Positions 1 to 38,974 of a stretch of 38,974 bases of DNA are shown here, one piece after another. The translations under genes and the position numbers were made by a program. This stretch comes from a virus. Under the pieces are notes generated by a model, which saw nothing but the letters and a program-made list of their open reading frames with translations, had not been told where the DNA came from and ran no database searches. How positions within the stretch are numbered: the stretch's first letter is position 1; each line of letters opens with the position of its first letter. The stretch spans positions 1 to 38,974 of IMG/VR virus record IMGVR_UViG_3300049811_000124; one strand, 5' to 3'.

Positions 1-127
1 CAGCGATCCGGGATGGGTGTGGATTGGCGACGACGACAATACGCTCGATCCGGCGATGCTGAAGGCCGTGGCAGCCTACGAAGGCTCACGCACCGATGCA
101 GTGATCTTCGCGCAGCGCCGCGGCTCG
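1..127. repeat. Left copy of 127-bp terminal direct repeat
   Basis: The first 127 bases are identical to 38848-38974. An exact overlap of 127 is a common maximum k-mer size for short-read assemblers, so this is most simply an assembly overlap showing that the contig closes into a circle. A 127-bp physical terminal repeat is less likely. The reading frame of the gene starting at 38666 continues correctly across the join. Confidence 0.95.
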
Positions 128-325
128 AACGTGGCGCCGCCGTCTAGCGCGGTGAATCGCGTGGACGCCGCGCAGATCGTCGCGCGGCGAGAGTTCATCG
201 GTCACCACAGGTTGCCCCTCGAGTACAACGGCGACGGCAAGTGGATCTCCGAGCTGTGCAGTCGCGGCCGTGTCGTCATGGATTACCGCGAGTTCACCCG
301 CTACAACGGACGCTTGCCATGCTGA
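1..325 (+). CDS. Glycosyltransferase-like protein, 3' part (starts at 38666)
   Basis: This is the remainder of the gene beginning at 38666. Base 1 is the third position of a codon, and the frame is open through to TGA at 323-325. It contains the acidic run GDDDNTLDPAM at about residues 71-81 of the whole protein. The tail after it (SAVNRVDAAQIVARREF) contains a hydrophobic segment and a C-terminal Cys. The stop overlaps the ATG at 319 of the next glycosyltransferase-like gene, so the two are probably translationally coupled. It is truncated here only because of where the circle was cut. Confidence 0.75.
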   Translation, partial: SDPGWVWIGDDDNTLDPAMLKAVAAYEGSRTDAVIFAQRRGSNVAPPSSAVNRVDAAQIVARREFIGHHRLPLEYNGDGKWISELCSRGRVVMDYREFTRYNGRLPC

Positions 326-999
326 CGCTTGTCACCGCCACCGGCGCGCGTCCTGAGGCCTGGGCGCTGTGCGAGCGCTGGATGATGCGGCAGACCTATG
401 CCGGGCCGGTGCGCTGGGTGATCGTCGACGACGGCCCCGAGCCGCAGCCGATCACATTCCGGCGCGACGGGTGGGAACTGGTGCTGATCCGCCCAGCGCC
501 GTTCTGGAGGCCTGGTCAGAATACGCAGGCGCGCAACCTCACGCGCGGCATGGAAGCGGTCGGCCGCGACGATGTCGCCGTCTTCATCGAGGACGATGAT
601 CACTATGCGGCTGGCTGGCTTGACGCGGTCGCCAGCAAGATCGACCGCGCGGAGTTGATCGGCACGCCGCGCGCCCGCTACTACAACCTGCCAGCGCGGG
701 TCGCGCGGCAGTTGAACAACGGCCAGCATTCGAGCTTGTGCAGCAGCGCGATTCGCGGCAGCGCGATCGACGAGATGAGGCACACCCTGCGCAAGGCCGA
801 AAAGTTCATCGACTTGCAGCTTTGGCAGCGCGTACGCAGTCGCCACCTGTTTGGCGGTCAGTATGTGACCGGCATCAAGGGGCTGCCAGGGCGCGGGGGC
901 ATCGGCATGGGGCACTGCGCCAACATGGTCGGACAGCGCGACCCTGACCTGCGCATCCTGCGCGAGTGGATTGGAGACGACGCGGAGGCGTATCTGTGA
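319..999 (+). CDS. Glycosyltransferase-like protein (GT-A/GT2-like)
   Basis: The 226-aa protein starts at ATG 319, overlapping the previous stop by 7 nt. It opens MLTLVTATGARPEAW and then reads VRWVIVDDG near residue 35-43 and VAVFIEDDDHY near 90-100. This is the usual order of GT2 enzymes: first strand, then a nucleotide-binding VDDG, then a metal-binding DxD. The segment FIDLQLWQR near residue 155-165 could lie near the acceptor site. It is the second of two adjacent glycosyltransferase-like genes and ends by overlapping the head-tail connector gene at 996. The sugar and acceptor cannot be read from the sequence. Confidence 0.75.
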   Translation: MLTLVTATGARPEAWALCERWMMRQTYAGPVRWVIVDDGPEPQPITFRRDGWELVLIRPAPFWRPGQNTQARNLTRGMEAVGRDDVAVFIEDDDHYAAGWLDAVASKIDRAELIGTPRARYYNLPARVARQLNNGQHSSLCSSAIRGSAIDEMRHTLRKAEKFIDLQLWQRVRSRHLFGGQYVTGIKGLPGRGGIGMGHCANMVGQRDPDLRILREWIGDDAEAYL

Positions 1000-1298
1000 G
1001 CACTGTGACGCTGGCCGAGGTCAAGCAGTACCTGCGCCAGATCCATGACGATGACGACGACCTGCTGCAGTCGCTGATCGACGGCGCTGAGCGCGAGGCG
1101 CTGGCGTTTCTCGGCAGCGACACGCTGGAGGTCGACGAGACGGACATCGATGCGCCTTCGGTGCCGGCCGACGTGATCAGCGCGATCAAGATGCTGGTGC
1201 GCGCCGACTACGAGGCCACCGATCCAGAAGTGGCGAATGCTTGGCGCAAGTGCGCCGAGATCAAGATGTACCCGTACCGCTCTGGGCTTGGCGTATGA
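996..1298 (+). CDS. Head-tail connector protein (HK97 gp6-like)
   Basis: The GTG start at 996 sits inside the preceding stop. The 100-aa product begins VTLAEVKQYLRQIHDDDDDLLQSLIDGAEREALAFLG as an N-terminal helix pair, followed by VPADVISAIKMLVRADYEA. This helical layout with a conserved L(I)..A...A..(F/Y)(L/I)G is typical of the phage DNA-packaging/connector family that includes HK97 gp6, which forms a ring under the portal. Length matches the family (about 100 aa). It is followed at once by head-closure and neck genes, as in HK97-like phages. Confidence 0.85.
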   Translation: MSTVTLAEVKQYLRQIHDDDDDLLQSLIDGAEREALAFLGSDTLEVDETDIDAPSVPADVISAIKMLVRADYEATDPEVANAWRKCAEIKMYPYRSGLGV

Positions 1299-1681
1299 GC
1301 CTCGCCGCGCGCCTGCGCCATCGCGTCCGCATCGAGGAGCGCGTCGAGGTGCAGGATTCAGAGACAGGTGACGTGTCGTGGACTTGGGTGCCGCTGGCGC
1401 TCGCGCTGTCGACGAGCACGTCTAGCACGTCGTCGTCCGATGGCGCAGTCAGTGTGCCGGCCGAGGTGCTGACCGGGCCAGGTCGCGAGACGTTCGCAGC
1501 AGGAACGAAGCAGGCCGAGGCCGACGCGCGGATGACGCTGCGGTGGTTCCCGGGCCTGACGGCTGCGCATCGGATCGTCTGGCAGTCCACGCCATACGAC
1601 ATCGTGTCAATCGAGACGGACGCCACCGGCCGGCGTGAGTACCGGCTGCGCGTCAAGGCGGGAGTGAACAACGGTGGCTGA
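1295..1681 (+). CDS. Head closure / head-tail adaptor protein
   Basis: The 128-aa product from ATG 1295 (4-nt overlap with the connector) begins MSLAARLRHRVRIEERVEVQDSETGDVSWTWV. It ends with TPYDIVSIETDATGRREYRLRVKAGVNNGG. Short beta-rich proteins of this shape, with an N-terminal R-I..R......G....W and a C-terminal strand block R..D..(G)R..Y, belong to the phage head-tail joining family (SPP1 gp16-like). They plug the connector after DNA packaging. A Ser/Thr-rich insert (STSTSSTSSSDGA, residues about 40-52) is an atypical low-complexity stretch. Confidence 0.82.
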   Translation: MSLAARLRHRVRIEERVEVQDSETGDVSWTWVPLALALSTSTSSTSSSDGAVSVPAEVLTGPGRETFAAGTKQAEADARMTLRWFPGLTAAHRIVWQSTPYDIVSIETDATGRREYRLRVKAGVNNGG

Positions 1682-2165
1682 CGGCCTGACAATTCGCGTC
1701 GAGGGTGCCGATCGCGTCTCGCAGATGCTGAAGACGCTGCCGGCCGAGGTCGAGCGCCAGGGCGGCAATGCGATCCGGTCTGCGCTGCGCGATGCTCTGA
1801 AGCCGATGCAGGCTGCCGCGCAGGCTGGCGTCGATCGCATCACAGCGACGCCCAACGTCGGCGGCGTCGAAGTCACCACGGGCCTGCTGCGCGAGTCGAT
1901 CGTGATCCGCCGCGGGCGCATGCCGCCGGGCGTGAAGGGCGAGCGCTACCTACTGCGCGTGTCTCGCAAGCGTTACGGGGAAAACCGCGGGCGCAACGTC
2001 ACGACGCCGCAAGTCGGGCGCCTGCTCGAGTACGGCTGGGAGAACTACACCGCGCAGCCATGGCTCCGGCCGGCCTATGAGGCCGAGAAGGCAGCGACCG
2101 CACAGCGCGCCGTGTCGTCTGCCGAGCAGCGCCTGCAAGCCATCCTCGACAGGCTGACCCGCTGA
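1674..2165 (+). CDS. Neck protein, HK97 gp10 family
   Basis: The GTG start at 1674 overlaps the previous gene by 8 nt. The 163-aa protein reads MADGLTIRVEGADRVSQMLKTL, then a long helix (GNAIRSALRDALKPMQAAAQAGV), then GLLRESIVIRR and a C-terminal LEYGWENYTAQPWLRPAYE. That order, ending in (E)(Y/F)G......PFLRPA, is the signature of HK97 gp10-like tail-completion proteins that join the tail tube to the head. Length and position between the head-closure and tail-terminator genes agree. Confidence 0.88.
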   Translation: MADGLTIRVEGADRVSQMLKTLPAEVERQGGNAIRSALRDALKPMQAAAQAGVDRITATPNVGGVEVTTGLLRESIVIRRGRMPPGVKGERYLLRVSRKRYGENRGRNVTTPQVGRLLEYGWENYTAQPWLRPAYEAEKAATAQRAVSSAEQRLQAILDRLTR

Positions 2166-2563
2166 TGTTCCCGCGCATCTTTCAGACCATCGCGGCCGAC
2201 GCGGTGGTGACGGCCATGATTGGCACGAACCCGGTGCGGTTCTACCTGCACGGCAGCGCGCCGCAAAAGGTCGCGGCGCCCTACTGCACCTGGTACATCG
2301 TCGCCGGAACGCCAGAGAACAACCTCAGCACAGCGCCGGCCACCGATCGCTGGACGATTCAGGTCGACTGCTGGTCTGACAACGCCGGCACCGGATCTGC
2401 TGACGTCGAAACGCTGGCCGAAGCCGTGCGCGACGCGCTGGAGCCTATCGGCCACATGACCGCAGTCGTCGTCAACACGCGCGATCCAGAGACGATGCGG
2501 TTCCGCATCGGGCTGCAGTTCGACATCTGGCTGAACCGGCCGGAGACGAGCAGCAGCGCCTAA
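2165..2563 (+). CDS. Tail terminator protein (DUF3168-like)
   Basis: The 132-aa product starts at ATG 2165, overlapping the gp10-like stop by one base. It reads MFPRIFQTIAADAVVTAMIG...VRFYLHGSAPQKVAAPYCTWYIV. It continues with WTIQVDCWSDNAGTGSADVETLAEAVRDAL. The pattern of an N-terminal helix, a central P(Y).(V/T)(W)Y strand, a strand then helix block, and an ALEPIG-type end matches the DUF3168/tail-terminator family. These proteins form the ring that ends tail-tube growth and docks to the neck. Confidence 0.85.
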   Translation: MFPRIFQTIAADAVVTAMIGTNPVRFYLHGSAPQKVAAPYCTWYIVAGTPENNLSTAPATDRWTIQVDCWSDNAGTGSADVETLAEAVRDALEPIGHMTAVVVNTRDPETMRFRIGLQFDIWLNRPETSSSA

Positions 2564-2595
2564 CCCATTCGGGCCACAAGCCCGCACCTGATTCT

Positions 2596-2611
2596 GCCCG
2601 AGCGCTCGGGC
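2596..2611. other. Perfect 16-bp palindrome in gap before tail tube gene
   Basis: The bases gcccgagcgctcgggc form a perfect inverted repeat in the 100-bp gap between the tail terminator and tail tube genes. No T tract follows on either strand, so it is not a standard intrinsic terminator. It could be an RNA stability element protecting the highly expressed tail tube message. Confidence 0.5.
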
Positions 2612-2663
2612 GGAAAACCGGCGCGCGTCCGCGTGTCGGGAACTTCGCGAAGGAGACACACTC

Positions 2664-3158
2664 ATGACGACCGGCACGGTCAAGAGCCAGGGCACGAAGC
2701 TGTACTTCGCCGTCGCTGGCACGTCCTCGGAAATCCACGCGGTTGCCTGCCCGACGCAGATCTCGGGCCTCGGCGGCGCCGCCAACCAGATCGACATCAC
2801 CTGTCTCGATTCCGCCGAGATGGAGTATGTGCGTGGCATGCAGAACCCGGGACAGATCACGGTCCCGATCAACCTGATTCCGCGCTCGGCCAGTCACCAG
2901 GCGCTGCTCGACCTGCGCACGTCGGGCGACGAGACGTCGTTCGGCATCTTCGGGCCGGATTCCGACCCGCCGACCGATGTCGACAGCAACGGCAACCTCG
3001 TCGGCACGGCCGCGGACCAGAAGCCGAACATCATCTTCCGCGGCTACGTCGCCGACTTCACCATCGATGTCGGCACGAACGACATCTGGCGCGGGTCGAT
3101 CACGATCCAGCGCACCGGTGCGCCGCAGTACAACTTCCCGACCGCCGACCTGGCGTAA
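2664..3158 (+). CDS. Major tail (tube) protein
   Basis: The 164-aa protein starts at ATG 2664, 10 nt after a good ribosome site (aaggag). It begins MTTGTVKSQGTKLYFAVAG and carries ITCLDSAEMEYVRGMQNPGQITVPINL near residues 48-74. It ends DIWRGSITIQRTGAPQYNFPTA. The sequence GT.(L)....(G)......(I).(D)(T)(C/T)...D.....(P)G...G.(I/V)...(L/N) is that of siphophage tail tube subunits (lambda gpV-type). Its own ribosome site, set off by a 100-bp gap rather than an overlap, fits strong independent expression. Position just before the tail chaperone pair supports the call. Confidence 0.88.
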   Translation: MTTGTVKSQGTKLYFAVAGTSSEIHAVACPTQISGLGGAANQIDITCLDSAEMEYVRGMQNPGQITVPINLIPRSASHQALLDLRTSGDETSFGIFGPDSDPPTDVDSNGNLVGTAADQKPNIIFRGYVADFTIDVGTNDIWRGSITIQRTGAPQYNFPTADLA

Positions 3159-3265
3159 CGCACCCAACGGCTAGACCCAACGGCGATTTTCCGGTTTCGG
3201 GCGGGCGGCCTCTGTGCCGTTCGCCGTGGCTCATGCCGCCTGTCCCGATCGGATGAGGATTCACG

Positions 3266-3589
3266 ATGGACACGATTCGCAAGACCTACACCTTCAAGGG
3301 CCAGGAGCACGAAGCGTACTTCAAGGCGCTCACCGTGCTCGACACCCAGAAACTGCTTCGCGGCCAGAAGGCCGCCATCGGCGACGACGGCAAGGCCCGC
3401 ATGGATCTCGACTATGCGCAGGAGTACGAGCGCTCACTGATGCTGGTGCAGCTGACGCTCGTCGATTCCGACGGCCGCCGCGTCTACCAGTCGCTGCAGA
3501 GCATGCAGAACGAACCAACGGCCCGGCTCGCCAAGCTGATCGCGCTGGCGAAGGAAGCCGAGAAGGAATGGGCTGACGAGGGAAACTGA
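3266..3589 (+). CDS. Tail assembly chaperone G (short form)
   Basis: The 107-aa product begins MDTIRKTYTFKGQEHEAYFKALTVLDTQKLLRG and ends EAEKEWADEGN. It sits between the tail tube and tape measure genes, the invariant place of the lambda gpG-type chaperone. Such proteins coat the tape measure protein during tail assembly. The last codons before the stop carry the heptamer GGGAAAC in the -1 slip register, so a minority of ribosomes should continue into the T domain. Ribosome site gaggat lies 6-11 nt before ATG 3266. Confidence 0.85.
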   Translation: MDTIRKTYTFKGQEHEAYFKALTVLDTQKLLRGQKAAIGDDGKARMDLDYAQEYERSLMLVQLTLVDSDGRRVYQSLQSMQNEPTARLAKLIALAKEAEKEWADEGN

Positions 3590-3909
3590 CCGACGCCCAG
3601 ACGCGGTTCATGTTCCGGCTGTCGCTGCTGTTGCGGCGGCCGGTCCATGAACTGATGGAGATGCCCGCCTGGGCGCTGCGCGGCTATGCGCAGTATCTGT
3701 CGAAGTTGCCGGCCCCCGATGAGCGCATCGAGTTCGCGCTGGCGAACTTGGCGTGCATGTACGGCAACACGCACCGCAAGCAGGGCAGCAGTCCGCGCAA
3801 GCTGGCTGAGTTCCTGCTGTTCAAGCAAGACCCGTGGAAGGCCGAGGCCGACGAAGAGTCGGGCATGGCCGTGTTCAACTCGATTGCGGCCGCATTGATG
3901 GAGCGCTGA
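3266..3909 (+). CDS. Tail assembly chaperone GT (frameshift fusion)
   Basis: This is the frameshift product: 107 residues of G read up to 3586, then 107 residues of T read in the -1 frame to TGA at 3907-3909 (214 aa in all). The T part reads TDAQTRFMFRLSLLLRRPVHELMEMPAWALRGYAQYL, then DERIEFALANLACMYGN. This resembles the lambda gpT-type or DUF4035-like domain that follows gpG in many siphophages. The T frame has no start with a ribosome site in its first codons, which also argues for frameshifting. In lambda the GT:G ratio is set by slip efficiency and the T part recruits the tail tube protein. Confidence 0.88.
3580..3586 (+). promoter_or_regulatory. -1 ribosomal frameshift site GGGAAAC
   Basis: In the G frame the codons are GAG GGA AAC TGA, which gives the register G GGA AAC followed at once by the stop. 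This is the X XXY YYZ pattern of simultaneous slippage and is nearly identical to the lambda gpG/GT site (GGGAAAG). After slipping, translation reads GGG AAA CTG ACC GAC and stays open to 3909. Confidence 0.92.
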
Positions 3910-6900
3910 TGAAGATCTCGGTCATCCTCGAAATGCTGACCGCGCAGTTCGAGACGGACAGCAAGCGGGCGCAGAAAGTCTTCGATCAGTCGGTGCGCGA
4001 GATCGAGGGCGCGGCAAAGCGGGCCGGCGTCGCGGTTGGCGCCGGCCTGGCTGGCGCTGCCACGGCACTCGGTGCGCTGGCCCAGCAGGCGATCAAGACT
4101 GCTGACCAGATGGGCGAGGCGTCGCAGCGAACCGGCGTCACGACCGAGGCGCTGTCTCGCCTGAAGTTCGCGGCCGAGCAGTCGGGCACCTCGTTTGCTG
4201 CTGTCGAGAAGGGCCTGCAGCGCATTGCGCGCGAGGCCGATGCAGGCGGCGCCACGCTGCAGCGCATCGGCGTGGCGGCCACTGACAGCGCCGGCAAGAT
4301 GCGGCCTGTGAATGACATCCTGTTGGATGTGGCCGATCGCTTCGGCAGGATGGGCAACGCCACCGAGCGCGCTGCCGCGGCACAAGCGATCTTCGGCAAG
4401 GCCGGCGCGGAACTTGTCCCGCTGCTGTCTCAAGGTCGCGCCGGGATTGAGGCGCTGGGCGACGAGGCCGAGCGGCTTGGCATCGTGTTCTCGCAGGAGA
4501 CGGCCGATGCTGCCGGCGCGTTCAATGACAACCTCGACAAGCTGAAGTCTGCGGCGCTTGGGCTGGGCAACGACCTGGCTACCGAGTTGCTGCCGGCATT
4601 GCTCGAGGTGACGAATGCGGCCGTCGCGTTCGTGCAGCAGATCCGCGAGGACGGCACGCTTGCGGCATGGATTGACGGCATTCGCGAGGCGGCTGGCTAC
4701 ATCGATGAACTTGCAGTGTTCATCGCCACGCGGTTGGTTGCAGGCGCTCTAGTCGGGCTGATTTCTTCGCTTGGCGCGACGGGTGCATCACTGCTGAGCG
4801 TGACGGCACTGACGCGTGGATGGTCGCTCGCGCTGGCTACCCTGGGCGGGCCGATCGGTGTCGCGCTGACGGCCGCCGCCGCGCTTGGCGTGGCTATCTA
4901 TAGCTACGAAGACGCGGCCGACCAGGCGCGCGACGCAAGCGAGACGCTGGCGCGCTCGATCGACGTGCTGAACGAAGCGCAGGGGCAAGGCATCCGCCCT
5001 GCGCTTGCTGCCGCAGAAGCGCAGCGCGAGGCCGCATCGGCTGCGCTCGAGCAGGCAAAAGCAGACCTAGCGGCAGCGCAGGCGCGAGCCAAGCTCAACG
5101 AGCAGATGCAGGCGTCGCTGATGTCCGGGCCGCGCGGCGAGCCGGGTGCGGGCGCGGCGATCGGTGGCGCCGGCATTGCCGTGGCGCTGTCGGCTGCCGA
5201 GGTGCAGGAACTGCAGACCGTGATCGCTGGCCTCGAGGCCACGATCGGCGACAGCAATGCGGCGATCGACAAGAGCAAGCAGAAGCTGCGCGAGTGGGAA
5301 GAGCGCTTGCGCGGCATCCGCGAGGAAGGCGTGCGCCTGGCGCCGAAGGTGAAGGACGTCACCGACGAGACCCAGAAACTGCGCGAGGCCATGGAAGCCG
5401 CCGAGGATGCGCGCTTTGATGACTACATGGAGCGCGTGCGCGATGCTGCCGAGGGCGCGCAAGGTGCGCTGGATGACATGCAGCGCGATCTTGTCGGCGA
5501 ACTGGGCGGGCCAGGGCAACAGGCTGTTGACGAGTGGGCTGCTGCCATCCTGCGCGCAAAGGCTGCGCTCGACTTGCTGCGTCAGTCCGCGCCGCTCACT
5601 GCAGAGCAGATCGCGCAGTTCTCTGACATCGCAATCAAGGCAACCGAGAAACTTAACCTCAAGCTCGACGAGGTCAACGAGTCGCAGGAGGAAGCCGCAC
5701 GCCGCGCCGACACGGTCGCGAACCGCGTTGCCGATTCCTGGCAGTCCGGCATCGACCAGATGTCGTATGCCATTGCCGACTTCCTGACTGGACAAATCGA
5801 CAGTTGGAACGACTTCGGCGACGCGCTCGTCAACATCTGGAAGCGCACGATTGCCGACATGCTGGGCGCCGCCATTCGCGCCAACCTGACAGAGGCGCTG
5901 CAGGGCGGCGGCATTCAATCATTGTTTGGCGGATCTGGTACTGCGAGCTTGCTTGGCGGCAGCGGCGGCGGAAGCGCGTTGACTAGTCTTTTCCAGGCCG
6001 GATCGGGCGGCCCTGTCGCGCTTGCGATGGCAATCAACTATGCGGTCTATGGCGCGCTCGGCAGGGCGTTTGGCGGCAGCGAGCAAGGCGCCGCAATCGG
6101 TGGCACATTGCTGGGCCCGATCGGCGCGTTGATTGGCGGGATCATCGGGCCGACAGAAGACCCGCTATTGCGTGTCCGCTCGACCGAGTTCAGCGGCAAC
6201 CGTCGCAGCGAGGGCCGCGCCACGTCCGCGCTCGGCGATATCTTCGTGCGCACCGAAGACCTTGGCGACGGTGCGCCGACGAGTCCAGAGATTGCCCAGA
6301 GAATCGCGGACTTCGACAACCTGCTCGCCGGCTTCCTCAACGAAGAGCAGCTGGCCGCAGTGCGCGAGCGACTGGCCAACGTCAACGACACGTTCCGCGA
6401 CGGCACCGCAACGATTGAATCTGCGCTGTCTTCACGCTTCGGCGCTGTGTTGTCGGTGATGAGCGAGAACGTGCAGCGCTTCGTCGGCTCGGCTGGCACG
6501 CTTGAGGATCGGGTGCGCCGACTGGCAGATGCAATCCAGATCGAGGGCATCGTCGACGCCGGCACGATTGGCAATTCGTTCGACGTGGTTGCTGCGCTGC
6601 TGGAAGAGTATCGGAGCGGCACGGAAGACCTGGGACAGACCTACGGCCGCATCATGCAGTCCGTCGGGCTGCTGGAATCTGCGCTCGACCTGTCTGGCGT
6701 GTCGCTCAACATGACGCGCGAGCAGTTTGTCAGGTTCGCGACCGACATCACCGAGGCGGCCGGCGGCGTCGAGCGTGCCAGCGCGCTGTGGACCGCCTAT
6801 TTCGAGAACTTCTACAGCGCGCAGGAACGCGCCGAACTGGCCGTGCGCCAGGCGACGCAATCGGCAGAGCAGCAGTTCGCGGACATCGGGCTGAACCTTG

Positions 6901-8834
6901 GCGACTTCACTGGCGAGGGCGGCAGTGCTGCATTCCGCCAGGCTTTCGAGTCGATCCTGCCCGAACTGTCAGCAGAGCAGGTTGTCGAGTGGCTCGAAGC
7001 TGCCGCAGCACTTGGCCTGCTCAACGAAGCCATCGCAGCACTTGGCGGCAACACTGAAACGGGCGCGACGGCTATCGGCACGGTCGACGATCTGCTCGGG
7101 TCTTTCATGGAGCGCATCGAAGAGCAGATCGGGCGACTTGCGCCGCCGCCATCTTTCGAGGATCGCATTGCGGCAGTCAACGCCGAGATCGCGCAACTGA
7201 TCGCCGACGCCGAGAAGCTGGGCGCGTCCGAAGAGCAGATCGCGCGCATTCGCGAACTCGGCCAGTTGCGGCTAGGCGCGATCCTTGAGGAACAATCCGC
7301 AGCAATGGCCGCGCAGGCGCAAGCGGCCAGCGATCTGTCGGGCTACCTTGCCAACCTGGCAGCCGAGGCAGGCGGCGGCATCACGCCGCTCACCGGCGCG
7401 CTGCAGTCGCTGCGCTCAGAGTACGACGAGCACATCAGGCGCATCACCGAGCTTGCCATTGCGTCTGGTCGCACGGCAGCGTCGCAGGAAGAACTCGCCA
7501 TCGCGACCGACTGGTATCGCGGGCGCGTGCGCCTGCTGATCGCTGAACTGACCGGCGAGGCGCAGTCGATCGTCGCGCAACTGTACGGCGGCACGGCTAC
7601 CGGCGCGGCTACTGGCACCAGCATCAACGCAGCCGGCGGCGAGACGGGCGCCATCGCGCAGGTTCAGACCGCGATGCAGTCGCGCTACGAAGAGGAACTG
7701 CGCTACCTGCAGCAGTTGCAAGACTTCATCAACGGACTGTCGCTGTCGTCGCTGTCGCCGCTGACGCCAGAAGAACGGCTCGCCGAAGCGCAGCGGCAGT
7801 ATCTTGATTTGCTCGCCCGCGCGCAGTCTGGCGACGTCGACGCACTGGGCCAGTTGCAGCAGGCCGCGCAGGCGTATCTGCAAGAGGCGCAGGGCTTCTT
7901 CGGTGGCGTCGGCGCATACAGCGGCATCTTCAGCAGCGTCCAGCAGGCGCTGCAGGCGCTGGTGCTCAACGGCCCGATGCAGCCGCAAACCGGTGGCACG
8001 CAGGTCGGCGGCGGGGGCGGCGGCGCCGTGACGGTCGAGCCCGGCCCGGGCTTCGTCGAACTGTCGGTGGCCGAGCGCCTGGAACTGGCGTCGCAGCTGG
8101 TCACGGTCTTGCGCGACCTCATTGCCGCATCGGGATCGTCTCTGTCCGAGGTGTCGTCGCAGCTTGGCCTCGACCTGCGCGACCTGGTCACCGATCTTGG
8201 CGTGAACCTGGACGAACTGACGACCGCATCGGCTGTTCGGCTGTCCGAGATCGCCCGGGCGCTTGGCGTCGAACTGGGCGACCTGGCCTCGTCGATCGGC
8301 ATTGACCTTGGCAGCCTGGCCGACGAGCAGTCGCTTTTGAACGACGCGCTCGAATCGACCATCGATGGCTTGCCGCCAGAGTTCCGCGAGCAGCTGCGCG
8401 AGTACCTGACCGCGATCGAGGACGCAACGAGCGAGGCCGACGCGCGCGCAGCGGTCGCCGCCGCTGAGGCCGAAATCGAGCGGTTGCCGCCCAACATCCG
8501 CGACATGCTTGCGCCGTTTTTCGGCGGCATCAGTTCGCCGACCGACAGCCTGCTTGCTGCCACGCTTGACCAGGCAGGCGATGTTGCACAGATCGTCAGC
8601 ATCGCAGGCGAGATTCGCGACATCCTCAACGAGCCGGAGCCGGTCCCGCCCGAACCGCCGATTCCTGGCATCGAGTCGGCAGTGGTGATCGAGCTGGCCG
8701 CCGTGCGCGAGGAGCTGGCCACACTGCGCCGCGAGCGCAAGGCGGCCGATCGCGAGTCGTCCGAACAAATGGATCGTCAGACGCAGACGATCCAGCGATC
8801 GGCAGGCGGCGCGACGTTGAGCCGGGGCCGCTGA
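3909..8834 (+). CDS. Tape measure protein
   Basis: This is the longest gene of the genome (1641 aa). ATG 3909 overlaps the GT stop by one base. The N-terminal 250 residues (MKISVILEMLTAQFETDSKRAQKVFDQSVREIEGAAKRAG... then RLKFAAEQSG) match the phage tail length tape measure pattern of helices with GT....LSRL. Hydrophobic stretches lie at about 276-298, 313-334 and 729-748 (GGTLLGPIGALIGGIIGP) and could insert into the host membrane during DNA entry. Long Ala/Glu-rich coiled-coil segments fill the rest. Residues about 1408-1474 hold a repeated LG(V/L/I).L..L motif. The length would predict a tail of roughly 240-250 nm at about 0.15 nm per residue. Confidence 0.93.
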   Translation: MKISVILEMLTAQFETDSKRAQKVFDQSVREIEGAAKRAGVAVGAGLAGAATALGALAQQAIKTADQMGEASQRTGVTTEALSRLKFAAEQSGTSFAAVEKGLQRIAREADAGGATLQRIGVAATDSAGKMRPVNDILLDVADRFGRMGNATERAAAAQAIFGKAGAELVPLLSQGRAGIEALGDEAERLGIVFSQETADAAGAFNDNLDKLKSAALGLGNDLATELLPALLEVTNAAVAFVQQIREDGTLAAWIDGIREAAGYIDELAVFIATRLVAGALVGLISSLGATGASLLSVTALTRGWSLALATLGGPIGVALTAAAALGVAIYSYEDAADQARDASETLARSIDVLNEAQGQGIRPALAAAEAQREAASAALEQAKADLAAAQARAKLNEQMQASLMSGPRGEPGAGAAIGGAGIAVALSAAEVQELQTVIAGLEATIGDSNAAIDKSKQKLREWEERLRGIREEGVRLAPKVKDVTDETQKLREAMEAAEDARFDDYMERVRDAAEGAQGALDDMQRDLVGELGGPGQQAVDEWAAAILRAKAALDLLRQSAPLTAEQIAQFSDIAIKATEKLNLKLDEVNESQEEAARRADTVANRVADSWQSGIDQMSYAIADFLTGQIDSWNDFGDALVNIWKRTIADMLGAAIRANLTEALQGGGIQSLFGGSGTASLLGGSGGGSALTSLFQAGSGGPVALAMAINYAVYGALGRAFGGSEQGAAIGGTLLGPIGALIGGIIGPTEDPLLRVRSTEFSGNRRSEGRATSALGDIFVRTEDLGDGAPTSPEIAQRIADFDNLLAGFLNEEQLAAVRERLANVNDTFRDGTATIESALSSRFGAVLSVMSENVQRFVGSAGTLEDRVRRLADAIQIEGIVDAGTIGNSFDVVAALLEEYRSGTEDLGQTYGRIMQSVGLLESALDLSGVSLNMTREQFVRFATDITEAAGGVERASALWTAYFENFYSAQERAELAVRQATQSAEQQFADIGLNLGDFTGEGGSAAFRQAFESILPELSAEQVVEWLEAAAALGLLNEAIAALGGNTETGATAIGTVDDLLGSFMERIEEQIGRLAPPPSFEDRIAAVNAEIAQLIADAEKLGASEEQIARIRELGQLRLGAILEEQSAAMAAQAQAASDLSGYLANLAAEAGGGITPLTGALQSLRSEYDEHIRRITELAIASGRTAASQEELAIATDWYRGRVRLLIAELTGEAQSIVAQLYGGTATGAATGTSINAAGGETGAIAQVQTAMQSRYEEELRYLQQLQDFINGLSLSSLSPLTPEERLAEAQRQYLDLLARAQSGDVDALGQLQQAAQAYLQEAQGFFGGVGAYSGIFSSVQQALQALVLNGPMQPQTGGTQVGGGGGGAVTVEPGPGFVELSVAERLELASQLVTVLRDLIAASGSSLSEVSSQLGLDLRDLVTDLGVNLDELTTASAVRLSEIARALGVELGDLASSIGIDLGSLADEQSLLNDALESTIDGLPPEFREQLREYLTAIEDATSEADARAAVAAAEAEIERLPPNIRDMLAPFFGGISSPTDSLLAATLDQAGDVAQIVSIAGEIRDILNEPEPVPPEPPIPGIESAVVIELAAVREELATLRRERKAADRESSEQMDRQTQTIQRSAGGATLSRGR

Positions 8835-11254
8835 TGTCTTCAATCCTGCTGGCAACGATCCGCTTCACTGGCGGATATGACACCGCGCGCGTCGCGACGG
8901 ACTGGTACTACAGCCGCGCGACGGATTCCGTCGGCGTTCTGGAGTGGCAAGGCCGCATCGTGTCCGAGCCGACGTACTCGGTGCAGCTCGGCTGCATCGT
9001 CTGGCAGTCGCGCACGTCGGTCAGTGTCGGCTCGCTTGACGTCGCCGACACGGCCGGCGAACTGGCATGGGATGCAGTCGAGGCGCGTGATGCGATCTGC
9101 GAACTGCGCCTGGCCGAGCGCGGGCAGTCATACGATGAAACGACGCTTGTCGGACGCTGCATCGTCGACAGCGTCGAGCGTGTCGGCATCGTCTGGCGCC
9201 TGACACTGCGCGGGATCGACACGCTGCTCGATCGGCCGCTGCAGGCGACGCTATTCGATGCGGTCGCCACAAGCTCATCCGACACGACGTCGACAAGCGA
9301 AGGCTTCATAGACGACGGCAAGCCTCCGAACTTCAACGCAGCGGGCAATCCGACGCTTGAGGGCGATAAGGTGCCAGTGGTTTACGGCAAGGTGTGGCAG
9401 CATGAACCGCCGCTGATCGACCCGACGCTGCTTGTGCATCAGGTCACTGACTGCGGAATTGTCGAGATCACCGAGGTCTACTCGGGCGGCAGCATTGCAA
9501 ATCCGCCGGACAGCAGCGACGAAGATTGGGACTATGCGATGGCCCGCAGCGGCTTCCGCATGTTCACCGAGCCGTCCGCGCGGGTTACGGTCAACTGCAA
9601 CGGCATCCGCGCACTTGGCTTCCCGCTTACCCTCACGCGTTTCGGTCAAGACGCGTGGACGTCGGGCGGCCCGGCAGGATGGACCGTCACAGAGGGCACT
9701 GGCGCGGCCGTGACGCTGGTCGACGACGTTGGCGCGCGCATGACGACGAGCAACGGTACGTGCTCGCTGGCATTCGACACGGGGACAAGTGGCGACGAGT
9801 GGATTGTGGTCCTTGTCGAGGTCGCCGAAATCGCCGAGGGCTACCTGCGCGTCACCGCAGGCCAGACCTACGACATCAAGCGGCCAGGGCGGCATCCGAT
9901 CATCACGACCGTAGGCGACTCGCCGCTGATCACGCTGGAGGCTGTGCGCGAGGGGACGGCAGACGTCACCGTCGCGTCGGCCGCCGTCTATCCGCTTGAT
10001 CCTGCGGAGGGGACAAAGTCACTCGTCGAAATGATGCGCCACGTGATCGTCGCCAGGGCAGCAATTCCTGACGCGGCGCCTGGCGAAGTCCCGATCATCG
10101 GCGAGGCCGGCGATTTCGACGACCCTGAAGATCTGAGCAAGTTCACAACAGAGACTTCCGTCGGTGACGGCTCTTTTGCCGTTGTGGCCGGCGCTGCAGA
10201 GATCACCGCCGGGAACTTCGCCGACACATCCATTGCGCTGCTGATCTGGGAGTCATACGAGTTACAGCCAGGGGAGCGGTACACATTCAGCGCCGGCATT
10301 GATACGACCAGCTGGAGCGGCGCGCGCTCGCAGTTTGTCGGCGTCGATGTCGTGTTCTTCCCGACAAGCGGCAACCTTGCCGATGCCGTGACGCTGGCGT
10401 CCGTTGGCGCAAACGAGGTTACGACCGTCGCCGGCACATTCGAGCCGCTGGTGCCTGGATTATTTCGCATCGAAGTGTCGGCGGGCGATCAAGAGCAACT
10501 TATCGCTCGCATCGCCAGCCTGGTGCTGACGCGCTATGACTTCCTCGATCGCGGCGAGACTGTCGACCTGACGTCGCTTGTAGACGTCGACGATGGGTCA
10601 GAGTTCGGCGTGGTGGCAACCGGCTCGGAGACTGTCCGCGATACTGTCGCGCGGATCATGGACAGCGTCTGTGGCTGGTTCTACCCGGACCCGTCCGGGC
10701 GCATTCGGTTCGGCCGGCTGCGATTGCCGTCCGGCCCGCCGGTGCTGACGATCGACGCCAGCAACATGTCGTCGCGCCCGAACTGGCAGCCCGATCTCGC
10801 GCCGGGCTTGTCCGACACGTGGGCGGGCGCGCGCAACTGGTCGCCATACAGCGACGGCGAGCTTGCTGGCATCACGTATCCGAACCGGCCGCCATTCCGC
10901 GCCGAGTTTCGCGAAAAACGCCAAAGCGCGTCGGCTGAACGCTATGCGCGCCCGTACACGCATGCACTCGGCGCCGAGCACATCGAGACGTACCTGTACA
11001 ACGGCGCCGATGTCGCCAGCAACGCCGATCGAGTCGGCGCGCTCTACGAAGCCGCGCGCGGCGTCTGGACGGTCGATGTCGCGCTACCGTCCGCATCCGA
11101 CGCCAACCTGATCCGCTGCGATCAGATCGTGAGCCTGTCCGATCCGTCCTTCGGCGTCGACGACGGCAAGCTGGCGTTGATTGTCGGGGTCGCCGGGCGC
11201 TACCGATCCAACCTGCTGACGCTCACGCTTTGGGGTGCAACCGATGCCAGCTAA
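8834..11254 (+). CDS. Large tail tip / hub protein
   Basis: The 806-aa protein overlaps the tape measure stop by one base. Early features are the strand-rich MSSILLATIRFTGGYDT and LEWQGRIVSEPTYSVQLGCIVW. A Ser/Thr-rich linker follows at about residues 145-160, and KVPVVYGKVWQHEPPLI lies near residue 175-195. The middle (about 280-380 and 430-560) looks like repeated carbohydrate-binding-type beta domains (WTVTEGTGAAVTLVDD; FTTETSVGDGSFAVVAG). The C-terminal 200 residues (VCGWFYPDPSGRIRFGRLRLP) resemble phage tail-hub proteins. Place after the tape measure gene makes a baseplate or tail-tip hub most likely. No family was recognised with certainty. Confidence 0.6.
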   Translation: MSSILLATIRFTGGYDTARVATDWYYSRATDSVGVLEWQGRIVSEPTYSVQLGCIVWQSRTSVSVGSLDVADTAGELAWDAVEARDAICELRLAERGQSYDETTLVGRCIVDSVERVGIVWRLTLRGIDTLLDRPLQATLFDAVATSSSDTTSTSEGFIDDGKPPNFNAAGNPTLEGDKVPVVYGKVWQHEPPLIDPTLLVHQVTDCGIVEITEVYSGGSIANPPDSSDEDWDYAMARSGFRMFTEPSARVTVNCNGIRALGFPLTLTRFGQDAWTSGGPAGWTVTEGTGAAVTLVDDVGARMTTSNGTCSLAFDTGTSGDEWIVVLVEVAEIAEGYLRVTAGQTYDIKRPGRHPIITTVGDSPLITLEAVREGTADVTVASAAVYPLDPAEGTKSLVEMMRHVIVARAAIPDAAPGEVPIIGEAGDFDDPEDLSKFTTETSVGDGSFAVVAGAAEITAGNFADTSIALLIWESYELQPGERYTFSAGIDTTSWSGARSQFVGVDVVFFPTSGNLADAVTLASVGANEVTTVAGTFEPLVPGLFRIEVSAGDQEQLIARIASLVLTRYDFLDRGETVDLTSLVDVDDGSEFGVVATGSETVRDTVARIMDSVCGWFYPDPSGRIRFGRLRLPSGPPVLTIDASNMSSRPNWQPDLAPGLSDTWAGARNWSPYSDGELAGITYPNRPPFRAEFREKRQSASAERYARPYTHALGAEHIETYLYNGADVASNADRVGALYEAARGVWTVDVALPSASDANLIRCDQIVSLSDPSFGVDDGKLALIVGVAGRYRSNLLTLTLWGATDAS

Positions 11255-12155
11255 CCCGACGAGCCTGCTGTGCTACCGCAACTGGTGTGCAGAGTATGGC
11301 CGCATCGCTTCCGGCTCGGCGCTGTTCGAGACAGCCGCGCCGCTGTCTAATGCTTTGACGTACCAGGCCGGGCAACTAGCGATCCTTGCCGACACCTCGA
11401 CGACCGAGGCGACGCTCTCGATCGAAGTCGGCGCCGAGGGCACGTCAAGCAACAGCATCGGGCGCCCTGTCGGTATGGTGGCGCTTGTCAACACGAACGT
11501 CATCCTAGACCCGTCTGACGCTGCGGCGATCTCGGTCACGCTCACGGACGAGGATGGCGGCACGGTCACGTGTAACGCGCCTGCGGTCACGCTGCATGGC
11601 AGCGGCGAGGCGATGCAGACGATCGTTTTCGACGTCGGCAACGACGGCACGGGCGGCGGCAACCTGTCCGCTATCGTGCTGGTCACGGTCAACATCGGCG
11701 CGATTTTCGGCAGCCGCGATCCGTGGTCTGGCGCCATCAGTGTCGAACCGTTTCAGGTCGGCACCATCGTCGCCGGGCCTGCATGGCGACCGTCGCGCGG
11801 CATTCGGCTTGCCGGCGCGGCGCAGGGCATCGGCGACAACAGTCCGCGCGTGCGCAGCATCGGCGAAACGCTATGGGCGGCGCCGCAAACACGCATGCGG
11901 ACGATGTCTTTCGAGTTGTCGCTGCCAGAGTCGGAGATCGAAGCCGAGCCGCCGTTGTGCGGCCTGCGCCAGCTTGCCGAGTGGTGCGGCGTGTCGCGCC
12001 CCCTCATCGTCGTCCCGCATCAGATCACAGACCAATACGCGGCGCGGCAGTCGGTCTACGGCTACCTGGAGGACGTGCCGGCCTGGCCCGCGATCGACAA
12101 GAGCGGCGCAGGCATCGAGCACCGCGTGCAACTCACGATCAGGGAATCGAAGTAA
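11244..12155 (+). CDS. Tail tip protein, unknown family
   Basis: The 303-aa product is taken from ATG 11244, 11 nt inside the preceding gene (a GTG at 11235 is also possible). It starts [40 protein letters not shown], then runs through alternating beta strands. It ends with [28 protein letters not shown] and [33 protein letters not shown]. It looks like a beta-sandwich structural protein that joins the hub to the fibre. No enzyme motif is visible, and its function is inferred from position only. Confidence 0.5.
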
Positions 12156-14437
12156 TGGCAATCCCATCAGCATGGTTGACCGTTCGGGTTTACGGCACAT
12201 ACATCCAGCGAGACGGCGAGCCGGCAGTTGGGCGCGTCGTGTTCCATTCGCCGCAAGTCGTCGTCGTCGACGGCATCGTGGTGATCCCGCGCAACATCGT
12301 CTGCGAGTTGGACGAAGACGGGTTCTTTGAGTACGACCTGCCGACTACCAACGACGTCGACATCGCCCCTGGCGGGTGGACGTACACCGTGCGCGAGATC
12401 TTCGACGGCGGCGGCGGGCGGGCAGCGTTTGCCATGGCCGCGCCTGTCGGGTCCGACATCAACATCGCAGCGGCGACGCCGGTCACGCCCGTTGACGAAA
12501 AGCAGGCGCTGGAACTCTGGCAGTTGTACGACGTCGACGACAGCGCAGAATCGCCAGACAACGGCGACGTGCTGATCTGGAACAGCAGCGACGGCAAGTG
12601 GATTCCAGGGCCGCAGACTGGGGGCGGCGGCGGCGACGGCAACGACGGATGGTCCCCGATCCTTGCCGTGGTCGCTGACGGCGAGCGGCGCGTCCTGCAA
12701 GTGGACGACTGGACCGGAGGCGAGGGCACGAAGCCTGCTGTCGGCAGCTACATCGGCGCGTCCGGGCTTGTGGCGTCGATCGGCGACGCTGTGGACATTC
12801 GCGGCGCGACCGGTGCGACGGGCGCGACTGGCCCCACTGGCGCCAACGGACCCCAAGGCCCGCAGGGCGAGACCGGGCCGGCAGGCCCAGCCGGTGCAAC
12901 GGGTGCTACAGGCCCGCAGGGGCCGCAAGGCGACACGGGACCGACTGGCGCTACGGGGCCTGAAGGTCCGCAGGGGCCGGCGGGGCCGACCGGCGACACT
13001 GGACCAGCCGGCCCAAACACCGTCAGCACATCCACCAGCACCAACATCACCGGCCTGCTGGAGGGCAACGGCTCGAATGTCGCTGGGCGCGCGATCGGCG
13101 TCGCCAGCGCCACCGACATCCCGACCCGAGGCGACGCGGACACGCGCTATGCGGCGGCGAGTCACACGCAGGCGTGGAGCACCATCACCAGCACGCCCAC
13201 GACGCGCAGCGGCTACGGAATCACCGATGCTGCTGGCAATGGCGCGGTGACGGGATCTGGCCTGACGATGGCTACAGCTCGCCTGCTCGGCCGCACGACC
13301 GCAAGCACTGGTGCGGTCGAAGAAATCAGCGTCGGTGTTGGGTTGTCGCTGTCGGCTGGCACACTGACGGCTACGGGTGGCGGCGGCAGCCCCGGCGGCA
13401 GCAGCGGGCAGGTGCAGTTTAACGACTCATCAAGTTTCGGCGGCGCTCCGCTGTGGGTCGAGGACGCAAACACCATCGCGCAGCGAAACAGCACGACGAC
13501 GCAGGTGGCGTATTGGTACAAGACGTTCACCGACGCCAGCAACTACGAGCGATTGTCGGTCAAGCCGGGCGCCGCGTCGGGCTGGATGCAGCTATGCGCG
13601 GAAACTGCGGGCACCGGCACGGACAACATCGGCCTTGCGCTAACGCCAGCAGGGACTGGGGCGATTTCGGCGCACGTGCCAGACAGCACAGCGACGGGCG
13701 GCAACGCTCGCGGCGCGAATGCTTTGGACCTTCAAACGCTGCGATCAAATGCCAATCAAGTGGCGTCCGGGTTAGGCTCATTCGTCGCTGGCTACAACAA
13801 CCGAGCGAGCAACACTGGCTCTGTAGCCATTGGTGTGCAGTGCGTATCGACTGGCGATGGCGGCGCGGTAGCCATCGGCAACCAAAACACAGCGTCAGCT
13901 ACATCAGCGGTTGCGCTTGGCGTCCTGAACACTGCATCCGGCGCTCAGTCGTGGGTGCCCGGCGGGCAGCGCGCAACGACTCGCGGCCTCGCCGGCACGC
14001 GCGCATACGCTGCTGACCGAAGATCGGCAGACGGGGACGCACAAGTCACCGGCCAACCTGTCAGGGCTACCACGTCGAGCACGTCTGCAACCACGCTAAC
14101 AACCAATGCGGGAGCTGTCGTATCGACTAACGTCATGGTCCTGCCGAACAACTCAAGCGCGGGGTTTCGAGCGCGCGTATGCGCCCGCAACGCGACCAAC
14201 GTCGGCAGCGGCTCGTGGGAAATCTGCGGCACGATCGAGCGCGGCGCGAATGCGGCCAGCACCGCAATCGTCGGCAGCACGACCGTCCGCGCTTTCGGCG
14301 TGTCCGCATCGCTTGGCAGCCCGACCGTAAATGTCGTCGCCGACACCACGCAAGGCGCAGCCGTGATCCAAGTCACCGCCGCCAATTCCGACACGACCTA
14401 CTGGGTTGGCGACGTCGAACTCGTGCAGGTCGCCTAG
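12155..14437 (+). CDS. Tail fibre with collagen-like and YadA-like repeats
   Basis: The 760-aa protein has a mosaic build. Residues 1-110 form a beta-rich anchor ([18 protein letters not shown]) that should attach to the tail. At about 130-216 there is a Gly-rich hinge and a GWSPI...DGERRVLQV...G segment common in phage tail proteins. Residues 217-288 hold 24 uninterrupted collagen-type Gly-X-Y triplets. Near 530-600 come YadA/Hia head-type repeats (SVAIGVQ, AVAIGNQ, AVALGVL with N-TAS). The C-terminal 150 residues form the likely receptor-binding or capping domain. Both repeat types force trimers. No chaperone-type autoproteolysis motif was recognised. Confidence 0.85.
12803..13018 (+). repeat. 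Collagen-like Gly-X-Y repeat (24 triplets)
   Basis: The coding repeat gives [18 protein letters not shown] and so on without a break for 24 triplets, rich in Pro at X and Thr/Gln/Ala at Y. Such repeats form trimeric triple helices as shafts in phage fibres. Short units of 9 bp make the tract prone to length change by slippage or recombination. Confidence 0.93.
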
Positions 14438-14445
14438 GAGGACAC

Positions 14446-14868
14446 ATGAGCATCACCGCAACCCTGAGCAAAAAGCGTCACCTCGCCGCCGCGTCCGCAG
14501 CGTGGCTCAAGACGATTCCGAGCGATCCCGAGCAGCCGTGGCCCTATGCGACGGTCGAGGACTACGTGCAGGCCGCGCTCGTGCGCGTAGCCGAATCCTG
14601 GGCCGACTCGACCGGCGTGGACAAGCTGCCGATGGCCGACTTCGTGCTGCGATTCGAGCCGGCAGAGATCGCCGCCATCAAGGCAGCGGCATCCGGCGGC
14701 GATCAGATCGCGGCTGGATTCATCGCCCGGCTCGGCACACTGACGCACGTCCGGCTGGGTGGCGACGAATCGGTGGCAGCGTTCGTCTATCTCGTCAACG
14801 TCGGCCTGCTGACGCAGGAGCGGGCGGATGCGATCACGGCATATGACATCCCGCAGCCTCCGGAGTGA
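14446..14868 (+). CDS. Hypothetical protein after tail fibre
   Basis: The 140-aa product starts at ATG 14446 behind a strong aggagg site. It begins MSITATLSKKRHLAAASAAWLKTIPSDPEQPWPYATVEDYVQAALVRVAESWAD. It is helix-rich with no membrane segment. Genes in this place often encode fibre-assembly chaperones or small tail accessory proteins. The family was not recognised. It is followed by a GTGA overlap with the next gene. Confidence 0.7.
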   Translation: MSITATLSKKRHLAAASAAWLKTIPSDPEQPWPYATVEDYVQAALVRVAESWADSTGVDKLPMADFVLRFEPAEIAAIKAAASGGDQIAAGFIARLGTLTHVRLGGDESVAAFVYLVNVGLLTQERADAITAYDIPQPPE

Positions 14869-15263
14869 CCGCACGGATTGCGCACAGCAATCCGCAAGTG
14901 CGTGATCCGTTTGCGGTGTCTGGTGCCGGCGAAGGGCGCCGGCTGGCCGTCGGCAGTCTCTCGCCCGCTACGGTAGCGCCGCACGTCCTGGTCCGTGACG
15001 TCCTCGAGGTGCACGCCTACCTGACGCACATCGCCGGCCTCGTCAAGCGCGGCGAGCGCAGCGCCAAGACGCTCGCCGGCTACGAGGGCAGCAGCGTTAT
15101 GCGTCGGGTTTCAGTGTCGTGTAATTCCATCGGGGTTTCCAGATCAATCGGTTATCGGCGGATTAGGCGACGACGTGTAATCTGTCGTGTAACTCAGTCG
15201 CTTAACGACGCGTTAGGCGTCAGGCGCATCGCTTTGCCGGCCAGTCCTTTGCGGTCAAGGTAA
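14865..15263 (+). pseudogene. Small phage gene, 3' end apparently replaced by attC array
   Basis: The GTG start at 14865 overlaps the previous stop. The first 77 or so residues (MTARIAHSNPQVRDPF...VLVRDVLEVHAYLTHIAGLVKRGERSAKTLAGYEG) have phage-like codon use. From 15096, where a GTTATGC box marks the array edge, the frame runs into Arg/Ser-rich sequence (RRIRRRRVICRVTQSL) that reads through a degenerate attC and into the next cassette. The original C-terminus was probably lost when cassettes inserted here, but a full-length relative would be needed to prove it. Confidence 0.55.
15103..15218 (+). repeat. attC-like site A, right half only (degenerate)
   Basis: The right end has a box pair cgcttaacgacGCGTTAGGC. 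Its L' (CTTAAC) and R' (GTTAGGC at 15212-15218) are spaced as in classical attC sites. No matching left R''/L'' arm is present. In its place are three copies of a GTGTAA-containing motif (15117, 15173, 15185). It may be a decayed attC, or an insertion into one. Confidence 0.5.
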
Positions 15264-15466
15264 TCCAGCACCTCGCGCGTAAGCTGCCTGTCTCCCGCCT
15301 CGCTGCCTTCGCCTTTCCTCGCGAAAATCAGCCGGCGTAGCAGGCGACGCACAAGAAGCGCAAGGTCGTCGCATTGCCTGCGCAACCGGATCACCTCGTC
15401 AATCCCGTTCCGCGCCACATCAATCACTCCCGCATACTCGCCGTGTTTCGCTTCGTCCTCTGCCAT
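15194..15466 (-). CDS. Cassette gene 1: small helical protein
   Basis: The 90-aa protein runs leftward from ATG at 15466 with ribosome site ggagcg 6 nt away. It reads MAEDEAKHGEYAGVIDVARNGIDEVIRLRRQCDDLALLVRRLLRRLIF, then LDYLDRKGLAGKAMRL. It has amphipathic helices, is highly charged and has no membrane segment. Unlike the other leftward cassette genes, its stop is not the TGA at the box. The frame reads on through GTTAGGC and ends 18 nt further, inside site A. Function is unknown. Confidence 0.65.
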   Translation of the reverse strand: MAEDEAKHGEYAGVIDVARNGIDEVIRLRRQCDDLALLVRRLLRRLIFARKGEGSEAGDRQLTREVLDYLDRKGLAGKAMRLTPNASLSD

Positions 15467-15485
15467 GTTTCGCTCCGTAGGTTCC

Positions 15486-15578
15486 GCCCAACAGTGCGGT
15501 CGAGGCGGACCTCTGCACCGCACTTCAAGTTATTCCGATGCCTCACGCCCGCAGAGGCCGCTCACCGCTGCGTTGGGC
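15486..15578 (+). repeat. attC site B (93 nt)
   Basis: R'' is GCCCAAC (15486-15492) and R' is GTTGGGC (15572-15578), exact complements. Inside them a 3-nt mismatch (AGT against TGC) acts as the unpaired spacer. Then GCGGT pairs with ACCGC, followed by an unpaired C and further arms GAGGCGG and CCTCTGC against GCAGAGG and CCGCTC, leaving an extra A in the left arm. Extra C and A on this strand become extrahelical G and T on the complementary strand, the features that integron integrases read. Confidence 0.85.
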
Positions 15579-15579
15579 G

Positions 15580-16197
15580 TCAGCGAATAGGAAAGCCTTC
15601 CTTAATCCTGCGCCGTTCAATCTCTTTAAGTCTTTTGGCTTCGTCTTTGTGGTTCTCATCGCTTTCATCGAAGCGCACCCAACCTTTGCCCGCGCCCATG
15701 TAAATGTAACCGTGTCTTAGAGTGAACACCTTTGCACACGAGAATACGTGACTTTGCGCTCCGGCTTGCACAAATCCATCACTCCCGCCTTCTCGCCGAG
15801 TATTGTTTTCTCGCCTTTCCCACGACTTTCCGCAATAGGGGCATTCGTATCTCCTTTGGGAGATAAAAAGAGTGCGGATTTTAGGGCAGCTAATTGAATG
15901 CGGTTGCGTTAAGAGATCAGATCGTGGCTTTATCCGTGCGGAATATGCTGGCTCCATGGATGCGGTTACGCAAAAATCTAGCGTTTCTCCCGACTGTGTA
16001 TCAAACACGGCAACATCGATTCCAACGCCTTGTTGCGCAAGGGCGCCTGAAAACTCAAACATGTCTAGTTGTCGCGCGGCTTCCTCCGCAACTCGCGGAG
16101 GATGGTTGTCAATTCTAACGATTCCGTCGCTTTCGCTCTGGTATTTTGTGCACCACGCTTTTATCTTTCGCGTCGCGTACTTGTTATTTTCGGCCAT
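15580..16197 (-). CDS. Cassette gene 2: Cys-containing protein of foreign composition
   Basis: The 205-aa protein starts at ATG 16197 with ggagca 7-12 nt before it. It begins MAENNKYATRKIKAWCTKYQSESDG. A CPYC near residue 130-133 with further Cys and His residues suggests a small zinc-binding knuckle. The C-terminal 40 residues are strongly basic and helical (DEAKRLKEIERRRIKEGF). The gene is visibly poorer in GC than the phage backbone, a sign of separate origin. The stop TGA at 15582-15580 abuts the attC B box. No function was recognised. Confidence 0.72.
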   Translation of the reverse strand: MAENNKYATRKIKAWCTKYQSESDGIVRIDNHPPRVAEEAARQLDMFEFSGALAQQGVGIDVAVFDTQSGETLDFCVTASMEPAYSARIKPRSDLLTQPHSISCPKIRTLFISQRRYECPYCGKSWERRENNTRREGGSDGFVQAGAQSHVFSCAKVFTLRHGYIYMGAGKGWVRFDESDENHKDEAKRLKEIERRRIKEGFPIR

Positions 16198-16218
16198 TAT
16201 CCGTGCTCCGTAGGTTAC

Positions 16219-16292
16219 GCCCAACATCCAATTCCACGCGACCGCCAACCCACTCGCCAATCCAAGCGCCTCGCGCGGCGCGTGAATTAGGC
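16219..16292 (+). repeat. attC site C (74 nt, R' box altered)
   Basis: R'' GCCCAAC (16219-16225) matches the complement of its own cassette's start (TTGGGCGT at 15573). The inner arms AATTC-C-ACGCG-A-CCG (16230-16244) and CGG-CGCGT-GAATT (16276-16288) pair perfectly apart from the extra C and A. The right box reads ATTAGGC instead of GTTRRRY, so the crossover GTT is lost. The site may no longer be usable by an integrase. Confidence 0.72.
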
Positions 16293-16293
16293 G

Positions 16294-16539
16294 TCAGCCC
16301 GCGCGGGCCGCTTCGTTCCAGGCTTGCGCCGCAAGCTCCTGCGACTCTGCGCTGCCGATTGGGTGGTAGCTGTTGCGGAATTCAATGCTCCAATCGTCAC
16401 AGCAACCACCATGCACTCGCGCCCATTTCGGCCTGTCGCCTTCCGCGTCTATTACAAGGCGTTGCGGCACGGCGCCGCACGGGCATGGGCGCAGGCTAAC
16501 AGTGCGGTCAACGCGACCGCCATCCGACCCTTCGTTCAT
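16294..16539 (-). CDS. Cassette gene 3: Lar-like restriction alleviation protein
   Basis: The 81-aa protein reads LRPCPCGAVPQRLVID near residues 16-31, then WARVHGGCCDDWSIEFRN, and ends SQELAAQAWNEAARAG. Two Cys pairs around a W.(V) strand and a C-terminal A..AWN is the pattern of the Lar-type restriction alleviation family of short zinc ribbons found in phages and prophages. In the Rac prophage, Lar modulates type I restriction. ATG 16539 and its ribosome site (aaggagc) lie inside the attC D hairpin. The first 15 residues are therefore encoded by the recombination site. The stop TGA touches the attC C box. Confidence 0.68.
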   Translation of the reverse strand: MNEGSDGGRVDRTVSLRPCPCGAVPQRLVIDAEGDRPKWARVHGGCCDDWSIEFRNSYHPIGSAESQELAAQAWNEAARAG

Positions 16540-16584
16540 TCCGGTTGCTCCTTCGTGCGGCGGCGCGTTACCGCTGCGTTATGG
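16494..16584 (+). repeat. attC site D (91 nt)
   Basis: The left arm reads GGCTAAC, AGT, GCGGT-C-AACGCG-A-CCGCC. The right arm reads GGCGG, CGCGTT, ACCGC, TGC, GTTATGG. All L-box bases pair except the extra C and A in the left arm, and AGT/TGC forms the unpaired central spacer. The geometry is the same as the classical aadA attC (extra C nearer the R box, extra A nearer the loop). The loop region holds a ribosome site and start codon for the leftward gene at 16539. Confidence 0.92.
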
Positions 16585-16614
16585 CGCTTAGGGTTTGCGA
16601 ACATCAAATTCCCC

Positions 16615-16643
16615 TTGCACATTGCGCCATCATGGCGTATATT
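16615..16643 (+). promoter_or_regulatory. Sigma70-type promoter inside cassette 4
   Basis: TTGCAC at 16615-16620 and TATATT at 16638-16643 are separated by exactly 17 bp. The -10 box matches the consensus at 5 of 6 positions. It lies about 65 bp before the two rightward genes of this cassette, whose direction is opposite to the surrounding leftward genes, so the cassette brings its own promoter. Confidence 0.65.
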
Positions 16644-16709
16644 GTCCACATCGCAGCAAAACGCTGCGACCCGGCGCCTCCAGGGAACACAGCGGGGCGG
16701 AGCAAGAAA

Positions 16710-16955
16710 ATGACGATCCAGTACGAAGTCGAAAAGTTCGCCCGGGGCTCGCAAGGCCAGTGGTTCGGCTACGGCGCCCGCCGCTTTGGTGGCCTCGCTG
16801 CGGCCCGCGCCTATATGGAGCAGTTCGCCGCCGAGCAAGCCAGCGTCCTCGGCAACGGCATCCGCATCGACCTGCGCACGCGCAAGGGCCGCACGGTCAT
16901 CGCCACGGTGGGCGGACGCATGCACGACGCGACCACGATCCGCGAGGTTTCCTGA
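16710..16955 (+). CDS. Cassette gene 4a: small protein, unknown
   Basis: The 81-aa protein starts at ATG 16710 behind gcggagc. It reads MTIQYEVEKFARGSQGQWFGYGARRFGGLAAARAYMEQFAAEQASVLGNGIRIDLRTRKGRTVIATVGG. It looks like a compact beta-alpha-beta fold with no membrane part. Its stop overlaps the start of the next gene (TGATG), so the two are coupled. It is one of only two genes in the array that read in the same direction as the attC sites. Confidence 0.68.
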   Translation: MTIQYEVEKFARGSQGQWFGYGARRFGGLAAARAYMEQFAAEQASVLGNGIRIDLRTRKGRTVIATVGGRMHDATTIREVS

Positions 16956-17140
16956 TGGCTGGCCGCCCCTCAGCGGCGGCCGAGAAGGCCGCCAAGTGGC
17001 TGGCCGCGGGCCACGGCACGCCAGCTCAGGCTGCGCGCCGGTTCGGCCTGTCGCCCAGGCAGGCCCAGCGCATTGCAGTGGCTGCCGGCCTGGCGCCGCA
17101 GCCCGTGGGCCGGCCGCGCGTCCTGGGGCCAGCGCCATAA
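16955..17140 (+). CDS. Cassette gene 4b: small helix-turn-helix protein
   Basis: The 61-aa protein reads MAGRPSAAAEKAAKWLAAGHGTPAQAARRFGLSPRQAQRIAVAAGLAPQPVGRPRVLGPAP. The segment TPAQAARRFGLSPRQAQRIA (residues about 22-41) is a clear helix-turn-helix of the small-terminase/transposase (HTH_23-like) type. The basic, Pro-rich ends suggest DNA binding. The stop TAA at 17138-17140 lies inside the R'' box of attC E, a placing often seen in integron cassettes. It may be a DNA-binding partner of gene 4a. Confidence 0.7.
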   Translation: MAGRPSAAAEKAAKWLAAGHGTPAQAARRFGLSPRQAQRIAVAAGLAPQPVGRPRVLGPAP

Positions 17141-17224
17141 CACGTCGGTCAACGCGACCGCCATCCGTCTCATCAGTCATTTCCGTTGCTCTCCGTGTGG
17201 CGGCGCGTTACCGCTGCGTTCTGC
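17135..17224 (+). repeat. attC site E (90 nt)
   Basis: The L box is the same as in D: left arm CGGT-C-AACGCG-A-CCGCC and right arm GGCGG, CGCGTT, ACCG. R'' (CCATAAC, 17135-17141) is complementary to the start of its own cassette (GTTATGGCGCT at 16578-16588, 11 of 11 bases counting the flank). R' is GTTCTGC (17218-17224). Only the loop and spacer differ from D, so D and E descend from the same family of sites, as in chromosomal integrons. Confidence 0.92.
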
Positions 17225-17225
17225 G

Positions 17226-17432
17226 TCAATATCGAGGGTGGTACATCATCGCTTCGTCCACCACCTTGTCGCAGTCGGTGGTGAAGCGCATGCCGTGCGG
17301 CATCTTGAAAATCAGCACCGGCTCGCCGCCAAGGCCTTCGTCGTCAGCACCGTAGGCAAAGTCCGCAGCGTACATGCGCTCGCGTAGCCACCTGTATCGC
17401 TCCGCATCTTTCTTGTCGTCTCGCTCGCTCAT
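17226..17432 (-). CDS. Cassette gene 5: small phage-type protein (DAERYRWLR)
   Basis: The 68-aa protein starts at ATG 17432 with ggagta 6-11 nt before it. It reads MSERDDKKDAERYRWLRERMYAADFAYG, then MPHGMRFTTDCDKVVDEAMM. The DAERYRWLR opening with a C-terminal D..VD.AM is a small protein type recalled from many phage and prophage accessory regions, of unknown function. Its stop TGA at 17228-17226 touches the R box of attC E. The gene is leftward, against the attC direction. Confidence 0.72.
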   Translation of the reverse strand: MSERDDKKDAERYRWLRERMYAADFAYGADDEGLGGEPVLIFKMPHGMRFTTDCDKVVDEAMMYHPRY

Positions 17433-17456
17433 CTCAATACTCCGTATGGGGGTGAC

Positions 17457-17538
17457 GCAGAACAGGCCATTTCAGCCGACCCGGATACCCAGCCGCAAAC
17501 CCAATCACTCGGGCTGGCGGCTGAATGCCGCGTTGGGC
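17457..17538 (+). repeat. attC site F (82 nt)
   Basis: R'' GCAGAAC (17457-17463) is the exact complement of GTTCTGC at the start of this cassette (17218-17224). R' is GTTGGGC (17532-17538). The inner arms GGC-C-ATT-T-CAGCCG-A-CC and CGGCTGAATGCC pair with three extra bases in the left arm. The two boxes of the site are only partly complementary to each other, as expected when neighbouring cassettes have different origins. Confidence 0.82.
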
Positions 17539-17539
17539 G

Positions 17540-17857
17540 TCAGTCGGCAATGCACTTCCGCAGCACCGCCGCCTGAATCTGTGCGTTGGCTTCGTCCAGT
17601 GCTTCGAGTTCTTCGGCCACTTCTTGCATGCACTGGCGAAGCCGCGCGTTTTCACACCGCTGAACGTCCAGGTCTTCCGCAAGCACCATCCGTACCGCTT
17701 TATGCGGCGACGTTTCAGGAAATATCCTGTCGCTTTCAAGCGCCTCATGGCGCGCATCGTTCTCGTTGGCGCACAGGGTAAGCCAGCCATGGCGCGACAT
17801 GCAGTACCAGCGCCCAACAGGGTGCTCAAGCGGACCACGGTCCGAACTTTGATTCAT
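17540..17857 (-). CDS. Small phage-type protein at right edge of array
   Basis: The 105-aa protein starts at ATG 17857 behind aggagtga. It begins MNQSSDRGPLEHPVGRWYCMSRHGWLTLCANENDARHEALESD and has a C-terminal coiled coil (VQRCENARLRQCMQEVAEELEALDEANAQIQAAVL). Such short proteins with W(Y) motifs and a coiled coil are common in phage accessory regions. The stop TGA touches the attC F box like the other leftward cassette genes, but no attC is visible to its right. It is therefore either the last cassette, cut off on its right side, or a backbone gene. Confidence 0.68.
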   Translation of the reverse strand: MNQSSDRGPLEHPVGRWYCMSRHGWLTLCANENDARHEALESDRIFPETSPHKAVRMVLAEDLDVQRCENARLRQCMQEVAEELEALDEANAQIQAAVLRKCIAD

Positions 17858-17868
17858 AGTTCACTCCT

Positions 17869-17900
17869 GCGGCGCTGTAGAGAAACCCCTACAGCGCCGC
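17869..17900. other. Hairpin with 12-bp perfect stem
   Basis: Gcggcgctgtag and ctacagcgccgc pair perfectly around an 8-nt loop (17881-17888). It lies between the stop of the gene at 17908 and the ribosome site of the gene at 17857. No T tract follows on the minus strand. It may end the leftward operon with help from Rho, protect the RNA, or mark the right boundary of the inserted array. Confidence 0.6.
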
Positions 17901-17907
17901 CATTCAC

Positions 17908-18075
17908 TCACGGACTGAAAGACCCCAGCAGAACATCGCCCTTCTTGCCGTGCGTGACGACGTTCGCCGCCACGTCCGAGAGCGCCCGATTGATCTGGGC
18001 CTCGAACACGCCAGCGCTCATCTCTGGCAGGATCTTGCTGATGTCCGTCCTTCGTGTTGCCTTGTGGTCGCTCAC
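17908..18075 (-). CDS. Small early protein, apparently C-terminally shortened
   Basis: The GTG start at 18075 sits in the preceding stop and follows aaggagaag. The 55-aa product reads MSDHKATRRTDISKILPEMSAGVFEAQINRALSDVAANVVTHGKKGDVLLGSFSP. The segment with AGVFE.Q...AL...A..V..HG.KG.V is recalled from a small protein family of phage early regions whose members usually run to about 90-100 aa with a further beta strand region. Here the similarity stops right after GKKGDV, and the cassette region begins about 50 bp downstream. This suggests that the end was lost at the array boundary. Function is unknown. Confidence 0.6.
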   Translation of the reverse strand: MSDHKATRRTDISKILPEMSAGVFEAQINRALSDVAANVVTHGKKGDVLLGSFSP

Positions 18076-18242
18076 TTCACTTCTCCTTTCGGCTTGAAAC
18101 CGCTCGCGATCGAGCGAGCCATCGACCCCTTCCAATTGATGTGACCCAGGCGCCACGGGGTGTTGGAACGCTTGGCGTACTCGCGCCGGTGCTCCGGTGT
18201 GTCCTTGCGATCGACTGGCCGGACTGGCTTGTGCCGGCTCAT
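18072..18242 (-). CDS. Small basic protein of the early operon
   Basis: The 56-aa protein has ATG at 18242, overlapping the stop of the exonuclease gene (ATGA). It begins MSRHKPVRPVDRKDTPEHRREYAKRSNTPW and ends IASGFKPKGEVK. It is rich in Arg and Lys and has no membrane segment. Tight coupling on both sides shows that it belongs to the recombination operon. Its family was not recognised. It could help the Exo/annealing pair bind DNA, but that is only position-based. Confidence 0.68.
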   Translation of the reverse strand: MSRHKPVRPVDRKDTPEHRREYAKRSNTPWRLGHINWKGSMARSIASGFKPKGEVK

Positions 18243-19942
18243 GCCGCCACCTTCGCGATGTCAGCGCGCTCCAGGACTCCGATCAGCGCCTGGCGGATGC
18301 GCTCGAAGTCGTCGGCCGCGTAGAGCTTCGCAGCCTTGTCCTGCGCGACCGGGTGAATTCCGAGCTGGGCCAGTCCGTCGGCCGACACCGATAAGGGGGA
18401 GATCGCGGCATTGATCTCGCCGAGCTTCAGGCGACGGCCGACCATTTTCCCGGCGTCGGGAACATGGTGAGTCTTCGGCGGGAGTTGCGGCTGGCAACGC
18501 TCGGCTTCGCGCCGCTCGGCCTCCTTGCGCGCCCGCTCTTCGTCTTCCGCGGCCTTGCGTGCCCTCGCCTCTTCCTCAGCCCGGATCCGCTGGCGCTCGG
18601 TCTCCAGTCGCTCCTCTTCGCGGCGCTTGGCGTCTGCGATCCGGGCCGCGATCAGGTTCCGGAGATCGTCCGGGCTCTTCGTGTGCGCGAGCGTCACCGC
18701 ATCGGCGAACAGGTGACGATCCACGACTTCCCGGAGAAGCAGTCCGTTCTGCGCGACCCTGCCCGCGATGGAGGACGCGGAAACCTTCGCTGCCGCCACT
18801 GCCGAGTCGATCGCTGCCCTCATGCTGGCGAGCGTCTTCAGACCCTTGATCGACGCCCCGATCTCACTCGCGAGCGATGCCGGAATGCCGATAGCGAACT
18901 CTTGCAGGCCGGCGTTGATCTCGGCGTAGTGCGCGCGGACGGACTCGACGCCATCCCGGACCAGGGCCTCTTTCCGGCGTTCCTTCTCGGACTTGACCAG
19001 CTTGTCCAGCTCCAGGCGAACGCGCCTCGTCTCGGCCGCAATGTCGTCGATGGTCCGGCAGACCGCATCGACATCCGCCATCTGCCCGAGCACGCCGGCC
19101 TTTGCAGACTCGAGCCGGTCCTCGACGCCCTTGCACCACTTCACCGTCGCCTCTGCGTCGGCGAAATCTTCGTCGGTGGTCAGCTCGCGATTGATCGCGC
19201 CGAGCACCGCCAGCGCGTGTTCCTTGAACTCACCCAGGTTGCTCGCCGTGACCATGCCTCGGGCCTCGATGTGCAGGTACGGCAGGCTTTCCGGGGTCTT
19301 GCCGATCGGCTTCGGCGCTTCGTGCTCTGGCTGGAATGCCTCGAGGTCTCGCTCGAACTGCGCCCATCCCTGCTGGATGCGCTCGCGCATCTCTGGATCC
19401 GACTCGTACCAGCACGCCCGGTGATCGACCAGATCGCCGTCGTCATCCCACTGTGACGCAGTGAACAGCACACGCTCGGCGCCGCTGACCAGGAGCTGGT
19501 GCTCCATCTGCGCGCGATGATCTTCCGGGAGGTGCTCGTGAACCGCTGACTTCGTGTAGCCGGCGAGCTTGATGGCCGTGAACGCACGGATCAGTCTGGC
19601 GTTCAGCGTCTTGTGTTCCCAAGCCGTGTCGCCAAGCACCGTCAGGCCGTCGAAGCTGGCGGAGTACCGGCCGCTCACCCCGATGCACGGGAACAGCTCT
19701 TCGCAGACGATCCGCTCGGCCTCAGTCCGAGCAAGGGCCTCGAACTGGTGGCCGTCGTCGAAACGCTTCTGAGTTACCGGATCGACTTCCGGCGAGATGC
19801 CGGTCGCGTACTCGCGCAGTAAATCCATCCGGCTCTTGTACGGGCTGACGCCGAGCATTGCCGGGGCGTCACTGGCGTTCCAGTGCTGGCGCCGGTGAGC
19901 GTGCCACTCCGGGGTTCCCTGGATCAGGTCAACGGTCTTCAT
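18239..19942 (-). CDS. YqaJ/lambda-Exo-like 5'-3' exonuclease with long C-terminal region
   Basis: The 567-aa protein is started at ATG 19942, 14 nt inside the upstream gene. Residues 1-200 carry the YqaJ viral recombinase nuclease pattern: GTPEWHAHRR at 9-18, NASDAPAMLGVSPYKS at 22-37, DG at 98-99, and E109-x-K111 in WEHKT. D98, E109 and K111 fit the D...ExK active site. The remaining 350 residues are mostly coiled coil (KSEKERRKEALV; RREEERLETERQRIRAEEEARARKAAEDEE) and are absent from the 226-aa lambda Exo. The protein should resect DNA ends to give 3' single strands for the adjacent RecT-like protein. Confidence 0.85.
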   Translation of the reverse strand: MKTVDLIQGTPEWHAHRRQHWNASDAPAMLGVSPYKSRMDLLREYATGISPEVDPVTQKRFDDGHQFEALARTEAERIVCEELFPCIGVSGRYSASFDGLTVLGDTAWEHKTLNARLIRAFTAIKLAGYTKSAVHEHLPEDHRAQMEHQLLVSGAERVLFTASQWDDDGDLVDHRACWYESDPEMRERIQQGWAQFERDLEAFQPEHEAPKPIGKTPESLPYLHIEARGMVTASNLGEFKEHALAVLGAINRELTTDEDFADAEATVKWCKGVEDRLESAKAGVLGQMADVDAVCRTIDDIAAETRRVRLELDKLVKSEKERRKEALVRDGVESVRAHYAEINAGLQEFAIGIPASLASEIGASIKGLKTLASMRAAIDSAVAAAKVSASSIAGRVAQNGLLLREVVDRHLFADAVTLAHTKSPDDLRNLIAARIADAKRREEERLETERQRIRAEEEARARKAAEDEERARKEAERREAERCQPQLPPKTHHVPDAGKMVGRRLKLGEINAAISPLSVSADGLAQLGIHPVAQDKAAKLYAADDFERIRQALIGVLERADIAKVAA

Positions 19943-20648
19943 CGCTCGTCTCCTCGACATCGGTCACGTCGCCACGAATCCGCGCCTTCTGCGCGTCCGT
20001 GAGCGAGCCCTTGGTGCTTATCATGGTGATAGCTTCCTCGGCAGTTTTCCGGCCCGACTCGATGGCCTGGCGCCACCGCGGGAGGTTCTGCTCGAAGTCG
20101 GCTTGCGGGTACTCGGGAAGCGCCGGGCGCGGCGGCGCGATAGCAGCCTGCGCGGGCTGCGAGTCGATGACGCGGACATCGAGGTCTTGAGCTTCCTCGC
20201 TGACCATCATCCCGCCCAGTGCGGCCGGGTAGACCGCGCGAACGCCCTCAGCAATGCACCGGGCGCGAAGCATTGCCCGCGGGTAGTTCTTCCAGTTGTC
20301 CTTGCCGGTGAGGCCGGCAGCTTTCGCTTGATCCAACGTCCACGCCATGCGGAGTTTCCCGCCCGACTTGTGGGAGAACGTGGCGTCGGCGACCTTCTCG
20401 GACAGCTCGTGCCACTCGACGGTCCCGCCCATCTGCTGAAAGCGCGCGAGAACACTGTGGGTCTTCCGGGCCGCCCGGCCCTGGATGATGTCGTAGTCCT
20501 GCGTGATGGTAGCCGGGTGCTGGCCTTCGGCCTGCGCTACCAACATCAACGCGAGCGCCTGCTCTGGCGTCTTCATGCCGAACAATCCGGACTTCGCGAC
20601 CGCAAGCGCCATGCTCTGCACCTCTTGGAACGGTACGATGTTGCTCAC
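19929..20648 (-). CDS. RecT-like single-strand annealing protein
   Basis: The 239-aa protein begins MSNIVPFQEVQSMALAVAKSGLFG. It contains ALALMLVAQAEGQHPATITQDYDIIQGRAARK near residues 31-62. The most telling part is NWKNYPRAMLRARCIAEGVRAVYPAALGGMMVSEEAQDL near 117-155, which matches the Y(P)..ML..RA..EG.R.(V/ )(F/Y)P...GG.(Y/M)..EE pattern of RecT-family recombinases. It lies directly before the YqaJ-type exonuclease, forming the standard exonuclease-annealing pair used for phage recombination and repair. Confidence 0.85.
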   Translation of the reverse strand: MSNIVPFQEVQSMALAVAKSGLFGMKTPEQALALMLVAQAEGQHPATITQDYDIIQGRAARKTHSVLARFQQMGGTVEWHELSEKVADATFSHKSGGKLRMAWTLDQAKAAGLTGKDNWKNYPRAMLRARCIAEGVRAVYPAALGGMMVSEEAQDLDVRVIDSQPAQAAIAPPRPALPEYPQADFEQNLPRWRQAIESGRKTAEEAITMISTKGSLTDAQKARIRGDVTDVEETSDEDR

Positions 20649-20929
20649 GTGACACTCCTCTCGCGCTTGCGCGCGTTCACGTAGTCCTTCCCCTTCTGGA
20701 TGGCGCTCGCGGCCGCGTATCGCTTGGGCCGGCAGTAGGTCGCAGCGGCCTCGACCAGCGTCTCGGCCGTGGTCTGGCGCGGGCGCAGCGGGATCACGTT
20801 CGGCGCGCGCTCCATGGACGTCTCGCAGCCGAGCGATGCGGCGGCGCGCAGGTTGGCCGAGCGCTGGAACCAGCGCGCGAGGCGCTCTTGGGCGGACGGG
20901 CTGTACGTGCTGCGGGTCACGATGTTCAT
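20645..20929 (-). CDS. Hypothetical early protein
   Basis: The 94-aa protein overlaps both neighbours by ATGA junctions. It begins MNIVTRSTYSPSAQERLARWFQRSANLRAAASLGCE and ends SAIQKGKDYVNARKRERSVT. It is basic and helical with no Cys-pair or membrane segment. It could bind DNA, but nothing identifies a family. Confidence 0.68.
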   Translation of the reverse strand: MNIVTRSTYSPSAQERLARWFQRSANLRAAASLGCETSMERAPNVIPLRPRQTTAETLVEAAATYCRPKRYAAASAIQKGKDYVNARKRERSVT

Positions 20930-21804
20930 GCAGCCTCCCCGAACAGCCCGCGCTGCGATCCCGCCATCTTCAAGTTCGCGCAGGCTTGCGCGTAGTAACT
21001 GGCCTTCAGTTCGACGCCAACGAATCGCCGGCCCATTTCCAGTGCGACATAGCCTTCGCTACCGATGCCGGCAAACGGGCTAAGCACTACGTCTCCAGGG
21101 TTCGTCCAAAGATCAATGCCGCGCCGGATGACTTCCAGTTGCAGCGGGCAGATGTGGCGCTCGTCGTCGTGCTCGCGCGCTGACTTGAACTGAAGCGTGT
21201 CGGATGGATCAATGTCCATCCATACCGGGCTGGCTACCTTCTGCCACTTGTCCACCGGATACTGCGCTGGATCGTGCGTGACGCGATCCTCGACATCGCC
21301 CGGCGCCCGCATCGTGACCAGATAGTCAGGGATTCCCTGCCGACTCATGCTGGCGTTCGTCCGCACGGTCTTGTGTAGCAGGCCAAGCGCCTTGGTGCGC
21401 TGCATGCTGGTAACTGGGTCCTTCCAGATGCACACCTCGCTTGCGTAGATGAATCCTTCGGCCTGAAAAGCACGAATCAGATCGCCACGAAAGTCGCGCA
21501 GCCCGATGTAGCCGTCGCGCTCTTTGCTCGTCGGCATCAACATGCAGTGAAAGCTGACATTGCGGCCTGGCTTCATCGCGCGCCGAAGCTCGCGGACCAA
21601 GAACGCGAATTGCTCGAAGAACTCCGCGTCGTCACGGCAGTTGCCCATGTCGCGCGGGCTGTTGCTGTACGTGTACAGCGATGCGAATGGCGGAGAGAAG
21701 ATCGAGTAATCAACGCTGCGCTCTGGCAAGCCTTGCAGGGCCTCCACGCAATCGCCGTGAATCATCGTCCAATCGGCGCCGTGCGCCTGGTCTAGTGCGT
21801 TCAT
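20926..21804 (-). CDS. DNA methyltransferase (N6-adenine or N4-cytosine, beta class)
   Basis: The 292-aa enzyme is started at ATG 21804 (ATGA overlap with the helicase gene). Motif IV SPPF is at residues 37-40, after VDYSIF. The target-binding middle follows. Motif I FAGIGSEG lies near residue 244-251 and is followed by GRRFVGVELKASYYAQA. The order IV then I makes it a beta-class amino-methyltransferase. SPPF can serve both N4-cytosine and N6-adenine enzymes. No partner nuclease is present, so it probably protects phage DNA against host restriction or marks it for regulation. The target site cannot be read from the sequence. Confidence 0.88.
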   Translation of the reverse strand: MNALDQAHGADWTMIHGDCVEALQGLPERSVDYSIFSPPFASLYTYSNSPRDMGNCRDDAEFFEQFAFLVRELRRAMKPGRNVSFHCMLMPTSKERDGYIGLRDFRGDLIRAFQAEGFIYASEVCIWKDPVTSMQRTKALGLLHKTVRTNASMSRQGIPDYLVTMRAPGDVEDRVTHDPAQYPVDKWQKVASPVWMDIDPSDTLQFKSAREHDDERHICPLQLEVIRRGIDLWTNPGDVVLSPFAGIGSEGYVALEMGRRFVGVELKASYYAQACANLKMAGSQRGLFGEAA

Positions 21805-23201
21805 GCTGCCTCCGTCTTGAGCCATGCCGGCGGCGTGATGCGCTTGGCTGGCGTGTATGGGTTCGTGTTTCGGGTGACGCCGAGCACCTGCTCGCGAACA
21901 GCGCCAGCGGTTTCGGCGCTCAATTGCTCGGCCATGGCAGTGGCGTCTTGCTCCTTGCGGCGCAGGTTCGCGACTACGGCGCCCTCAAGCTCGGACGCGA
22001 ATACGTGGACGTGAACCTCGCGCTGCTGGCCGAATCTCCAGCATCTGCGCACGGCCTGGTAATACGCCTCGAAGCTGTCGGTCACGCCGACAAAGGCCAT
22101 TCGCGCGCAGTGCTGCCAGTTCAGCCCAAATCCGGCGATGCTTGGCTTCGTCACCAGCACGCGAATCCGGCCATCGGCAAAGGCAATCAGCCGTTCCTCT
22201 TTGACTTCGGGATCGTCGGATCCTCGAATTTCGACAGCCCCAGGAATTGCCGCGCGCAAGGCTTCGCCTTCAGCGTTCAGGTCGCACCAGACAATCCATG
22301 GCTCGTCGTCGGCATTGACCAGCGCCGCGCATGCCGCGACGCGATCAGCAAGGCTCGCGCGCCGAGCGTCACGACGCTCGCTGAGAGTCGAGGCTTCCAA
22401 CGCAAACAGCATGCCGGCCTGAGCCGCAGTGCTGTGGTCTGCCTTGCAGATGTGCTGATGCACGCGCAGCGCCGGCAGGTCGTAGCGGCTGTCGTCGTAG
22501 CCAAGATCCGATGGCTTCCGAAGCAGTGCGGCCCAACTTGCAACCCAACGCCAGAACACCGGACGCGCGTGGCCTTTCAGGCGCCATGTCTGCGTGTCGC
22601 CTCCGTCATGGACGAAATACTCGGCGAGCATCTCGGTGCGCGTGCAGATGCCAAGGAACTCGGCATGCGTACCAAGCTCAGTCCAGTCGTTCGGGGCCGG
22701 CGTGGCTGTCGCGCACAGCTTGAACGGTGCGTGCCGGAATGCGCCCATCAACGTGCGCAGCGTCTTGGCGTCGTGGTGCTTGATGCAACTCGACTCGTCC
22801 AGCACAACAGCGCCAAAGCGCGACGCATCGAAGCGATGCAGTCGGTCGTAGTTGGTGATGGTGATGCCGGGCTGCACTTCGCTGCCGTCGCGGCATTGGC
22901 GCACCGTTACGTCGATGTCGTGGCCTTCGCGCACCGTCTGAGCCGCTACAGCCAGCGGCGCCAAGATCAGCACGTCATGACCAGTCTCGCGATGCACTGC
23001 ATCAGCCCACGCCAGCTGCATGCGCGACTTGCCGAGACCAGTGTCGGCGAAGATCGCGCAACGCCCGCGGCGCAGCGCCCACGTGACCAGCGCCTGCTGA
23101 TGCGGGAACAGCCCGTGATGCAGTCGAATTGTGCCGGCATAGTCGATGCCGGTCGGCGGCACGCTGGAAAGCTTGCGCTCGATAAGTTGCGCGTAGCTCA
23201 T
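21801..23201 (-). CDS. SNF2-like DEAD-box helicase
   Basis: The 466-aa protein is started at ATG 23201 (overlap with the previous stop). Residues 31-59 show LFPHQQALVTWALRRGRCAIFADTGLGKS, with Walker A at 52-59. Motif II is LDES at 134-137. Motif III is ATATPAPNDWTELG. The C-terminal half has VTKPSIAGFGLNWQHC and motif VI-like YQAVRRCWRFGQ. This is the SNF2/superfamily 2 pattern common in phage early regions. It may remodel DNA during replication or recombination. Coupling to the methyltransferase and annealing genes places it in that process. Confidence 0.88.
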   Translation of the reverse strand: MSYAQLIERKLSSVPPTGIDYAGTIRLHHGLFPHQQALVTWALRRGRCAIFADTGLGKSRMQLAWADAVHRETGHDVLILAPLAVAAQTVREGHDIDVTVRQCRDGSEVQPGITITNYDRLHRFDASRFGAVVLDESSCIKHHDAKTLRTLMGAFRHAPFKLCATATPAPNDWTELGTHAEFLGICTRTEMLAEYFVHDGGDTQTWRLKGHARPVFWRWVASWAALLRKPSDLGYDDSRYDLPALRVHQHICKADHSTAAQAGMLFALEASTLSERRDARRASLADRVAACAALVNADDEPWIVWCDLNAEGEALRAAIPGAVEIRGSDDPEVKEERLIAFADGRIRVLVTKPSIAGFGLNWQHCARMAFVGVTDSFEAYYQAVRRCWRFGQQREVHVHVFASELEGAVVANLRRKEQDATAMAEQLSAETAGAVREQVLGVTRNTNPYTPAKRITPPAWLKTEAA

Positions 23202-23458
23202 GCGGCTTTCCTCTCGTCGGCGGCCAGCGCGGCAACCAGTGCCGGCGATGGCGTCGCAGTCTTGGCGGCGCGGAGTTCGGCGGCGACGGCTGCGAAGGCC
23301 TGGGCGATGCGGTCGCAATCGTTGGCCTCGGTGGCGTGGGCAGACACCGTCATCTCGCCGCTGCGGATGTAGATCGCGGCCCAAGACTGGGTGCCGCACT
23401 GGATCAGCTGCACCGTCACCTCGGTGGCGTTGCTGCACTCGACCTGGTGGCGAGCCAT
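23198..23458 (-). CDS. Hypothetical early protein
   Basis: The 86-aa protein is started at ATG 23458, one base inside the upstream stop. It reads MARHQVECSNATEVTVQLIQCGTQSWAAIYIRSGEMTVSAHATEANDCDRIAQAFAAVAAELR. Two or three beta strands are followed by a helix and an Ala-rich tail. No motif was recognised. Confidence 0.7.
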   Translation of the reverse strand: MARHQVECSNATEVTVQLIQCGTQSWAAIYIRSGEMTVSAHATEANDCDRIAQAFAAVAAELRAAKTATPSPALVAALAADERKAA

Positions 23459-23766
23459 CACGCTTCCTCCCCGTGGTCGGCGCGGGCCTCGAGCTCGGCC
23501 ATCGTCGCGTCGCGCAGGTCGTCGTCGGTGAGGATGTCGCCGATGAGTTCCTTCATCGCCGGCTCGCTGCGATTGGCCCAGATCGGCGCCAGCAGCGTCC
23601 GAAGCGTGGCGTAGTCCGCGTGCGCCAGGACCGCGTCGGCTACTGCGCGCGGGTTCCACTCGAGCATGTCGCCGTTCCAGATGGCGCGCTCCACGGCGAC
23701 CTCGGCCGAGTCGTCGTAGGCCGGCGCCCGGGGGTCGTCTTTGTGGCCTTGCCGGTCGTAGTACAT
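23458..23766 (-). CDS. First gene of leftward early operon, unknown
   Basis: The 102-aa acidic protein starts at ATG 23766 behind a good aaggagc site about 35 nt after the predicted promoter start. It begins MYYDRQGHKDDPRAPAYDDSAEVAVERAIWNGDMLEWNPRAVADAVLAHADYATLRTLLAP and ends LEARADHGEEA. Being first in an early operon and acidic would suit a host-takeover or DNA-mimic role, but that is speculation. Confidence 0.72.
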   Translation of the reverse strand: MYYDRQGHKDDPRAPAYDDSAEVAVERAIWNGDMLEWNPRAVADAVLAHADYATLRTLLAPIWANRSEPAMKELIGDILTDDDLRDATMAELEARADHGEEA

Positions 23767-23807
23767 CGGTGGCTCCTTGCATGCCGCAGAAGCGGCAACG
23801 TGGGGCC

Positions 23808-23837
23808 ACACTACACGGTGCGAATAGCCCGTGTCAA
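23808..23837 (-). promoter_or_regulatory. Leftward early promoter with operator-like repeats
   Basis: On the minus strand TTGACA (23837-23832, full consensus) and TAGTGT (23813-23808) are 18 bp apart. Between them lies an inverted repeat ACACGG-N10-CCGTGT (23813-23834), and over the -35 box another, CGTGT-ca-ACACG (23830-23841). A repressor bound there would block RNA polymerase. It drives the operon 23766 to 17908. Confidence 0.72.
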
Positions 23838-23841
23838 CACG

Positions 23842-24018
23842 CTACGCATAGTTTTCCGGCAAAAAGAGAGGCGCCCAACAACCGCGCCTCACAAAGTCAC
23901 TTGCTGCGCATCGTGTGCGCAAGCGCAAGCAATCCGAAAGCCTCGCATAAACGTCCTCATACGTCATATCGAGCTGCAAGCGGCGCGTGTTGATGTTGCT
24001 CGCAAACGTCCTGGCCAT
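23842..24018 (-). CDS. Short, possibly remnant HTH regulator
   Basis: The 58-aa frame starts at ATG 24018 with ggagg 10-14 nt before it. It begins MARTFASNINTRRLQLDMTYEDVYARLSD, which looks like the first two helices of an XRE/CI-type helix-turn-helix. It then turns into Cys/Arg-rich sequence reading straight through the terminator hairpin at 23861-23890, so the C-terminal part is unlikely to be meaningful. In the -1 frame a different stop (23897-23899) lies just before the hairpin. The gene may be a decayed repressor, a frameshifted one, or a chance frame. It faces the Cro-like gene, the place where a CI gene would be expected. Confidence 0.38.
   Translation of the reverse strand: MARTFASNINTRRLQLDMTYEDVYARLSDCLRLRTRCAASDFVRRGCWAPLFLPENYA
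23861..23890 (-). terminator. Leftward intrinsic terminator
   Basis: On the minus strand GAGGCGC-ggttgttgg-GCGCCTC is followed by TCTTTTTGCC. The stem has 7 GC-rich pairs, with a loop of 9 and a U tract. It separates any transcript started near 24020 from the early promoter at 23808-23837. Confidence 0.78.
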
Positions 24019-24062
24019 CTCATCGTTCCTCCATCTCAGATTTCGAGACTAGACCTAGCCTC

Positions 24063-24091
24063 TTGCGCGCCGCCTGCGCGTAGTGCATAGT
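24063..24091 (+). promoter_or_regulatory. Possible rightward early promoter
   Basis: TTGCGC (24063-24068) and CATAGT (24086-24091) are 17 bp apart, about 30 bp before the Cro-like gene. The boxes are only fair. The motif gtGCATAG near its -10 resembles acGCATAG beside the leftward promoter (23844-23851), so the same regulator could bind both. Confidence 0.42.
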
Positions 24092-24120
24092 GCTGACCTA
24101 CACGCTATGAAGAGGCCACG

Positions 24121-24348
24121 ATGAAGCCACGCGACTACCTGAAGCAGTGGGTTGCCGATGCTGGCGGGTGTCCCGCTGCCGCGGCCCGGCTTAAGGTTCC
24201 CTATTCGACGCTCGCCGCGATCCTCAACGGATACCGCGGGATCTCGCCGCGCATGGCTGAGCGCATGCACAAGGCTGACCCGACGATTGACCGCAACGTG
24301 ATCGTGTGGGTTCGGCCCCAATCCAGCGCGACGAAGAAGGCCGCCTGA
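24121..24348 (+). CDS. Cro/YdaS-like HTH regulator
   Basis: The 75-aa protein starts at ATG 24121 behind gaagagg. It reads MKPRDYLKQWVADAGGCPAAAARLKVPYSTLAAILNGYRGISPRMAERMHKADP. Residues 17-45 form a helix-turn-helix in which AAAARLKVPYSTLAAILNG is the helix 2-turn-helix 3 part. Small proteins of this build (YdaS/Cro type) are first-gene regulators of lambdoid rightward operons and shut down the opposing promoter. Its place at the divergent control region fits. Confidence 0.8.
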   Translation: MKPRDYLKQWVADAGGCPAAAARLKVPYSTLAAILNGYRGISPRMAERMHKADPTIDRNVIVWVRPQSSATKKAA

Positions 24349-24455
24349 TGGACGCGCTCTTGATGATCGCGTTCTGGGCGTGGCTGACCGTGTGCCTTGC
24401 AGGCGCAGCGGTCGCGCTCCACGACGTCTGGACGATCCGGAGGGAACGCCAGTGA
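24348..24455 (+). CDS. Small membrane protein (35 aa)
   Basis: ATG 24348 overlaps the Cro-like stop (TGATG). The product MDALLMIAFWAWLTVCLAGA continues AVALHDVWTIRRERQ. One membrane helix (residues about 3-24) is followed by a basic cytoplasmic tail. It is coupled on both sides. Function is unknown. Short early membrane proteins in phages can act in exclusion or in host takeover. Confidence 0.62.
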   Translation: MDALLMIAFWAWLTVCLAGAAVALHDVWTIRRERQ

Positions 24456-24586
24456 GCACCTTCGAGATCGTGCTGGCCGTGATCCTGCTGATCGTCGCCA
24501 TGGCTGCCGGACTGGTCATGGCCGCGTGCATCGCGGTGATGACCGACCGGCAGTACCTCGGCGTTGACGAGGACATCCATCCGTGA
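24452..24586 (+). CDS. Small membrane protein (44 aa)
   Basis: A GTG start at 24452 lies in the preceding stop and follows ggagggaacg. The product begins MSTFEIVLAVILLIVAMAAG and continues LVMAACIAVMTDRQYLGVDEDIHP. One long membrane helix spans about residues 5-30, followed by an acidic tail. It forms a tandem with the previous small membrane gene and is followed directly by the tmRNA. Confidence 0.62.
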   Translation: MSTFEIVLAVILLIVAMAAGLVMAACIAVMTDRQYLGVDEDIHP

Positions 24587-24960
24587 TTCGTCGATATGGC
24601 TGTACGAAGGTGCCGCAAGGCGCGTCGGACGCGGGTTCGATTCCCGCCACCTCCACCACTACGGGGGTGCTCGGTTTCGACGGTGCGTTGAGTGTCACTG
24701 GACAGCCCGCGATGGTTCCTGCGGCTCCGGGTAGCGGCGTGTCTGGCCGTCCGGGCGATGGGCCGAACTTCAAGCTGCCAATGACGACAGCTATTACCAG
24801 CCGATGCTTCGCGCTGCGTGACGTCCTCCGCCGGCCAGGGCGTGACCAAGGCCGGCACCTTCCCACGACCCGGCGCGCGCTGTCCCGCGTCCTTCTCCCG
24901 CGCATTGCTGGCGCGCGTCGGGTCACCCCTGTGTCGATGCCGCAACCTGAGAGCACTGCG
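24587..24960 (+). ncRNA. ssrA: Circularly permuted transfer-messenger RNA
   Basis: The acceptor piece comes first. It holds cggac, a T arm with 5-bp stem GCGGG/CCCGC and loop TTCGATT (24631-24647), the acceptor strand CACCTCC (24648-24654), A73, then CCA (24656-24658). After only 4 nt (ctac) the coding piece starts with GGGGGTG (24663-24669) and CTCGGTTTCGACGG, the standard tmRNA 5' end. GGGGGTG pairs with CACCTCC at all seven positions with a G-U at pair 3, the alanine identity signal. A tag frame lies at 24777-24821. A GTGCC-gcaa-GGCGC hairpin (24610-24623) precedes the T arm. The 3' part has strong stems (GACCCG..CGGGTC, about 24874-24923). A precise start of the acceptor piece was not determined. 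In other bacteria such genes give two-piece tmRNA after processing. Confidence 0.88.
24777..24821 (+). other. tmRNA tag reading frame (ANDDSYYQPMLRAA)
   Basis: From GCC at 24777 the frame encodes ANDDSYYQPMLRAA and ends in TGA at 24819-24821. Bacterial tmRNA tags typically begin (A)AND(D/E/N) and end in small hydrophobic residues plus AA, which direct tagged proteins to ClpXP and other proteases. An in-frame GCT just before could be the resume codon instead, adding one Ala. The ending LRAA instead of LAA is unusual and could change protease recognition. Confidence 0.8.
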
Positions 24961-25095
24961 GCACTTTGCCCGGTCTGCGCCGGGCCTTTTTCTTCGCAAC
25001 AGCCAGACCTGTTCGGCCTGCCTCCGAGCCGGCCTGATCGTGAGCCGATGACGGAAGAGCAGATCGAGGCTTGGATGGCTGATCTGCCGTTCTGA
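24937..25095 (+). CDS. Possible small Cys-containing protein (52 aa)
   Basis: The frame from ATG 24937 reads MPQPESTAALCPVCAGPFSS, continues QQPDLFGLPPSRPDREP, and ends MTEEQIEAWMADLPF. A CPVC knuckle and an acidic helical end look protein-like. However, it overlaps the tmRNA terminator, has no strong ribosome site, and the same frame upstream is open only because it runs through the RNA gene. It may be real or chance. Confidence 0.4.
   Translation: MPQPESTAALCPVCAGPFSSQQPDLFGLPPSRPDREPMTEEQIEAWMADLPF
24968..24991 (+). terminator. Intrinsic terminator after the tmRNA
   Basis: GCCCGG-tctgcg-CCGGGC (24968-24985) is followed by CTTTTTCTTC. It is a good rightward intrinsic terminator placed where the tmRNA transcript should end. 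Downstream replication genes would then need read-through, antitermination or their own promoter. Confidence 0.8.
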
Positions 25096-25214
25096 CCAGT
25101 TCAACCGCTCGGCACCGGATAGCTACCGGGCGCCCTGTTCCCGATGCCGGGGCGCAGCCGAGCGACCTACAACACATCGGGATGCCCTGGGGGCGGGGCG
25201 CATCGGAGCACTGA

Positions 25215-26057
25215 ATGCCACGTATCCGCACCATCAAGCCAGAGTTCCCGCAGTCCGAAAGCATGGGCCGCGTGTCCCGTGATGCTCGTCTGCTTTTCGT
25301 CCAACTCTGGACGCTTTGCGACGATCACGGGAGGACTCGCGCGGCCTCGCGAATGCTCGCGAGCCTTCTTTTCCCCTACGACGACGACGCTCCTAGCCTT
25401 ATCGAGGGCTGGCTTGCCGAACTTGAAGCCGAAGGCTGCATCGAACTCTACGAGCACAACGGCTCTCGATATCTGTTTGTCTGTAACTGGTTGATTCACC
25501 AGAAGATTGACAAGCCAAGCCGGCCTCAATTCCCTGATCCTCTCGAATGCTCGCGAAGCCTCGCGAAGCCTCGCGAACATTCGTCGTTGGACCAAGGACC
25601 AAGGACCAAGGAAGGGACCAAGGATCTTTCCGTTTCTTCCCTTCGGTCAGAAACGGCTAGCGCCATTCCGCCAAGCGAAGGCGAAGAACCGGCCGAGGTC
25701 AACGGCAAGCGCAAGCGCGCAACAGTCCCATGCCCAATCGAGCGCATCGCCGACCTTTGGGATGAAGTGCTGCCAGAGAAGCACTCGGTGACGCTGTGGA
25801 CTGACGCACGCAAAGCCTCGATCAGCGCCAGGTGGCGCGAGATGGCGGCCTTCTACGGCTGGCAGCAGCAGGCAGACGGGATCGAGTGGTTTCGCAAGCT
25901 GTTCCGCAAGATGCGCGAGTCGGAGTTCCTGATGGGCCGGGCGCCGCCGCGCAGCAAGGACCAGCGCCCATTTCAGTTGGACATGGACTGGGCATTCGGG
26001 CCGAAGAACTTCACCAAGATCGTGGAGGGCAAGTACCATGAAACGGCTCGTCACTGA
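25215..26057 (+). CDS. Phage replication protein (O/DnaT-like)
   Basis: The 280-aa protein starts at ATG 25215. It begins MPRIRTIKPEFPQSESMGRVSRDARLLFVQLWTLCDDHGRTRA, a winged-helix opening typical of phage replication proteins. It continues SLIEGWLAELEAEGCIELYEHNGSRYLFVCNW. A Ser/Pro-rich linker lies at about residues 105-175. The C-terminal domain (LWDEVLPEKH....WREMAAFYG.....WFRKLFRKMRESEFLMGR) resembles the helicase-loading part of DnaT/DnaI-type proteins. It likely binds the origin and loads host helicase. Iteron-like repeats sit inside the gene. Confidence 0.78.
   Translation: MPRIRTIKPEFPQSESMGRVSRDARLLFVQLWTLCDDHGRTRAASRMLASLLFPYDDDAPSLIEGWLAELEAEGCIELYEHNGSRYLFVCNWLIHQKIDKPSRPQFPDPLECSRSLAKPREHSSLDQGPRTKEGTKDLSVSSLRSETASAIPPSEGEEPAEVNGKRKRATVPCPIERIADLWDEVLPEKHSVTLWTDARKASISARWREMAAFYGWQQQADGIEWFRKLFRKMRESEFLMGRAPPRSKDQRPFQLDMDWAFGPKNFTKIVEGKYHETARH
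25336..25580. repeat. Iteron-like TCGCGA repeats inside replication gene
   Basis: Near 25343-25363 the sequence has cctcgcgaatgctcgcgagcc. Near 25545-25575 it has ctcgaatgctcgcgaagcc followed by two more cctcgcgaa copies. TCGCGA occurs five times in these two clusters. Just downstream (25588-25623) ggaccaa occurs four times. Clustered repeats within a replication initiator gene are the arrangement of the lambda origin, so this is a candidate replication origin. Confidence 0.45.
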
Positions 26058-26520
26058 GACGGAATCAAAGGCCAAGCCGCAGCGCAACGGGACGGCGTGC
26101 TCGGCAATCGGGTGCCCGCTGCCGGCGACCTTTCACGGCGGCGAGGCCGGAGACTGCTGCGCGCTGCACGTAGGCGCCAAGCGGGCCGGGTGGCCAAAGG
26201 CGACCGAGGTTGCCATCGAGATGGCCAAGCTCTGGGAGATCGCCAGGGAGGCCGAATGCGCCGCGCCGATGGCAGACGACGAGATCCGCTCGCGGTCGCT
26301 GTTCAAGATCGCCGGCAGCTTCGGCCTGGTGTTCACCGATCCGCAGCGCGAGGTTTACCGGACCTCGAGGATCAAGTTGCGCGCGGCGGGCCTGATCGTG
26401 CAGACAGCCATCGCGCAGGCGGCCCGTGACGCCGCGGACACGGTGCATGATCGTGCTCCGGTGCAGTCCGATCCGGTCGACTCGTTGGCTGCGCTGCTGG
26501 CTGCCAGGGCCGCAGCATGA
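26038..26520 (+). CDS. Hypothetical Cys/His-containing protein
   Basis: The 160-aa protein starts at ATG 26038 inside the end of the replication gene. Residues 20-45 read CSAIGCPLPATFHGGEAGDCCALH, a possible zinc-binding site with four Cys and two His. A helical middle part follows (KATEVAIEMAKLWEIAREAECAAPMADDEI), then an Ala-rich end. It is in the replication block before RusA and may assist the replication protein. The family was not recognised. Confidence 0.7.
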   Translation: MKRLVTETESKAKPQRNGTACSAIGCPLPATFHGGEAGDCCALHVGAKRAGWPKATEVAIEMAKLWEIAREAECAAPMADDEIRSRSLFKIAGSFGLVFTDPQREVYRTSRIKLRAAGLIVQTAIAQAARDAADTVHDRAPVQSDPVDSLAALLAARAAA

Positions 26521-26723
26521 CCGGCACCTTCCGCTGCCGTCCGATCATCTGCCCGCCGTGCGCCAGGTCCGCGGTAGACATCCAGCGGGCGAAGGCGCCG
26601 AGCACATGGGCCAGCGAGATCGACGCCATCGCAGACGAGCAACAACGTGAGTGCGTGCGCGAGTACCTGCGTGGCATCTACCGGCGCGCGCAGGAGCGGC
26701 AGCGGGCAAAGGTGGCTGCATGA
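26517..26723 (+). CDS. Small Cys-containing protein
   Basis: The 68-aa protein has ATG at 26517 (ATGA overlap). It begins MTGTFRCRPIICPPCARSAVDIQRA and ends YLRGIYRRAQERQRAKVAA. Three Cys in CRPIICPPC suggest a partial zinc knuckle. The C-terminal half is a basic helix. Function is unknown. Confidence 0.65.
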   Translation: MTGTFRCRPIICPPCARSAVDIQRAKAPSTWASEIDAIADEQQRECVREYLRGIYRRAQERQRAKVAA

Positions 26724-27100
26724 CCAGGATCGAACTTCCATGGCCGCCGACCGTGAACACCTACTGGCGCCACGTAGGGCCGAAGGTGCTGGTCAGCGAC
26801 GGCGGCCGGCGCTACCGGCGCACAGTCGCCGACCTGGTCCTCGAGGCGCGGTGCTCGCGCGCAATTTCGCTTGGTCCGCTCCAAGGCCGCCTGCGGGTGT
26901 CGATCGACGTGCACGTGCCGGATCGCCGGCCGCGTGACGTCGACAACATGCTGAAGGCTCCGCTCGACGCGCTCACCAAGGCCGGGCTGTGGGTCGACGA
27001 CAGCCAGATAGACGACCTGCGCATTGTGCGCCGCGGGATCGTCCATGGCGGGCTGATCGTCGTGGCAGTGGAGCAGATCGAACAACTGGAGGCCGCATGA
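26720..27100 (+). CDS. rusA: RusA-family Holliday junction resolvase
   Basis: The 126-aa protein starts at ATG 26720 (ATGA overlap). It begins MTRIELPWPPTVNTYWRH, the RusA opening (P.P...N..(Y/ )WR). The catalytic region reads RDVDNMLKAPLDALTKAGLWVDDSQIDDL, with D73, D75 and D93/D94 matching the three Asp of E. coli RusA (D70, D72, D91). Length (about 120 aa) agrees. It resolves branched DNA from recombination before packaging and fits with the Exo/RecT-like pair on the other strand. Confidence 0.92.
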   Translation: MTRIELPWPPTVNTYWRHVGPKVLVSDGGRRYRRTVADLVLEARCSRAISLGPLQGRLRVSIDVHVPDRRPRDVDNMLKAPLDALTKAGLWVDDSQIDDLRIVRRGIVHGGLIVVAVEQIEQLEAA

Positions 27101-27447
27101 GCAGTACCGGCAAGGACGGGCCGCACAAGCGGCACTATGGCTATCACCGCGACTACGGCGTGATCGGCCGCGACATCGAGCTCGACAAGCTCGCCACGCT
27201 GGTGACGGGCTTTGCGCAACACCAGGAGTCCGACATCGTGCTGATCGTGCTGCCGGATGGCACCGCATCCGCGCACTTGGTCGGCGTGATCGAGACCGAG
27301 CGGCTCGTCAGGCGGCACGGCGACAGCGTTGTGGGGATCTATCCGCAGCATCGGCAGGTCAAAGGCCTTCGCGAGAAGATCCGCCAGCGGATGATCAGCG
27401 AGGTGAACGCGCACATGGCCCGTCATGATCAACGGGAGGCGGCATGA
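27097..27447 (+). CDS. Hypothetical protein between RusA and Q-like gene
   Basis: The 116-aa protein has ATG at 27097 (ATGA overlap). It reads MSSTGKDGPHKRHYGYHRDYGVIGRDIELDKLATLVTGFAQHQESDIVLIVLPDGTASAHLVGVIETERLV. It ends with a basic helix and AREQREAA-type tail. An alpha/beta build is likely. The family was not recognised. Confidence 0.68.
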   Translation: MSSTGKDGPHKRHYGYHRDYGVIGRDIELDKLATLVTGFAQHQESDIVLIVLPDGTASAHLVGVIETERLVRRHGDSVVGIYPQHRQVKGLREKIRQRMISEVNAHMARHDQREAA

Positions 27448-28154
27448 ACATCGAGGAACTGGCTGCATGGCTGAACCCGCAGACGATCCGCTACGACACG
27501 GGCCGCGGCGGAATTCCGACGATCACGCCGCAGGACGTGGCGGCTGCACTTGGCGTCGCGCGCGGCAAGGAGCCGTTGGGCGTGGAGATCATCCTGCAGC
27601 GATCGGCGCCTGATCTTGCGGCGACGAATGCGAAGACGCGCCGTCAGATGCTCGTTGATCTGGTCATCCGTGAGCACACGCGGCGGCAGAGGGCGTTGAT
27701 TGTCGCTGGCGAGGCCAAGCTGACAGCCGAACTTCGCGCCGAGTTCCGCCAGGCGTCGCGGCTCGAGGTAAGCGCAGCCAGGCAGAAGCACGAGGAGGCG
27801 CGCGCGGCAGCGTGGCCAAAGCTCGGCGGCCAGTGGGCGCGTCTTATTGATCTCGTCGACCGCGAGATGGCGTCACACGGCCGCTGCCGCACTTGCGACG
27901 GGACTGGCGAGATATGGGTGCAGACGGCGGCAGGGCTTGACGCACGAGCCATGTGCAAGCGCTGCGGCGGCACTGGCGTCGAGCCGGTCAGTGGGCGCAA
28001 GCGATCCGAAATGGTCGGGATCACCGAAGCAACGTGGCGGCAGTGCTGGCAGCAGCCGCACGACTGGCTTTTCGCCGAGTGCGAGCGCGCGCGACTCAAC
28101 GCTCGCCGCATCGCCGGACGGGCGCTATGGGGAGAGCGCGAAGAGGCCGCGTGA
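27444..28154 (+). CDS. Q-like late antitermination protein with DnaJ-type zinc motifs
   Basis: The 236-aa protein starts at ATG 27444. The N-terminal half is helical. The second half has CRTCDGTGEI and, about 20 residues later, CKRCGGTGVEPVSGRKRSEMVGIT, two CxxCxGxG knuckles forming one zinc site. It ends in WRQCWQQPHDWLFAECERARLNARRIAGRALWG. Some lambdoid Q proteins (phage 82-type) carry the same paired zinc motif and a C-terminal helix. It sits at the end of the early rightward operon, directly before the lysis genes, which is the position of Q. Antitermination is inferred, not shown. Confidence 0.68.
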   Translation: MNIEELAAWLNPQTIRYDTGRGGIPTITPQDVAAALGVARGKEPLGVEIILQRSAPDLAATNAKTRRQMLVDLVIREHTRRQRALIVAGEAKLTAELRAEFRQASRLEVSAARQKHEEARAAAWPKLGGQWARLIDLVDREMASHGRCRTCDGTGEIWVQTAAGLDARAMCKRCGGTGVEPVSGRKRSEMVGITEATWRQCWQQPHDWLFAECERARLNARRIAGRALWGEREEAA

Positions 28155-28161
28155 TGCGAGG

Positions 28162-28191
28162 TTGATAGCCACGCATTTTTGCAGGCAATCT
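28162..28191 (+). promoter_or_regulatory. Possible late promoter (pR'-like)
   Basis: TTGATA (28162-28167, 5 of 6 bases of a -35) is followed 18 bp later by CAATCT, a poor -10. It lies just after the Q-like gene and before a terminator and the lysis genes, the layout of lambda pR'. The weak -10 keeps confidence low. Confidence 0.3.
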
Positions 28192-28201
28192 ACCCACGAT
28201 T

Positions 28202-28226
28202 GGCTCGCCGACACCGGCGGGCCTTT
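28202..28226 (+). terminator. Terminator before lysis genes (tR'-like)
   Basis: GGCTCGCCG-acac-CGGCGGGCC forms a 9-bp stem (one T-G wobble) with a 4-nt loop, followed by TTTCGCGTTT. If transcription ends here unless antitermination occurs, late genes would depend on the Q-like protein. Confidence 0.62.
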
Positions 28227-28252
28227 CGCGTTTCTACGGCCGGAGATTTCCG

Positions 28253-28828
28253 ATGATCGAGCACGAACGCGACGCCTATGCGGCGACCGTGGCGGATGCG
28301 CGCGCCTACATGCGCGGCGACTACACCGACCCCATGCCGGGCACCCTGGCATCCGAGATCGACAGCTACGCGCGGGGCGCGCAGGCTGTCGCCATCACAT
28401 GGACGGCCGCCATTGTTGCGGTCTGCCTCATGTTCGCCGCTGCGCTGTGGCCCACAAGCGCGCAGGCGCAGGCGATCGACCGCATCAAGCCTGCACAAGG
28501 GACCCTGCAAGTACCGCTCGCTGGGCTCTACGTGGACCAGACTGGACCGCAGCGGTATTGCGTCGTCGAGTTCGGCCGCATTGGTCCGTTCGACACCCAT
28601 ACGTTCCTGTTCTGCGCGGCCGGCTTCAACAATGCCGGCCACCACATCGTCACTGGCGATGTGCGCGTCGGCCAAGAGACGTTGCTGTATCGCCTTGCTG
28701 GCGATGGCCTGATGTTCCCGGCCGTGGTCAATAGCGTGACGATCACCGAGGCCTTCCCGTTCCAGATCAAGGTGAAGTTTGGGAGTCCTGGCGCGCAGTC
28801 GCCGACGTACACGCTGATTCGCCAGTGA
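28253..28828 (+). CDS. Membrane-anchored protein before holin
   Basis: The 191-aa protein starts at ATG 28253. Residues 1-43 are charged and cytoplasmic. One membrane helix follows at about 44-68 (QAVAITWTAAIVAVCLMFAAALWP), then a periplasmic beta-rich domain (QGTLQVPLAGLYVDQTG; VVEFGRIGPFDTHTFLFCAAGF; TEAFPFQIKVKFGS). It is the first gene after the putative late promoter. It might be a superinfection exclusion or lysis accessory protein. The family was not recognised. Confidence 0.65.
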   Translation: MIEHERDAYAATVADARAYMRGDYTDPMPGTLASEIDSYARGAQAVAITWTAAIVAVCLMFAAALWPTSAQAQAIDRIKPAQGTLQVPLAGLYVDQTGPQRYCVVEFGRIGPFDTHTFLFCAAGFNNAGHHIVTGDVRVGQETLLYRLAGDGLMFPAVVNSVTITEAFPFQIKVKFGSPGAQSPTYTLIRQ

Positions 28829-29340
28829 GCTACGCCATGCAGGCGCCAGGGCGACGCACGGTGCGGGCATCCATCGCGGCGACAGCCGCGCACGCGGGAC
28901 CAGCGGGGGCGGCTGGCATGCGAGTCGAGGCTTTGGTAATGACAGCCGGATCATCCGGCCTTGCGGTCTGGTCAGAGATCGCCAACGCCCCGCCTGAGAT
29001 CCAATGGATCATGGCAGCAACGGCTGGCACGATCGCTGGCGCTACTGCAAGCGTCTTCGCATACCCTAACCTCAGTCACGGTCAGCGACTGGCCCGCATT
29101 GCGGTCTCGTTCTGTGCTGGTTTGCTGCTAGCTCCATACGCTGCCGCGCACATCCCGAGGCCGGACACGATCCCGCACGCCATGCATGTGTTCAGCGTGG
29201 CCGGACTGTGCTCGTTCGTGGCCTGGTCATTCGTGCGCGCCGCTCAGCGCAGGCTGGGCGGCATCGCTGAGCGAGCACTAGACAAAGTGGCGCCTCGCAA
29301 ACAGCGGCAGCGCGACGAGCACGAGGACGGCGGGCCGTGA
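28825..29340 (+). CDS. Putative holin
   Basis: The GTG start at 28825 overlaps the previous stop. The start could also be an internal ATG (MQAPG at +4 or MRVEAL at +31). The 171-aa frame has hydrophobic segments near 37-48, 63-80 (IQWIMAATAGTIAGATASVF), 90-108 (IAVSFCAGLLLAPYAAAHI) and 119-138 (MHVFSVAGLCSFVAWSFVRAA), and a strongly charged tail (APRKQRQRDEHEDGGP). Three or so membrane helices with a charged C-terminus, directly before the endolysin gene, fit a class I type holin. Confidence 0.7.
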   Translation: MSYAMQAPGRRTVRASIAATAAHAGPAGAAGMRVEALVMTAGSSGLAVWSEIANAPPEIQWIMAATAGTIAGATASVFAYPNLSHGQRLARIAVSFCAGLLLAPYAAAHIPRPDTIPHAMHVFSVAGLCSFVAWSFVRAAQRRLGGIAERALDKVAPRKQRQRDEHEDGGP

Positions 29341-29954
29341 TATCTGCCAGCAATCTGGCTTTGGCCATGGGCATTGGCGAACAATCGGCCGGGTTGTGGC
29401 TGCCTCACGTGAACGCCGCGCTCGAACTGTGCGGATGTCACACTGCTGAGCATGTGGCCATGTGGATCGCACAGGTCGGCCATGAGTCCGCAGGCCTGAC
29501 GCGGCTGGTCGAGAATCTGAACTACACGCCAGAGGGCTTGATCGCTACATGGCCGAGCCGCTACACGCGCGAGCTTGCCGAGGCGCACGGACGAACGGGC
29601 AGCAAGCCGGCAGACCAGCGCGCAATCGCTCTGCATGTGTACGGCGATCGCCTGGGCAACCGGCCGGGCACAGAGGACGGGTGGCTGTACCGGGGTCGCG
29701 GACCCATCCAAGTGACTGGGCGAGCCAACGTGCGCGAGTGCGGCGATGCGATCGGCGTCGACCTGCTGCGCGACCCAAGCCTGCTAGAGATGCGGGCCAC
29801 GGGCTGCGCGTCAACGTCGTGGTATTGGCGCAAACACCGCTTGGCCGGCTTCGGCGGCGACGTCCATGCAGTGACGCGCCGGATCAATGGCGGGCTGAAT
29901 GGGCTTGCTGACCGGCAAGCCAGATACGATCGAGCACTTGCGGTCTTGCGCTGA
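29337..29954 (+). CDS. Endolysin, GH19 (chitinase-like) family
   Basis: The 205-aa protein has GTG start 29337 (GTGA overlap). VGHESAGLTRLVENLNYTPEGL (residues 47-68) contains the GH19 catalytic Glu (E50) and the ENLNY signature. YRGRGPIQVTGRANVRE and VTRRINGGLNGLADR follow in the usual order. GH19-type phage lysins cut the peptidoglycan sugar backbone. No signal peptide is visible, so release should depend on the holin upstream. Confidence 0.93.
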   Translation: MISASNLALAMGIGEQSAGLWLPHVNAALELCGCHTAEHVAMWIAQVGHESAGLTRLVENLNYTPEGLIATWPSRYTRELAEAHGRTGSKPADQRAIALHVYGDRLGNRPGTEDGWLYRGRGPIQVTGRANVRECGDAIGVDLLRDPSLLEMRATGCASTSWYWRKHRLAGFGGDVHAVTRRINGGLNGLADRQARYDRALAVLR

Positions 29955-30313
29955 TGGATAGGCTGGCCGGCATTGTCCTGCTGCTGCTGTGCGGCATCGC
30001 CATCGGCGCTGGCGGCATGCGGATGTGGCAGTGGTCTGGCTACGTGGATGCGATCAAGGCCAAAGAGAAGGCCATCGGTGAGCGTGACGAGCTGGTGGCC
30101 AGGCTGGCAAAGGCCGAGGCTGAGCGCGACAAGGCGCAGGCACGCGCACGCGCCGAACGTCAGGAGATCTACGCACGTGACGAGGAAGCTGCTGCATGGG
30201 CTCGCGCTCCTGTGCCTCCCGCTCTGCGTGAGCGGGTGCGGAACGCTGCGGTCACTGCTGACGCCGCCGCCGCCCCCGGAAGCAGCGACGTGCCCAAGGC
30301 CTCCGCCCGCTGA
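29954..30313 (+). CDS. Rz-like i-spanin
   Basis: The 119-aa protein starts at ATG 29954 (overlap with the endolysin stop). An N-terminal membrane anchor MDRLAGIVLLLLCGIAIGAGGMRMW is followed by a long periplasmic coiled coil (AKEKAIGERDELVARLAKAEAERDKAQARARAERQEI). This is the i-spanin form. An o-spanin gene begins inside it in another frame at 30177. The pair fuses inner and outer membranes in the last step of lysis of Gram-negative hosts. Confidence 0.85.
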   Translation: MDRLAGIVLLLLCGIAIGAGGMRMWQWSGYVDAIKAKEKAIGERDELVARLAKAEAERDKAQARARAERQEIYARDEEAAAWARAPVPPALRERVRNAAVTADAAAAPGSSDVPKASAR

Positions 30314-30461
30314 GCTGTTCGCGCCGGTGCGCGTACCAGCCGTGTGCGCAGCGGTCACGACAGGGGAAGACCTGGTCGACTGCGCTGAGTCATGCCCGGC
30401 CGCACTGGCGACATGCAACGGGAAGCTGATCGAGGCCGGCAAGGCCTTCGAGGAGAAGTGA
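30177..30461 (+). CDS. Rz1-like o-spanin lipoprotein
   Basis: It is embedded in the +1 frame of Rz and continues beyond it. The start is taken at GTG 30177, with aggag 11-15 nt before it. The product (94 aa) begins MTRKLLHGLALLCLPLCVSGCG: a basic n-region, a hydrophobic core and the lipobox VSGC, so Cys21 would be lipidated. A Pro-rich segment (LTPPPPPEAATCPRPPP) follows, typical of Rz1. The frame and lipobox make the call firm even though the start codon is less sure. Confidence 0.85.
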   Translation: MTRKLLHGLALLCLPLCVSGCGTLRSLLTPPPPPEAATCPRPPPAELFAPVRVPAVCAAVTTGEDLVDCAESCPAALATCNGKLIEAGKAFEEK

Positions 30462-30462
30462 G

Positions 30463-30753
30463 ATGTGGAAGAAGCTGAAGCTCGGTGGGATCGCGCTTGA
30501 GGCAATGCGATGGGCGGCTGACGTCGCGCGCTCCATCGATCCAGATGCGGCGCTGGCTGTCGTGCTGAAGGTCGTGGAAATCGAGCGCGGCAGGCGTGGC
30601 ATTCCTGGTCACCTCAAGCTGACCGAGCTGTTGTCGTGGTTCGCCGAACAGTTTCCGCGGGCCGCAGATACCTCGGTCGTGATTGGCTACGTGAACACGC
30701 TAGTTCGCCTGTTCGATGCTTTGGGCGTGTTCCGCAAGGCCAAGAACGCGTAA
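30463..30753 (+). CDS. Hypothetical protein
   Basis: The 96-aa protein starts at ATG 30463, right after the Rz1 stop, with gagaag before it. It begins MWKKLKLGGIALEAMRWAADVARSIDPDAALAVVLKVVEIERGRRGIPGHLKLTELLSWFAEQFP. It is all helical with no clear membrane span. It lies between the lysis and packaging genes. Function is unknown. Confidence 0.68.
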   Translation: MWKKLKLGGIALEAMRWAADVARSIDPDAALAVVLKVVEIERGRRGIPGHLKLTELLSWFAEQFPRAADTSVVIGYVNTLVRLFDALGVFRKAKNA

Positions 30754-31088
30754 TGCCACGCAAGGCGCCAACGCATCGGCCTGCCAACATCCGAGCCAAG
30801 ACACACGGCGATCGCCAGGCGCGACGAGCGCTGCCGACCTACTCGGCAACATGGCGCCGGCTGCGGGAACAGATCCTGGTGCGCGACGAGTACACGTGTC
30901 GGCACTGCGGGCGCTACGGCAACCACGTCGACCACGTCGACAACGACAGCCACAACAACGCAGAGAGCAACCTGCAGACGCTGTGCGCCGCGTGTCACTC
31001 GACCAAGACGGCACAGGAACAGGCAGGCAAGCCCAGCAGGCCAAAGGTTGCAGTCAACGCTGACGGATCACCGGAAGCCTGGCGATGA
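30753..31088 (+). CDS. HNH endonuclease
   Basis: The 111-aa protein starts at ATG 30753 (overlap TAATG). It has WRRLREQILVRDEYTCRHCGRYGNHVDHV, then NLQTLCAACHSTKT. Two CxxC zinc pairs frame the HVDHV and N...(L)C..CH elements of the HNH fold. In HK97-like phages a small HNH protein just upstream of the terminase genes takes part in cos cleavage with the terminase. Its place here matches. Confidence 0.9.
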   Translation: MPRKAPTHRPANIRAKTHGDRQARRALPTYSATWRRLREQILVRDEYTCRHCGRYGNHVDHVDNDSHNNAESNLQTLCAACHSTKTAQEQAGKPSRPKVAVNADGSPEAWR

Positions 31089-31243
31089 GTGACTGGCAGA
31101 CGTGGGCCTTGCTTGAGCGATTGGCCAAGATCGACGAAAGACTGGATCGCATCGAACAGGCGCTGGCACTGATGCTGGGCGACGACGATGAGCCGGGCGA
31201 CATGAGCGCCGGCAACATCGAGCGGGCGCCGACGCCTCTTTGA
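31085..31243 (+). CDS. Small coiled-coil protein
   Basis: The 52-aa protein has ATG at 31085 (ATGA overlap). It reads MSDWQTWALLERLAKIDERLDRIEQALALMLGDDDEPGDMSAGNIERAPTPL. A single amphipathic helix of heptads (residues 5-31) predicts an oligomer. An acidic tail follows. Its neighbours (HNH, terminase) suggest a packaging accessory role, unproven. Confidence 0.62.
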   Translation: MSDWQTWALLERLAKIDERLDRIEQALALMLGDDDEPGDMSAGNIERAPTPL

Positions 31244-31341
31244 CCGGGAGGGGTGGTCGCAAAGTCCGATGTGGCGTCAGCGCAACACGCGCCGAACTCG
31301 TTTTTTTGCACCGTCAATTGGGAAGTCCTGGATTTTTTGAC
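31244..31341 (+). other. Gap before terminase with T tracts (possible cos region)
   Basis: The 98-bp gap between the HNH neighbourhood and the small terminase gene has a small GCGC-aacac-GCGC hairpin (31280-31293), a run of seven T (31301-31307) and a run of six T (31333-31338). It could contain a weak terminator or the cos site that HNH-associated HK97-like phages place here. No specific cos sequence was recognised. Confidence 0.3.
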
Positions 31342-31755
31342 ATGAGCCGCCCGCGCAAGCCGCACAACCTGAAGGTCGTGGCCGGCACGGCGAGGCCTGA
31401 TCGCGCTGCGCCTGTCGTCGAGTTGCCGACCGTCGAAGTTGCGCCGCCTGCGCCGGACTGGATGCCGAACGGTCACGCCGTGAAGGAATGGGATCGGCTG
31501 GCCTCGATCCTGACTGCGAACCGGATCCTGACCGAGGGCGGGCTCGCTGCCCTGGGTCAAATGTGCGCGCTTCACGGGAAGATCGTGCAGCTGTACGCGG
31601 CTGGTGAGTCGCCGAACGCATCGCTGATCGCGCAGTACCGGGCGCTCGCGAATGACTTCGGCTTGACGCCGGTTGCGCAAGGAAAGGTGAGATCGCATGG
31701 CGAAGAGCCGGCGGGAAACCCGTTCGCCGTCAACCGGCGGAAGAAAGGGGCGTGA
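31342..31755 (+). CDS. terS: Terminase small subunit (P27 family)
   Basis: The 137-aa protein is started at ATG 31342. It begins MSRPRKPHNLKVVAGTARPDRAAP, the P27-type opening (RKP..LK...G). After that come WDRLASILTANRILTEGGLAALGQMCALHGKIVQ and NDFGLTPVAQGKV. It recognises viral DNA and loads the large subunit. The next gene starts 59 nt inside its end. Confidence 0.9.
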   Translation: MSRPRKPHNLKVVAGTARPDRAAPVVELPTVEVAPPAPDWMPNGHAVKEWDRLASILTANRILTEGGLAALGQMCALHGKIVQLYAAGESPNASLIAQYRALANDFGLTPVAQGKVRSHGEEPAGNPFAVNRRKKGA

Positions 31756-33439
31756 CTACGTCGCCATCGCGATCGACTACGCTCGCGAGGCGGCATCGGA
31801 TCGGGGAGGGAATCGGTTCGGTCGGCTGATCAAGCTGGCGGCGCGGCGGTTTTTGTCGGACCTGGAGCGGGCCAAGGGGAAGCGCCCGCCGTTCGTGTTC
31901 GATGAGTGGGAGGCTGCCAACGCCTGCGACTTCCTGGAGAAGCTGCCGCACGTCGAGGGCGTTTGGGACACGCCGACGATCGTGCTGCATCCGTCGCACG
32001 TCTGGTTCGTCGTGCAGCTATTCGGTTTTCGCAGGCATGACGGCACGCGGCGCTTCACCTCGGCGCTGTTCGCGGTCGCGCGCAAGAACGCGAAGAGCAC
32101 GCTTGCCGCCGGCATCCTGCTTTACTGCATGTGCTGCGAGGATGAGCCGGGCGCGCAGTTGATCAGCGCAGCCACGACCGGCAGCCAGGCGCGGATCATT
32201 TTCAACGTCGCCAAGCGGATGGCAGAGAAGACGGCCGCGCTGCGCGAGGCATTCGGGATCGAGTGCTGGGCCAACGCAGTCACGCGGCTCGAGATCGGCG
32301 GCAGCATGAAGCCGATCAACGCCAAGGCCAGCACGCAAGACGGCCTGAACCCGTCGCACTGCGCACTGGACGAGATCCACGCGCACAAGTCGCCTGACCT
32401 GCTGAACGTGCTTCAGTCGGCAGCCGGCGCTCGCCGCTCGCCGCTGTGGCTGTTCACGACGACGGAGGGCTACGAGTCGCCGGGGCCGTGGCCTGAACTG
32501 CGGCACTTCGCGCGGCAGGTGTTGGAGGGCGTGCTCGGCGTTGAGGCCGATCACTTCCTCGCGCTGTTCTTCTGCGTCGACGACGACGACGAGGACTTCG
32601 ACGAAGCCTGCTGGATCAAGGCCAACCCGCTGGCGGATGCGAACCCGCACCTGCTGGCGGCGATCCGCAAGGAGTCCATCGAGGCGCGGGCGATGCCCGG
32701 CAAGCTGGCCGAGTTCAGGATCAAGCGCCTGAACCGGCAGAGCGCGTCGGCAAAGGCGCTGATCGACATCCGCAAGTGGAACCGGTGCGGCGAGCCTGTC
32801 GATTTGGACATGCTGGCCGGGCACCCGTGCTGGGCGGGCCTCGACCTGTCGAGCACAACCGACCTCACGTCGTGGCGCCTGGTCTGGCGCGTCGACGGCA
32901 AGTGGTTTACCTGGGGACGACGCTGGGTTCCGGCTGAGGCGGTGGCGCACCGGACGCAGCGCGGCAGCAACACCTATGCGGCGTGGGTGGCGGCCGGGCA
33001 CATCACGCAGACCGACGGCGACACGGTCGACTATGCCGTGATCGAAAAGGCGATACGCGAGGACTGCAAGCGATTCGCGCCGCAGCAGATTGCCTTTGAC
33101 GACTGGAACGCGAAAGACCTGAGCAACCGGCTACTTGAGGACGGGTTGCCACTCGTGCGCTTCATCCAAGGCCCGAAGAGCTACCACCCGGCGATGCAGG
33201 AAGTTGAACGGGCCTACCGCTCCGGCGACCTGGCGCACGGCGGCGACCCGGTCCTGCGCTGGTGTGCCAGCAACCTGATCCCGCGCCTTGACGCGAACAT
33301 GAACATGGCGCCGGACAAGCGCCGGAGCCCGGACAAGGTGGACGACATGGCGGCGCTTTTCATGGCGGTAGGAGTAGCAATGGCGGCCGACAACCATGGC
33401 GACCTGGCCGGATTCCTGTCCAACCCGGTGAGGGCCTGA
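31697..33439 (+). CDS. terL: Terminase large subunit (HK97 type)
   Basis: The 580-aa protein starts at ATG 31697. ATPase: the deviant Walker A is ARKNAKS at 128-134, Walker B CALDEIH has D225-E226, and TTTEGY is the coupling motif near 255. Nuclease: LDLSSTTD (about 376), FDDWN (about 463) and DKVDDMAAL (about 554) give the acidic triad. Length and motif order match the HK97/P27-partner large terminase that cuts and pumps DNA into proheads. The 59-nt overlap with terS suggests translational coupling. Confidence 0.93.
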   Translation: MAKSRRETRSPSTGGRKGRDYVAIAIDYAREAASDRGGNRFGRLIKLAARRFLSDLERAKGKRPPFVFDEWEAANACDFLEKLPHVEGVWDTPTIVLHPSHVWFVVQLFGFRRHDGTRRFTSALFAVARKNAKSTLAAGILLYCMCCEDEPGAQLISAATTGSQARIIFNVAKRMAEKTAALREAFGIECWANAVTRLEIGGSMKPINAKASTQDGLNPSHCALDEIHAHKSPDLLNVLQSAAGARRSPLWLFTTTEGYESPGPWPELRHFARQVLEGVLGVEADHFLALFFCVDDDDEDFDEACWIKANPLADANPHLLAAIRKESIEARAMPGKLAEFRIKRLNRQSASAKALIDIRKWNRCGEPVDLDMLAGHPCWAGLDLSSTTDLTSWRLVWRVDGKWFTWGRRWVPAEAVAHRTQRGSNTYAAWVAAGHITQTDGDTVDYAVIEKAIREDCKRFAPQQIAFDDWNAKDLSNRLLEDGLPLVRFIQGPKSYHPAMQEVERAYRSGDLAHGGDPVLRWCASNLIPRLDANMNMAPDKRRSPDKVDDMAALFMAVGVAMAADNHGDLAGFLSNPVRA

Positions 33440-33441
33440 GC

Positions 33442-34674
33442 ATGGGTTACTGGCGAGCTTTCGCCCGCTGGGTTGCCGGCGGCCTGTTGCGATATGCGGG
33501 CCTGCAGTACGGCGGGCCGATGGGCGTCGAGGAAGACGACGCGCAGACATCGCCGGTCACGTTCGACTCTGCGATGCAGCTGTCGGTCGTGTGGGCGTGC
33601 GTGAAGCTGCTGGCCGAAACGGTCGCATCGCTGCCGCTTGGCTTCTACCGCAAGAACGGAGCATTGCGCACAGCTGATCCGCAGCACCCGCTGGCGATCC
33701 TGTTCGCCGGCAAGGTCAACCGCTACCAGAACCGAATCGAGTTTTTCGAGACGCTGATCCTGAACCTGGTGCTGCATGGCAATGCCTACATTCTGATCGA
33801 GCGCCGCGGCGGGCTCATCGTGAGCCTGCTTCCGCTGATGTCTTCGCAGATGGAGGTCAGGCTGCTGGCTGACGGGTCGGTGGTCTACACGTACACGCAA
33901 GACACTGGCGTCGACGCCATTGCGCCGGAGCGAATCTGGCACATCAAGCTGTTTGGCAACGGCATCGTGGGCTTGTCGGCCCTCGACTACCAGCGGCGGA
34001 GCCTGGGTATCGCTGTCGGCGCCGAGAAGGCAACGGCGAAGGTCTACGCGAACGGCGGCAAGCGATCCGGCGTGCTGATGCTCGACCGGCTGCTGACCGA
34101 GGGGCAACGCGACCAAGTCCGCGCCAACTTCAACGGGCTTGTCGAGGGCGGCCAGCGACTGATGGTTCTGGAGGCCGGCGCGAAGTTCGAGCCGGTGGCG
34201 ATGTCGCCGCAGGACATCGAGTTGCTGTCGAGCCGCAAGTTCAATGTCGAAGACCTGGCGCGCTGGTATGGCGTGCCGTCCGTGATGGTCAACGACACCA
34301 GCGGATCGACGGTCTGGGGCTCCGGCATCTCGGAAATCGTCCGCGGGTTCTACAAGCTGACGCTGCGGCCGATCCTGGAAAAGATCGAGCTTTCGATGGT
34401 CGTCAGCCTGATTCCGCCAGCCGAGCGATCGACGATCGAGGTCGAGTTTGATTTTGAGGGACTGCTGCGCGCTGACCAGAAGTCGCGGTTCGACGGCTAT
34501 CGCGTCGGCATCCAGGGCGGCATCACGACGCCGAACGAGTGCCGCGCATGGGAAGGCTTGCCGCCAATGCAGGGCGGCGACCTTCTCTACATGCAGGGTG
34601 CAACCCTGCCGATCGACAAGCTGGGCCAACAGCAGGCAACGGCGCCAACTACGGCCGAGGAGCCGCAAGCATGA
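33442..34674 (+). CDS. Portal protein (HK97 family)
   Basis: The 410-aa protein starts at ATG 33442, two bases after the terminase stop. SPVTFDSAMQLSVVWACVKLLAETVASLPLGFYRK (residues 37-71) is the hallmark opening of HK97-type portals. RYQNRIEFFETLILNLVLHGNAYILIERR and IEDLARWYGVP-like NVEDLARWYGVPSVMVND follow in the correct order. The protein forms the 12-mer DNA channel at one capsid vertex. It ends four bases over the protease start. Confidence 0.93.
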   Translation: MGYWRAFARWVAGGLLRYAGLQYGGPMGVEEDDAQTSPVTFDSAMQLSVVWACVKLLAETVASLPLGFYRKNGALRTADPQHPLAILFAGKVNRYQNRIEFFETLILNLVLHGNAYILIERRGGLIVSLLPLMSSQMEVRLLADGSVVYTYTQDTGVDAIAPERIWHIKLFGNGIVGLSALDYQRRSLGIAVGAEKATAKVYANGGKRSGVLMLDRLLTEGQRDQVRANFNGLVEGGQRLMVLEAGAKFEPVAMSPQDIELLSSRKFNVEDLARWYGVPSVMVNDTSGSTVWGSGISEIVRGFYKLTLRPILEKIELSMVVSLIPPAERSTIEVEFDFEGLLRADQKSRFDGYRVGIQGGITTPNECRAWEGLPPMQGGDLLYMQGATLPIDKLGQQQATAPTTAEEPQA

Positions 34675-35339
34675 CCATGGAACGCAAACTGCTGGGCCTC
34701 GAGATGATCGAGGTCAAGTTCGACGACGACCAGCCCGGCACGTTCGAGGGCTACGCATCGGTGTTCGGAGGGGTGGACAGCTACGGCGACACCATCCTGC
34801 CGGGCGCCTACAAGAAGACGCTGAGGAAGCGCGAGCGGCCGATTCGCATGCGCTGGAACCACTGGGGGCCGGTGATCGGCAAGTGGCTGAGCATCAGCGA
34901 AGACGAGAAGGGACTGCTGGTGCGCGGCGAACTGACGCCCGGGCATTCGGTCGCCGAGGACGTCTACGCATCCCTAAAGCATGGCGCGATCGACGGCATG
35001 AGCATCGGCTACCGGCCGGTGCAGATCCGCGAGCTTGGCGACGGCAAGCGCGAACTGAAAGAGATCGACCTGGTCGAGATCAGCATCGTCGAAGAGCCGG
35101 CCGACCTCGGCGCGCGCGTCGGCGACATCAAGTCGGTCGTGGACAGCATGACCAGTCTGAAGGACATCGAAGCGTGGCTGCGTGAGGCGCATCGCTTCAA
35201 TCGGGCGGATGCGGGTGCGCTGGTGCACCGGATCAAGGCCCTGGCCCGCGGTGAGCGCGAGGACGAACCCAAGACCAGCACCGAGACGGCGCTCGCCATC
35301 CTGGCGCTGCGCACTCACGCACTCACCATAAGGAAATGA
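34671..35339 (+). CDS. Prohead protease (HK97 gp4-like)
   Basis: The 222-aa protein has ATG at 34671 (alternative ATG 34677). It reads FEGYASVFGGVDSYGDTILPGAYKKTL near residues 24-50, then MRWNHWGPVIGKW with the catalytic His (about 61), and KHGAIDGMSIGYRP with the catalytic Ser. This is the U35/S78-type assembly protease that trims the capsid scaffold and itself. A long charged helical tail follows residue 165 and may serve as the delta-domain-binding region. Confidence 0.93.
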   Translation: MTMERKLLGLEMIEVKFDDDQPGTFEGYASVFGGVDSYGDTILPGAYKKTLRKRERPIRMRWNHWGPVIGKWLSISEDEKGLLVRGELTPGHSVAEDVYASLKHGAIDGMSIGYRPVQIRELGDGKRELKEIDLVEISIVEEPADLGARVGDIKSVVDSMTSLKDIEAWLREAHRFNRADAGALVHRIKALARGEREDEPKTSTETALAILALRTHALTIRK

Positions 35340-36496
35340 AGATGGATGCCGAACTGTCCAAGGCGCTCGACGCGCACACCGCAGCCGTAGAGGCTGCTGT
35401 CACCAAGTACGAAGGCCAGGTCAAGGAAGCCGGCAAGGCGTCGGAAGAGGCCAAGCAGGCCGTCCGCGTGCTGTCGGAAGAGTTCAAGGCCAAGATGGCC
35501 GAGATCAACGCGGCGATGATCGACATCGCGCAGAAGTCGACGGCGCCGTCCAGCCCGGCCGGCAAGCCGCTGTCGGCTGCCGAGGAGTTCGTCAAGTCCG
35601 ACGACTTCAAGGACTTTGCCAACGGCGGCCGCAACGCGCGCGCCCGCATCGAGGTGAAGAACACCGTCCTGGCCGACAACACGACCACGACCTGGTTCGA
35701 CCAGGTGCCAGGCATCGTGCCCGGCGCGCGCCTGCCGTTGACCGTGTACCGCTCGCTGCCGCAGTACCGCACCGGCACCGATTCGGTCGTGCTGATGCGC
35801 GAGGCCAGCTTCACCAACAGCGCGCAGGGGCAGACCGAGGGCCAGGAAAAGGCTCAGTCGGCCATGACCTTCAACAAGTACAACGTGGCGATCGAGACGA
35901 TCGCGCACTGGCTCAAGGTGTCGAAGCAGCTGCTCGCCGACGCGCCGGCCGTGGTGTCGTGGATCGAGAACTCGCTGCGCTGGGGTGTCGAGGCAAAGGT
36001 CGACCAGCAGCTGATGAGCGGCACCGGCACTTCGCCGCAGCTGTCCGGCCTGACCGACAGCGGCAACTACACCGCGTACACGCCAAGCAGTGACGACACG
36101 CTGGCCGATGCCATCAACCGCGCCAAGTACCAGCTGTGGGCGCTGGGCTACATCGCGGACACGGTGTACGTGAACCCGGCCGACTGGGGCGCGCTGGAGC
36201 GCCTGCGCGAGTCGAGCGGCGGCGGGCAGTACCTGTACGGGCCGCCGGGCACGATCGCCGGCATGAACCCGTTCGGCGTCAATGTCGTGATCACGCCGCG
36301 CATCGATTCCGGCAAGTTCCTGATCGGCCAGACGGCGGTTGCGACTGGCGTCTGGAATCGCTCGGGCGCCGTGATCGAGATGGGCTACGAGGACAACGAC
36401 TTCACGTCGAACCTCGTGACCATCCTGGCCGAGGTGCGCCTGGGCCTGGGCGTGACCGTCCCGGGGGCGATGCTCTACGGCGACTTCACTGCCTGA
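35336..36496 (+). CDS. Major capsid protein (HK97 fold)
   Basis: The 386-aa protein is started at ATG 35336 (ATG 35342 also possible) after aagga. Residues 1-70 form a coiled coil (HTAAVEAAVTKYEGQVKEAGKASEEAKQAVRVLSEEFKAKM), the delta domain that acts as scaffold and is later cut off. The HK97 fold follows: SLPQYRTGTDSVVLMREASFTNSA, then HWLKVSKQLLADAPAVVSWIENSLRWGVEAKVDQQLMSGTG, and IAGMNPFGVNVVITPRI. It assembles into the icosahedral shell. Confidence 0.95.
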   Translation: MKMDAELSKALDAHTAAVEAAVTKYEGQVKEAGKASEEAKQAVRVLSEEFKAKMAEINAAMIDIAQKSTAPSSPAGKPLSAAEEFVKSDDFKDFANGGRNARARIEVKNTVLADNTTTTWFDQVPGIVPGARLPLTVYRSLPQYRTGTDSVVLMREASFTNSAQGQTEGQEKAQSAMTFNKYNVAIETIAHWLKVSKQLLADAPAVVSWIENSLRWGVEAKVDQQLMSGTGTSPQLSGLTDSGNYTAYTPSSDDTLADAINRAKYQLWALGYIADTVYVNPADWGALERLRESSGGGQYLYGPPGTIAGMNPFGVNVVITPRIDSGKFLIGQTAVATGVWNRSGAVIEMGYEDNDFTSNLVTILAEVRLGLGVTVPGAMLYGDFTA

Positions 36497-36515
36497 TCGT
36501 GACACAACGGCGACC

Positions 36516-36551
36516 GACGACGGGCGGGGGAATCCTCGCCCGTCGTCTTTT
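36516..36551 (+). terminator. Strong intrinsic terminator after capsid gene
   Basis: GACGACGGGCG-ggggaatcct-CGCCCGTCGTC is a perfect 11-bp stem (36516-36526 with 36537-36547) followed by TTTT. It should end or attenuate transcripts after the capsid gene and so lower expression of the downstream sugar-type genes. Confidence 0.88.
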
Positions 36552-36562
36552 GAGGAACGGCG

Positions 36563-36847
36563 ATGAAAGTCCATGTGCTGAAACCCATCCGCGTCGATCG
36601 CCTGGGCGGCCTGAAGCCCGGCGCAGTGGTCGAGCTGCACCCGTCCGTCGGCAAGGCGTACCTGCAGCAGGGAGCGGTCGAGTTGTACGAAACCAAGGTC
36701 ATTCGGGAGCGCCCTTTGCAGGCCGCTGGCGAGGCGCAACCATCGTCTGCATCGCAAGCGGTCCAAGCGTCACCGCAGACGACGTTGAGCGAGTCCGACA
36801 GTGGCGAGCCGAAGCGCAAGAGGGGAAAGCGCAAGACAGGCGAGTAA
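36563..36847 (+). CDS. Capsid-following small protein 1 (short form)
   Basis: The 94-aa protein starts at ATG 36563 after gagg. It begins MKVHVLKPIRVDRLGGLKPGAVVELHPSVGKAYLQQGAVELYETKV, a small beta domain of a type recalled from genes following phage capsid genes. The rest is low-complexity and ends in a basic run (EPKRKRGKRKTGE). From 36712 the -1 frame codes for a conserved enzyme-like protein, so this tail may be only the product of ribosomes that do not slip. The gene has a paralogue at 37317. Confidence 0.65.
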   Translation: MKVHVLKPIRVDRLGGLKPGAVVELHPSVGKAYLQQGAVELYETKVIRERPLQAAGEAQPSSASQAVQASPQTTLSESDSGEPKRKRGKRKTGE

Positions 36848-37320
36848 TCGTCGTCAACACGACGTACCAGCTGGCGCCATGGGCCGATGCGCTCTATGCC
36901 ATGGACTATCAGTGGTGGCGGGTGCACGGCACGCAGGTTGCCACCGATTTTCGAGGCGAGCGCGTCAGTAGCAACCCGGTTGCTTCGCTGGCCGTGACGC
37001 CGGTCAACAAGCAGGCCGTGCCGACGTTCGGCAACAGTGGCGCGGCGGCGGTGTCGCTGGCGGCCCATGCCGGCGCGCGGCGCGTGCTGCTGCTGGGCTA
37101 CGACTGCCAGCGGACTGGCGGGATGGTGCACTGGCACGGCAACCATCCAAAAACATTGGGGAACGCGGGCGCGATGCCGCGATGGCCGAAGCAGTTCGCC
37201 GACCTGGCGAAGGCCATGGCCGAGCGCGGCGTCGAGGTCATCAACTGCTCGCGCGAGACAGCTCTTACGTGTTTCGAGCGAACGACGCTCGAGCTGGCTC
37301 TCGGAATGGAGGAACAATGA
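36563..37320 (+). CDS. Frameshift fusion 1: small domain plus MptE/DUF115-like enzyme domain
   Basis: The predicted 252-aa fusion has 52 residues of the small domain, then the -1 frame. The second part reads PFAGRWRGATIVCIASGPSVTADDVERVRQWR, then VIVVNTTYQLAPWADALYAMDYQWW and TFGNSGAAAVSLAAHAGARRVLLLGYDCQRTGG. A first strand plus GPS loop and a later GN.G..A...A...G...(V/I).L.GYD resembles MptE-like/DUF115 proteins and some sialyltransferase-type folds. The frame has no ATG or GTG start before the first strand, only a TTG far upstream, so slippage is the simplest route. The reaction is unknown. It may handle nucleotide-activated sugars like its neighbours. Confidence 0.7.
36712..36718 (+). 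promoter_or_regulatory. Candidate -1 frameshift site CCCTTTG (copy 1)
   Basis: In the frame of the gene at 36563 the codons read CGC CCT TTG CAG, giving the register C CCT TTG (X XXY YYZ). A -1 slip gives CCC TTT GCA GGC CGC TGG CGA and opens a 200-codon frame to 37320. The same heptamer in the same register occurs in the paralogous gene at 37460. Confidence 0.75.
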
Positions 37321-37613
37321 TCGTCACCGCAACCGCTGATTTTGTCCACGAGCGCCGCAAAGTGCGGACGGGTCAGCAGATCAACGTGCATAGCGCAACG
37401 GCGCGCGACTTGCGCGCGCAGGGCCTGGTCACTTGGGGCGGCGCTGCCGTAGATGCTGGCCCTTTGGCCGTCACCGCTGGCGAGTCGCTGTCTGCATCGC
37501 CAGCGGCCCAAGCTGCACCGCAGACGACCTTGAGCGGATCCGCCGATGGCGATTTGGAGCCGACGACGAGGCGGCGCCGGAGGAAGGCCGAAGCGGACGA
37601 GCTGTCGTCGTAA
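37317..37613 (+). CDS. Capsid-following small protein 2 (short form)
   Basis: The 98-aa protein starts at ATG 37317 after ggagg, four bases over the previous stop. It begins MIVTATADFVHERRKVRTGQQINVHSATARDLRAQGLVTWGGAAV, like the protein at 36563 (a KVR.G..... A..L..QG.V pattern). The zero-frame tail keeps a shared APQTTLS segment and a basic run (TTRRRRRKAEADELSS). Nucleotide similarity in the overlap can be explained by constraint on the -1 frame. Confidence 0.65.
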   Translation: MIVTATADFVHERRKVRTGQQINVHSATARDLRAQGLVTWGGAAVDAGPLAVTAGESLSASPAAQAAPQTTLSGSADGDLEPTTRRRRRKAEADELSS

Positions 37614-38059
37614 CCAACACGATGTTCCAGGCCGCGCCATGGGCTGATGCACTGTTCGCCATGGACGCGCCATGGTGGAACGTCTACCGCGACGAGGTCA
37701 TGGCGAAGTTTCGAGGTGAGCGATTCAGCGCCGGACGCCGGCCAGATACGACGCCGACGCCTGCACCGACGTTCGGCAATAGCGGTGCCGGTGCGCTGGC
37801 CCTGGCCGCGCACTTCGGCGCGCTCAGGATCGTGATGGTCGGATACGACTGCCAGCGAACTGGCGGCATGACGCACAGCCACGGCGACCACCCGCCGACG
37901 CTTGGCAACGCCAAGACCATGCCGGCCTGGCCGGCCAAGTTCGAGCGCGCGGCGGCTCACCTGAGCAAGCTGGGCGTCGAGGCCATCAATGCGTCGCGCG
38001 CGACGGCACTCCGGTGCTTTCGCCGCGGCGACCTGCAAACCGAACTGGAGAAGCCCTGA
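37317..38059 (+). CDS. Frameshift fusion 2: small domain plus MptE/DUF115-like enzyme domain
   Basis: The predicted 247-aa fusion has 50 residues of the small domain then the -1 frame. The second part reads PFGRHRWRVAVCIASGPSCTADDLERIRRWR, then VVVTNTMFQAAPWADALFAMDAPWW and TFGNSGAGALALAAHFGALRIVMVGYDCQRTGGMTHSHGDHP. It is clearly paralogous to fusion 1 over its whole length. The only alternative start in this frame is TTG 37433. Keeping two divergent copies, each with the same slip site, suggests related but distinct acceptors or donors. Confidence 0.7.
37460..37466 (+). promoter_or_regulatory. Candidate -1 frameshift site CCCTTTG (copy 2)
   Basis: In the frame of the gene at 37317 the codons read GGC CCT TTG GCC, again the register C CCT TTG. 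A -1 slip gives CCC TTT GGC CGT CAC CGC TGG CGA GTC and opens a frame to 38059. Position relative to the two domains is the same as in copy 1. Confidence 0.75.
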
Positions 38060-38060
38060 C

Positions 38061-38669
38061 GTGCCGAACCACGCGCGCCAAGATCCGCACTGCACGTACT
38101 GGACCGACGGCGATCCCGACGTGCCGGTCTTCCAGCATCCGGCCGAGATGGAGTGGCTGCTGGCGCTGTTCCGCGAGCGCAACCCGCGCCGCATCCTCGA
38201 GGTCGGCAGCTACTTCGGCGGAACGCTGAAGCAGTGGATCCGGCACGCCGAGCCGGGCGCAGTCGTGGTCAGTGTCGACCTGTACAACCTGCCGTATGCC
38301 GACAACCGCGCGCGCTACGCCGGCTGGGGCGCTGCTGCTGGCGTCGAGGTGCATGCCATCGCCGGCAACAGTTACGACCCTGTGACGGTGGCCGCCGCTG
38401 CGCAGTTCGGCCCGTTCGACTGGATCATGATCGACGGTGATCACCGCGATCGCGCCGTCCGTGGGGACTGGGCGGCGTATCGCCAGCTGGCCGCGCCGAA
38501 TGGCGTTGTCCTGTTCCACGACATTCTCGACAACCGGCAGGCCCATCCTGAGATCCAGGTCGCGCCGGTTTGGGCCGAGATCAAGCGCCAGTACCGCACT
38601 GCCGAACTGATTGCCGGGAACGGCAAGTGGGGCGGTGTCGGCGCGGTGTTCATGGGCCAGCGACTGTGA
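38061..38669 (+). CDS. Class I SAM-dependent methyltransferase
   Basis: The 202-aa protein starts at GTG 38061, two bases after the previous stop. RRILEVGSYFGGTLKQWI (residues 39-56) is motif I, VVVSVDLYN near 68-76 binds the SAM ribose, and FDWIMIDGDHRDRAVRGDWAAYRQLAAPNGVVLFHDIL is the following strand and loop. The D-G-D-H and FHD residues match the Methyltransf_24/macrocin-type O-methyltransferases, which often bind a metal. It probably methylates a sugar or small side chain together with the surrounding glycosyltransferase-like genes. Confidence 0.82.
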   Translation: MPNHARQDPHCTYWTDGDPDVPVFQHPAEMEWLLALFRERNPRRILEVGSYFGGTLKQWIRHAEPGAVVVSVDLYNLPYADNRARYAGWGAAAGVEVHAIAGNSYDPVTVAAAAQFGPFDWIMIDGDHRDRAVRGDWAAYRQLAAPNGVVLFHDILDNRQAHPEIQVAPVWAEIKRQYRTAELIAGNGKWGGVGAVFMGQRL

Positions 38670-38974
38670 TCCTGCACATCCTGACCGCCTGCAGCCGGGC
38701 CGAGTTTCTGCCGGCATGGGCGGCCGAGCTCGCCGACGCGGCGCGCGGTGCGTGCATCGATCTGCGCTGGCATGTGGCTTTTGATCCGATGCGCCAGCAC
38801 ATCGGCGGCCAGCTGCTGAAGAACCGGATGCTGGACAGCATCCCGGCCAGCGATCCGGGATGGGTGTGGATTGGCGACGACGACAATACGCTCGATCCGG
38901 CGATGCTGAAGGCCGTGGCAGCCTACGAAGGCTCACGCACCGATGCAGTGATCTTCGCGCAGCGCCGCGGCTCG
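38666..38974 (+). CDS. Glycosyltransferase-like protein, 5' part (continues at 1-325)
   Basis: A GTG start at 38666 overlaps the stop of the methyltransferase gene (GTGA junction). The product begins VILHILTACSR, followed about 65 residues later by GWVWIGDDDNT. An N-terminal hydrophobic strand followed by a DxD-type acidic cluster is what GT-A fold glycosyltransferases show, where the acidic residues bind metal and nucleotide-sugar. When the circle is closed the gene is 507 nt (168 aa), short for a full GT-A enzyme, so it may be a minimal domain. It lies in a block of sugar-type genes after the capsid gene, which suggests modification of virion proteins or of host glycans. Family assignment is by motif only. 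Confidence 0.75.
   Translation, partial: MILHILTACSRAEFLPAWAAELADAARGACIDLRWHVAFDPMRQHIGGQLLKNRMLDSIPASDPGWVWIGDDDNTLDPAMLKAVAAYEGSRTDAVIFAQRRGS
38848..38974. repeat. Right copy of 127-bp terminal direct repeat
   Basis: These bases duplicate positions 1-127 exactly. Removing one copy leaves a unique circular sequence of 38,847 bp. Circular closure of a phage contig is expected either from headful packaging with circular permutation or from joined cos ends in concatemers. Confidence 0.95.

Follow-up and report, generated by a model that had tools for sequence, protein, structure and literature searches.

A probable two-piece tmRNA gene with a four-nucleotide joint in the apparent early region of a tailed phage

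A stretch of 38,974 nucleotides of viral DNA (IMG/VR record IMGVR_UViG_3300049811_000124, analyzed over its full length and called here the window) raises the question of whether a phage can carry its own circularly permuted tmRNA, and of what it means that the two pieces of this gene are separated by only four nucleotides. A preliminary description of the sequence had proposed such a gene, and had considered its joint exceptional, a difficulty for RNA processing, and its product a factor possibly acting late in infection.

The tmRNA was recognized by two independent methods. The Rfam model tmRNA_permuted (RF04321) matched positions 24598 to 24821 with 94.3 bits (E 3e-17) over model positions 1 to 213 of 213, which is about twice the curated cut-off of 47 bits, and ARAGORN independently called a permuted tmRNA with the tag ANDDSYYQPMLRAA followed by a stop codon. 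The score over the full model together with the independent call indicates that the match is not due to chance, and the phage-encoded, circularly permuted tmRNA is borne out by both of the programs proposed for checking it. One reading frame, ORF 24583–25095, is open across the tmRNA gene, as would be found if this were a protein-coding region merely resembling a tmRNA. This reading has next to no probability, given a covariance-model score well beyond what chance would produce, the lack of a family match for the ORF and the lack of relatives, in phages or viral contigs, for its last 52 residues.

The layout of the gene, in which all features lie on the plus strand, can be followed in the sequence and in the RF04321 alignment. 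The acceptor piece (24598–24658), which contains the 3′ strands of P2, the T arm, the acceptor 3′ strand, A73 and an encoded CCA, is encoded before the coding piece. It begins with the outer helix of P2, GGCTGT (24598–24603), which pairs with ACAGCC (24702–24707) of the coding piece in the structure line of the model. The T arm, GCGGG-TTCGATT-CCCGC (24631–24647), has a stem of 5/5 pairs and is followed by the acceptor 3′ strand CACCTCC (24648–24654), the A of position 73 (24655) and the CCA (24656–24658). The joint is CTAC (24659–24662), and the coding piece opens with the acceptor 5′ strand GGGGGTG (24663–24669), a 3-nt spacer, CTC, and the D-loop motif GGTTTCGACGG at 24673–24683 (spacer and motif, 24670–24683). 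Across the joint, the acceptor stem pairs 7/7, G3-U70 included. The length of the joint, the CCA end at 24658, the start of the coding piece at 24663, the complete acceptor stem and the D-like segment were all found as first described. The gene probably starts near 24566–24598; the start first given, 24587, falls within this range, and the true start may lie there or a little off.

Pairing between the two pieces is nearly complete, with 14 of the 15 model pairs formed and one C-U mismatch (RF04321 alignment, by eye). When duplexes were sought freely in the P2 region, the result was only weakly better than for shuffled sequences, with 32 of 300 shuffles as good, so that the support for P2 comes from the model alignment. 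RF04321 does not model pseudoknots such as may flank the tag, and the region was folded with a plain fold. This fold and direct reading revealed a strong hairpin 3′ of the tag, formed by 24867–24880 with 24911–24924 (24867–24924), and the fold of the whole gene was not clearly better than that of shuffled sequence (z −1.5). Farther downstream, two overlapping matches (one at 24968–24985) mark an intrinsic-terminator-like hairpin with a T run at 24968–24991. The terminator placed there by the preliminary description is therefore present as a structure, but it is weak evidence when taken alone, because 0.9 such sites are expected in the region by chance, as judged from shuffled sequence.

The tag reading frame noticed at the outset lies at 24777–24821 (ARAGORN and direct reading), with codons GCC AAT GAC ... 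GCT GCG TGA. The tag has the expected AND...AA form and ends in RAA, not LAA. This frame bears on the main alternative, in which the phage RNA acts chiefly as a competitor that ties up SmpB and thereby depresses host trans-translation, a role proposed for the tmRNA of phage DS6A, which consists of the tRNA-like domain only (PMC4131195). The tRNA-like domain of DS6A-like tmRNA is reported to inhibit host tmRNA (PMC4131195, PMC11915505), and the phage studied here has no smpB of its own, both of which would suit a competitor. The full tag frame, with its AND start and AA end, has been kept, however, and would be needless for a pure competitor, which makes this role improbable.

One detail sets the gene apart from the junctions compared with it. 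The spacer from GGGGGTG to GGTTTCGAC is 3 nt long, whereas each of the other 189 junctions has 4 nt, most of them coming from patterns that require a 4-nt spacer. A variable-spacer scan returned no other case with 3 nt, and an exact 3-nt-spacer scan for this junction in viral contigs found no close copy. The short spacer may simply be tolerated, may mark the beginning of decay, or may stem from an error in the assembly. Together with the P2 mismatch, the RAA ending of the tag and the absence of the gene from related records, it is what would be expected of a captured bacterial gene copy that is now decaying and has no present function. We nonetheless judge decay to be quite unlikely, since the tRNA-like domain, the CCA, G3-U70 and the tag frame are all intact. 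Moreover, the closest tmRNA compared is only 66% identical to the phage gene, which is thus not a fresh copy of any of them, and yet it is still intact.

The acceptor stem also covaries across this class of genes. In 190 junctions of the same layout (144 different sequences), drawn from phages, bacteria and viral contigs, two acceptor pairs were not constrained by the search patterns. These pairs formed in 380 of 380 cases, compared with an average of 258 for shuffled partners, and they vary among G-C, A-T, C-G and T-A. Acceptor pairs 1 to 4 and 7 were fixed by the patterns, and their constancy is uninformative.

The carrier of the gene is a tailed phage. PHROGs matches in the record include terminase, portal, protease, capsid, tail, endolysin and RecE/RecT, as well as an O-like replication initiator, RusA and a Q-like antiterminator. 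An exact 127-base direct terminal repeat (1–127 = 38848–38974) indicates that the record is probably a complete, circularized assembly of about 38.8 kb. The terminase is closest to those of prophages in four Xanthomonadales genomes and one Burkholderiales genome, at 67 to 68% identity. Elsewhere in the record, the product of 37433–38059 matches a PHROG family named alpha-2;3-sialyltransferase (E 2e-43) and is followed by a methyltransferase-like gene; a DNA methyltransferase gene occupies 20926–21825, of which 21005–21699 is 76% identical at the DNA level to EBPR podovirus 1.

The tmRNA gene is preceded by a small HTH (Cro-like) gene at 24121–24348 (PHROG 1381 HTH, E 2e-4; its match to HTH_3 is weak, under the Pfam cut-off). 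The next gene downstream, at 25215–26057, encodes an O-like replication initiation protein (PHROGs 5810/2149/1408, E down to 3e-31). Judged against lambdoid phages, this looks like an early region, and with a Cro-like regulator on one side of the gene and an O-like initiator on the other, early expression is likelier than late, contrary to the late action first envisaged. No sigma-70-like promoter was found near the tmRNA gene. No smpB gene was found in the phage record, so that host SmpB would be required, and ARAGORN detected no tRNA gene besides the tmRNA in the record, indicating that the tmRNA was not carried along within a tRNA array. Of 47 viral records linked to the phage through their terminase or replication protein, some of them fragments, none has a permuted tmRNA, so that the gene is a sporadic passenger and not a conserved part of its lineage. 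Given that integration often takes place at ssrA (PMC11915505), the tmRNA-like stretch could be a phage attachment site copied from host ssrA. This is highly improbable, as no Phage_integrase-family gene was matched anywhere in the record and the whole gene with its tag is present, not one gene end.

Taken together, these observations make it likely that this apparently early phage region holds an entire ssrA gene of the permuted (two-piece) kind, predicted to give a working tmRNA that uses host SmpB. This is favored by the RF04321 and ARAGORN calls, the 7/7 acceptor stem with G3-U70, the 5/5 T stem, the covariation in 380 of 380 cases and the AND...AA tag. The HTH gene upstream, the replication initiator downstream, and the lack of a phage smpB and of a tRNA array also point to a working tmRNA. 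Weighing against it are the 3-nt spacer, the P2 mismatch, the RAA tag end, the missing sigma-70-like promoter, the absence from the 47 related records and the fold z of −1.5. The tRNA-like domain, the P2 pairing between the pieces, the tag frame and the joint are read from the DNA, and from these we infer the later steps. RNase P would cut the precursor at 24662/24663, and the four bases of the joint would be trimmed away as far as the encoded CCA. The RNA could then be charged by host AlaRS through G3-U70, after which, with host SmpB and EF-Tu, it would rescue ribosomes and add ANDDSYYQPMLRAA for host proteases. The early placement suggests that the phage tmRNA may supplement host rescue capacity during host takeover. 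A two-piece tmRNA works in Caulobacter (PMC3985003), and tRNA enzymes process permuted tmRNA precursors (PMC11915505).

The short joint proved to be neither rare nor an evident obstacle. A scan of viral contigs that allowed joints of 0 to 30 nt returned at least 120 stretches. Among the matches listed, 4 nt was the commonest joint (21 of 122 viral junctions measured), 31 of the 122 had joints of 3 to 5 nt, and none was shorter than 3 nt, although 0 was allowed. In bacterial genomes, a scan for joints of 0 to 6 nt gave 44 contigs, mostly from the Accumulibacter/Dechloromonas group and nearly all with 4 nt; a CTAC joint identical to that of the phage occurs at four chromosomal loci. When 200 genomes of the Accumulibacter/Dechloromonas family were sampled, 74 had matches of at least 150 bits, 22 of which are of the short-joint kind, as judged by a match length of 183 to 185 bases (hand count). 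A joint of 4 nt is the normal chromosomal state in part of this group. The viral and bacterial surveys thus rule out novelty of the 4-nt joint, and they correct the notion that it is exceptional. Removing a few trailing bases is routine for RNase P together with 3′ trimming, and the 4-nt joint recurs on intact genes with perfectly covarying acceptor stems, so that the processing problem raised earlier finds no support. On a rough tmRNA tree the short and long states switch at least 16 times, an approximate figure from a weakly resolved tree, so that shortening has apparently been repeated. With no joint under 3 nt, the joint survey gives a testable lower bound on processing tolerance. Among the 4-nt joints the usual reading is N-T-R-N (T at −3 in 49 of 55), whereas in those of at least 13 nt TGAT is common before the coding piece.

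Permuted tmRNAs also occur in hosts that have one-piece genes. A strong permuted tmRNA was found in 5 of 299 sampled Xanthomonadales genomes, four of which also have a standard one-piece gene. In Dyella sp. AtDHG13 and a second genome (G464), the permuted gene has phage genes around it and a standard one-piece tmRNA is also present. In two more genomes (loci L391 and L392) the surroundings are not clearly phage and a standard tmRNA lies elsewhere in the genome; a TonB receptor-type gene adjoins the permuted gene in L391, and a Fic-domain gene is nearby in both. Another genome of the order of Dyella (G226) has a permuted tmRNA only, with no strong standard one. A Pseudogulbenkiania MAG carries a permuted tmRNA with a 5-nt joint and a tag ending in HVA, and its assembly also contains a standard tmRNA. 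Tentatively, and with the odds against it, phage-borne permuted tmRNAs may be a long-lived, horizontally moving set that enters hosts with one-piece tmRNA and provides infected cells with a second rescue RNA whose tag differs from that of the host, the joint shrinking repeatedly to a floor of about 3 to 4 nt, below which RNase P and 3′ trimming would no longer cope. With prophage permuted genes beside one-piece host genes, phage redirection of protein tagging during infection becomes testable.

In both tmRNA trees, the nearest rows to the phage gene are the permuted tmRNAs of Xanthomonadales prophages and of Xanthomonas phage Rb1. Placement on the Xanthomonadales side has a support of 99/97 in the larger tree, in which the phage gene is a long branch with odd composition, and a tree grouping it with Rhodocyclaceae is not rejected (p-AU 0.59). 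The identical CTAC joint hints at a possible origin in the Accumulibacter group, whereas both trees place the gene nearer the Xanthomonadales phage genes.

With the tmRNAs of RF04321 (and of the older alpha, beta and cyano models) the gene shares the piece order, the G3-U70 acceptor stem, the T arm, the D-loop motif, P2 and the tag; it differs in being phage-encoded and in a spacer, from acceptor stem to D-loop motif, that is shorter by one base. The tmRNAs of Accumulibacter, Dechloromonas and other Rhodocyclaceae also have a 4-nt joint and reach 96% identity over 56 nt around the junction, but they are chromosomal, with tags of the ANDERFALAA type and another P2 and coding piece. Those of Xanthomonas and Stenotrophomonas phages and Xanthomonadales prophages (Rb1, Marzo, DLP_6 and the Dyella prophage) are likewise phage-borne, with ANDD/ANDN-type tags, and differ in their joints of 5 to about 107 nt. 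Two-piece tmRNA in phages has already been published (PMC9004378): methylophage Melnitz and other aquatic phages encode permuted tmRNAs, Melnitz being, in contrast, a myophage with a glutamine riboswitch and an ssrA of alphaproteobacterial type (PMC9004378). Mycobacteriophage DS6A also encodes a tmRNA-related RNA, a stand-alone tRNA-like domain that, unlike the gene described here, is without a tag. Both the two-piece form and the 4-nt joint already occur in other phages and bacterial chromosomes, and the present gene adds a well-formed case to the little-studied class of phage-encoded two-piece tmRNAs.
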